From Haliotis asinina (Eukaryota > Mollusca > Gastropoda > Lepetellida > Haliotidae): a DNA stretch of 64,000 nt. The notes beneath the pieces are model-generated. The model was given only the letters and a program-made list of their open reading frames with translations, ran no database searches and was not told the DNA's origin. This document shows, piece by piece, positions 1 through 64,000 of this stretch (positions are counted from its first letter, which is position 1; each line of letters starts with the position of its first letter). The stretch lies in NCBI RefSeq assembly GCF_037392515.1, contig NC_090291.1, forward strand, positions 20,562,001 to 20,626,000, read 5' to 3'. The position numbers and the translations under genes were made by a program.

Positions 1-2
1 TG

Positions 3-1760
3 GTCACCAAAAAGGACGGAGGGTTCAGACCGATTCTCAATCTCAAACGGCTGAACACTATGCTGCAGGTACCGTCATTCAAGATGGAGACACTACGGTC
101 AGTGATCTCATCTGTAGAAAGAGGCGACTGGCTTACGTCCATCGACCTCAAGGATGCGTACCTGCATGTTCCGATGCATCCCGAGTTCAGGAAGTACCTG
201 CGGTTCTCCTTCGACGGGGTATGCTATCAGTTTCGGGTGCTTCCCTTCGGCATCGCTACGGCTCCGAGGGTATTCACCAAGCTTATGTTAATCCCAGCGC
301 AAGTGGCCAGGTCACAGGGCAGGTGTTGTCACCCGTACCTGGACGATTGGCTTATACGAGCACTTGCCGCTCACTTGAGTCGAGACGCAACATTCGCCAT
401 AATGTGTATTCTCACCAGGTTGGGCTGGATTATCAATCTCAAGAAGTCAGACCTAGTTCCTACACAGGATCTGATCTTCTTAGGCGCACGGTTCGACACA
501 GCGAGAGGCATAGTCTCCCTGTCGCCGGATCGGATCTCCAAAGTTCAGAGAGTTGTTATGCAATTCCTCGAGTCCCCCTCGGCTTCGGCTCGGGTTTGGC
601 TCCAGTTGCTAGGCAACATGGCAGCGACGGTGGACGTTGTTTGGAGGGCGCGGTTGAGGATGCGACCCATTCAGTACGCCTTGGCGCGAATGTGGTCCCA
701 CGGCAGGAGTTACGAGATGATTCTCCTCACTCCGGAGTGGCTCCTTCCTCATTTACGGTGGTGGACAGTGGTAGGGAATCTATCCAGGGGGTTACCCCTG
801 GACGCTCCCTCACCAACCCTTTCAATTCAGACGGACGCTTCCCTCACAGGGTGGGGTGGCGTGCTGGGCGCCCATTCAGTTTCGGGCCTATGGTTACGGC
901 ACGAAACGCGCCTGCACATCAATGTGCTCGAATTGAGAGCTGTCCGGCTAGTGTTCCAACACTTTCGGGAGACGGTTCGAGGCTGTGTGGTACGTCTAGA
1001 GATGGACAACCAGACGGCAATGACCTATATCCTGAAACAGGGCGGTACGGTTTCTCCGTCCCTCCTAGAGGAGGCGTGGCACTTTCTACAGTGGTGCGAC
1101 CGGTTCAATGTTCGGGTGTGTCCCGTGTATCTCCCCGGGGTGGACAATGTTCGAGCAGACGCGCTCTCTCGATGTGTCCTAGCTCCTCACGAGTGGATGT
1201 TGCATCGGGAGATATTCGGGATTATCTCCCGGTTGTTCGGATCGTTCCAGGTGGATCTGTTTGCCTCTGGGGGGACGAACCAGATTCCGGTGTTTTGTTC
1301 TCGGATACCGGATCCGAGAGCCATCGCTCAGGACGCTTTCCAGCTCGATTGGACGGACAGGGTATTGTGGGCGTTCCCACCTCTGCCGCTGATTCCCAGG
1401 GTCCTCTCGCAGCTTGCCACCCAACCAGCTCGACTGTTAGTGCTTCTTGCTCCTCTTTGGTCGTCTCAAAGCTGGTTTCCGGTAATGATGAGGTTTCTGG
1501 CATTGCCTCCTGTCCTTTTACCCTTTCAACCGGACTTACTATCCCAGAACGGAGCGCTGCACCCGAATCCCAGGATTCAGTGGGTGGCCTGGCCACTGTC
1601 AGGAATCGCCTCCAAGCGAGCGGAATTTCTGCACCAGTTGCAGACACAATTCTGGCTTCGCGGAGGGATTCGACAAACGTTCAATATGAGGATAGATGGG
1701 CCTGTTATGCGCGCTGGTGTGTCAACAGGGGGATTCTTGATCCCTTTTCTTCAACTCTAG
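3..1760 (+). CDS. DIRS reverse transcriptase / RNase H / methyltransferase-like frame
   Basis: This frame is open from the window edge, so its N-terminus and any gag-like part lie outside. The reverse transcriptase region (about 3-600) carries LNLKRLN, IDLKDAYLHVP, LPFGIATAP and the YLDD catalytic motif. It is followed by an RNase H-like part (about 800-1170, including LHINVLELRAV and MDNQTA) and then the VDLFAS ... AFPPLPLIPRV region that is typical of DIRS elements. The product would make cDNA from the element RNA. Its 3' end overlaps the recombinase frame, which is normal in this family. Confidence 0.85.
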   Translation, partial: VTKKDGGFRPILNLKRLNTMLQVPSFKMETLRSVISSVERGDWLTSIDLKDAYLHVPMHPEFRKYLRFSFDGVCYQFRVLPFGIATAPRVFTKLMLIPAQVARSQGRCCHPYLDDWLIRALAAHLSRDATFAIMCILTRLGWIINLKKSDLVPTQDLIFLGARFDTARGIVSLSPDRISKVQRVVMQFLESPSASARVWLQLLGNMAATVDVVWRARLRMRPIQYALARMWSHGRSYEMILLTPEWLLPHLRWWTVVGNLSRGLPLDAPSPTLSIQTDASLTGWGGVLGAHSVSGLWLRHETRLHINVLELRAVRLVFQHFRETVRGCVVRLEMDNQTAMTYILKQGGTVSPSLLEEAWHFLQWCDRFNVRVCPVYLPGVDNVRADALSRCVLAPHEWMLHREIFGIISRLFGSFQVDLFASGGTNQIPVFCSRIPDPRAIAQDAFQLDWTDRVLWAFPPLPLIPRVLSQLATQPARLLVLLAPLWSSQSWFPVMMRFLALPPVLLPFQPDLLSQNGALHPNPRIQWVAWPLSGIASKRAEFLHQLQTQFWLRGGIRQTFNMRIDGPVMRAGVSTGGFLIPFLQL

Positions 1761-2659
1761 TTGAAGTACTGGAATTTTTGCAGTCCCGGTTAGAGTCAGG
1801 CCTAGCCGCCTCTACTATCCGGGGCTATTCCACGGCCATTTCGGCATTCCATATTCCTGTTGACGGTGCTCTCTTGGGGCAGCACCCTCTTGTTCAGCGT
1901 TTTTTAGCGGGTGTGGATAGGATCCGTCCGACTGTCCGGCGGATTAGTCCCCCGTGGGACTTGTCAGTCGTTCTTGACTGGTTGTCCGGTCCTCTTTTTC
2001 ACGAGCTATCGTCTCTTTTTCTCCAGCTGTTAACGTGGAGGGCTGCCTTTCTTGTGGCGGTAACGTCTGGCAGGCGGGTAGGTGACATTCATGCAATGTC
2101 AGCGGATCCTGCTTTGACCGTCTTTCACAAAGACAGGGTCAGTATTAGACTGCCGGATTCTTACCGTCCTAAGATCGCAGGCGCTTTTCATGTTACAGCG
2201 CCTATTGAGCTCCCTAAGCTCATGCAGCCTCCCTCGCCCGGTACCTCTCTTCGACGTGCTCACGTCTTAGATGTCCGTAAGACCCTTAGGGCTTATATCA
2301 AACGAACTGCTGATATCCGAAAAGATAACCAGTTGTTTTGTTGTTATGGCGGGGGAAGAGCTGGTCTGCCGGCGAACAAGCAAACCATATCTAGGTGGCT
2401 TGTCTCTGCCATTTGTATGGCATATACTCATAAAGGGTTACCTATCCCTAATGGGTTAAAGGCTCATTCTGTTAGGGCAGTGGCTACGTCACAGGCTTAT
2501 GCCGCGGCTCTGCCCATTGAGGAGATCTGCTCTGCGGCTATTTGGAGCCGACCGAGCACGTTTATCCGTCACTACCAACTGGACAAACATTCACGGGAAC
2601 GTGCTCGGTTTGGCCATACAGTTCTCACCAGTGGGCAGAGTCGTGATTCCCCTAGCTGA
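1618..2659 (+). CDS. DIRS tyrosine recombinase frame
   Basis: A tyrosine recombinase occupies the +1-shifted frame relative to the reverse transcriptase. The start given is where recombinase-like sequence begins, not a proven initiation codon, because the frame is open further upstream. Visible features are an N-terminal helical part (YEDRWACYARWC), the first catalytic arginine in TSGRRVGDIHAM, the HxxR motif as HSVR, and the terminal tyrosine in FIRHYQLD. DIRS elements use this enzyme in place of an integrase, so insertion leaves no target duplication. Family assignment is firm. Confidence 0.85.
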
Positions 2660-3123
2660 ATGAGCGTCTGAGATCTCGACTTTGTTTATCATGAAATGTT
2701 CCTGGTGGTGGGTTTTCACGAAACATTTCTTGTTATATTGGTGACGGATATCCCCTGGTGGTGGGAAAAACAAAACACAAAGAGAAACTACCTCTAGACG
2801 GTTTTTTCACTATTAGCGTCGACATATGCTCATATTTACCCTTGCACTGTTATTCCCGGCACTACTTCGCTGGTTTGGGGGAATATTTACAGTGAATGGC
2901 ATGAGGTGTGGTCATATGTCCATCACCTTTGCTGGGTTATTGTCGATTGGCTCTTTCGGCCCTATGTTGCCACGCCCCCGCCTGATTGACATCAGCGGCT
3001 TGGTGATTGGGTAAGTGTATTTCTCTATCTCTCGCAGCTTCGGCAGTGTATGAGAGTGTGTGTAGGGTACACATCAGCAGACAGAATGCCGCTCCCGACT
3101 CACGTTCGTTGGGAGTCTGTCTT

Positions 3124-3499
3124 ATGCTATATATGTACCCCAAGGAGGACTTCTTCTGAAAAAGAATTATACAAACCTGTAGAGGTTATGAATTCTTTGA
3201 AGAATGTCCTCCTTGGGGTACGGCCACCCGCCTCCCCACATTCTGTCTGACAATCTCAGCATGAAAAGTGAGGTATGAGGTACACGGCGAGAGTTACCTG
3301 CTCTTGGCTGTTAAGGGGCCCGGGTGGGGGCCCTGTAGGGGTGGTCTCACAAGACAAAAACGAGTTTTTGTTTTGTAAAATATTTATTCAATATTGTTAC
3401 AACTGTCGTAGGCATTTTTAAATGGACATTTTAATGCTATATATGTACCCCAAGGAGGACATTCTTCAAAGAATTCATAACCTCTACAGGTTTGTATAA
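3124..3499. repeat. DIRS end repeats / internal complementary region
   Basis: A 27-bp direct repeat containing TATATATGTACCCCAAGG lies at 3124-3150 and 3434-3460. In addition, 3167-3221 is the reverse complement of 3445-3499 over about 55 bp with no mismatch that I can see. The stretch 3135-3221 is also a hairpin with 16-bp arms (GTACCCCAAGGAGGAC). DIRS elements end in inverted repeats and carry an internal segment complementary to both tips, which serves circular replication; this arrangement fits. Which copy is the tip and which the internal complement cannot be settled without the left end. Confidence 0.7.
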
Positions 3500-3970
3500 G
3501 TTTATGTGTTTTATTTTCACAATGCAATAACAATAATGTGTATATTGTTAGTTATAGGACTGAATAGATATATATTAAGTTGTGGTTTTGTAAGTTTTAA
3601 TAAAATTGCCTTTGTATATTTTTACCACACTCATTTCAGCTTCATGTGCTATAATGGCTGCCAGTAAAACCATGGCAACCATCATGTAAATGAGGTCTCC
3701 CACACAGAAAATTATACATGCAAAAGAGTAGAATGTATTCTAGGCATTGAGGTTGTTGGTTTCTATAAGCTTGTTTAAATTCTTTTGCATATATTTCTTT
3801 AATCTGTGTGATATTTCTCATCTGATATAAAATTTCAGAAAAGAGTCATGTTAGCTACAGAACCTTATAATGCTATTTTAACTGCTAGTTATCCATGCTG
3901 ACATTTTGAAATGATGAAGGTTCAAAATACATTTGTAGGTGTATTCACTTCACTGATTGTATGTTTCCAG

Positions 3971-6900
3971 TGCTAATGGAGATATGATCCCAGATCTCCT
4001 GGCAGAGTTCACAAACAAGTCTCGTGCCTTTTGGATTTTCAGGTAAATTTGAGGATGAGAATGTTCTATGTTTCTATAAAAAACATGTACCGTAGAGCCC
4101 CAGAATGTTGAGGTCAATTGTTGAAGCCTGGTAGACTTAAAAGGCAGTGGCACAACTCGATTTTGCTTTTTAATCTGGGCAACACAATTCACGAAAAGGC
4201 ACACTAAAAGACGTAGAAGGAGTTCTTGCATATATTTTTGTAAAGTTTTGAATCTGACAGTTTGTCTGTATAATTTCCTCCAAATCTGAGACGCACTGCA
4301 AACAAATGTTCACAACTGCCAGCACTTTCTTTGTTGACACTGGCTAGCTGAGTTGTAATGGTGTCTTATCAGATTAGCTACTGTGAGAATGCAGACGCCT
4401 GCAAAGGGAGGTAATAAAAGCCATAGATGCATACAGAGTATATAGGAGATTTATTGGAATGCATACCCTGGAGATATCGAGGATGTGAAGGTGTGTCATT
4501 GTGTGATTGCTGGGCAACTTTTTATGTGGGAGCCACGGATTACCCAACAGTTTAACTGAATCCACTGTCTTGCAAAGAGCATTATTGCGAGGGATGACTG
4601 TATTGCCATTTGGCATTGTCATCAGACCATTGTATTTCTGTACGTTACACTGGCGTAATACCGCTAGACATATGAGATCATAATGGTTTGCAGTAATGAG
4701 GTCACAATGCTAATACCTCTGTCACAATTTTATTAGATCTTGCTTGACTCGCGGAAAGCTGAGACTCATTACACTGTATACTGTTTCTATCACTTTATGT
4801 TGGACAGAGATAAACAGAATACTTAACTCACTTCCATGAAATGCAATTTTTTTATAATTCGTGAAGATTTAGTGTAAAAAGTTGCTTTTGCTTATTTGAT
4901 TCCAAATCATTAACTTGTTTAATAAAAAATGGTATTACACGGAAGTTCATTTAGTGTCCTCTGTGAATTTGACGTCACTACAAGACAGTTCCAGCAGACA
5001 TCCTTTGCCTCCTGTATGTGAATGACTCTGCCCCTTGTACTGCAGCAAGCACAGAAACTACACTGTGCAGTATCTACACAATGGAAGCTCCTCTGAACTG
5101 CCAGAACTGCATGTCCCACAGGCATCGGGATTCCTGGACCTAAATGATGACATGGCGCCAGGTAACTGTATCCTTATCTCTCAAGTGTGGAATAATTGTT
5201 CACAAGTCATAATTATCAACTAATTTTATAATTGTCCATACTGTAATCCACCTCTTTGTACTTTTCCTTATCCAGACTCATGCTTATTTGTCCCCTCTCT
5301 GTGTGAAGTTAGTGGAACACTCGAAGTCGCTTGCAGTTCCCTTCTTTTGAAGCGGGTAAACAATCACCCTCACCACAGGCAGCCTCCTCGTTTCACATGA
5401 CAGGCCCTGTTTGCCACTCTCTCCTCCATTAGCCAACAAGACAGTTGGAGTCAACTTGAGTTCCTATACGGCATTTAATATCCTTTTATATTGCGGTCCT
5501 TTACACAAAATTTAGCAGCATATGGCTTTGGTCCGTATTAATTATCATTACAATTTGAAATTGTGGATAAATTTACATATATTTTTTTGAGCATGTATTT
5601 CTCCTGGTGTAGTTTATGACTGTCTGTGGCTGTTCCGTATTATTATGTCCGACTTGCACAGTTATTTGTTTGTATTTGTTTAATATTCAAATACGTGCTA
5701 AAATTTTTTACATAGACTCTCTCAAGTCATGTCTGGCAGTTTTATACAAATTGCATCTGGTAACCATCTGCTAACTACTGCTGATCTTTAGGTTCCTGGT
5801 GAATCACCAGATGTACTCTGGGGGTGCCTTTTGGATAATATGGAGACTAGGTCCTAGTCCAGAAGAGGTCATCATCAGAATCCATGTCATCTCAACCGAA
5901 GAGTTGAAGTCATCGATAACTAATGCATTCATGGAGGAATAGCGATGACTCATTGGAGAGTCGTTGGCTTCTTAGATTACGATTGGGCTAGACCTCACTT
6001 CATCATCAAAGGAGTTCTATGATATGATCCATGATGACTTCACATCTTCATGTTCCCTTACGGTTCCGGACAACTTTTCTATAATTTCCCACATGCATGC
6101 ACTGACGCATTCGAGGAATACAAACTCTTCTACTAGACCAACACATGCATGCACTGACGCATTCGAGGAATACAAACTCTTCTACTAGACCAACACATGC
6201 ATGCACTGACGCATTCGAGGAATACAAACTCTTCTACTAGACCAACACATGCATGCACTGACGCATTCGAGGAATACAAACTCTTCTACTAGACCAACAC
6301 ATGCATGCACTGACGCATTCGAGGAATACAAACTCTTCTACTAGACCAACACATGCATGCACTGACGCATTCGAGGAATACAAACTCTTCTACTAGACCA
6401 ACACATGCATGCACTGACGCATTCGAGGAATACAAACTCTTCTACTAGACCAACACATGCAGAATCAACTTATCAACATTCACCGTTAAATACCAGAAGT
6501 TTCCTATTTCGAAGAAGAGAAGATGATTTATCTGTTCTACTTACTTCGAAGAAGGATAAACAATTCAAGCATCTTACAATAACATCAGGTTGTTGTGCAC
6601 CAGCAGCGAGGAATTCAACGCATTTATTTTGACACTTCATGGAACCCGGTTACTACAGTCAACCTGTACCAACATGGGGAAGTGGGGGAATTTCCCTGCA
6701 ACATCTGTATAGGATAACAACGGTATAATCTTCAGTTGAAGAACACCGACACAACGACTAGGAGGACAGTCTACGTATGTCAGTGTTAAGTGGTGGAAGG
6801 TTTTGGGCACTTCTACACAGTCATCTATGCATGTGTTCACTCGTGTATCTCCTAGACAAGCCTGAATGCTAGTGAGGGAATCATCAACTGCACAAGATTT

Positions 6901-9900
6901 CACGATGATCGTTTACAATCTGATTGGCCTTTGAAAAACAGCGTCCTGCGAAGAATGCTGTTATTGGTCATGATTCAGGAAGTTGTCTACAGGTGTAAAA
7001 AGCCCTTTCAACATTAGAAAGGCTTTATTCACAACCCAGCATTTGATTGTCTTCATGAGGCAAAGAGGCAATATGACAGTTTTAAGTGACAACCAGTCAG
7101 CTATAAATAGACTTCACATGGAGGACAGCTTGCTCACAACTTGCAGTATTCATGATCTGAAGACAATACAACAGGGGGTGTACTTTATCCAGTTCTCCTC
7201 ACAAACCACTGCACAAAATACATTTAGCTTACATATGCCTTTTATAGAGGCTGTAAAGGTGTCCATCTCATATTTTGTTTTTGTATTTTATAGTATTTTG
7301 ATGTTTAGAGACAATTTCATATTTTGTGAAATTTTTCTCTGATGATAGTAAAATAGGGGAGTAAGTCTATCCACTTCTCCACAAAAACTGCTCAACAAAA
7401 TTGATTAAGCATAATTGATTATACATGTGTGCATGTATTTCATTGGGGTGTCATTTCATCGAAAGGTGTGCATCTCATAGTTGCATAGATGTTTATGGAA
7501 TTTGTTCAGTAGAAATTAATCACCAGAGGACACTCAGAGTAGGGAACTCTTCCTTCAGCAGCGGGGCATCCATGTCCCAAGACACAATTTTTCTTGTTTA
7601 ATTATTGTGTGTAAATAGGTAGGTGTGAAACTTAATTATGACTATGAGCAAAATATGTAATATAATGTATACTTGGATATGTATTTTATTGATCATATAT
7701 AACAAACTGGCTGTAATCATCATAAACGTCCTGCCAGGTTTACCGCTAACCTCTAACATCGTCCTGAAACAGCACTGACGACCCGAAAAATAATGTTTTG
7801 AAATTGTGTCTCATAGTTAAGCCAACCCCCTTCTACAGACTGCCCTTTTTGGTCCTCAAATAATATGGTAATATACAGTATAATTTATATGTATCCTGAC
7901 TCATGACGTCAAGCCCTCCCTACTGCTCCACTCAAACAATGTGGATTCTCTCCAATTCTCGTGTCGGGCTTATGGAATAACTAAGAGAGTGACAAGCACA
8001 GCTGGTCATGTGACCGATGTGGCGGGAAACGGGGAGACTTCCTGTGGGTGAGTGTGATTGTACATCTGCTTCAAAGAAGGGGATTTCAAGTGTTCATATG
8101 TCTTTGCATAGAGGAAGGAGATAACCAAATAGGCATGAGTCAGGATAAGTATAAAATGTCAATTTTATTCAGAAAATTTCATTTTCAGAGGAGACAGTAT
8201 TCAGTATTATGATTGAAATGAAGCACAAATTGTTAGACCTGTGTCATATAATTAGGAAACAATGTTTGGACTGTTGAATAAATGTTAGTGTGCTTCACGA
8301 GCTTCATGGATGCTTTCTTTAATCTGTTCCTTTCACTGAAATAGGGTATTTGTGAATTGCTTTTTGTAGATAGCTGTAACTTGTGTAAGAAATGTTTGCA
8401 GCTCTGTTTGCCTCTGACAGTGTTGCATCTTGGTTTTGAGGGGCTCAACATGACCAGTGGCTTTGAGGGTGTTCTGATTCCAGTCATATGTCTTACAAAC
8501 TGTACCTTTGAAGATCTGGATTAGAATTGGTTTTCAGTAACCCAAGCTTGTCATTGTAGGCAACTAAAGGGATTGGATGATCAGGCTCTCTGACTTGACT
8601 GACACATCATCGTATCCCAATTGCATAGAATGATGCTCATGATGTTGATCACTGGTTTGTCTGTTCCAGACTGGATTATTTCTAATATTGCTAAGCTAAG
8701 TGTGGCATTAAATAACTATGCAACCAATCTTTCAAAGTGACATGATGAACATGATAAATCATGATGTTTTGATGATAGTGTTGGCTTTCATACCTAACTG
8801 ATGCTTGTTTTCTGTTTAGATTTGATTGTGATGTCTCTTGACTCCCAAGGGAAAAAACAGTTTGAGATCTGGAGTAATACAGTAAGTTTGTGATTGGATA
8901 ATGTATTATATGCTTACAAAAGTGTCCTAATGTTCAACATATCAGTGTGCATAACAATACTGTAACATACCAGTGTTCTGTGAATCAATAGATCCAATGT
9001 TGCATGATGAAAGAATTTTGTGTCTTCAGAATGGCGAGTTTATTTGGAACCAAACAATTCCTATCCCTGATGGAGCTGTAGAAATAGGACATCCAACATT
9101 TGTTGACATGAGTAAGTTCTCTGTTGCTGATTAGCAGTATTCTGAAGTAATTCATAGTCAGACAGGGAAATATCCAGGTGGTTTCACTCATCAGACTGTA
9201 GTCATACAGATACTTGTTCTACAATTGTGATTTGCTAGATCAACTAGTAAGAGAAGTAAAATAAATGTTGAGTGTCATATTAAAACACTATATTGAACAT
9301 ATATTGCAGAATTTATTGACGTTAGATATGTTTAATTGTTTCAGATAGCGATCATCGCATAAACATTGTGTTACCAGCTTGCACAGATGCTGCTTGTTCC
9401 TCCAGTATGATCTTCGTATGGTCTCAGCACAAGGTAGACAACTCTGCTGTTAAATGTTGTAAACGCCACTCAGAATATTTTTTGGATGGGCATTTCTGTT
9501 ATCATTACATTCTTCCTAAAACAGCTCCTTATTTAGCTCTGGAGCTGCCATTTTCCTTTTATTCTTTTCTGAATCATAATGTTTGTAGTTTCTCAATGGC
9601 ATCTATTGCTAATCTTTTACTTATTTGTGTTGTCAGTTTTCACAAATGTGTCTTTTGTTTTTCCAGTGGCACAAAATGGGCGTAAACTTTAAAGAATCAA
9701 ATGGCAGAACGTGGAACTTTGTACCCATGGCAGATCAGCCTCGTCTAGTGAATATTCCCCCAATGCTTCGTGCAGGAGATTTTAATCTCAACTCCTACCC
9801 CGACGCTGTTGCCGTCCTGTCAACAAACACAAGAGGGTGAGTAACAAACCATTCCTGCTGCTGATCTGACATCCTTAGATAGATACAGTATTGTGTCTCC

Positions 9901-12900
9901 AGATCTCCCATCAACAGCTCACATTTGTGTTATACATGACCATGAAATCAACAATCAAATGTCAGACATTCCAGTATAGCTCCAAAATAGTCATACTTGC
10001 ATTCATACTTTTATTATCCCCAGCCACAAACTTGAGGGTGTTATAGGTTTGAGCTCCGTCCATCCATTCATCTATCCAAGATGATGGGGACAGATTTCTC
10101 AAAAGCCATAACAGATTATTGAAAATGGAAAAGGTTACAATTTTTGTCAAGAGTTATGGCCTTGTTATGCCTTTTTTGACTTAGTGCAGGTTATCCTTGA
10201 TGGGAACAGATTTTCTCTGTACCTGTTCGGATACAGAAACCAAATGTATATGTTTACGGGGCATGAATGGTGTGACGGAGCTACAAACAGGAACCAAATA
10301 AGAACAGAACCCCATAGTGGGGGATTTTGATGACCATGTCTTGTAGTCTTAAACAGGTGTTTTGACTGTTTATGTCAGAGAACATATGTCACTTTTAGTG
10401 CCTAAGTCATCTCAGATATAAAGAATGGTGATATGCATCCTTGATAATCTCAGGATATATGTGACGACAAATCTCCACTTGTTCCCTAGATGCAAATATG
10501 ATTCAGAGGAGAATTGAGGCAAAGGATCTGATGAAGTTAATGTTCCCCAGGTTAGTTAACATAGTGTGTATTGATGTCATGGAGCTATCATTGAGTGTAG
10601 TGAAATGTTTTAGACAAACTGGCTTAATTGTATTCACCTACAGAAATGTAATTTCGAACGGAAAGGAATGTGCAGTGGATGTTCATTTGTGTTCCAGTAA
10701 CAAGACATATGGAGCATTTTTCCTGGAGAATGTTGCATGTTCCTCGGCTTGTGATGACTTCTCTCAGACCTACAGCATTGCCTTCCACTCCCCTCTGCAA
10801 CCCCTGGGGCCAGACATGCAGCAGGTGTCATTCTTCGACCTGCAGGATGATGTGAGTGCAGTGGGTAGCATATGTGCGTGTATGTGTGCATTCTTGTGTG
10901 TGAAATAACAGTTGTCATACATGTGGTACACACACTTCCATTGAAGATTTAAGTATGAAATGACTGATGTTTGAATAGATTGCAGCATTGGTTTCAAAGC
11001 CAGTATCTTCCCAGTGGGTGGTGGTAAGAGTTACTTCCCTTCTGTGTATGATTGGGACCCCTGAACAAAGAGATTCATCCATGAAGGTCGAGTAGGTAGA
11101 ATAAGTCTTCAGCAAGGTTTTAGCTTGCCATAAAAGGCGACTATGCTAGATGTTAGAGGATCGGGTGGTCAGGCTCGCTGACTTGGTTGACACTTGTCAT
11201 CGATTCCCAGTTGCGCAGATCGATGCTCATGCTGTTGATCACTGGATTGTCTGGTCCAGACTCAATTATTTGCAGACCGTTGGAATATTACTGAGTGTTG
11301 CATAAAACTAAACTCACTCATCCCAAAGAGATTCTATGTGATATGGGGTTTAGCACTGGACTCAGTTTCACAATGTGTCCACTTACGTAGGTGCAGTATA
11401 TGCACATGTGTGTGCAGCTGCTTTTACTAATGTGGACTTGTCAATCAGGATAGTGTTTCAACACTGAGATACCAGGTGCCTTTCATAAACATACTGATCC
11501 TTTGACACACAGCTGATGTATCCTCGTAGTGTTTAGGAAGGCTAACAACAAGTATAACCTTTCATGTCTAAGTGGTCAAACTATCTGTATTCCAGTGTCA
11601 GGGTAGACACTGTATCCACTACCACACAATACATGAAGATATTTATATTTTAATGATTCTGGGGTCGTATAGTTTCCATGTAAATGTAATGGGGATATAC
11701 TGTCAGTGAAAGGTGTTTAACAATATGCCACTGTACAATGTGCCTGGTTGATTAGTAGGATTAGGAGAATTATTTACATGTGTTAAATTGATGTTTGCTT
11801 CCGGTTACCAGGGTGTGTTGGACATCTTGGTTAACACCATCAGCTCCAAGGAGGCACACATCACAGCTCTCAGACAGACTTTCTCTGAAGATGCCTGCTT
11901 CCTGAAGGTGCTGGGTGAGTAGGCCTTGTCTTTTGGAGTTTACATTTCATAGTGCCTCTCCCTCTCCTCCTTTCTCTCCCTTTCCCTCTCTCCATCTCCT
12001 CTTTCTCTCTTCCCATCCTCCTCGCTCTTTCACTGTCTCCACTGTCTCTATCTCTCCCCCTCTTTCTCTCTCTCTCCCTATGCATGAAGGTCTGGGTTAG
12101 AATTGATCCTCAGTAACCCATGTTTGTTGTTAAAGGCAACTAACAGGATTGGGAGATCAGACTCTCTGATTTGGTTGACTCCTGTCATCGTATTCCAGTT
12201 GCATATGTTGATACTTGTTCATTAGACTGTCCAGACGATTAGTTACAGACCACTGCCACCATGCTCTCTGGCATTAAACAACAACCAGCCAACTCTCCCT
12301 GTTTCTCCACCACTTTCACTCTCTCTCTCCCTCTTTCTCTCCCTGTCTACCCTTTTGTTTTCTCTTTTCTCCCAATTGCATATATTTATGCTCATACTGT
12401 TGGTCAATAGACTGTCCAGCCCATACTCAATTATTTACAGACTGCTGCCATATAGCTGGAATACGTTTGAGTGTTGCGGTAAACAACAAGTTTCCCTTTC
12501 CCTCACTCTCTCTACCACTTTCACTCTCTGTATATTGCTCTTTCTGTCCCTGTCTCCCCTTTTGCTTTCTCCTATCTCTCTTTCTTCTCCTCTTCTCCTC
12601 CTCCTCTCTCTTCCATACAGAGAAGTATGATATATACTCTCTTACTCCCAGTCTGAGTAAACATAGGGTATTATTTGTCACACCGCCTATACTGAGTCTA
12701 ACAAACCCAAGAAGACGGTCTTGTCAGCTAACCTTTTCAACTGACCAGTCAGAATACAGCTTACCAAATTGTGAAAGTTAACATTCACACATACCTTTTG
12801 AACTTTTACTTTAAAAAACGTTTGTGCCCAAACGATTCCAAATGCTATTTTCCAAACGATCACTTTTGAGTGATGCACATTGAGCACACCACAACAGTGA

Positions 12901-15900
12901 ATAAACAGTCACTGAAAAAAGTGTTTTGGACAATATTCAAGGATGTCAGTTTCCAGAAATATTAACTAATGGTATTCATGACATTAGAAAGCCTAAGTGT
13001 ATAAATTGCAGGTCAGCCATCTGTGTTCTATGCGGTTTTTCGCTTGTTGAGGGATAAGTGTCAGAGACTGGGGAATTTTGTAAGTCACAAATGATCGAAT
13101 GGTCATTGGTTGCTCAAAGGTCAGATGATGCGGCCTACTAGGGTTTGTTAGAGTCAGAATAAGCAGTGAAGGACCCTACTGACCCTAAATTTACTTAGAC
13201 TGCTTTTGATTGACTTTGTTGTGCTAAATGGTGGGTTGTATTGTCACCTTTTCTATGTAGTGAAGATGCTGAATCAGGCCAGCTGTATGTCTGTGTTTCA
13301 GTTGTCAGTGGACTGTGCAATGACAACTGCAAAGATGGACACCAGGTAGGTCTAGTGTCACCTGTGTTCAGTCTGTAAAGTCTTGGTATCAACAGTCATC
13401 ATACAAGTACATTCATTTTAAATAAGATAGCCATACTAAAGCAGCATTTTCTCTATTCAAATGAAAATGAAATACATGAACTGAATGCAGAGTGTTATGC
13501 TGTGATTTAACCTGTTTGTTGTTTCGCAGCCGTATGGCGTGAATCAAGTGGGTCCTGTTGTCCGATTCACCACAACACGAGCTGATGGTGATACACAGAT
13601 TGGAGTAGGTGAGGCAACTATCGGTGACAGTGAATCACACTCAGAAGAGAAGGTGTCATTCATTAAATTAGCATGGTCAGGATTAATGGCCATGATTTTC
13701 AGGATGCACTAATGTAGCTAGAGTTTTACATTTTGAAGGAGTTTCTGATTTCATGCAGTTATGTGGTTAACAAGGTCAAACATCAAACTTTAATAGCAAA
13801 TAGACATTAACAGTCCAGTAGACATAAGCTGCCTAGTGTGTGTTCCACTGTGATGAGTTATCCCCCCTTATCTTCTACAGCCTCTCAGCTCACGCAGACT
13901 GCCTACTTCTCCCTCCAGCTTCCATTTGTACATTTTGGTCTTGGACAGATGCCCAACTTTGTTGACAAGTTGGAAGTTGGTGTACAACACCCCAAGGACA
14001 AGGTACCCATATTTACTAGCTAAGACAGGTCTGAGTCGGCCCTTTTGAACAGTGGCTAGATGCCAAAAATATTTTGGAATATTTTTTGTTGCTCCAAGGT
14101 ACATTAATCACAATCTTTAATGGGGTATATATTTTGTTAAAGCAGTTAGTTAATGTAAAGGTTACATTTCTATCACCAGTTATTTTCATGATGACATAGA
14201 TGGTATATATTGCTATATATTTAGATATGTGAGGCAGACCACAAAGTGGTGCCTTTTGTTATTTACAAAGTTTTGGCATTTCTATTTTTCCTGGTTTCCA
14301 TGGAAACAATTCAGACTTAGTCTCAAAAGGGAGGGATTGGCTTTGTTTCCCAAGCACAACTCGAAAACCATTTGATATCTTTCAACAGATCTTGGCAGAT
14401 ATATGAGGCAGATCTTGAAGTGGTGCCTTTTGCTGTTTACAGATACATGGCATTTATATTTTTCATGACTTCCATGGAAACGATTGAAAAAACGAGTATA
14501 AAAAAATATCAAGTAACCTTCAGATGATTTGTCATTTCAAATATGTTGGGGCCGGGGGGGATATGTCATCTTCTGATGACTTTTGTTATACCCCCAGCAT
14601 GTAATGGGTTTCGTTTCCGGAGCAGAACTCAAAAATCATTCAATATTTTTCTGCAAAACTTGAGAGATATCTGTGGCAGACCCTAAAGTGGTGCCTTTTA
14701 CTATTTACAGGTTTTTGTGATTTATCATTTTCCCAGTTTCCATGGAAACGTTTTGGACTTAGTCTCAAAATAGAGGGATGGGCTTCGTTTCCAGAGCCTT
14801 ACTCAAAACCTGTTCAATATTTTTCTGCAATTTTTTCTAGATATGTGTGGCAGACCCCAAAGTGGTGCCTTTTGCTATTTACAGGTTTTTGTGATTTATC
14901 ATTTTCTCAGTTTCCATGGAAACGTTTCCAGATTTTGTCTCAAAATGGAGGGATGGGCTTTGATTCCGGAGCAGAACTCAAAATCCATTCTTTATTTTTC
15001 TACAAACCTTGGTAGATGTACCAGTCAGAAGCCATAATGGTGCCTTTTACTAATTACAGTTTTTTGTGATTTCTTGGTTTCTCGGTTTCCATGGAAACGA
15101 TTCAGACGTTGTCTCAGAAATGAGATGTGTGTTTTGTTTCTGGAGCAGAACTCAAAACCTTCTTAATATCTGTCAGTGTAACTTAGTAGATATGTGTGGC
15201 AGACCCCAACGTGGTGCCTTTTAGTATTTACAGGTTTTTGTGATTTATTATTTTCTCGGTTCGATGAACACATTGTGGACTTTGTTTCCGGAGCACAACT
15301 CGAAAACATAATTCATATTTTTCAAAGGATCTTGGCAGATATATGATACAGATCTTGAAATGGTGACTTTTTCTAATTACAGATATATGGCATTAATATT
15401 TTTCATGAATTCCTTGGAAACAATTCAGACTTGGTCTAAAAACACAATAAGTAACAGTCCTTTCAAATATGTGGGGGCTGGGGGGATATGTCATCTTCTG
15501 ATGACTCTTGTCTATTTTTCCCTGCATGAAACATTTCATGTCAGAATTAGTACTGCTGTGCTTCCCAGTGCAACCACATAACTGTTTAACTGTATCTCCA
15601 AGGCAGAGAAAGCATCTGTTGTATGCCATCATGTTTCCAGCCTCCGCGTCACAAGGAGTGGACTCAGCTGATTCCAAACTCTCAGCTGGTGATTATACCT
15701 TATCCACTGGATGATCCGTCATCGTAAGTGTCACTTTTACACACCTGTACACAATTACATGCACACATTAGAGCATGAGGACGGTTGTAGTTCAGGGGGC
15801 AGACTAGAATGGCACAGTGACGCCAAAGCATTGTGATGCAATGCAAAAGTGTTTGATTTCGAGGAGGCAGACTAGAATGGCGCAGTGATGCCAAGGCATT

Positions 15901-16974
15901 GTGACATTATCGTTGGATAAAAGTACTGTCAGCGCCTTAGAAACTTTTATACATTAACAGTAACCGTTCAAAGCTTAGGTGAGGGACCATTTATTTATGA
16001 TAATGTGACAAGTCCATGTTCAGTGTACCAAAAGTACTGAAGATAATGACGTTCTGCCTGTCAGGTTTGGGGGATGACCCATTGGGATTATACATGAGAC
16101 AAACAGCAACTACAAAATGTATGTTTCATTATATAACGTCCACTCTTTGCTTGAACCTCCCCAGGTAGTATTTGTTAAAGATTATACACACTTTGAAGTT
16201 TCTTTTGCATACATAAAAAAGTGAAATGAACCGTATTAGACTAAGTGTTTGATAAACTGGTACTTGTTAAAAGTGCTACGAGTTTCTCAAGTTTGATTTA
16301 TGTACATCATAGTATGAGAATTATTTATCAATGACTGATGTAATGTAGAATATCTGGTAATGCTTTATGAAACTGTGAAACAGCTGATGTTTACCATTGT
16401 GTGTATGTAGGTGGGTGAACATCCTGTTCCTGACCCCGAGCCGCCTGGTTCTTCTGACAGGGGCAGCCCTGCTGGGTACATGTGGATTTATAGCAGGAAT
16501 TGTGGGAATACTACACTGGAGAGAAAGGGTACGTGTGGCCAAGTAAATAGTTGGTTAAATTGGGATGTTGTAATACTGTCATCCCCCACTATAGTGCCTT
16601 TGGTGTAGTTATCTGTGGTTTCCATACAAAAATACAAGGATCCCCAGTGATAACACATCTTGAGGTCATCAGAAGTAATGTATCAACATTTCCACTGTTG
16701 TGTTCAGATCATGTTGTAAACTAGCAAAGTTCAGTGCAGATCATAACAGAAAGTGGTCATTGTGCATAGGGAAATTCTCTTTGTCAATCTTACATACTTT
16801 CATTCTTACTTAGTTTTTACATCCCTCTTTGTGTGCTATATGCTCAAGGGATGAAGTGAACAGACAGTGCAAGGGTTGCTTCACTCATTCTGTTCATAAA
16901 TTTTGTGTTTTCAGGCTGAAGATAAGAAAGAGAAACTACAAGAAGCTCACAAGTTTCACTTTGATGCTATGTGA
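3971..16974 (+). CDS. ITFG1: ITFG1 (TIP, integrin alpha FG-GAP repeat protein 1), 3' part of gene
   Basis: ITFG1 is a single-pass membrane protein with an extracellular beta-propeller of FG-GAP type; the human protein is called T-cell immunomodulatory protein. Fourteen exons can be joined in one frame: 3971-4042, 5046-5161, 8820-8881, 9030-9111, 9345-9433, 9667-9836, 10698-10851, 11812-11914, 13302-13345, 13530-13608, 13881-14002, 15641-15723, 16411-16528 and 16915-16974 with stop. They give about 450 residues, against about 612 in human, so about 160 N-terminal residues lie left of the window. FG-GAP-like Asp motifs include NGDMIPDLL, DLNDDMAPDLIV, DFNLNSYPDAVAV and DLQDDGVLDILV. PYGVNQVGP, LIPNSQLVIIPYP, a membrane helix in the 16411 exon and the tail KLQEAHKFHFDAM match the human protein closely. 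Splice phases agree at every joint. The start codon is not in the window. Confidence 0.93.
4190..4487 (+). repeat. Dispersed repeat ending in ATACCCTGGAGATATCGAGG
   Basis: This stretch in the second visible ITFG1 intron aligns by eye along its whole length with 53090-53370. It shares blocks such as CTTTGTTGACACTGGC, CAAAGGGAGGTAATAAA and the terminal ATACCCTGGAGATATCGAGG. It looks like the right half of the element described at 51716-53370. Confidence 0.7.
6091..6454 (+). repeat. Seven perfect 52-bp tandem repeats
   Basis: The unit starts ACATGCATGCACTGACGC and contains CTCTTCTACTAGACCAAC. It begins at 6091, 6143, 6195, 6247, 6299, 6351 and 6403, and the eighth start at 6455 breaks off after six bases. 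I see no difference between units. It lies in the 3.66-kb ITFG1 intron between 5161 and 8820. Confidence 0.95.
6960..7220 (+). mobile_element. Possible RNase H-like retroelement fossil
   Basis: A short frame contains FNIRKALFTTQHLIVF followed by MTVLSDNQSAINRL. The pattern faintly resembles the RNase H of DIRS or other retroelements (a helix, then VxSDNxxA). It sits near the 52-bp tandem array in otherwise unassigned intron sequence. It is an old fragment if real. The evidence is weak and rests on one motif. Confidence 0.25.
8503..8722 (+). repeat. SINE, family 1 (diverged copy)
   Basis: It shows the family-1 landmarks in order: CAGTAACCCAAGCTTGTC, a GGCAACTAAAGGGATTGG block, CAGGCTCTCTGACTTG, GATGCTCATGATGTTGATCA and CCAGACTGGATTATTT. 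Fuller copies are at 11.1, 23.4 and 55.7 kb. It lies just upstream of the ITFG1 exon at 8820. Confidence 0.8.
10004..10180 (+). repeat. Dispersed intron repeat (TTATTATCCCCAGCCACAAA head)
   Basis: The stretch begins TTATTATCCCCAGCCACAAA, continues with GAGCTCCGTCCATCCATTC and then TTATTGAAAATGGAAAAGGT. I recall similar 'Cccagc ... tccgtccgtccat' repeats from molluscan introns. No second copy is obvious in this window, so the assignment rests on memory. Confidence 0.4.
11075..11325 (+). repeat. SINE, family 1 (near full length)
   Basis: A long copy with CAGGCTCGCTGACTTGGTTG, CCCAGTTGCGCAGATCGATG, TGATCACTGGATTGTCTGG, CAGACTCAATTATTTGCAG and the end AAACTAAACTCACTCATC. The ACTC-rich tail is typical of this family. 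It lies in the ITFG1 intron between 10851 and 11812. Confidence 0.9.
11940..12082 (+). repeat. Pyrimidine-rich (CT/CTC) low-complexity tract
   Basis: Nearly pure C and T with blocks of CTCTCTCC and TTTCTCTC. The same kind of tract recurs at about 12295-12360 and 12495-12620, separated by two SINE pieces, so a SINE insertion may have split one longer tract. The open frames here on both strands are low-complexity artefacts. Confidence 0.8.
12082..12290 (+). repeat. SINE, family 1
   Basis: Begins ATGAAGGTCTGGGTTAGAAT and runs through CAGTAACCCATGTTTG, AGGCAACTAACAGGATTGGG and TTGGTTGACTCCTGTCATC to GTTACAGACCACTGCCA. It is more diverged than the 11.1-kb copy and is embedded between pyrimidine tracts. 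Confidence 0.8.
12366..12495 (+). repeat. SINE, family 1 (3' part only)
   Basis: A partial copy beginning at CCAATTGCATATATTTATGC and including CAATTATTTACAGACTGC and CATATAGCTGGAATACG. The 5' half of the family is absent. Confidence 0.75.
14220..15480 (+). repeat. 174-bp tandem array with a 14-bp palindrome in each unit
   Basis: About seven diverged units lie in the ITFG1 intron between 14002 and 15641. Each has GGCAGACC-CAAAGTGGTGCC, then TTTACAGGTTTTTGTGATTT, the palindrome GTTTCCATGGAAAC and a segment ending in CAAAACC. The exact palindrome occurs at 14294, 14736, 14910 and 15084; near matches fall at 14468, 15258 and about 15409. Spacing is 174 bp except where a GGGGCCGGGGGGATATGTCA block is inserted at about 14548, with a second copy at the array's end. 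Confidence 0.85.
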
Positions 16975-17294
16975 AGTGCCCTGAGACTTCCAACCACACT
17001 CGGCTGACAGTGACTCAACCAGACCAGATATTCCATACCTGATCTGTCCATGTAGCAACTGCAATAGAGTATGGATCTAGTAGTCATATGAAATAAGTTC
17101 TTAGCCCAGAAATCCACTTCTTTACAGAGAATCAATAGACTCCTCCTTGAAGCATTGTCTGCCAAGCTTGTTGTCCAACCATGACAACATGTTTACAGTA
17201 GGAAACACTAGTCAACTCTGAATATGGTTAGTTATGGGGCAGTGGAGGATGTAGCTTAAAATCTTATTGAAACAAATTGTCTTGCATTCACTTC

Positions 17295-17732
17295 CCACGG
17301 AGGTTACTTGTGATATCTTCCTATTAACCTCTGATCTAAGTCGGCCATATTTCTCGGTTCTTATAAAATCCCCTAGTAGCAAAAAATGGCAGCAGATTTA
17401 TCTCCCTTTTTTCTGTCCAATCAGAAGAAGTGTTGCATAGACTTAGATTCAACTTGACAAATGCAAGCAATGTGGAGAAACAAAAATGACATGACTGAGT
17501 TCTGTCCAGAAGAAACATTTGAGTATCCCGCTCAGGAAGAGGTTCTAGTTTTCACGATGCATCCGGAAATTACCGAGATCTTTCGAATGATCGCGTTTGA
17601 AACAAGGTCGCTGATTGCACTACTAAATCTGATTGCCTCCAATCACAAGTCTTGAACACTCGCACCATGAAAGGGTCGTATTAGAACAGAGGTTACGTAG
17701 GAAGATGTGACAAGTAACCACTGAGGGAAGAG
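17295..17732. repeat. Foldback (MITE-like) element in ITFG1 3' UTR
   Basis: The arm at about 17297-17340 (GGTTACTTGTGATATCTTCC) is complementary to 17682-17730 (GGAAGATGTGACAAGTAACC) with a few mismatches. The roughly 440-bp unit has a non-repetitive core. This is the layout of a small non-autonomous DNA transposon. The 64-codon frame at 17461 inside it looks like chance. Confidence 0.55.
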
Positions 17733-20720
17733 AAAGCTCATCTTGGAAAGTGTTCCTCAGATTCTGTTTCATAAGGAACTGGAGCTTCATTCAACAGCAG
17801 AGTTCTACTAGTAACTTTCCATGCTTTGTACAATCTAGAAGAATCTCCAGAAGAATTCTATTAAGCCATCTTAATTTGGCAACACTGGCCACCTCTGCAG
17901 TTTTATTTAGTGATGTGCAAAACAATCATGGTGTTGCTGAAGAGACGTACATAACATGATGACCTTGAATATATTTACAATGAATGAATAATATGAAGTA
18001 GGATCCTTAATCAGGTTTGAAAAATCAACTTGAAGCTCATTTGGATTTTTATTTTGTATAGGAAAATGGTATCCTTTGCTGGAAATTAGGTATTTTAGTA
18101 TCTTTGGTTGATATTGCTTCATGGAATATGAGCCAAGTCAATTGTGATAGTTTGAAAAAAGTATTGAACATGTTCAAACTTGGCATTCTGTAATTCCTTG
18201 TGTCCAGGCCTGATGACCTGTTAGGTGTCAGTACATGCTAAGCAGAGGGCAACCTGGACACACTGTGTGTACTGTCAGTCTCCTGAACACCAGGGTTTTA
18301 TTCCACAAAGCTTACATAGTTCTAGACTTCACACTGACTTTGTAGGTCGTGTCTTCTTGCAAAGAGGTATCGCATTGTGACAGAGAGCCATTACATTGTG
18401 GTAGATCTGATTTTGAAGAGTTTAGTTACAGCTTCATAGATACCATGCTTTTCGTGATCAGAAAATCATAGACCTTTACATTTCAACTGAAGCATACATT
18501 GACAGGTTTTTTAATTCCATGATAATCCTGAGATGGGAAAGTTTGGGGGACCTCAAGGAATCTGACCAGAAAAAACTGTCAAAGAAACTAGTGAAATGCT
18601 TGTTTTTCTCTGAGTTGTCGCTGAGTGCTTGGTATCCTCCTGTGATATTGTGGGTAACACGGTAACACGTCGTTTGACTCCAGGTGTAGTTTGAATCAAG
18701 TGGACACTATTCAAAAAGTATTCAGATTGTTTGTACATGCATGTACTTTTTAAAGGAAAATTGGTCCTATTCTTTGATTTGTATCTAAGTCTTGTACCAA
18801 ACTGACAGTGCAATACTCTTTATGTGTTTACAATAAGCTTTGCTTGTTTTCCCTTTTAAGATCTAGTATGATTCAGTGAGAGATTTCATTGTTCACTCTT
18901 GTTTGTGTACTTTATAATTTGGCAGTTCCTCCAGTAAACTTGCATGATGTTGTCACCTATGTGTAAGGTTCTGAGTTGCGATATGTGTGAAATTATCTTA
19001 TCACTGCATAATCAAGAGTATTGGGTCAGCTTGAACCAAGGTTGATTACGTCTGTCTTGTCATAATTGAGAATTTGGTTCAAGAGGAGAGAGTTAGGTAT
19101 AGTACTGTTTGGTTGATACTCTCTGTGATGTTGCCAGGTGTCAGCTGTGGTTGAAAATATAAACAATAGTGATGCTGTTTACATAGGAGTGGCTGCATTG
19201 GTGAAATTCGTGGACATGAAACTAAAGCTACAAGGATGACATCAGGATGACTTTGTGTTATGAAAGCCCCCTGACCTGGTGCTGCTGCTAAGACAGATGC
19301 TCGAGCCTGACCTGTAAATGTCAGCCACTTTGCCTCTGAATCACCCATGCCCACTTGCATACTAAAACCCATACACAGAGATAAGGCGAACAACAGTGGC
19401 ATTGGTCTTAGATACTGCTGCAATTAGCTGGTGTGAGTTACGTGCCTAAGGTGTGTTTGGGTCCTGTTACCTTTGGTTTTAAGTGAAGGTTTCTCCAGGT
19501 TATGCTCCTTGTTTCCATGGGGCCTACCTATACTGTAGGCTTCCATCAAGGTGTCTAGGACCAGGTGCACATCGACCAGGATATATCTATACATTTCACT
19601 AGTCTGAAGTCAGGTCTGCACCAAGTAATTATGTTTGAGTTTATTATGCATTAATTTATTTCCCTTAACATCATGTTTCATTTGTATGTCCTGGGATGTA
19701 TATATTCTGATTTTGTCATCTTCCTTCATATCATTCCCCATCTCATGGAAATCAGTATCATGTTCTGTGTATGTGTGGCTGAATTTATCTAACCCTTGCA
19801 GTATTTCTGTTTTGTGAAGTTCTGAACATTCCAAGACTACTTTGCTTAAAGGCTGGGCAGGATGTAAATTTGTGCTCGTTCTTCTTAGTTTCAACCTCAT
19901 TTCCATATTGCAAGTTACATGCAGTATAGTTGACATAGATCAAGGGAGATCACTCTTCTGAACCTGTAAGTAAATTGAAGTGTGAATTTGCACCAGTTAA
20001 ACACACAAATATGTATGGTTTCTCGAAAATATTTGCATTATTGGAAATGTTTGCCCATAATTTTGATCACATGCACAATACAGAGAGTATGAACATAGGA
20101 TATTCTGACAGAGCATGTACTGTGACTGATGAAATTGTGTGTGTGAAAGTATGAAGGTGTTATTCTATTTCTTTTGCATGAGTGGTAGTTTACAGGTTTG
20201 TTTGAAATTTCTAAGTGGATCTTTGTCTTCTGTCCTTTGCCTATACAGACAAAAGAAAGAATGCAGAACCAGTCTGTTCCACTGTAAGCAGTTTAAATGA
20301 TGTTAGTCCTTTTGTGAAGGGAGCACTTTAAGTCTTATTGGAACCTATACAAATTTTAAATATTATATTATTGTGAAGACAATATTTGGAGAAAATGTGA
20401 TTTGCTGTTGCTAAGGTTTTCTATCAAACACATTTAGTACTGGTAGGTATTCCAATGCACGTAATCAGATCGTACCTCATATACATCTCAAATCCCCTTC
20501 CTTGTGAACAGTTTAGCTTTATGACTGGTTTTGCCAGGTGTTGTCTGTTACAGACTGGGTGAAGTCTACAGAGAACAGTGGTCCAGTTAGTTAGATGTTA
20601 AGGCTACAACCTGGTGCTACCCTACAAACTGATCAACTACATGCCCTGTTTACATACTTGTATATGTATTTATTTTCAAATGCCTGTACATAATGTGTCT
20701 ATATATTTATGTCTGTTGAC

Positions 20721-20726
20721 AATAAA
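20721..20726 (+). terminator. Polyadenylation signal AATAAA (ITFG1)
   Basis: A canonical hexamer is followed by AATTTGTTTTCC, with the T-rich stretch TTTTTTC about 30 bp on. It is the first strong signal I noticed downstream of the ITFG1 stop, and it lies 313 bp from the convergent F-BAR gene's signal. Confidence 0.5.
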
Positions 20727-21033
20727 AATTTGTTTTCCAGATAATTTTCATCATTTTTTCAAAGGTTCTAATTTTGTCTGATGATATGTTTGAAAGAACA
20801 CCAAAAGACTAGTGGTTGTGTGACACAACTGATTGTGTGTGAATGCTGCATTTGTTGGACAATGGACAAGTCTGACCCAGACAATTCAGGGATAATTGTC
20901 AAAGGGACATGATGATTCTCTAGCAATCAAGTCCAGCATAAATTGGTGATAACCAGTCATAACACATGATTACCTCTGGAGTATACTATCAGGAAGCTGT
21001 GTTATATGTAATTAAACTGAACAGTGTAACATA

Positions 21034-21039
21034 TTTATT
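21034..21039 (-). terminator. Polyadenylation signal (F-BAR gene)
   Basis: AATAAA on the minus strand (TTTATT on the plus strand), about 350 bp past the F-BAR stop at 21392. ITFG1 and this gene are tail to tail with only about 300 bp between their signals. Confidence 0.5.
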
Positions 21040-21391
21040 GATGTGGACTCAAGTTTGTAGCACTGTCTGAACACAATACAGATAATAAGGATTATGGTAT
21101 AAGGTGTATTGCACATTATATGATAGGGTAATAAAGACAACAGGTACATAAACTGTAAACTGCTCAGAGAAACATCCTCATAAAATATATTGCTGCTGTC
21201 CAGTTACACTGAATGTTTACAACAATAACAAGACATGGATAATGCAAACATCAGTTACATGCATCAGTCCAACCAGCTGTTTTACTATCATAGGAAATAT
21301 ACAAGTTATTCCAACCCAAGAAATGTGGTGTTGAATTGTCCCACTGAACTCTGGGGGACCTTCATTTGTGAACAATACTCTGTAGGACATG

Positions 21392-24300
21392 TTATTGCTG
21401 CTTCTTGTGTTTTTGGGCCAGGAGTCTGACGGAGTCGGCAGGATAGGATCCATAGCGACGCTTGCTGTAGTTTTTGGGCCGGATCCAGCCATAGGCCATG
21501 CCATCCTCATTGGCTGGGAGCTTCTGTTTGATCACCTGACCTAAAATATACCACTTGCTGATAAAGAAAGGAGGTTGATAAGAGGAAAGATCCCTGAGTT
21601 TTGGTCAACCATACAAATTGAGGTTGGTACCCCAAAACAATAAATTCTGCAGAGTCTGGCAATCCAGGATTTGGGAAAACGGGGTGCAAATAAGCTTGAG
21701 TTCATGGATGTTGGAAGGTGAGTGACCAACTAAGCCTGACAAGGAAGTACATGGTACAATGAGCAAACCCATTTGGTTTGTGAAAGGGAGAGGAGTTGTA
21801 GAATAGTGCACATGCAATGCATGATGACGACAGTGATTCCTCACATAGCTGCACACCCTGGCTCGTAAAACTCATGTGGTCGGTGTAGCAACTACGCTCA
21901 ATCAGTCATGGACAACCTGTTCATTCGCAGTAGCAAGCTCACAGTTAAAGGGCAGCTGTCATACATGCATATACAGGTCAATTCCCAGGTCAGTGCTCAA
22001 CTTATCTTTGTTTGCTAGTAAGTAATACATGTCATTTAGTAGACAATGATGCTTGCTTTTGTGGAGCAATAATCTGAACGACCCCTTTTAATACTAAAAT
22101 CCAAATATGATTCGATAGCCATAAGTGCTACTATGCCACAACAGATCTGTAACTTCATCTCAAACAATCAACAACTCAGTCTCAGGAAATCTAGAATTTG
22201 GATGGAAACATGTTTTTCTTTCAGCTCCAGTTGGATTGAATCTGAAGAAAATCTAGACTTGATTTATGTGGGACTTTTGCTTGTCAGGCAGGAAACTAAT
22301 ACGGTTCAGGGACTGTGACACTAACCAACGTCATAGGACAAGTGTGTTGACTGCTGGGACCAGTGAGCCCGGATGGCCACAACTCTGACGTCACTGAGCT
22401 TCGTGACGTCCACTGAGCTCGCCGTCAGCGCCTCCTTGTCAGTGTTCTCGTAAGGTCGGGGTCTCCTGGCCTCCTCCTCTGACCCCTCATCGGACCCCGG
22501 GGGTTCCCAGGCTATTACAGGGGTCGGGGATGTCGCGGGACGATCCATGTGGGTATCTGATTCTGAAGATGTTGTTACATGTATTTGTCTTGCTATATAG
22601 TTACTATAGCAAGGCACCATTAACATTAGATACAATTATACTATATGTATATGCAGAAAACATTTGGAATGTAACACTGACAGTAAGGCAAACAACTCCT
22701 GACCAACAAAGGTTCGAGATGTGCAGTTTAGATACTACTTAACTACTATTGTCGATATCTCATGATCATGTGTACACACTTTAACTACACCAGGAATCTG
22801 CAGGTTCTAAATTTCTTTTGGATAAACTCGGCAGGGCATCTACTGTGATGAGGCACAGGATGACGTCAATGCGCGTCTTAATAACGAGCAGTTCGTACGT
22901 TGGTTGACCGTACAAATTGTTTTATATAGAGTGAATTGAATTTCACCACTGTCGTTGTGAATAAAATGTCAAACACGACATGGTTTGTAAGCCATTTAAC
23001 CAGCTAGCGTGGTTTGATAGGTCGAGCTATGATGACTTAGATTTAAATCAGTTGTAAGAATGTGGTTGTTTCTAAAACAGTTGACAGAGGCTGTCTTATG
23101 TTTACATTGTAATATACCTCTTTCAGTCCGAGCAGTGGGCAAGACTCTGAAATAGAAAATATTACTTGTACATGTATTGTCTATTTACGAAACATTGGTC
23201 TAGCTAGATGCTGTTAAATTTATCCCCATAAAGGTAAGGCTGATGAAAAATATGTATAGTGACCTAAAAAACCAAACATATATGCACGCAACTAGGAACA
23301 GGTGATATATATATGTAAATCTGATTAAATGGCTTGGTCCCGTTAGTATCGTCGTATAGTTAAGGTCGCTATGTGCAATCGGGCCCTGTCCCTCAAGCTG
23401 AGGAAACCGTGATGGTCCGGGTTCAGTAACCCATGCTTGTCGTAAGAGGCGTTTTACGGGATCGGGTGGTCAGGTACGCTTACTTGGTTGACACATGTCA
23501 TTGGATCGATGCTCTTGCTGTTGATCACAAGATTTCTGGTACAGACTCGATTATTTACAGACCGCAGCCACATAGCTGGGATATTGTTGAGTGCGGCGTG
23601 CAACTAAACTCACTTATGGCGATGGGAAACTGACGTAAGTTGTATTGAAAACTTCTAAGTCGGAATTATAATTCAGTAAATAGGAAACATAGACATCTTT
23701 GGTACCACGGGTCGGGGCGGCGGTTTTATTCCCCAACGATATACTATGTCAAGCCCATTTCCGGTCTATTCCGCCGTGATAATGCGCGAATTATGAGAAA
23801 AGCAGCGTAAATTCCAACATTCCTTGGTTATCTGAATACAGGTCACTCACAACTCCCTGCTGTCCGGTGCGTCCAGGTCCACATCACTGTTGTCGTCCAC
23901 TGTGGCCTGACTGTCCTTGTTGTCCACCTGGCGGTGTGTCTGGTAGTCCTTCAACACGCATTGGACAATATTACCAATATTACCTTCAAAAAATGTTTGC
24001 TTCGCGGTTGATTGGCTACTTCATGCCATTATGTTCCTGTGGGGAACCATAGCAACGTGTCGTCATGTGAACGCCTGATCATAATTAGGTTGGAGATGAC
24101 ACCATGTAGTGTTCACAGAAGAGTTCTTTTTATGTCGACAGTCGGGTTTCATCAATGTTTTTCAGTGTTTCTATTGTATAACTTTCAAGGCTACCTTTCC
24201 CCCAGTGGAATCATGGAGACAGATGTCCTCTGATCTGGCCCGAAGTCTCTACTTAAGATCAATCAGAACCTACCTATTTCTACAGATATCTTCAGATATG

Positions 24301-27300
24301 GTTATCATACAAACTAACATTTCGCAATTTTGAATAATTACTATTATTATTATAAGTGTTCTTGTATAGCGCACAAATCAAACTGCTAGGCAATTTCTCT
24401 AGGCACTAGGTATTTTCCCTCGATCACCGGATGTCAATCTCAACAGCACATGGTATTTCAATCTCAACTCCCTGGGGAGTATACAACTCTTGCTGCCACT
24501 AGGCGCACCGAGTTTATTGTGGCTCTCTCATCCTAACGAGGTACCCATTTGACAGCTGGGTGGACTGGGACACATAGTCACAGCACTTTGTCCAAGTTTA
24601 CTGCACGTTGCTGTACCCGTAACTAGGTGTAAGCATATACCAACGGATTCGTGGGTTCTTTTAAGTGCAATGGTTTGGGTGTCTTTCGTGAGTTACATTT
24701 AGGTTTACAAAACCAATTTCCGTACAACGACATTCAAAGAAACTAGTAGATTATTCTCAGCACCTCATGTTCATGCGCAGATTTCACAATAAATAGTTCA
24801 TGAAATTTACTCTAGTTGACGCCATGATGAACAGTTTTCACGTATGTATTATTTTTAATGCTTTTCTCTGTTACAGAACTGAGTATGTGATCGTTCTGTA
24901 AACAATGCATCCAACGAAGTCGGTTATAACGAACTCTGGCTGACGTACCTCGAACTTCTGGAACGTATGTTCCTTTGCAAATAGCTCGCTGTACTTGCTG
25001 ACAGCGTCCGTGGCTGAAAACTCCTGCACCATTGTCTGCAGCTTGGCAAGTCTCTCCCTGCTAGGGTCTCTGTGGGTGATGTGTTAAGAAAACATGATTA
25101 TAGTCTCGTGGCGACGTTCCTATTCTATCGTCAGTTACTCGCATTACAAAATACAGACAAGTACCGCTGTGAAGGAAATCGCGGAAAATGTGCCTGCAAT
25201 AAATCTTATGACGTCTATCTTCAGCGCTCGAAATACCTGCCTGACCGATCGACTGGGACGGGACGGGATCGGCAGACCTATTCTCGAAACGTTCGTAGTC
25301 CTACGAACTTCTTCAGCCCATTCATAACACGTTGGCTACGATCAAAGTTAAGAATTCTTAGGGCTAAGCCCGTTTCGAGAATAAGGGTCCTGATTCTCAA
25401 ATTCACCTGCCCTACGATCGGTTAAAATTTAGACGACGTCCTGTATATGAATATATTTTGTGGGCAGGTAAGTTTTGGTCAGGGCTGGCAGGTTTTACAT
25501 CTAACAAGCCCAGTGGTCTGGTTTGAAATTTTTTTGGAGTTCCATACCCTGCTATCTTGCAGCAGATATATATCGTCTACCAAGTATTTCTTGTTTTCTT
25601 GAAAGACACAGACAATGCCGTACCCCAGTTGCGTAGATCGATGTTAATGCTGTCAGTGACTGGATTATCAGACCAAGACTCGATCATTTACAGACCACCG
25701 CCATATAGCTGCAATATTGCTGTGTGTGCGGCTTTAAACAACAAACCAATGAAAGACACAGTTTGAATTCTAACACCGTGAATTAAAGTTCTGTAGAAGT
25801 TTAATGGCTACAAGTAGTGACTAAATTAGGAATAACCATGGAGTGAGTATTTACCTCGGGACTACCGGAAGTTCGACACAGCATTTTTTGACTACATGTT
25901 ATGGTCACATTCAGGGTAATAATTTAGCGGTTTTCCCATTCGGTACACATCGGCGATATGTTTACCTCTCGCTCCCATCCAACATTGCCAGGTCCTTCAG
26001 CATTTCCTGGACCCTGTCACACACAGCTAGCAGACGCTGGAGTTCGTGGTCGTTGTAGGCAGACTCGCACTCCCTCATGTCCTGCAGGGACAGGAAACAG
26101 GTATTTCAGCCAGGCCGGAGAGGAACTGGCATCCTTTAGTGCAAATGTACAGATTAAGATCAACTCGAATTTAGAATTCGAACACACAACAGATCCTAAC
26201 AACCATGAGAGGCAACTCTACACGTGTAATGATGCTACCATCGGCACCGACAGACTTGACCATAGCTGGCATAAGAGTGGACATTCTGCTGTGGGTTGCA
26301 CTCTGCTGTGGATATTTATCAATATGTAACAAGGGTAAACTTGCTATTTTATTGAGATTGGGATTGGTCCATGCCTTAGAAAAAATGAAGAACATATGAG
26401 TAGCATAGGATAAATTTGATATCGTTTTTAATTTGATATCGTTTTTCCTTTCCACTCACTCGAATGAACTCCTGTCTGTTCATGATGTCTACTCGGAGAC
26501 GAGTCTCGTACCGTAGATAGGTGTCGGTAGCCTGGCGGGACAGTTCTGTACGCTTCACCTCCAAGTCCTGATACTTCGGAGACGAGTCGCTTCGGAACGG
26601 AAATTCCGATATGGATTTTTGCACGTGCTCCAGAGCGTGCTTCTTCCGATGGTATTTCTGTAAAGTGCTTCAAAAATTAAAACTCGAGAGACTTGAGTCA
26701 ACCAAGGTTAACACATCATTACTAATCTTAACTGTACCCGTCGGAGTTGGTCCGTGTTAAGGGACCGTTCATAATTTATGGTGCACGCGTGCGTATGTGT
26801 GTTGGTGGTGATGATCATTTAAACATATGGGCTTCATACATAGTACCCATGTTGACTTTAAAGCTTTAACCGATCCTCACCAGGGACGAAATCTCATAAC
26901 ACATGGCTGTGAAGGAGCTTGTGAAGCTTCTTTCGTAATCAACACGTGTTAATCCCCGCCAAGGCTGTTAGTGAATTGCTTCCCCCTTTATTTGATTGAT
27001 GTCACAGCTGTTCGAATCCTTGATTTTTTATATTTTTTAAAAAAAAACTTCTACCGCTACAATCATTACATAATATAAGAATGTGAAATATGTAATGACT
27101 GCTGCGGCAGAATCTTCTACAAAATTCATTTCTTCACCTATTTTGTTCACATATGAAATATGAAATATAGGCTAATCATAACATATGAAGACGATATACG
27201 ATTGTAAAAATCTATATTTTTATTTTTGTAAATTATTGTCCAGAGGTTCGAACACCTTAGGTTGACGCTATCACTGCAGGCACCGTGCCCCGTCACGACG

Positions 27301-30300
27301 TTGTGGATTATTCTAAACGAATACATCGTATTTTTGGTGGCCACCATGCCTACCTGTATACAGGTCGCTGTGACACAATATATAATATAACCTTGCAGTC
27401 TGCTGTTGTTGATGATCAGTGAACAATGTCACGAAAAACACAAACCAAGAGGTTGCAGCTCCGTTCATTGAAAGTATGATACACGTGAGTGAGGGAGTTT
27501 ACTCCACATTTATCAATATATTCCAGGGGACACCAGAAACGGGATCCACACATTCTGCCCATGTGAGGAATCGAACACCGTCACTAAGAAGATTAAATAT
27601 GTATAAAGACTATCACAAATTAAAGGCATTCAACCGAAAAGATAGTTGTCATGCAGAAAGAACTTCATATTTGCCAATAATGGTACCTGTCTCTTTCCTC
27701 ACAACGGAACAATTATAATTTTTATATAACAAAATATACTGAGAACTCCTATATACATCCTTTCTCCACATATCGCCATAGGTCTAAGGTACCTTTGTCC
27801 GAGCTCATTTTGACAAAAAGAAATGCGAAGGTCAACAGGTGAATATGCATGACTAATGGTCGACGGGACGTTTCGACCTCAGCAATAACTTACAAGTCAC
27901 AACATTATAAATAAGCACCTGCCATTGTTATCACCTGCGCCACTCCAATGCGCATTCTCCCCGTGTACCGCCATGAATAGACAGCACGTACCTTCTTAGC
28001 TTTCCGAACTCTCTCCTCAAGCTTCAGCTGCTTTTCCATGGCCTCGGCATACTTCGCCATTGTGGCGGACTGGGCCTCACGTTTGAAGGTGTCTTTGTAG
28101 TGCCTGAAGATGCAAAATGGTTGAATGAGTGTGATTTTAAGTCGCTTTTATCAATATTCCAACAATATCACGGCGAGGGACACAGAAAATGGGCTTCACA
28201 CATAGTACCCACAACATCACTGTGGAGAATCGAACTCGGGTTTTCGGCATGACGAGCGGACGCTTTGCCCAATAGGCTACCCTACTGCCCCACAAGAGGT
28301 AGAAGTGGAATCAGTTTTATCATTAGTGTTTCAAACTTCATGCAAACGTTTCAGCTACATAGGTGAGAGACTTCTTTTAACTCTTAAGTAGAAGAACACT
28401 AAATTAGCAAGTGTATTATACATAGAGGTTTTTACGATATGGGCGAATTAGCCCACATCAAACACGTTGCAGTCATAAGAACAGTTTTCATAACATCTGC
28501 CGTAGTAAAATGGATTTGTGAGAATGCAATATTGGTGAAACAGATGGATGAAGCCATGGAAACATACCAAGTCTGGAAGATACGAAGCAGAAAAACGTAC
28601 GACACAGCAGCATTCCCTTTCTACACACGTCATCAGTGTAATGCATTCCAGATAGGACTTGTACTACACAAGGACATTACGTCGATTATGTAAGAAAGGT
28701 GGAAGCGAATAGAGAAAACGCTTTATGACGGGGATTATCGTCATCGGTGAAAACATGCAGATGCGCACAATAGTTAGAAAAGTGTATGTGCGTGCATGGG
28801 TGCGCGCGCACACGCACACGCACGCAAACACACATACACACATTCTCAAAAGTGGGCACCCTTCCTTTCTCGAAAGCTGTGGGTTAGAATCCCTTTCGCC
28901 TGGTATCTTTTCCTATTATTGGGTCTCCCTGAAGAAATAAACATGTACAAAAGACCAGTATCACCATCCTCCCATTCTGCTGTACATGAGTGAGTATGAT
29001 TTTACGCCGCTTTTAGCAATATTCCAGCAATACGACGGGCGACTCTAGAAATGTGCTTCACACATCGTGTCAGTGTGGGGCATTGAACCCGGAGTGATGA
29101 GCCAACGCTTTAACCATCAGGCTACCCCACGTACGCACATAAACACGCACGCACGCACTCACACACAAAAACATCACACACCGACACGTGCAACTACAAA
29201 TACATACATCAATAGTAATGTATATATCACGTGATATGTAAACCGTACACAAACACAGACATGGGTCTGACTTACTCACTTTTTCACCATGGTCGCCTCA
29301 TTCAAAATTCTGTTGGCAACTTTGTTGTGCAGCGGCGCCTTGTCAGTCGGTTCATTGAATATCTCTCTTAACACGGTGCGGAACTCGTGGTACTCGAAGT
29401 CTGTGAATAAGCCCCATGGAATATCACAGCAATCATGTTCACGTTACCGACAAAGGCATAAAGAAGACGCTTCTAAACAGGTAAACTTTATAGGTGTGAA
29501 GTGCCCGACCCCTCTCTCGTACTGACTGGTAATGTCAATTGTATGGCATTCATTATCGTTACAAAACAGTGTAGTGCAGCAGGTACTGCCAGGTAGGTAC
29601 TGTTTTCATATGTAGGTGCACATTTTGTCTGAGACTGACGATGGATTAGGCTAGTGACATACTTCTCAACAGCCCTCTCAAGGGGATTATTGAAAGATAC
29701 TTACTGTTACAGGGTCAAAATTGTCATATTTTACTTCTAGTTTTTACTAAAATTCGAAAAATATTCTACAATGTCTATTTGACCTTATTTTACTCTTTTC
29801 GTTATAAGACATATATTATTGTAATCATTAAGCCGTCACGGTCAGGCGCACCCTCGGGAGTCGGGGCAGTATGTACATTGTGAGGCTCAGCCTCCTTGTC
29901 ACCATTGCAACTGTAAACTTAAGTTGTTTTCATATGTAGGTGCACATTTTGTCTGAGACTGACGATGGATTAGGCTAGTGACATACTTCTCAACAGCCCT
30001 CTCAAGGGGATTATTGAAAGATACTTACTGTTACAGGGTCAAAATTGTCATATTTTACTTCTAGTTTTTACTAAAATTCGAAAAATATTCTACAATGTCT
30101 ATTTGACCTTATTTTACTCTTTTCGTTATAAGACATATATTATTGTAATCATTAAGCCGTCACGGTCAGGCGCACCCTCGGGAGTCGGGGCAGTATGTAC
30201 ATTGTGAGGCTCAGCCTCCTTGTCACCATTGCAACTGTAAACTTAAGTTGTTTTCATATGTAGGTGCACATTTTGTCTGAGACTGACGATGGATTAGGCT

Positions 30301-32154
30301 AGTGACATACTTCTCAACAGCCCTCTCAAGGGGATTATTGAAAGATACTTACTGTTACAGGGTCAAAATTGTCATATTTTACTTCTAGTTTTTACTAAAA
30401 TTCGAAAAATATTCTACAATGTCTATTTGACCTTATTTTACTCTTTTCGTTATAAGACATATATTATTGTAATCATTAAGCCGTCACGGTCAGGCGCACC
30501 CTCGGGAGTCGGGGCAGTATGTACATTGTGAGGCTCAGCCTCCTTGTCACCATTGCAACTGTAAACTTAAGTTGAACCGCTTCGTTAGTATTGCCATGTT
30601 TGCTATTTATTGTTTCATTTAAAAATCAAAACTGTTGATGTTTCAAATAAATTATCACGTTGAAGTATTTACATAACATTGATCTCCATTTATTGTATTT
30701 ACTCTAAAAGTCTACAATGATAAAATTTATAATAGTTTTCATTATTCAAGCAAGTATTCGAGTTACCTTTATTCTTAAACTAAAAGATAATGACTGATCC
30801 TTAATGTTCATCAACGAATCATAATGAGTCATTTACAGGTATTGTGTCATAACGCCTATGATGTTGATTACTTGTCTTACTTCGATATTCAGTGACTGCA
30901 ACTGATTGGTCTGATTTATTGATTGTTCTGTTTACTGATTGACTGATTGGTTTATTGTTTGTCTAAAGAATAAACAATTCCTGCTTTGCCTGAGACCCCC
31001 CTCTGTTTGTTTTTGAAGAGGTGGAGATGCCCGAGTTAATTCCCCGCAATAGTTCTAAGCATAAACAGGCCCCAACTAAAGCCTGTTTCATTATTAACAA
31101 GAATCTACTACTTTGTATGGATTGTGCGAGTTGATTTCAACACCGCTTTCAGCAATCCGGCAAAGTCACGTCGAGGACACCAAGAATGGGCCTTATACAT
31201 TGTACCCGTGTGGGGAATCGAACTTGGGAATTTGGCGTGACGAGCGAAAGGTTTAACCCCCAGGCTACTCTGCCGTCCCTGAGTACTTGTAACATGTAGC
31301 TTGTGTGATAACGTATTTTTCAGTTAAAATTAAATTTCATCCAAATTCACGACAGCTTTCTTCAAAGTAAAATAAAGATGAATGGGTTTGGTTATTCGTG
31401 TGGCATTTAAGATTCAGAAACAAATACAGTTATGCAGCATGAATGAAGGGTTTTGTACTACGTGGAGCTTTCGTCGTATCAGTTTAAACGAGATAATTCC
31501 ACAGGTCGACATTGTCTTCTTTCCTTCCACACTTATTTCCTTCCTAGACCGGTGAAGATCAGAGATAGAATCGGCCATCAGGAACCCATGCTTGTCGTAA
31601 CAGGCGACTAACGGGATGGGGTGGTCAGGTTGACACACGTGCTCGTATGTCTCTCGCGTAGATCGATGCTCATGTTATTGATCACTGAGTTGTCTGATCC
31701 AGACTCGATTATTTACAGACCGCCGGAATATCGTGGAATAATGCTGAGTGCAACAAGCCAGTCAACCCATATTTCACTCTAACTTCGTTTCGCGTTGATT
31801 TCAGTTGGTTTTTTTTACCCACTCCATAATTAGTTAATGTTAAAAATTGAAAGTAATCAACTCGTATTTATTTTTTTTAGAAATAATCATCATAACGAAT
31901 AACATTTGTAAAACTGCAGAAAGAAAATCGTGGATTACAGTTATACCCATTAACAGTGGGGAATAATGATGCCCTACCCTTCAGTATAAGCTGTACAGTC
32001 AAGTGATCAGTGAGGTGGCATTACGAGCAGACACCAACCTAATGTATCGGCGAGCTTCCTGTTCCATCTGGCTGCCAGTTGTTCTAGAGCGACCGAGTAG
32101 TTCATTTCGAGCCGAGCCCTGTCCTCCATGTACTCCGACAGATACTTCAAGGAC
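21392..32154 (-). CDS. F-BAR and SH3 domain membrane adaptor (N-terminus not found)
   Basis: Nine exons on the minus strand, in transcript order: 32154-32039, 29400-29280, 28103-27992, 26657-26460, 26081-25966, 25069-24949, 23948-23851, 22562-22326 and 21540-21392 with stop. They encode about 420 residues. The first exon reads SLKYLSEYMEDRARLEMNY, the classic F-BAR start. Helical, charged exons follow (HYKDTFKREAQ, KYHRKKHALEHVQ, MRECESAYNDHELQRLL). The end, from VRVVAIRAHWSQQ through LSYDVGQVIKQKL to YGSYPADSVRLL, is an SH3 domain split by an intron. F-BAR/SH3 proteins bind curved membranes and recruit actin or endocytic partners. I cannot name the orthologue; PACSIN, NOSTRIN, PSTPIP and CIP4 have the same architecture but none matches closely. 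Phases fit at all joints except 23851 to 22562, where a small exon may be missed or another donor used. The true start codon lies upstream and was not found. Confidence 0.75.
23405..23625 (+). repeat. SINE, family 1 (near full length)
   Basis: Carries CAGTAACCCATGCTTGTCG, GGGATCGGGTGGTCAGG, ACTTGGTTGACACATGTC, GACTCGATTATTTACAGACC and the end TGCAACTAAACTCACTTA. A short internal piece around the TTCCCAATTG block is missing. It lies in an F-BAR gene intron, antisense to the gene. Confidence 0.9.
24345..24620. repeat. Probable dispersed repeat (TATAGCGCACAAATC ... GCTGGGTGGACTGG)
   Basis: The stretch has TTGTATAGCGCACAAATC near its left end and GTACCCATTTGACAGCTGGG followed by TGGACTGGGACA near its right. 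I recall these two blocks as paired parts of repeats found across marine invertebrates. No second copy is present in the window. Confidence 0.45.
25276..25388. repeat. Small palindromic MITE
   Basis: Ends ACCTATTCTCGAAACG and CGTTTCGAGAATAAGGGT are inverted copies with a mismatch or two, and the interior holds a second short hairpin (CGTAGTCCTACG). At 113 bp with no coding capacity this is a typical MITE. It lies in an F-BAR gene intron. Confidence 0.7.
25610..25750 (+). repeat. SINE, family 1 (3' part)
   Basis: Partial copy running from CCCCAGTTGCGTAGATCGAT through GACTGGATTATCAGACC, CGATCATTTACAGACCACC and CATATAGCTGCAATATTGC. The head is missing. Confidence 0.8.
27480..27600 (-). repeat. 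SINE, family 2 (tRNA-derived), diverged
   Basis: On the plus strand it reads GTGAGTGAGGGAGTTTACTC, TCAATATATTCCAGGGG, CACCAGAAACGGG and GTGAGGAATCGAACACC. The last block is the complement of a tRNA-like B box. The same order recurs at 28.1, 29.0 and 31.1 kb. Confidence 0.7.
28115..28300 (-). repeat. SINE, family 2 (tRNA-derived)
   Basis: Plus-strand blocks are GAGTGTGATTTTAAGTCGC, CAATATTCCAACAATATCAC, GGGCTTCACACATAGTACCC, GAGAATCGAACTCGGG and ATAGGCTACCCTACTGCCCC. Read on the minus strand this gives a tRNA-like head with A and B boxes, then a tail. It begins about 10 bp from the F-BAR exon at 28103, on the upstream side of that exon in transcript order. Confidence 0.85.
28795..28842 (+). 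repeat. CA-type microsatellite
   Basis: Imperfect run of CACACG and CACACA units (GCGCGCACACGCACACGCAC). A similar short run sits at about 29140-29170. Confidence 0.8.
28985..29130 (-). repeat. SINE, family 2 (tRNA-derived)
   Basis: Plus strand: GAGTGAGTATGATTTTACGC, GCAATATTCCAGCAATACGA, GTGCTTCACACATCGTG, GGGCATTGAACCCGGAG and TTAACCATCAGGCTACCCCA. The right end is the complement of a tRNA A-box region. It is in the same orientation as the neighbouring F-BAR gene. Confidence 0.85.
29602..30573 (+). repeat. Three identical 324-bp tandem repeats
   Basis: Units start at 29602, 29926 and 30250, each with GTTTTCATATGTAGGTGCAC, and end in CTGTAAACTTAAGTT. I find no difference among the three. 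The unit contains CCGTCACGGTCAGGCGCACC near its end and shows no coding frame. It lies in the F-BAR intron between 29400 and 32039. Confidence 0.95.
31130..31282 (-). repeat. SINE, family 2 (tRNA-derived)
   Basis: Plus strand: GAGTTGATTTCAACACCGC, GGACACCAAGAATGGGCC, ACATTGTACCCGTGTGGGG, AATCGAACTTGGGAATTTGG and TTAACCCCCAGGCTACTCTG. Order and orientation match the 28.1-kb copy. Confidence 0.85.
31555..31765 (+). repeat. SINE, family 1
   Basis: Contains CAGGAACCCATGCTTGTCG, GGCGACTAACGGGATGGGG, CGTAGATCGATGCTCATG, CCAGACTCGATTATTTACAG and AATGCTGAGTGCAACAAGCC. It is shortened in the middle (CTGACTTGG missing). Confidence 0.85.
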
Positions 32155-32699
32155 CTTCGACGTAAACACGTGAAAGTTAGAGTCAAGAAACAAGTGTCGG
32201 CGGAGTCCTACCATGTGCATATAGCACTGAGCTTCCACGAACATTACACAGTGTTGCCATTCCGGAAATCAGTTGTGAGGTGTTGCGTGACGAGCGTCGA
32301 TACGTAAAGTGAACTATAAAATAATTCCTCAACACTAGTGGTACTGCGACGGTAATGAGGTAGACTAATGGTTAGTCTCTGAATATATATAATTTTGACA
32401 GTGGCAAACTAACCCGTATAAATGGGAAAGGAGATCAGACATTCAGAACCAGAGGAAATCTCGACTTGCTTCATTTACGTCATTGCAGGGAAAGCTTGGC
32501 AGTAGGGAAAATAATGTGGTTCAGGGACTGTTATGGTCTTTGCTCCAGGGTTGTACGGAGTGCTGAGCCCATGTATGTATACAGTAATTCTTTTCTTCAA
32601 GGAGGCGTCTAGATTGACGGACAGTACAACCAAATCTGTAATTCATCATTTTTTAGTGAATTATCCTTCAAACTGTTAATTTTGACCTTAGGGATTTGT

Positions 32700-32815
32700 G
32701 AAAGAACTACTATCACCAGTGCTACAACCACTACTACTACTGCTGCTGCTGTTGCTGCTTCTGCAGATGATGATGATGATGATGATGGCGATGATGGTGA
32801 TGCCCCTGCTGATGA
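32700..32815. repeat. Trinucleotide-rich tract (ACT/GCT/GAT)
   Basis: Runs of ACTACTACTACTGCTGCTGC followed by a GATGATGAT series. Serine/alanine-rich and histidine-rich open frames here are artefacts of the repeat. Confidence 0.85.
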
Positions 32816-32849
32816 TGAATCCGAATAGCTATATTCTTCAGTAAAGAGC

Positions 32850-33015
32850 GACTTATGACTAGATTGGATGGACAGGCTCGCTGACTTGAATGGTGGATCG
32901 TATCCCAATGGCTTGGATCGATGCTCGTGATGTCAATCACTAGGTTATCTCCTAGAGACATGATTATTTAAAGACAGTCGTCATAAGACTGGGATTGCGC
33001 TGAGTGCAGTAAAAG
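32850..33015 (+). repeat. SINE, family 1 (old copy)
   Basis: Diverged copy with GGACAGGCTCGCTGACTTG, GGATCGATGCTCGTGATG, TGATTATTTAAAGACAGTC and GCTGAGTGCAGTAAAAG. Confidence 0.75.
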
Positions 33016-33062
33016 TATTGACATGATTTCTGCTAAATGCACTGCATCAGTGTATCCCTACT

Positions 33063-33064
33063 AT

Positions 33065-33137
<73 letters not shown>
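33063..33137 (+). repeat. (TAG)n microsatellite
   Basis: About 24 uninterrupted TAG triplets, giving a poly-valine open frame that is not a gene. Confidence 0.97.
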
Positions 33138-36100
33138 CGGATATTCCGGGTGTGAATATATGCGTGTGGAAAGAGGCGACTAAATGGATTCCCATCTCTT
33201 TCATAGCCGCTCTATATAAGGCAATCCTTCAATCCAAAGCACATGACATATCATTATCCTGATGAAGGGATTACTTTACACACTAACTGCATGTTCGTCC
33301 CTCTGCAAATCACACATAACAGTACTTAAGTCTCTATTATGGGCTGCACGCCGATATACCGTTATTCCAGACAGCAAATCTCCTTATACTAGCCATGCAC
33401 GCCAGTATGACATGCCCCATGCACAAATTATCTTAAGGGGTGTCGATGTTTGTGTCCATCCTATTTGATACTTAAACGATTGTCTCTGATTTGCCTAGCC
33501 GAATATCCAAGATTTACTACATTTTGTACCGTTACATTACCACTCCTTCCAAACAACGAGGCATCAGCAATAAGCTCCAAGCCTATTTATTAAACTAACT
33601 CGAGTAATTAAACGGGTCTTCTCGGGCAGCCTTTTCAAGATCATATCATACGAGCCAGATGGAATCAGATATAGGGCTATTCAAGTTTTATGCCAGCTTT
33701 GATTAATATCGGAATAAAGGTATAAAATGAAGATTCAAATTACGTATTTTCATACCTATTTCCGGAACTAAAACGCTTAAAAGCATCCTGATGCAGATAT
33801 CTAGTTTTCTCCGGCGCCGCCGCCATCACACCATCGACTACCTAGACAGCGGCAGCTCGGTGCCGCGCTACTTCGACACGGGTGATTGTCGCGCCGGTTT
33901 CTAGGTGTACCTCCTTCAGTGGTACGTGACGTGTATGCGTACAGTGTTCTATGTCGTCACAATACCGATGACGTGTTCCGCAGTAAAAACATTCAGCCAT
34001 GTATGTAATCAGTTTCTTTAGTGAAAACATGTAAAGTCGGTTGCACCAACTGTCTTCCATGTCCACAGTGAGGACATGCACTGTCACTGACCAATCCTAT
34101 CGGTTACACATGCCAATCCTCACACATTCGATTGTACAAATAAATGACTGTAACAGATGAGAGAAGGCGTGAATATGAAGATACACATCACCATCGTGCT
34201 TTTTTTAAAAGCATACACACCACCATGCACCCATACAAAATATGTGTGGAGTTAAACAAGCAAATGATATGTTTTTAACATTAACAAAAATACAAACTAA
34301 AAACAAGACAAAAACAAAAGACCACACATAGATACACAAAAATATTTTAATAAAACAACAACACACACACAAAAAAAATAAACCCGATGCTTCCATATGA
34401 AAATTGATTTGCTTACTACAGGTACTCATGTAGAAAGCTGGATTATTTTGTTTGGGTTTACCCAGTAATGAGACGTTATTTCACGCTTACATTAAACTCA
34501 GTCATTTTCAAAGAGAAACAAAAGTAATTGTTTCCAGGTATGTACATGGGCGTTACGTTATTCTGTATTTTATGACAATACTTTATCACCTACAGGAGGG
34601 AATTTGAAAGTGCACTATAGAATACGATAAGATACATGACTCATATAGCAACATAAGTCAAACATGACACATACATGTACATTGAACATGTCCGCATCAA
34701 ACAATGTCTTCATAGATCAACTTGCCAGCAATAAATCACATCTATCGCGTAAAGATTTGTGTCACAAAAACCTTCATCGTGCCTTCCGTCATATGAAATC
34801 CAAAAATGTGAAATTATCGCCGTTCGTTTCGTGGTCACTATAGATAGCGTAAGTAGCACGCGCACACACACGCACACACACGTGCATATAACATTCCTAC
34901 TCAAACGGTAATTATGTAATTAATGATAAATTGAGTTCATTGTACATTTTACAGCTATGATCGGGATGAGACGATGGCCGATGGTAATAATTTTACAAGG
35001 CATACCTTAATAACATGTAATGAATAATTACCTGGTGCATTTCAAGTTGTTGGTCTGGTACGACATTTTGTTTTCAGATCTACACCGATGTTACAAGCAT
35101 GTTCGTCCCACTCATACAGTTTAGCAACGACACTTGTTTGCGCATGGAACAAATACAGCTGTTTGTCCACTGATGGTAAACCAAGTCGCCGTTTCCAAAT
35201 ATTGTTGAAAGTGCACTTTCGGTCGAAAACTGATATACATACTGCCAAATCGGAGTCTCGCCAACGAACTTCCGAAATGTCCAGATTCCCCGATGCTGTA
35301 ATACCGGTACAAAGGTGCCCATGTCGTACCAGTTGGTACAGCTGTAGCAGAAGTAGTCGTGCAGGCGTTGGATGTGCACACAAATGCACACTAGGTAATA
35401 CATACCGTATGTGCATGAGTCAGCACGCATCCATTCTTCAGAAACAAATCGAAATCATATTACACGCTGCCATATTTTATGTTTACGGAAGCGCTTTTTA
35501 CTTATACTTTTAAAATTCACCATCATCAACACCATAAAGTGAGAAGCGTTTCTGTATTGTCTATGTAGTCTCCTAGATGTCGCACCTTTCTGGAATTCAT
35601 TGTAATGAAAGGTATCGTCCACACTTTCCGAGCACGCGTTCCTTCGAGGACAAACGCACATATGAGGCGAGATCTGTTATAATTGGATAATCCCTAGTTA
35701 CTAATACCTCAGAACTTTTCATGGCAGCCGCACGTTACTATGGCCCACTGATTAATAGGTATAAGCCTGGCAATCGAGACCAAAGCTTAAATATGACAAG
35801 TAAACAAAACGGTAATCGGGAGATTATTTCGGCTTAATTACTTACAAAAATAGTTGTTATAGCAATGAACGGTCTCATCATGACCTCTCTAATATCACAT
35901 TCTTGTTAATGTCCAAGTTCATTGGAATATGCATAAAAAGTACATGTTGGAAAGTGTTTCTGTCATCCTGAGTTACTCACATGAATTAATGAAACAAAAT
36001 ATGTTTAATAATCTACTATTAGTTTTTATTTTTCATACATGTATTGAATTACATCTTCCACAAATGCGCAACACGCCTAGAAGTATCCTGTAAACGATTC

Positions 36101-36621
36101 CAGATTTATGTAAAATTTCTATATTCATAATAATTTTCGTCAAATGAATTTCTTTCATTTACCTATTCAAATTGTGTTCTGAAAGTTTTTATAAAAGACA
36201 TTCCGTTTGTTTTTGTTCATATTTGTGCATCTCTTATTTTTGCCTTAATTCCACTTAAAATGTGACGTCCGTATGTTTATAAAACAGTTTACTACTATCT
36301 CGTGCCATCTCCATGTTTGATAGTAGTAAATGAATGAATGAAACTACGCTGACGACCTCAAAGAACTTCCCATATTACCGCAGCAACCACGGTCAGAGGT
36401 CATATACGAATAACAACAAATGGCACGCGTCACTACCGGAAATTCACCGTGCCTGTCATATAAAGTAGGGCGTAGGTTAGTTTCCAAAAACATTACATAA
36501 ACTATCTTTTTACATCTCCTTATTAACAGGTCATACGCAATATGTTCACTCATAGCTAATCATATAAAGAAAACTTATGTCGAATGGGTATTCAGGATTA
36601 GTGTGATCGGTGTGCTTCCTT

Positions 36622-36739
36622 AGCAACGCGCAGTAATATTACGCAGGGATTTGTCCCTTGACAACTACACTTAGACACACACCACACAACGGATCCTTCA
36701 CTTGACAACTTGGTGATCAAGGGAGAAGTTGCATATAAG
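36622..36739 (+). promoter_or_regulatory. Candidate CFAP20 core promoter
   Basis: A TATA-like CATATAAG lies at 36732-36739, 60 bp before the CFAP20 start codon. A half RFX X-box (AGCAAC) lies at 36622-36627. RFX control of ciliary genes is established, but a single half site is weak evidence and the left half does not match. Confidence 0.3.
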
Positions 36740-36798
36740 GGCGAGGAGCTAGAAATTTGGCAGATATTCTCCTGTAAAGTCCCTTAGCATCAGTCGAA

Positions 36799-38774
36799 AT
36801 GTTCAAGAACACATTTCAAAGTGGATTCTTATCCATACTTTATAGTATTGGAAGCAAGCCTCTACAGATATGGGACAAAAAGGTGAGTAAACTGTTAAAT
36901 TTGTGAAACAGTTTTCCATGGATACAGATGGATAGCAACCGGGAAGATAGTCGTTTTCTCGGTTTGTGTGAACACTTGTGACATGACAGCTGTTAATGCA
37001 ACACATATATGGTATCTTCAGACGTTATGTGGGTTTTTATTTTACTTTTCTACATCCCATGTTAAGATATTAGCGCTGATTCGCGACTCGCTCAGTTATG
37101 TACTATGCTGTCGAGAAAAGCCTGTCAGGTCTCTTCTATTTCGGTTATTTTATGATACATGTCGGGTTGCACAGCCATTCTTAATGTGTTACAACCCAGG
37201 CGTTTTACAATTTAGTATGTCTAACCTTAATTATGTTAACACGAAGGCTTTCTTTTCTGGCATCAATATTTTGGTTATTTCATGCTTCGTTTTCATGCTA
37301 TCGTTTCCCCCTAACACAGTCATTCTGTGCCGTTATTTATCAATATTTAATAGTGTAAGTGATTAGTGTTAGCAAAGGAATTAATATGTAGTGATTTTAT
37401 TGGAGTACGAGGACGGTTGCTATGATCTTTTAAAATTGTTTCATTTCAACACACATCAAGTTGTCCGCCATTTTGGATTGCTCACTGACCTATTTCATAT
37501 GTATGCCACACGTGTCTTTGTGTTTCAGGTCCGAAATGGGCATATCAAGCGAATCACAGACAACGACATCCAGTCACTAGTCTTAGAAATTGTTGGGACA
37601 AATGTTAGGTGAGTAGTTTTTTCGAAAAGCGGAAATAATAAATCCTTTGTACCGGTACCACATGGAAGGGGCAGATAACTCTTACGTGCCTGCGTTCTAG
37701 CCCATGAAAGAAACGTAATAAAATATCTGGTGGTGACTGCAAAAATTGTTTCATTAAACAAAAATATACTTTCACAATTTTTATGAAAATATTCAGAAGA
37801 TAGGTAGTCCAAACGTATGCTTAAGATCCCAAACCACAAATTAAATCAATCTGAGCATAACAAATGGTGGGGATATTTTATATTACATAAAGGACATTCT
37901 GTTTTCCTTTTTCAGTACAACATACATTACGTGTCCAGCAGATCCAAAGAAGACCCTTGGGATCAAGCTTCCTTTCTTAGTGATGATCATCAAGAACTTG
38001 AAGAAATATTTTACATTTGAAGTTCAGGTAATCAATCATATGTTTGTTTTTAGTATGTTCTGCCCCCACCCCCCTTGTAATTATAGGAAGCAGTTATACA
38101 ATTAAACAAAAATCACACATTCACATTCACAAATGTAATTGGAATTGTGATGTAAAGTGTATTTCAGTCAAATAAGTCTTCCCTGTTTGTCCTATTCAGG
38201 TATTAGATGACAAGAATGTAAGGAGGCGCTTCAGGGCTAGCAATTACCAAAGCACCACAAGGGTGAAACCCTTTATCTGCACGATGCCCATGAGACTGGA
38301 TGATGGCTGGAACCAGATCCAGTTCAACTTGTCAGATTTCACCAGGAGAGCCTATGGAACAAACTATATCGAAACTCTTAGAGTACAAGTAAGTATTTGA
38401 ATTCAGTATGTATCAGCCATTCCAGCAATTTGAATATGTGATCAGAAATTCAGTACTTGTATCTGGGTGAGAGCCCATTAATTGTAAATGTTTAACATTA
38501 TGATTAGGATATGGACCTTGCCAATATCATGCTTATTTGTGAACAGTGAGAAAATAACAGAATCATGAGTCAGAATTAATTATTGTATTGTTTGAGAATA
38601 GATGTTACCAATGTGTTGAGGTTCGGTTTTACATGGTGTCACTTGTGTTTTCAGATCCATGCCAACTGCCGTATTCGTCGAGTGTACTTCTCTGACAGAC
38701 TGTATTCTGAGGATGAATTACCAGCAGAATTCAAACTTTACCTCCCCGTTCAAAATAACAAAGGCCCGAAATAA
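36799..38774 (+). CDS. CFAP20: CFAP20 (cilia and flagella associated protein 20, BUG22)
   Basis: Complete five-exon gene: 36799-36882, 37529-37608, 37916-38027, 38200-38388 and 38655-38774, encoding 194 residues (human 193). The start [18 protein letters not shown] is identical to the vertebrate protein as I remember it. The following exons ([84 protein letters not shown]) are also almost identical. Only the last few residues (NNKGPK) differ visibly. CFAP20 is an inner-junction protein of doublet microtubules. It also acts at centrioles and affects tubulin modification and cilium shape. Every splice site is GT-AG and phases agree. The start codon is the only reasonable one. Confidence 0.98.
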
Positions 38775-39505
38775 CAAACCTGACCTTGGAAGTAACTCAT
38801 CATTGTAAATATCTATATGTTACTACTCAAACTGATCAAAATGGAACTACAATGTACAAAGGATTCTTGGAGCCAATGCAGATGCCATTGTGCTTGGCTA
38901 ATATACATTTTAAGTTACACATATCTCGGGGAATATTTGTTGAGAGTAAATGTGTCACAGAGGAGTGCATTGTTGAACACAAAACAACTGTAATGAAACA
39001 AAACAGGATAACATTTTTTTCAAAAGGACACTGTCCTATTTAGGCAGTGACAATTGGCATGTTAAATTATTTTGTTGCGCACAACCACAACTCTGAAGAT
39101 TTTGTGAACGCTGAACCTCAGTTCATACTTGGCATGGTGCAGCAAGCAAGATACAGATCCATATTTGTGACAACAGTAGTAATAGAAGCATATTTTTTCA
39201 GTTCAAGTTTGGGGACAGTTAAAACATTTTTGTTTCATCTGTATAAATTTTTCATGGATTTTATATTGTTTACAGTGAAACACAGATTGAGTTGTTGGGA
39301 TATGTTGCAATATGCCAACACAGTAGTCCCTGTTATCAATTTGCTTGAAGTTTCCCAGCTGCTCATTCTGCTTGCTCGTTAAGGATTGATTGTGTACAGA
39401 CTGCCCTCTCCAGTAGGCATGATGTATCTGCATTTGGAGGAAATGTCAATGTTGAATTGTAAATACCACTTCCATAGTAATAAAATGTTCTATTGCCATA
39501 TTTAT
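38775..39505 (+). other. CFAP20 3' UTR
   Basis: Runs from the stop codon to a poly(A) signal AATAAAA at 39479 with a cleavage region about 20 bp later. No other feature is seen in it; the 111-codon frame at 39047 lacks any similarity I recognise. Confidence 0.65.
39479..39484 (+). terminator. Polyadenylation signal AATAAA (CFAP20)
   Basis: Canonical hexamer 705 bp past the CFAP20 stop, followed by TGTTCT and a T-rich stretch. Confidence 0.6.
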
Positions 39506-40032
39506 CAATTCTTATGTCTTTCTGTATATTTCAAAGGACTGTATTATAATATGTTACTATAAAGCCATACACTAATCTGAGTGCTTGGATACACAACATT
39601 ATGCTTAGTCATTTCATACTGTTGTTGGGATATGGAGTAATGTTTTAGAAATATTTACTTTGCTGTTTTAATTGCAAGAAAAGGTGTTGAAAATGGAAAA
39701 AAATGTTCCATGTTTTTGGTGCAGCAGTAGTTGATGTACTATTTTATAATTATGATTAACCTCTTTATTTGATTGGAAAATGTACAGATAAGGGTAGAAT
39801 TAAAGCATGTTGTTCCCTGAAGTTGAAGTAGAGGCATATATATATGTATATGTATGTTATTGTTTTAAGACATGTTTGAGGTGGAATGTCAGATGATGTC
39901 TACTTCCTTTTGGCTTTCAGACCATGGTTTTACTTTCATAACGATAAGTTATAGGTTCTCAAAACTAAAAATTGAATCATGTTCTCTGCAGAGAAAGAAA
40001 TTCTGCTTTCCTGCCGTAATGATGACCCAACC

Positions 40033-40190
40033 CAGGGCCCCGTTTCACAAAGCTCTCCTAAGCCTAAGATCTCGTAACTTTAATTTTCTCGTAGCATCCG
40101 TAGCTCCTATGTTACAGTATAGGAGGTGCAATGGCTACGAGAAAACTTACGAGATCTTAGGCTACGAGAGTTTTGTGAAACGGGGCCCTG
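40033..40190. repeat. Palindromic MITE, CAGGGCCCCGTTTCACAAA ends
   Basis: The two halves are long inverted copies: CAGGGCCCCGTTTCACAAAG on the left and TTTTGTGAAACGGGGCCCTG on the right. Inner arms AGCCTAAGATCTCGTAA and TTACGAGATCTTAGGCT continue the match, with a central hairpin around GTAGCATCCGTAGC. At 158 bp without coding capacity it is a foldback MITE. The 112-codon frame across it is not a gene. A related decayed copy is at about 60808-60912. Confidence 0.9.
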
Positions 40191-41224
40191 GTTGCCTTAT
40201 CCTCAGATAAAAGTGTTTTGTTCAGCAACAAGAAGAACTGCATTCATCAGATGTATCAGTTACGACCACAGAGAAATCTGCACTCCACATCTGTTATCTC
40301 TGTAAATCTAGTAAAATCAGTAGAACGTAGACCAGGAACCCAATGGTCAATAACCCTGCTGTTTAAAGGATCCACCATAATTCAAGTCAGGCATTGTAAC
40401 CATTACAGTAAAGAGAAAAAATCAAACAAAGGTTTTTTGATCCCCCTCCACACACCCCCACCCCTCCCCAAATTGTATGAATATATATATATTAGTCTTC
40501 TAATATGATGGGAACATCACCATTATCCGGTGTTCTAGGTCACTATTCTATAATGATATTTGCTGTCCACCAAGCAATAAACTGTGGTATGCATTGGTTA
40601 TGTTACTGTTAGTTTGGGATGTATTCTCTTCAAGGAGCTGAGCATGAAAATTGAGTGTTCTCTATTCCAATGACCATGCCAGATAATTGCTGTTAAGTCA
40701 GTGTCACGAATGGGGATGTCTCATTGATTAACCCAGAATCACTGTAATTATTTCCTTCCTCGAGAGCTTTGAGTCAGCAGTGGATTCGTGACAGATACAT
40801 GTTAATCACTTTCATGTGTCACTTTTTATCAAAATTTCATGGAAACCACAGTTAATTCACTTGAACCTGTATGGTAAAACAGTTCAACAATGGCATGTTG
40901 CCAACATGTATTCTGGTACCTGACCTTTAACTCACCTGTTCCACCAACGGTAGTCTGTTCTGAAGCAAATATATCCAAGAAAGCCAACGCAAGTCCAGAA
41001 AATGTGGCAAGTCTAGATTTCCACAGCTTCAGAAAATGAAAAAATCACTGGGTTCCATTTCATTATACTTTTTATACTATGGGATGTGTTTTCTGTAAAA
41101 TATGTGCATTTCATAGACTAGTTGTTAGTCTAGGCTAAGACTACCCTGAAGGAAAGCAACACCCCTTTATAATTGTTTATTTGGTAATAGTTTAACGTAA
41201 TAAGTCTCAGTAATGTTACAGCTA

Positions 41225-41465
41225 TTGTGGCTGGATGTAAACAGTCCAGTCTGGACCAGACAAACCAGTGATTAGCAACACCATTAGTCTGTCTCACGTT
41301 TTAATTAAAATGGGTTTGTTTGTTACTGTCAAAATTATATACATTCAGAGACAAAGCTGTCTGCAGCAAGAGCACCCATCTACGCAGGTGGTATACAATG
41401 ACCTGTCAGTCCAAGTTAAGAGCCTGACCACCCGATCCGATAGTCCCTGTTAATTGCTGAAGACC
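41225..41465 (-). repeat. SINE, family 1, minus strand
   Basis: Plus strand reads AGTCTGGACCAGACAAACCA and GTGATTAGCAACACCATT at the left and AGAGCCTGACCACCCGATCC with TGCTGAAGACCAATTTTA at the right. These are complements of the family-1 middle and head. The part between about 41290 and 41380 does not match. Confidence 0.7.
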
Positions 41466-41749
41466 AATTTTAACCCAGTAAAAACATATATCGACAGATA
41501 TTTGCATGTAGCTCGTTATTTTTCCTCATTCCATGTTGCCTTGAGTGGCTTTTTCTAGGCCCTTTTGAAGCACGCGGATTTCACTGACAGTACCTCCAAT
41601 CACTGTGTTATATGTTGGAACCAGACACTATATATTAGAGAATATAAAACGAGCTACGGGAAACAGGAAAGAATCGTTTGGATTAAAACAATTTACACGT
41701 TCACATAATACGTAAGTTCGTGTTAGTTGCGAGTAGCTTGTATTACCAT

Positions 41750-41850
41750 CTATTTTGATCACTCGATTGTCTGGCCCAGACTCATTTATTTACAGACCAC
41801 CGACATATAGTTGGAATATTGCCGACTGCAGCTTTGAACAACAAATTAAC
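41750..41850 (+). repeat. SINE, family 1 (3' part)
   Basis: TTGATCACTCGATTGTCTGG, CAGACTCATTTATTTACAG and CATATAGTTGGAATATTGCC identify the 3' half of family 1. Confidence 0.8.
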
Positions 41851-44800
41851 AAGCCAACTCTTTTGAGAAAGCAGTCTCTGGTGTTTCTTTATTTTGAATC
41901 GAGACATGACGATAGTTATTGTATAGTTGGAACGACGGCACACATTCATGTGTGATGTCATGATACATGAATGACGTCGGCGACCATTGTATTCACAAGA
42001 CGTCACGTTGCTACGGATGTCTTCGTACAATATGCACTGAGGAGTAGCCATTCAGCAAGAGGACAAAAATGTATAATGCTCGTTAAACATTACTGAATAT
42101 AAATGGATTAGGCATTTTTATGAGAGGCATATATAAGAAAATACAACCAGCTAAGAGGAATTACAGATTATCCTCATCTTATTATCTGTCCACGCTTAAT
42201 GGTGGGGGTTGTTGATCCCGAGCCCTGGGCGAGGTACTTACTGCATTCATTCATGAAAGGCATAGGTCTAGATCCTGATTTCGAGTAGACAGTTCACAGG
42301 CCACTTAGTGTAATTGTCAGGCGGACACAAACACACAAACATAATGCCACTGCGAATGGAGAAATAAGTAACAGTTATTAAAAATGTAAAAACAAATGGT
42401 CAGCCCATTTAGGACATGCTACATGTTAACATCTAATCTACTCAAACCGAATTTGTTCACTTGACGTACAGCTCTCCGTGATGTAAGTTCAATCCTGCCG
42501 TCATATAGCTGTAGTCATCGACTGCGGCGCTCAACAACACTCACAAACTCAATTCCAGCTTAAAATATAAGCGAAAGAACTTTTTCCGTAATCATAAGAA
42601 ATTCGTTGTAACAACAGGTTCGATTTGTCCGAAAACACGAATGCGTTAATGAATCATTGTCAGGAGATGACATCAGATGATCGCCTATCCTGACTCTCAC
42701 CGTCGGTGTTTGTCACGTACACATGACAAGGCAAGGCAGCTGTTCACAAAAAGGTAGTATAAACCAAAGTGAGGAATTGTGTCAGATATCATCCCTCTAC
42801 CATATTACAACCTGTGCTTGTTGAGAATTAACCACTCAATGTAACATACGCGCGTCCAGTAACATATTAACGCTCGTTTTCTCATATATGATACAATATC
42901 TGTCTAGGTAGTCAGTTCGATGCATACATGCTTTGACAAGCTCGGGTTGTGTGGGACACCAGCTTAAAGGTTCGCCTTTATCTGTGTCCTTTGTTTACAC
43001 TTAAATGATTGGCTGGACAGTTTTACGACTTCTGGTGTCAAATCTGAGGGGCTGATCTCCACTATCGCTTAACTTAGGCCATAACAACTCCCCTAGCATT
43101 AATCGATGCCTAATGTAGTGGGCGTGGCATCAACTAAACACTTTCCGCCAGGTGTATCCCAGGTAGAACACAATACATGATACTGGGACTTCATAACAAT
43201 TACACATGGTCTTCAGTTGTTATCGTAACACAAACAGTCATACTAATATGGATTGCAGTAATAAGGATTTCTGTATCGATACCCATATGGTGTGCACAGT
43301 TCCCATGGTAACCACCGTTTCGCGTTAGCAACTGGTAGAGTATTCTCTAGTAACGTTTCATTGTGCGTTGAGGGCATAACAAACGTTTCAGACAAGATAA
43401 TTTACATGTTTTACAGAGAAAATGCGATAATTGCTGCATAGGAACGTCACGTTAAGGTTGGACATCTGTCCACTGATGACATTTAGTCGTACCATTGCCT
43501 ACATGCACATATTAGAGGTTAGATATCCGCTCAGTAAAATAAAATCTCCTACAACTGGACATGTTTTGAAAACCATGACATCGTATGATGTCTCCCCAAG
43601 AGAATATTTTTGCATGTTTTAGAACAGCCATTGACAAAACAATATGGTTCTGTTCGAAAGGACACTAAATGCTATATCCACCACCATTTGAAGTTCCATT
43701 CAAATCCTGGAGAGTGCTTCTGACACATCGATAGGTTACATCTTCAGTCATTTTGCCTTTCGTCATCCAAAAATATGTAGATGCACTTGGGCCATATCGG
43801 AGCAAATTAGTGTTAAATTTCAATCTCCCACTGACCCGAATGAAACAATTCGCACACAACGTGTTTTCTCACGTGGAGTGATGTTTGTTTATCTTGACAA
43901 CGGAAGCTGATGTGCTATACACAATTGGGAGGCTGTTTGCATCACGTAACACCAGCAGATAATGCGTTCATAAAAACACAAAGAGAGTATAGATTATCCA
44001 AGACAGGAGGCGTGTCCCAGCTTGATAGACCGTGGATGAAAGCCTGGTGTATTAATTGATGGCCCGCCTGCATCGACATGAGGGCATATTGATTATACGA
44101 GTTTCAACTGAGACGTTTAGACAACACACACTACAGCTTGAGTGAGCACATTATGCCTGTCTACCCCAAGTTTAGTAAATCTCCGAGTGGGAGAAAATCA
44201 CCGTTAAATGGAAAGTTAAATACTGCGAAATGTTCAAAAAGAGATGTTGTAATGAATATACATTAAAACCGAATTTTTAAAAACATTTTCTTCACTATAG
44301 TTACCACTACCAGCATTTATACTAAAATTATACTACAAAAGACAATGGAAAATTGCCTTTTTTCGAGAAATCCATTTTTGGATTTCCATCTTGTAAAGGA
44401 AGTTATATGAAGACCAGTGCAGACATCCCCACGCATACACTTGAGGATAATAAGTGGACCGGTTTATATCCAAGCAGGAAACGTATCGCAGACGGCCATC
44501 AGCAGACTGGATTGCAACACGTGATGAAAGATTCCACTGGCACGCTGGACGAAACTCTCCCCTTCAGTTCATGTTTATGACATTGATACTGAGAGGATGA
44601 AATTTGGCAGGATCAAAATTTAAAGCTACTCCGGGCGTTCACTTGGCGTAACCAGGGAAGCTACATCAACGCCCAGCGGCGGTCCTTGTCAACGAATGCT
44701 CGAGTAGAGTCTTATCAACAAATCAAGAAATTTTTTTGTTCACTGTAGAGTGATTCCATCTTTGAATTGATTCCAAAAGGATTTGTGACGCAAACGGAAA

Positions 44801-44893
44801 CCCTGCACTGAGAATTAGTGAAAAGGCGTTTGTTATATTTTATTCGTTTGTTGTCAATTACTGGTCACGTTACATTTGCTGCGGAACTGTAAT

Positions 44894-47800
44894 ATGGCCG
44901 CGCCCATGAAACAGGAAACAATAGCAGCAGACGATTTGAAATCGGGAATTTTACAAAAACTAGAGGGCAACTGTTTCTTCCAAGATGTATCGGATCATCT
45001 TAAGTGCCTTGATGTTTCATATGATATAGATAAGGAAAATTCAAAAGCTGCAAGGTAGGTAATAATTGACCGAAACAGTTGACTGATCAAACAGCCCCGC
45101 CCACCCTTACTTCAGTTTGTTTACAATTTTACCATATTGACCTGCCAGATACTGCCAGGCATCATATTCACAGCTATTTGTCGATAACATGGGAAATGTA
45201 AATTACTTCCCCATTGCATATGATGTGAAATCACTTTCAGGGATGAAACGAACTGCATATGTTGATCGTTTTGGGACAATATGGTGTGGACTGTTCAAAC
45301 TGTTTATCAATATGACTGACAACTCATTCAGCTATGTCTTCAAAGTGAACTGTCCCCAGCTTATATTGGTCCAAGTAAACGCATTCAGGGCAATAAACAT
45401 ATACCCAGAATAAGAAGGCTTTTTGATCTTGATTTTGAATTCAGATGATTAGACATTGGAAGGACATAAAACATGGAATAGCTGTGATGTTATCCTACCT
45501 CATGCGATGTAGGGTCATGTCTTAAGTGTCAGACCCAAATAGATGGAAGAACAAGAAGATGTGAAACATTAATTTCATTAACATTAAAGTTTCTTTATCA
45601 TTTGTAACAGTATATCATGGCATTGTGTTGCTCCTGCTTCAGATAGTTGTTCATGGACAGTTTCCTGTCATCAAACCACGAAGTTGTATTGCAAAGAATA
45701 TTAAATGCATTGAGTTCTTGAAACTGTATTAATAGCTCTTGTCTTAGAGGTGTAGGATCATGTGTGACAAGTTTGGTTTGCAGTTATATGTACTTGTTTT
45801 TGGAAAGCTAATACTAAATTGTGATTCTACTGCACAGTAAGCTGCACTTCTTAGCTATGTCTGGAGGTAGAAGAAGTTTGTGGAAAAATGACAGTATTAT
45901 ATCTACAAACAAGTGTTCCTGACCAGGGTTGAACTCCTTTGATGTGTTTTCATTTCAGCTGGTTAGACTGGGCGGTACGTATTCCATATCTTAAGGTTAT
46001 CAAGTCTTCAGTGCCTGTGGGTATTCTACCTAATGCATACCAAGGACATCTGATTGATGTCAAAGTGTTTGCAAGACATGGACCAGATGATGAAATCTAT
46101 GACAATAACAAGTCTATACGAGAAAAGGTAAATATATCACATATATGACAGAAATATAAAGTTTGAAATGGTTTCGCTGGTTTTCTACAGTAAATGTCAT
46201 TCATGTCACAAAGCTAAGTATGATCCAAACATAACATATGGTTCTTTTACTGATGGTTGTCAAGATGATAAAACATTCCTCACCAGGGTTCAAAATAACT
46301 TCTTTGAGTGGTATTTAGAAGCTGGGAAAACTGACAAACTTTATGGATAACAACATCTTTATTACAAAAAGAGTGATGTTTTGATACAGATTCTTGTACT
46401 GTTGTCAAGCAGGAATGTAACATACAGTGGTGATAAAGTATATATTTTGAGTGTAACAAAGAAAACAAGATAACAAGGTAATGAACACAATACAATGGGC
46501 ATTGAGGTGATGAAGCGAGCAGGTGGACAATGGAGGAAGGCATAGAACAATCTTGACACAAATGGCAGACGAAATAGCAATAAAGAACAATATGGTGATC
46601 AATAGGCCAATCACCCATGACTATGTTTAGATGAAGTTTTAATCGATTGCATGCAACAGGTGGGTAGGGTACACCAAATGTTATATGTAAAAAAAAAATC
46701 TTTAATTCTTGGAATGACATGAGGGCCTGTGATAGATGCCAGAGATGTGCAAATGAAAAGGGATCACATTCTCGTAATAAAGAAGTTGTGATCATTACAG
46801 ACTAGCTTCTTGTAGGTCGAAAATTTAATCTTGGATTTGACTGATTTTATGATCAGGTATTTGTGGGCAACCAGACAAAAGTCAAATTTAAACTGTTTTA
46901 TTCAAAAAAAACCTCATAGATGTTATGTTGTAATTTTCAGTTATATGTTTTTTGAGGAGTGTGGAAAATTGTGCTGTAACACTTATGTGAGGTACTGCTG
47001 TAATTCCATGAAATACTGTTATATGCCTTTTAGCTGAAAAAATTATCTCTTTTACATAATTGATAGTCAGAAACATTTGTTTTAGTATTAATCAATATTA
47101 ATTGTTAATTATGAGTCATAAGTTCTTTATGTTTATTCTTTATGATCTTGTAAACACATGTAATATTATTCTTTCATACCCTTGTATGGAATGGCCCAAA
47201 TATATATGCATGCATTTTAGTTGTTAATATTTTTGTATGCTGTTGTGGTGAGATTCCAGTGAACTGTCTGTGAGTCTGTCTCTGTTCATTAACGAATAGT
47301 GCCCTCAGGCCAAGATGGAGCTGTTTCCAGGTCTCTGGATTGTCTTGATGTTTCAGACTAGTGTAGAGTACTATATCTGAACAGACACCGTATCATATGG
47401 TCTCTGGTTTAAACATTATTTATGGCCCCTTACAACATAAGAAACATGTAGCATGCAAAGTACACAATATAGTGGCATTGTTTAGAGACAGACTGGAGTA
47501 GACAATCTGCACAGTTGGGAACCACCCATTCCCATTAGTCACCTCTTACAACAAGCATGGGTTACTGAAGAGAATGAAATCTAACTTTCAAGGGTCTTTA
47601 AAGAGGCAAGTCTAGATAAGGACACCAGTCTAGTTGAAGGATATTTATGTTTTTTTAAAATTATCATTTAAAGTATTAATTATTACCTTAAGACTTGTGC
47701 AAATCAAGTTGGATGGTAGAATTATTTTTATATTCAACAGTATAATTCCAAACCATAAACTGCCATGCACACAGGTCAAATACTGTTATTTGATAACTAG

Positions 47801-50800
47801 ACTTTGCAAGTTACATTTATGAACAAATCTGTCTCCTTAAAAATAATTTTTTGATTGCCTCGAACTATTTGAAATTATATGAAAGCAAACCCATCAAGGA
47901 AAAGGGTAATAAGGCCAGATTAACTATGTTTCATGTTTTACGGATTTTTCTCCTCCAAAACCCTAAAGGCAGGAGGAAATCTTTTTTTACACCACCAGTC
48001 AAAGTAATATTGGGTGATATGTATCTAAATGCTATGGTATTTTTCTTTTGAATTTATTAAGTTTTAAAAAAATGTTTTTTTATTAGTTTACATATTTTAT
48101 TTTTTGAGTGAGGAAACTTAATTTTCATTTTTTTTTATTCTTTAAAAGTTATGAACAATGGATCCGTATAATAAGAAATCAAACTGACCAGGCCCAATAA
48201 TGATTTAAGATTTTGCCTGTTGTTGGGTATTTTAATTAAGAGTGGTGATTAGTTGTAGGGGTCAAGAGGTGCTTCAGTGTAATGAACTGCCAAGTGTGGG
48301 AGAGCTGAGGTGAGAAGGTCACTGGACCTGGCCTGACACAGAGGAGGTGGGCTGTCTTGTAGAGGATGTTTCAACAACATCAAGTTAATTGGCTAAATGT
48401 TGCCCCTGAAGAAATGCAGAACTGCAGAAATGAGCACAAGTGCCCCTTGTTAACACATTTCGCCGACTGATCAAGTGAATTTTCCAGTGTAGAAAACCCA
48501 TACAGAAACTATACACTACAAGAGCTAATTTGTGGTGGAGTTTGACAGTTGTTGTTGAGATTCCAGGTAGTGTCAGGCCGGCATTTGGGTTAATGTGCCC
48601 ATTTTAATACCTGCTGGCAGGTCAGCCTCACAAAACTCTCTGTTTGTGCCAAATTGAAATTGGTTTATTATGTAGTTTCTCTTTCAGAGTTAGGCTCTGA
48701 TAGGCAAGCAGGTGGTAGTAGGGAGTGTTTTGTTATATTATTTGTTAATAATTTTCAATATGTGTTCACACATTGACTGAATAGAACTTGAAGTTTCACT
48801 GAAACCCACATGATACCAGATACCATGTGATCTATTTTGCAGTCTCTGATCATATGATCCCCATATGTTAGCAAAAACAATGTGTGGTTGGGGGGTAGCC
48901 AAGTGGTTAAAGTGTTGCTCGTCATGACGAAGACCCAGGTTTGATTCCTCAAATGGGCACAATTTGTGAAGCCTGTTTTGGGTTTCCCCCAGCCATGATA
49001 TTGCTGGAATATTGATAAAAGCAGCATAAAAATATGCTCACTCACTCAGATAATGTTTTTGTTCCACTATGCTGCCTGCATGTGTGAAATATTTTAGGTG
49101 TCAACCTTGCACAGCACGCTTTACTTTGAATTTAAAGTCATGTTAACTGAAACTCGGAGCACACACGTTTTGTGAAAATGAATTTTTAATCATATATTTT
49201 CGTTTGAATTCCAAAGAAATATATCTGTTTAGGATAGAATTTCAGATGTTCTTTGAATTTTAAGATTTTTAAATTATGTTACTGGACACCAATTGCAAAC
49301 CCGGGGGACAGCAGTGATGCAGTGATCTTGCCCTGTATGTAGGCAGTGGCCACTTGGAAGAATTTAGTTTCTAATAAAATCATTAGGATTTTACATAATG
49401 GGTAATTTCTTTCAAAGAATTATTATTTTTATTTGTGAACTTCGAATTATGTTCTATACAGGTACTATGATTTATTTACCTTGGGGTACATTATCTGACC
49501 AAAGACTGCCAATATTATCAAATCCTGAATCTGCATCACTATTATTTTTCATTCTGTATTGTTTGCGTTCCATCAGTATATTATCTAGGTTTAACTTTAC
49601 ACACTTTCTGAAAGATGTGTTTAAGTTGAAATCAAGATAAATTCAGACACTGTGACATGTTAATTTCTGGAAGGCATCGACGATGACTGATAACAGGCCA
49701 TTTAAGCCAAAACCTATGGATTAAAAGAGATGATCATTGATTAAGTCAGAACCAGTTTCCCAATTTACATCGAACAAAGATCTATTTAGATTGCCAGATC
49801 TAGCAAAACCTGACATTTTGAATTGCCAGAATGTTCCAAATGTTTCCTATTTAGACCAAACATCATCCATCACTGGAGAAGCAATAGGTCTATGGTAACT
49901 GCAGTTTGATGCAAATTTCAGGTCTATCACAGACACACTTATCTTGCTGATTCAGTGCTCATGTTTGTTCCATAATCCTTTTGCTGAACATTTAACATGT
50001 GGACATTCTTAAACTTTGACCATTTCTTCACAGAAAGCACTTAACCAGGGACGAAAAGGTTAGCACAAGTGATCCCATGTGGGATTTTCCTTATATTTGT
50101 GCAGTAAGTGTGTGAGTGAAAATTATTCACACTTGTTCAGAAATTTAACAGCAATGTCAAAGTGATCTTCTATGTTCTAATCAATTTAAGTGCCAGAACT
50201 GGCTGAAACTAGAGGCAACTATCAAGTTCACTCTGTTAATGTTATCAGCAACCTTTCCATTTCTGTTGTTGGGGAATCCCAAAATGTATTCTTTGTTTTG
50301 CTTTTATGCAAGTCTAAGGGTGTGTAAAAGATGGGGAAGTATGTGCACATCTAATGATTGACAATATAATCAGTTTCGGTTTTCATCCTCTAAGCTTGAC
50401 AACACATTGTTACAGTTTTAAAAGTTGTCAAACTCATGTTTTCACATGACAAACACATGTTAAACGTCCGTGTTACACAATTTTTGTTGCACACTGGTGT
50501 TTTTTGAGAGGGTATCTGCTTTAATGATGCATATTTCTTGGACATTAAACTATAATTAAGCTTATTTTAACCCAAATAATTGTTTTTAAACCCCATGTAT
50601 GTCCTTATGTGTTTAGCAAACATTTGGGGAAGTGTTTAATATGAATATCAGCGGTTTCATGATATCATGATTTATCAATCTTATCATTGGTTTCAGATAG
50701 CTAATGAATTTTTTAAAGCTATTTTCAAGTGAGATACAGCAGTGTATCCATCAGTCATGATATGCATTGCTAAAGATTTTTCATCACTGGCATTTGCTGT

Positions 50801-53800
50801 ATTTCGTTGTCTGTGACATCATTAAACAACTGAACCAGACTGCAGTGAAGAGGGTCGTCACACTTGCTTACCATGTTTTACTGCACAAATGTGTACTGCA
50901 CAAATGTGTACATGAATAAATGGATAACAAGGAATGATTACACTCAAGCAAGCGTGTCGTATGCACTCTTGTTCTTCTGACTGTGGAATGGAGATGGTGT
51001 TCTTGTAACACCTCACCCAAACACACCCCTTGCTTCTTCGATCATTGCATGCATACTAGTTTAAATAATGAGAAGAAACAAGATATATTTTGATGTGGTT
51101 CATGTTAGAGTCTCTTTTGTTCCTGTATGTGATTGATTTGTTTGATTAAAAAATAATATGGATTATGTCTCTAAACTAGGTTTTTTATGTCCAGAGGAAT
51201 TGTGTATCCTGTGGAGAATAAATATTTTGACAACGATTTGAACATGATTAGATACATTACTGTGACATAAAAATCTGAAAGAAATTGGAGGACATTGATT
51301 TTTGTGGCATGCATGGGGTTTACTGACTGATGTCAAGCCTTCACTGTGAACCATTCCTAATATGACTAAGTCACATCGTCACCATTTAGATTGATCAGCA
51401 GTGTGAAGAACATGGCCCTACTTAATTACAAACTGTTGCCATGGTGATTTGGGGAATGCTGTGAGAAGTATTTCCCAGCTTGCAGTGTCGTATTGGATTT
51501 CACTGAATTTCAAGAACTGAGCGTACAGAAATTGTACAACATAAATTACCACATTTGTTGAACAATGAGGCAAATTTCTTTTTCTTATGAAACTAATAGA
51601 CACATTCTTTGTCATAACACAAGTTAGTTTCTTTAGTAGATGTTTTTTTCTGTATTAGATGTATTTTTCAAGACATTTCGACATATATGTCTTATTGTGA
51701 CAGGCTCTAGGAGCTATCCATCCTCGATATCTCCTGGGTATAGCGGTGTCCATATGTTTACGGAAGTGACCTCACAAACCACGCTCACTCATACATGGGT
51801 AGGCAGAAAGCCACAATGGCTGATGATAACGATGGCAACCGGTGTAGCGTGAAAGGCAAAGAATGGTCGGATTATGTACTTAAGATTTTATTTCTATCTG
51901 ATAGACACCCCAGGTCAGCTCACCCTCGAATCTATGAAAGCCTTCAAGTCACTGAAAGCATATGAATATGTGGAAAGTGGACACCTTTTTCTGATACAGT
52001 ACCACAATGTCGATGGCAAATCACCTCTGTGTTTGCTGGATGTCTGCTAAGAGAAAATTATGTTTGTGAGATGACTGTTCAAGTTACATACTGGATTGTT
52101 AGGAATAAAGAATATATTGCTGATGTCTACCACAAGTGTGTCTGGAAAGTTTTGAAACCACCCTGTTGATGAGATTAGCATAGATCAAGGCTGCTTTTGT
52201 ATGTGTTATTTGTAAGTAGGAATTAATGTGATGACATGATAACTCAATGGCATTTAAAGACTTAGCTTAGATCAAAGCTACTTCTTTATCTGTTTTCGTA
52301 AGAAGGCAAAGCTGTGATGATGTGGTCACTCAATGCCATTGAAAGACTTTTGAACTGTAGATGCATGTGTTGTTATAGTTGACAAGGAAGGTTTGGAGTG
52401 GTGTTTATGTAACATGTATGACTGGCAGGTGAGGCAGATTAGTCACCTTTCCTGATTATATCATTGATTCTGTGACAACATGTAAGCAAGGAAACAGGAT
52501 GTGAGGGATTATTTGTTTAAAATTTGTATTGTTTGAAAGAAATGCGAGACAAACACTTGGGAGTTTTTGCATTACATTTTTGCTTAAAAAACGAAGATTT
52601 GCAGTATTGGGCCAGAGTACTGAAGTATGAAATCTGGATATTGTGAATATGATACTTTGCACAAATGTTTTACAAAGATAAAGGTTGTGTACTTGTCTAA
52701 TTACGCAACACACCAAAAGAAAAAGAAATACAGACCGGGAGGAGTTGTTACGTATGAAAAGTCAATGATCAAAAGTATGCAGTTTGTGTGGTTCTCTCGT
52801 GTTTATGTTTAACTTCTGCCTACCGGAAGTACTCGGGCGCACCACGTGATCAAAACACTGACGTCACCGTGGTCTGTCCTATATGTTCCAGTAAGTCTCA
52901 ACTACACCCTGGATGCATCTACAGCTCTGCCAGATAAATTTATTACCTCCCTCCCTTGACTGTCTTTTGATCCAGTCAGGTATCTACGCTGGGAAGTTGA
53001 GCGAACCAATCACAACTCACTTTCGTTTTTTTAATTATCTAACTGATTATACTTGGCAACAGAAACCATGCAGAGATTCTCTGGAAGAGGTAGAAGGCGT
53101 TCTTGCATATGTTGTTTTAATGTTTCGGACCTGTCAATTTGTTTGTATGATTTCTGGAACGCACTGCGAGCAAACCTTCGCAATTGCGACCACTACCTTT
53201 GTTGACACTGGCAAGCTCGGTTATAACAGCGGCCTAGCTGATTGGCTACTGTGAGAAGGCGGAGCCAGCAAAGGGAGGTAATAAATTTATCAGGCAGAGC
53301 CGTAGATGCGTCCAGGGTATAGTGGAGACTTATCGGAACGTATACCCTGGAGATATCGAGGATGGGAGTGACCTTGATTCGATGGTCTTCATATTATGGT
53401 TGATTGCACTTTATTGTATCCTGCATTGCACATGTGGATTTCTCGCACAGAATCACTCATTAATAAAGTACAGTTGTTTAACATGAATATTGGTGAATCA
53501 GGCATGCTTTGCCAAAGCAAACAAAACTCACAAAAGAATATTCAAGATCCATGTGATCTGATTTGTTATAGTGATCCTGCCTAAAATTGCAACCTCTGCA
53601 CAGATCCTCAGGTATTGTGAAATGCTATTGATTCACCTCCCTTGATAACTGATGTCAGGTATTCAAGAAAGTTCATAATAAAGTCACTCATTCTAAGGAT
53701 GTTAGGGGCAACTATCAAGGTTCCTAGGTATATGGTGCCAACATGACACATGATCCTATATACTGACAGTGATTTTCAGGGGATCTTAAAGTACCTTGAA

Positions 53801-56800
53801 GTGCAACAGTCTGTAGTTTAGTTATCAAGTTACATGATAACAGGCATGTGCTTTGTGAGTTTTATCTACATAAAATGTATGTACAAATTTATGGGAGTTG
53901 GGGAGATTTGTCATCTCTTAATAACTCTTCTTTTGTTAATGTTAGAATTCTTCATGAGTGTCTAATGCAAAAGTTTAAACTTTCTACCATTGCATTTTTA
54001 TCAGAAACCAAGTTGTGATGATCATTTGCCCAATAACAAGAGCCATACTTAACAATGGCAAAACAATGCTGATAGTTTTATGCTACTCAAAGAAGTTAAT
54101 AAAGGCTGGCTTGTTCAGAAAACAACTACTTTGGGGGTTTCGTTGATAGAACGGTTGACCACCTGTAGGACTATTCTGAGGCTATTGCTGTCCAGAGTCA
54201 TTCCTAAGCAGTATTTAGGACCAAAACAGCACTCTAGAATGAGTCACTTGCTTTATTTTTAACTTATGCACTTAATAGTTATGTTATCAGTGCATTACCC
54301 ATTACAGATCAGCATGATGCCATGATACCAGAAACTGCCAAGATCCTCTCATGTTCTTCATATCTGTACAACCTTTGTAGATCTCTCAGGTTTATAGAGC
54401 AGGTGTATCATATGTTTTAATTAGGAATTAAAATCTGTGATTTCAGGTAGCCAGGGGTAACTGTTTTCTCAACATTGAGAATGGCCCCCACCGAGGAACC
54501 ACCTGTGTTCTCTATGCCCTGAAGAAATTTACAGGGGGTCTTGGTGATGATGACGACAGGGAAAAGGGGGATAACTTCACATGGAAAAAATATTTTACTC
54601 AGGTACGTCACAGGGGCCTTGTGAGAAAGTTTCTATTAAGTTTCTTAGGTTTTGAGACCTACCTTTGACACTTAGTTTATCTGAGTGTAATATGGTATTC
54701 AGAACAATTAGTTATTTGAACGCTGCCAGCATCAAACCCATTACAGTATGTGTGGCCTGATAAAACTAGGAATTTTGAAAACAGATATTCAAATATTCTG
54801 TCCCCACTGAAGAAGCCACTGGGGAGGCAGCACATCTCAGCTGCACTGTGATTTGTTGTATATGTATGTTTTCAGCCAAAAGAATCTACCTCTAATGTTG
54901 TGGCCACAAGAAAAGCCAATGGAGAGGCAGCACATCTCAGCTGCACTGTGATTGGTTGTATATATATGTTTTCAGCCAATAGAATCTACCTCTAATGTTG
55001 TGGCCACAAGGAAAGCCAATGGAGAGGCAGCACACCTCAGCTGCACTGTGATTGCTTGTATATATATGTTTTCAGCCAATAGAATCTACCTCTAATGTTG
55101 TGGCCACAAGGAAAGCCAATGGAGAGGCAGCACACCTCAGCTGCACTGTGATTGGTTGTATATGTATGTTTTCAGCCAATAGAATCTACCTCTAATGTTG
55201 TGGCCACAAGGAAAGCCAATGGAGAGGCAGCACACCTCAGCTGCATGATGATAGATGGTGAATATGTTCTTTGTGGAGGGTCCAAGAATGTTCATCTACT
55301 ATTCAGGAGAAAATGTGAGTCTCAAAACCATTGTTAGAACTACCAGTTATTGTTGTTGTGATTTAAATTATGGATTTTATTTTGTACAATCATTGACTGA
55401 TACATGATTGGTTATATATCATGATGTATGGCTTGTGATACTGCAGACATTGATATACAACAGCAAAATAATCTGATGATCAAGAGCTCAAATCTCTGGC
55501 TTTCATCTTTGTCTGCAAGTGTCTTCTGGTTTTCTTTCAAAACTATGCAGTCATGATGTGATATAACTGGAACATTGTTCAAATGGATGTGTAATCCAAC
55601 TTGCTTGCTCGCATGCACGCATGCACTCACCCAAGCATCCACACACCCAAGCACCCACACACCCACACACCCATGCACTCACTCCCTGGATGTAAGTTCA
55701 TATCAGACTCTACATCTGATCTGTATGATACTTTTTGGACCCGTGAAGGTCCCGGGGTAGATTAGGCCTTCAGCAACCCATACTTGCCATAAAAGGCGAC
55801 TATGCTTGTCATAAGCGGGGACTAACGGGATCGGGTGGTCAGGCTTGCTGACTTGGTTGACATATGTCATCAGTTCCCAATTGCGCAGATCAATGCTCAT
55901 GTTGTTGATCACTGGATTGTCTGGTCCAGACTCGATTACAGTGGACTCTGCCAATATTGGCCTCTGTAAACATCGGCATTCTTTCAACAATGGCACAGAG
56001 TTTCAGTCCCGGCAGAAATGCATTTAATTATCATATAGAAACATCTGTAAACATAGGCTTCTGCCTACTCTGGATATCGGCATTGCTTCAGTCCCAACAA
56101 ACAAATTGTTGTGAAAACAAGTCTGTGAAAACTGGCACATGGAAGACAGCGCAACCCTTTAATGCAATTAGGTCCAAATGATGTAACAACACAATTCACG
56201 GTTACTACCCGAGATTATTCAGAAAGTGTCAGTTAGTGTCTTGTTAATTAGTGTGTGATACGTGTCCCTTACATAGAGTGATGAATAGTGGGCAGTTTGA
56301 CTGTAAACACTGTAACAACACATTTCCCGATATCATTCAGAAACGGGAAATGTCAATCAGTATCTTCTTAACTAGTGAGAGGTATGTGTCACATACATAG
56401 AGTAATTAGGGGGGTATTTAAGGTAAAATCGTATAATGTCAGTAGTATAACAGTCAGTATTGCCAAAATGTCTCGGCCCGCAAAATGTGCAAGATGTGAG
56501 TTGACACTTCAACAAAAAGTGCAGCTGATTTGATAAAATGCCACGACCCACACAGAAAGCATTAGCATCAACATACAGAATAGGCAGACAGACAGTGTCT
56601 GATATTTTGAAGAGGAGAGGTGAATACATTAAGAAGTTTGAAATTAACATGAACGATCAAGAGACAGTACGACTTCCGTTGTGCGTCGGCGTCATAAGGC
56701 AAACTGCCTATCCCGGCACTTTGTCAAAACCAGCATTTTTGTTTGGTCCCGAGAGATGCCGATGTTGACAGAGTCCACTGTATTTACAGACCGCCGCCAT

Positions 56801-59800
56801 ATAGCTGGAATATTGCTGTGTGTGGTGTAAAACTAAACTCACTCACTCACTCACTCACTCACTCACTCACTCACTCACTCACTCACTCACTCACTCACTC
56901 ACTCACTCACTCACTCACTCACTTTTGGTTTCAGTGGATATCAAACGTTACCCCGAGGATCGATTCCGTATTGCACGTGAAGTGTGTACTACTGTCATGG
57001 ATGTACTGGATCAGATGGAGGCTATAGACAGACAAAGGTGAGGTCATCCAGGTATCCATGACAACAAGTTCACAACAGATTCTAGCAACTTTGGCTCTTA
57101 ATTATGATGCTCAAGTCCACTAGTTGCATGGATTATTCAAGATCAGAATGAACATTTGAGAAAGATCCTATAGGATTCATGCACTTCAAAAGTCATACTA
57201 ATTAAGATGATTTGAGACCATAATTGTGATGGGTTGTGGTTCAAAACACTGGTGACATTGCTGCTTGTTTAAATATAGAAAGAACAGTATAGAATTTCAT
57301 GATATATTATGCTGATGTATATGTATTCTGAAGATCCATGACATTGTATATGTATTATGAAGATCTTCCTTAGACCAAATCTGTCATCAGCATTTTTGCA
57401 TTATATCATTGTACAAACAATATTGATCTTTTTAAAACAGATCAATTTGGCATTATGATTCAAATGAAATGGCAAGCTACTCAGGAAGGTCACTCAAATT
57501 ATTAAGTGTACTGCTTGCTGTATTATGTCTGCCTGACATTTCAGTACTGGGTTGATAATGAAGTAATAATTGAAGAACATGGTCCCAAGCTCACTGCACA
57601 ATGGTGACAGGATATATATATATAATATATGTCAGTATTTACTCAGTCTCTGTTATAACGTCTGTTATAATGGCTACATCACTTAATAGCAAAAGGATAC
57701 AAGTGCAGTCCACTCTGTGATTTGAGGACACTTCCCATCAACTGATAATCATCTCCTGGTTCATGTCTTCAACATTTCAGTAAACTGAACAGTGGTTTTC
57801 CTTGATTTAAGATTATTCTATTCTGTTCAATTTCCTTGACAGGCATTGACATTAATCAAATGGGTACAAGCTACAATATCCTTGAAAATATATGGACTAA
57901 AGCTTTGTATCATTTTAGATTTACATGTCACAGACACTTAGCTAAAACTCCTGACATTATTACAGTGAATGTAAGCTGCAATAAATGGGAAAATAGCTAT
58001 GTCTTGTTTTAGATTTCCATGTCACAGGCACTAAGCTGAAAATCCTAGATACAGTTTGTGCTCATATTGAAATGAAACCTTCTCCACCTACTCCCCTGCC
58101 CTTGGTGTCAGTAGTGAGTGACCCAGCATTCTAGCTGTTCTTAGCTCTCATTCCAGAGTATTTCCTGGTGTCATTTAGTGAGTGACTGCAGCATCATAGC
58201 AGTCCTTTACTCTTACACCAAAGTATTTTCTGGTATTTCAGGTTGCTACAGTTCCTGTGTTTGAGTCGGTACACAGCGGTATTTGAGATACTCGCCCCAC
58301 ACCATCAGCATGTAGAAGACCTCTCCCATTTACCAGGGTAGGTTGCCTCAGTGGGCCTTGACACAAGTAACTGAAGCTCCCATTTACCAGAATAGGTTGG
58401 CTCAGTGGGCCTTGACACAAGTAACTGAAGGTCCCATTTACCAGTGTAGGTTGCCTCAGTGGGCCTTGATACACGTAACTGAAGGTCCCATTTACCAGGA
58501 TAGGCTGCCTCAGTGGGCCTTGACACAAGTAACTGAAGCTCCCATTTACCAGTGTAGGTTGCCTCAGTGGGCCTTGACACAAGTAACTGAAGGTCCCATT
58601 TACCAGGATAGGTTGCCTCAGTGGGCCTTGACACAAGTAACTGAAGGTCCCATTTACCAGGGTAGGTTGCCTCAGTGGGCCTTGACACAAGTAACTGAAG
58701 GTCCCATTTACCAGGGTAGGTTGCCTCAGTGGGCCTTGACACACTTGACACAAGTAACTGAAGCTCCCATCTACCAGTGTAGGCTGCCTCAGTGGGCCTT
58801 GACACAAGTAACTAAAGCTCCCATTTACCAGGATAGGTTGCCTCAGTGGGCCTTGACACAAGTAACTGAAACTCCCATTTACCAGTGTAGGCTGCCTCAG
58901 TGGGCCTTGACACAAGTAACTAAAGCTCCCATTTACCAGGATAGGTTGCCTCAGTTGGCCTTGACACAAGTAACTGAAGGTCCCATTTACCAGTGTAGGT
59001 TGCCTCAGTGGGCCTTGATACACGTAACTGAAGCTCCCATTTACCAGGATAGGTTGCCTCAGTGGGCCTTGACACAAGTAACTGAAGGTCCCATTTACCA
59101 GGGTAGGTTGCCTCAGTGGGCCTTGATACGCGTAACTGAAGCTCCCATTTACCAGGATAGGTTGCCTCAGTGGGCCTTGACACAAGTAACTGAAGGTCCC
59201 ATTTACCAGTGTAGGTTGCCTCAGTGGGCCTTGATACACGTAACTGAAGCTCCCACTTACCAGGGTAGGCTGCCTCAGTGGGCCTTGATACACGTAACTG
59301 AAGCTCCCATTTACCAGGATAGGTTGCCTCAGTGGGCCTTGACACAAGTAACTGAAGCTCCCACTTACCAGGGTAGGCTGCCTCAGTGGGCCTTAACACA
59401 CGTAACTGAAGCTCCCATTTACCAGGTTAGGTTGCCTCAGTGAGCCTTAACACACATAACTGAAGGTCCCATTTACCAGGGTAGGTTGCCTCAGTGAGCC
59501 TTAACACACATAACTGAAGGTCCCATGTACCAGGTTAGGTTGCCTCAGTGAGCCTTAACACACATAACTGAAGGTCCCATTTACCAGGGTAGGTTGCCTC
59601 AGTGGGCCTTGACACAAGTAACTGAAGGTCCCATTTACCAGGGTAGGTTGCCTCAGTGGGCCTTGACACAAGTAACTGAAGGTCCCATTTACCAGTGTAG
59701 GTTGCCTCAGTGGGCCTTGACACAAGTAACTGAAGGTCCCATTTACCAGGATAGGTTGCCTCAGTGGGCCTTGATACATGTAACTGAAGGTCCCATTTAC

Positions 59801-62800
59801 CAGGGTAGGTTGCCTCAGTGGGCCTTGACACACTTGACACAAGTAACTAAAGCTCCCATTTACCAGGGTAGGTTGCCTCAGTGGGCCTTGGCACAAGTAA
59901 CTGAAGGTCCCATTTACCAGGATAGGTTGCCTCAGTAGGCCTTGATACATGTAACTGAAGGTCCCATTTACCAGAGTAGGATGTCTCAGTGGGCCTAGAT
60001 ACACGTAACTGAAGGTCCCATTTACCAGGATAGGTTGCCTCAGTAGGCCTTGATACATGTAACTGAAGGTCCCATTTACCAGAGTAGGATGTCTCAGTGG
60101 GTCTTAACACACATAACTGAAGCTCCCATTTACAAGAGTAGGTTGCCTCAGTGGGCCTTGACACAAGTAACTAAAGCTCCCATTTACCAGGATAGGCTGC
60201 CTCAGTGGGCCTTGACATAAGTAACTGAAGCTCCCATTTTGGCAGAGTTATGAGCAGCCAGACATATTTGATCTTCATAGATCTTGTAGTAAGAAAAACG
60301 TGTCATAAAGCAAATAGAAATTATGCTTTGTACTTTTCTATATAAATTTATATTACTTCAGCTTCATCATGTTAGAAAAACTTACCCTCACAAACAAAAT
60401 ATTGCAAAGAATGGAAGGGGGATCATAGAGTAAAGGTGTGATGATCAAAGGCAGATAATTAAATTATTTTGCATCAGTTTAAGATTACCCCAAACATATT
60501 CAAACAATACATAAGTATTGGTTTAACTATATGCCTACACAAGATATATATATCGTGTGTTTTGATCTGCCAGGCCCCAGCTACAGTTTATTACATGGAC
60601 CAGTACAGACCTTGAGCCACCCTCTGACTCCCAGCTGTCAACACTCCCTCCACATGTTGGTATTGAGGTCAGTGTCACTCATCATTCAGTAGCAGTAAAA
60701 TGGCTGTCAGTATCTGCATGGGACATCGTTTAAGTGTATAATGTAAGAGTATCAAATTTTAGGGTGTTGTCATTCTTGTTTGTAGTTTACATCATTCTGT
60801 TTCACTGGGCTACATTTCACAAAGCTACGACTGTTGTTAGTCAGTGTTACTGTAAAACAGGTACAAATGTTATAAGAAACGCATACAAGAGCTTTGTGTA
60901 GCGGGGTCCTGGTCAAAAACAGACTTTAATCAGATTTCTGCTCTAACCATCCAAGTCAGCCATCTCCCCTTATAAACATATAGAAAATTCACCTTAAAAT
61001 TGCAAGTTCTTCCCTGCTTTAAAAAACATGATGATGTCTTTTGATCAGATCAGCTGACGGAGACTGAGTATTTTTGTGAAGAAACAAACACATGTTTGTC
61101 AGTTTCATATGATGCCCATCTCTACTGATTATACCACCCTCCGATGTTGGTGTTGTGATAACCCTGTAAAATAGCACATCCTAGTCAATAGTTTGAGGAT
61201 ACTTTGTTGAATCACAGGAGTTGTATGATTATAACTAATGACTGCATTGGTGTTTTCCTTGTCTAATAATGAGAGTAATAATCATATTTCATGTTCCTGC
61301 TGAAACTGTTTCAGAAGTATGCTATGTTCTTGTTTATCACAGATTGCCCGTGCTTTAGGTTTACAAACTGTTGAATATGAACTCATAGCCCCAACAGCAG
61401 TAGAGAAAAGAATGATTGAGGTAAGGAAGTGAACTTTTATAGTGCATCCTGCAAGCAAGTGGAGAATTTCAGATGACAACCTGGCATGTTAGGATAGTAT
61501 TGAAATGACATGAACAAAAGTTGATATGAAGATGAGACCATATATTGAAAGTAATATATTTGTTCTAAGACAAAAATAGAAAATCATACCCTCAGATGAT
61601 ATAATGTTCAGAAATAATGGTTGCTAAGTGATCTTACCCAGTTTTGAAAAGTGGGATCCTGAGAACTTCTAGCAACCTGCTATGTTTGTGAAAGGTGACT
61701 TAATGAATTATGAGTTCTGGTTTGGTGACTTGGTTCCATGATCATGTGAATAATTGCTCATAATATCAATCACTTGATAATCTGGTGGACACTTAATTAT
61801 TTACACGCAGCAGCCATAACTGGACAGATTTGATCAATATTACCAGTTTCATAATATTCCATTTCATTTGCCACCTGTTTTCAGATCCGCCAAGGTTACA
61901 ACTACGAAGGGGAAGTCCTCTATTTCCTTGACTCGTCTAACTGTGTCATTGGGCTGTTGAAAAAGAAAACTATATGGTAAGGTTGTTTTCAAACTTCACA
62001 GTAGTAAGTTACAGACTCACAAGGAGGCATCAAGAAGCACTCATTTTCTGTAAATGTATTGATATTTCTCATTACATGTTTAAGAATCCTGCTGCCTGAT
62101 TGGCTGGTCAGCTGGTATGTTTAAAGAATCTTGCTGATTGGCCACTTGCTGTCTTCATAAATCTCTTGCTTGTAGAATGGCAATTGTCCATGTCTCCTCT
62201 TCATAGGCAGATCCGTAGCGGGGTTGCAGGGGTGCACAGACACATGCAGTCTTTTGTCCTGAAAGTTTATTAAATGACCATTGAAACTCACCTCCACTTT
62301 CTCAATAGTATGCAACCCCCTTTCTCAAAAAGCCGTGTCTGCCCCTGCACTTTGATTATACTGAAAGTCCAGTAGCAGTCACATGATAGGTCAAACTAGC
62401 AAAAACAACCAAACTGAAACAATCTATATAAACTTGTGAGAACTTGTTACTTACATGTGTCTCTTCCCTTCTGACATTAGCGACATATGCATCTTGTGTG
62501 TGTATTCCAGGTATATCATCTGCAGAGCTACACGTGAGAAGGTCCGAGTCGCATGTCAACTGGCAAAGAAAAACCCAGACACCTTTCACATATCTCGTTC
62601 AATACAGAAGGTAGAATATTGACTGCTTTACATGTTTTGTGTAACTTTTTCAAACAGCCTTATCAAACAGGACTTTTATGGCAAAAAGTGAGGCAACTTC
62701 TGTTGGAGTAAAAGGCTCTCAGATACCTTATTGTTAAGCATCAACATCTATGGATCAGTATGATATGAGGATAGACGTACATGCTCATGTTGTTTATTAC

Positions 62801-62941
62801 TATTCTATAGTTGAGTCTATGTGATTGCTTGTTGTTGTAGAGGTTGTGACTAATGCCTCTGTTTGTTGACAGCTCGAAAAGAGAATGATGGAAATACAGA
62901 TGTGGCTCGGGATGGACGACGACAGTGTGGAGAAGTGGAGG
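44894..62941 (+). CDS. ATP-dependent RNA ligase-like protein (Rnl1/Trl1-type adenylyltransferase)
   Basis: Eleven exons join in one frame: 44894-45054, 45959-46127, 54447-54602, 55176-55314, 56935-57037, 58242-58337, 60574-60667, 61343-61420, 61885-61976, 62511-62610 and 62873-62941, 419 codons in all. The start MAAPMKQETIAADD has a good context (AATATGGCC). Nucleotidyltransferase motifs follow in family order: VARGNCFLNIENG, KKFTGGLGDDDD, motif I as TRKANGE with the candidate AMP-accepting lysine at 55212-55214 (residue 175), LCGGSKNVH, motif III as VFEILAPHHQHVE, motif IV as YEGEVLYFL and motif V as GLLKKKTIWY. This pattern resembles T4 Rnl1 and the ligase domain of Trl1-type tRNA ligases, which join RNA ends through lysine-AMP and RNA-adenylate intermediates. 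I know of an amphioxus RNA ligase, but cannot say this is its orthologue. The last exon may instead read through to a stop at 63020-63022, with AATAAA at 63252; otherwise the gene continues beyond 62941. Confidence 0.75.
47495..47575 (-). repeat. SINE, family 1 head, minus strand
   Basis: CCATTCCCATTAGTCACCTC, TTACAACAAGCATGGGTTAC and TGAAGAGAATGAAATC are complements of the first third of family 1. It lies in the 8.3-kb second intron of the ligase gene. Confidence 0.65.
48886..49048 (+). repeat. SINE, family 2 (tRNA-derived), sense copy
   Basis: The head reads GGGTAGCCAAGTGGTTAAAG, matching a polymerase III A box, and CCCAGGTTTGATTCCTC, matching a B box. GAAGCCTGTTTTGGGTTTCC, TGATATTGCTGGAATATTG and a CTCACTCACTC tail follow. 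The other family-2 copies in the window are on the minus strand. It is not a functional tRNA gene: no closed cloverleaf is seen. Confidence 0.85.
51716..53370. mobile_element. Element with inverted ends ATCCTCGATATCTCC, degraded coding remnant
   Basis: The left edge CCATCCTCGATATCTCC at about 51719 is the reverse complement of the right edge GGAGATATCGAGGATGG at about 53351. Just inside, 51817 onward reads MADDNDGNRCSVKGKEWSDY in one frame and, in another, SLESMKAFKSLKAYEY at about 51930. Both resemble the start of a repetitive molluscan protein family that I associate with YqaJ-type nuclease domains. Little more of that protein remains and the frame changes within it. A second pair of inverted arms is nested at 52903-53327. 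Right-end sequence recurs at 4190-4487. This looks like a mobile element or its deleted derivative; the class is not known to me. Confidence 0.6.
52903..53327. repeat. Foldback segment nested in the inverted-end element
   Basis: CTACACCCTGGATGCATCTA followed by TAAATTTATTACCTCCCTC at 52910-52955 is complementary to GGGAGGTAATAAATTTATC and TAGATGCGTCCAGGGT at 53274-53325. The arms are about 48 bp with a few mismatches. The interior contains a pair of CCAATCA-type motifs in opposite orientation. Confidence 0.7.
54795..55245 (+). repeat. 100-bp tandem duplication of splice acceptor plus catalytic exon start
   Basis: Four units carry TGTTTTCAG acceptors ending at 54875, 54975, 55075 and 55175, exactly 100 bp apart. 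Each is followed by codons for ESTSNVVATRKANGEAAHLS. A partial fifth unit, lacking the acceptor, precedes them at about 54795-54870. Only the last unit continues into the full exon; the earlier ones run into CTGTGATTGGTTGTATAT, that is, back into intron-like sequence. Confidence 0.93.
55939..56780 (+). mobile_element. pogo/Tigger-like DNA transposon (deleted, non-autonomous)
   Basis: This 842-bp element has inverted ends CAGTGGACTCTG / CAGAGTCCACTG and is flanked by TA on both sides, the pogo and Tc1/mariner target duplication. Inside, MSRPAKCARCELTLQQKVQL at 56469 and PTQKALASTYRIGRQTVSDI at about 56544 match the CENP-B/psq-type DNA-binding start of Tigger transposases. The two pieces are not in one uninterrupted frame (a stop follows the first), and the catalytic DDE part is gone. 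It is therefore an internally deleted passenger of this family. Confidence 0.85.
56831..56922 (+). repeat. (CTCA)n microsatellite, SINE tail
   Basis: About 23 CTCA units without interruption. It stops 12 bp before the splice acceptor of the ligase exon at 56935. Confidence 0.97.
58323..60240 (+). repeat. 54-bp minisatellite grown from an exon end and its splice donor
   Basis: Roughly 35 units contain CTCCCATTTACCAGGGTAGG, TTGCCTCAGTGGGCCTTGAC and ACAAGTAACTGAAG. The first unit is the last 15 coding bases of the ligase exon that ends at 58337 plus its donor. Units vary at a few sites: GGGTAGG, GTGTAGG or GGATAGG after CCA; CTC or GTC before CCA; two units carry an extra CACTTGACA (63 bp). Because 54 is a multiple of three and the unit has few stop triplets, long open frames appear on both strands. 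They are not genes. Confidence 0.95.
60808..60912. repeat. Decayed MITE related to the 40.0-kb copy
   Basis: GGGCTACATTTCACAAAGCT on the left and AGCTTTGTGTAGCGGGGTCC on the right are imperfect inverted copies similar to the CAGGGCCCCGTTTCACAAA ends. Confidence 0.6.
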
Positions 62942-64000
62942 GTATTGATGATGATGATTTTTCTTGGTTATTATGAAAACAAATCAATCACCTTGAAGTT
63001 TACTCATCTGCCAGTGGTATAAAAAAACGTAGGGACTGAAAAATAATGAAGTCAGTGTACATCTTTATATTTTGTCTTATAAACTTAATTAGTTTCTTGT
63101 CACATTTGTATGCATTTTCAAAGTTAATAGAAAAAAACGCACACAGTCTAAACATTGTATAGATTGCCAATGTGAATCATATTTCACACACACCCTATTC
63201 ATGGCCTAGTGCATGTTTTCTGTAACACAGATTCTGCTGAATGCGACAAGAAATAAATTAAAACAAAATGCAAATATCCACTTTAAGACAGATGAACGTT
63301 ATAGCAACAATGTCAGGCTATTACATTGTTGTTCAGGAATGTATTCATCAATATCCACATAAAAGAACGATATTCCATTCATCTACAGCTTGTAATAATC
63401 CTGTCTTCTGTCTTTCAACAGTCTAATTTACGGAAACATGATACATCGTTTGAGAATTTTTCACTCTGGTATATACATAATCTCATTGGTCACCCAGGAC
63501 AACGCACCTGTATGATGTCCGCCATTAGTTAGCCAATAATGAGCAACAATCAATCAGTCAAGGCAGTGGCAGTTAATTCTTTGTAGGAAGGATGTTGTTT
63601 TTACACTCATACTTTACGACAGGGTGTAGTCAGTATAGATTAGTAAATCCACACTCATAAACACTTGACTTTTTTACATATCCGCTGTGGAAGTAATTAA
63701 TCAATCAGTGTGTTATCGATTAATCCTTTGATCAATGTTTGTTTTTGTAACTCAGCTGATAAACCCTCTTGCATCACTTACATGCACATATTACATAACA
63801 TGCAATACATTTGCCACTACAGACCTTAATTTATAATGTTGAGTATTCACTCCAGACAGGAGAAATGCCAAATGGGAACCTTTGTCGAGTAATTTTAGTG
63901 GTGTTACCACTAATTATACCTGTTAAAAATTCATTAACTGACCATCAAGTGAATGATGATAAATAACACATGTAGGTTTATACCATCAGACGTGAGTTAC
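62942..64000. other. Right end of window after the last ligase exon
   Basis: The ligase frame stays open to a TAA at 63020-63022 and an AATAAA lies at 63252, so the gene may end here. If instead the GT at 62942 is used, this is intron. No other exon, RNA gene or repeat was recognised. Confidence 0.45.

Follow-up and report, generated by a model that had tools for sequence, protein, structure and literature searches.

When an exon-intron boundary has been copied dozens of times in tandem, where do the copies come from, do they do anything for their gene, and how unusual are they in the genome that carries them? These questions are raised by a locus of the mollusc Haliotis asinina, in which a 54-bp minisatellite of 35 tandem units (58325 to 60232, plus strand, as delimited by TRF and by splitting into units) starts within the end of an exon and continues into the following intron. 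All coordinates refer to the window, i.e., the whole stretch of 64,000 nucleotides that was analysed. Minisatellites at exon-intron boundaries have been described in amphioxus under the name of "mirages", on the donor and acceptor sides of globin genes and Adh3, in the portion of that report considered here (PMC3087553).

The host gene and its array

We have modelled nine exons of the host gene (54447 to 62943, plus strand), which form an open frame of 296 residues free of stops. They span 54447-54602, 55176-55314, 57843-57906, 58242-58337, 60574-60667, 61343-61420, 61885-61976, 62511-62610 and 62873-62943; the model covers the gene from 54447 onwards, and the end of the last exon is arbitrary. 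Against PF25536 (DUF7920), a 273-residue join from which the third exon was absent reached 32.5 bits, over the curated cut-off of 27, a score that belongs to this join and not to the 296-residue model, and shorter joins scored 15.6 and 23.9 bits, under the cut-off. When the 273-residue join was searched against its own genome, all 11 matches among the best candidates scored fell at the DUF7920 locus. Searching this genome exon by exon with the PF25536 profile gave no match, an uninformative result since the controls were silent too; a 119-aa join found nothing better than E 0.42 among PDB sequences, i.e., weak, chance-like matches; and no homologue that would fix the exon end was matched in phages, prokaryote genomes or viral contigs. 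The gene is perhaps RNA-ligase-like, its KANG and EGEV being sequences that we take to resemble ligase motifs. The donors after the third exon (judged by eye) and at 62610 (score -0.2) are weak, so the nine-exon model may need correction.

The array-bearing exon is the fourth (58242 to 58337, plus strand), 96 bases long and placed by the in-frame model and profile masking; it reads ..RYTAVFEILAPHHQHVEDLSHLPG and ends AGG/GTAGGT, the slash marking the splice boundary. The exon after the array (PQLQFITWTSTDLEPPSDSQLSTLPPHVGIE; 60574 to 60667, plus strand) begins at an acceptor beyond it. In the gene as modelled, the real boundary has been kept at unit 1 beside its duplicates and the frame is open.

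TRF called the array at 58324-60239 with a period of 54, 35.1 copies and 89% matches, and splitting at an anchor gave 35 units; their length is 54 bp in 33 cases and 63 bp in units 8 and 28, and unit 35, at the right end, was cut at 54 bp by hand. Both agree with the sequence-only reading of this DNA, which had described a minisatellite of about 35 units with a 54-bp period. As split, every unit carries the exon end and the region of the 5' splice site in copied form; unit 1 corresponds to the exon end itself with its donor, CCCATTTACCAGG/GTAGGT, the exon ending at 58337, and the right edge of the array is one more CTCCCATTT. Once the extra 9 bases in units 8 and 28 are left out, 27 of the 35 units are distinct and their distance from the consensus goes from 0 to 8 bases. 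Of the lags from 1 to 30, identity between units is greatest at lag 2 (0.935; lag 1 gives 0.916), and two units that lack the GT in its place never stand side by side (shuffle p ~1e-4; 0.003 for adjacency of the 12 units that have lost the GT altogether), which points to dimer expansion, probably the amplification of two-unit blocks. Exact repeats of at least 120 bases were absent inside the array at offsets 50-1499. Its first 477 bases, searched against the 1.14-Gb genome (159 contigs), gave seven matches among the best candidates scored, all seven inside the array, and no other genomic copy or paralogue was found among these candidates. RNA structure over 58242-58560 was nothing special (z-score 0.49).

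Donor copies and their predicted effect on splicing

Comparison of the splice cores of the units places the presumed authentic donor, GTAGGT, at 58338 to 58343 (plus strand). Six classes of core are found among the 35 units: AGGGTAGG and AGGATAGG in 11 each, AGTGTAGG in seven, AGAGTAGG in three, AGGTTAGG in two and AGAATAGG in one. The GT is in place in 21 units, shifted by one base in two and lost in 12. At the sequence level this bears out the proposal that the intron holds many candidate 5' splice sites in a row; the two unit types described with it, one with and one without the GT, both exist, although they are only two of the six classes. Nine units, i.e., the real donor and eight decoys, have the same 9-mer at the donor and do not differ within their first 25 bases; those with the decoys start at 58649, 58703, 59090, 59468, 59576, 59630, 59792 and 59855. 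By a rough metazoan donor matrix that was not trained on Haliotis asinina, 1.4 sites equal in strength to the real donor are expected per 1.9 kb of the window, and nine were seen (the real one included).

In the frame of the exon, TAG comes directly after the split last codon, and for this reason all of the 22 decoy donors tested (20 in place and two shifted) lead to the same in-frame stop after ..LSHLPG. Use of a decoy would produce an RNA with this stop and no full-length protein; it could lower the output of the gene, and a longer protein would not be possible. By analogy with amphioxus, it is plausible that the length of the array differs between individuals.

Work on how splice sites are chosen usually relies on engineered duplications of them. 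The array would be a natural counterpart: in one intron there are nine donors, counting the real one, that share 25 identical bases, and the choice of a later donor would carry a fixed penalty, the in-frame stop.

Origin of the array and alternative readings

We consider it very probable that the array is of the mirage type, i.e., that a boundary segment was duplicated and expanded, its first donor being kept and the copies having no function. A segment of about 54 bp, running from the last 13-15 bases of the exon across the 5' splice site into the intron, would have been duplicated in tandem; a short direct repeat, CTCCCATTT, which is present at both edges of the array, may have seeded the first duplication. 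Growth would have followed by unequal exchange or slippage, partly in two-unit blocks. Coding and splicing constraint would then have acted on the first copy only and the other copies would have decayed freely, which would explain why 12 of the 35 have lost the GT. The first donor would most likely have been retained in splicing, since exon definition favours the 96-base exon, and the copies would be without function. A boundary origin predicts that an array-free orthologue would have an intron beginning GTAGGTTGCCTCAGTG.

The copies could instead be functional, their donors competing for U1 and tuning the amount of protein by unproductive splicing in a manner dependent on copy number. Eight decoys that equal the real donor over 25 bases, and the single premature stop reached from all the alternative donors tested, speak for such a device, but we regard it as improbable. 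The GT is not in place in 14 of the 35 units, and the alternation of the units without it is what dimer duplication is expected to leave. The donor core (columns 13-19) has six derived alleles over its seven columns, a level that is reached by 5 of 48 stretches of equal width, so this core is neither protected nor clearly targeted by change. Selection to disarm the decoys is equally unsupported by this ordinary variability (5/48). The exon-derived part of the unit departs from the consensus in 5 of 420 cells, versus 100 of 1470 in the remainder, and this low departure could hint at a constraint on the copies; counted as variable columns, the exon-derived part (3/12) and the rest (18/42) show no significant difference (p 0.33). 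Adh3 data and globin RT-PCR are said, in the part of the amphioxus report used here, to suggest regular splicing without interference from the mirages (PMC3087553), which also argues against decoys that tune expression.

Returning to the mirage-type origin, the direction of the copying rests on the end of the exon, which reads CTCCCATTTACCAGG/GTAGGT; the array starts inside it. Aligned to the other units, the exon matches over its last 13-15 bases (CTCCCATTTACCAGG in the best case) and diverges upstream. Tested against the DUF7920 profile, the exon end as modelled scored 23.9 bits, compared with 21.2 when SHLP was masked, 13.5 when the exon was cut nine residues earlier and 12.4 when the array-coded peptide was inserted. 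Masking SHLP changes the score by only 2.7 bits, and the profile is a distant one. Masked one by one, the residues gave 24.0 (L of DLS), 23.8 (S), 22.9 (H), 24.8 (L of HLPG), 21.4 (P) and 23.4 bits (G), so that two of the six single maskings raised the score, by 0.9 for the L of HLPG and by 0.1 for that of DLS. Since masking and cutting favour the modelled exon end, its codons are probably older than the array. The sequence-only reading had the minisatellite born from an exon-intron boundary, and this fits a unit that holds the last codons of the exon, codons that the profile weakly favours as ancestral.

The opposite order of events, in which an array from elsewhere in the intron or from a mobile element reached or overwrote the exon end and the last codons are repeat-derived, we judge slightly less probable still than functional decoys. 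The short match between exon and units, just 13-15 bases, would suit it. However, the exon-end residues, taken together, agree more closely with the DUF7920 profile than unknown residues would, and among the best candidates scored the genome showed no second location of the array. In a second gene with a boundary array (L041, see below) the exon part of the array lies in HRIGRTGRAG and is surely ancestral, because this is a helicase motif taken to be universally conserved.

The units, of the form CTGAAG.TCCCATTTACCAG/G.GTAGGT, might also be read as joined acceptors and donors, a ladder of recursive splice sites. The pyrimidine content before CAG (0.53-0.71 in 34 of the 35 units) is similar to that of the acceptors of the gene (0.53-0.76), but other CAGs of the window are equally rich in pyrimidines, from about 20% of them (at least 0.62) to 35% (at least 0.56). 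AG is followed directly by GT in only two of the 35 units and all the 379 pseudo-exon combinations tested lead to an early stop, making this reading very unlikely. That the array itself is coding is the least credible reading and has been rejected: with the period of 54, three frames of the consensus stay open, one plus and two minus, and the longest ORFs are of 366 aa on the plus and 369 aa on the minus strand, but the open plus frame has stops in seven of the 35 units, its derived alleles are silent in 3 of 28 cases versus the 23% expected (plus frame only), and the consensus unit has stops in the own frame of the exon.

Boundary arrays in other genes and genomes

Judged by its sequence, the donor array of the DUF7920 gene is a mirage-type boundary minisatellite, a kind that is already known. 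Like the mirages, it consists of tandem units across an exon-intron boundary and the real boundary is kept beside the copies. Many of the amphioxus units, but not all, are described as retaining AG/GT (PMC3087553), as the GT is in place in 21 of 35 units here. The same source, as far as it was used, gives six and three mirage units for the BflGb6 haplotypes and reports the mirages to be unstable in length (PMC3087553); the present array has 35 units and is found in a mollusc. The genome of this mollusc gave seven matches to the egg-lysin family (PF01303), each above the cut-off of that family, which is a mark of abalones and related groups. Splicing and instability were examined for the mirages, whereas the Haliotis asinina array is known from sequence alone. 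No mollusc boundary minisatellite was recognised in the literature searched, although one may still be in print, and the present case suggests that mirages are not confined to amphioxus.

The DUF7920 gene also differs from the amphioxus cases in having donor and acceptor arrays together. The second array (100 bp x 4.3; 54813 to 55245, plus strand; TRF) contains four copies of the 3' splice site with the first 70 bases of the KANG exon, and also one partial exon copy. Its acceptors (..GTTTTCAG/CCAA) are at 54876, 54976, 55076 and 55176, and in the exon model the KANGEAAHLS exon (55176 to 55314, plus strand) starts at the last of the four. Acceptor 55176 alone gives the complete KANG exon, and each of the other three leads to a stop.

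In human IFI6, according to the passages drawn on here, a minisatellite provides splice donors and two of the downstream units are used, encoding isoforms (PMC4526556); this minisatellite is also present in reference entries of PMC2572611 and PMC2915984, as far as their text was used. The units described here likewise carry donors, as candidate sites, but in contrast to the isoform-encoding donors of IFI6 they would stop translation at once. Tandem genomic duplication of exon segments containing AGGT is given as a route to intron gain in the part of PMC3443670 used, and there too splice-like signals are multiplied by tandem duplication. Unlike in that model, the intron is not bounded by copies of the segment: the modelled acceptor at 60574 lies past the end of the array at 60232, which rules out the array as the creator of its intron.

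The frequency of such arrays was estimated in two ways. In 20 arbitrarily chosen stretches of 10 kb, arrays with a period of at least 20 occupied 14,698 of the 200,000 bases sampled, and merged arrays with at least three copies numbered 27, spread over 12 of the 20 stretches; one stretch (L037) contains a 6-kb array. As a boundary control we took 40 loci around Helicase_C matches, out of 92 matches, with about 350 bp on each side, all of them open frames of at most 142 aa without internal stop. An array with a period of at least 20 was present in 10 of the 40 loci; among the 40, L080 and part of L050 hold a second match. In two of the 40 (L041 and L058; 95% interval 0.6-17%) it ran over the downstream end of the match, the boundary being here the end of the profile match, which may differ from the exon edge. 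In these two the array starts within the exon end and takes donor copies into the intron. The exon ends are HRIGRTGRAG in L041, with GT kept in five of the seven copies found, and NEIAMVQARG in L058, with GT kept in six of the seven pattern-found copies at or after the exon end; translation into either array also hits a stop.

From the array density alone, about 3.0 of the 80 boundaries would be covered by chance without L037 and 5.4 with it. For the DUF7920 gene, with 17 boundaries assumed, 0.65 covered boundaries are expected (without L037) and the probability of at least two is 0.13. The two cases in 40 loci are therefore close to what the density predicts, and neither these Helicase_C loci nor the DUF7920 gene show any sign of enrichment of arrays at boundaries, so that arrays at boundaries would seem to be a side effect of how rich in minisatellites the genome is. 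Tentatively, and at somewhat less than even confidence, we suggest that a few per cent of the exons, in thousands of genes, have tandem copies of their own splice site and form a library for splice choice. If the arrays are common, as two loci in the sample of 40 suggest, proximity and exon definition could be tested at many loci in a native chromosomal setting, and, were the few per cent to hold, a first-of-n rule and the effects of copy number would be readable from RNA.

Other arrays come near a profile match or an exon. The gap between the end of the array and the match that follows is 30 bases in L057 and 55 bases in L046. Within the DUF7920 gene, a 65-bp duplication (2.1 copies, 78% matches; 58103 to 58234, plus strand; TRF) stops seven bases short of the start of the array-bearing exon at 58242. 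The window has further arrays at 14604 and 29601, neither of them assigned to a gene.

Acceptor-side array in the DUF7920 gene

The DUF7920 gene also carries a tandem array in which the 3' splice site of the exon encoding KANG is copied, together with the first 70 bases of that exon (55176-55314). This array consists of 4.3 units of 100 bp (54813-55245), and a premature stop is predicted from each of its three upstream acceptors. An intron of the same gene contains a stretch (56529-56645) whose translation, judged by eye, resembles the DNA-binding region of a transposase.

Arrays at helicase exons

Among 40 loci sampled around Helicase_C matches in the same genome, L041 has an array of 57-bp units (1-362, locus coordinates here and below), truncated by the locus end, in a gene on the minus strand. 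It starts from within the end of the helicase exon (HRIGRTGRAG) and the unit includes the donor of this exon. The array of L058 (38 bp x 8.3, 495-806) is likewise built from a helicase exon end (NEIAMVQARG), with GTATGT donors located at the unit junctions. In L057, two identical copies of an 84-bp unit (154-321) end 30 bases short of the helicase match in locus coordinates and, because this match is on the minus strand, they are possibly a further donor-side case.

Other arrays in the window

Three copies of a 324-bp unit (29601-30574) are 100% identical, so that either the unit was triplicated very recently or the assembly is at fault here. Identity is also 100% in an array of 7.2 units of 52 bp (6090-6461). 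A further array (174 bp x 3.8, 78% matches) is found at 14604-15261, within which the motifs TTTACAG and CCATGGAAACG recur.
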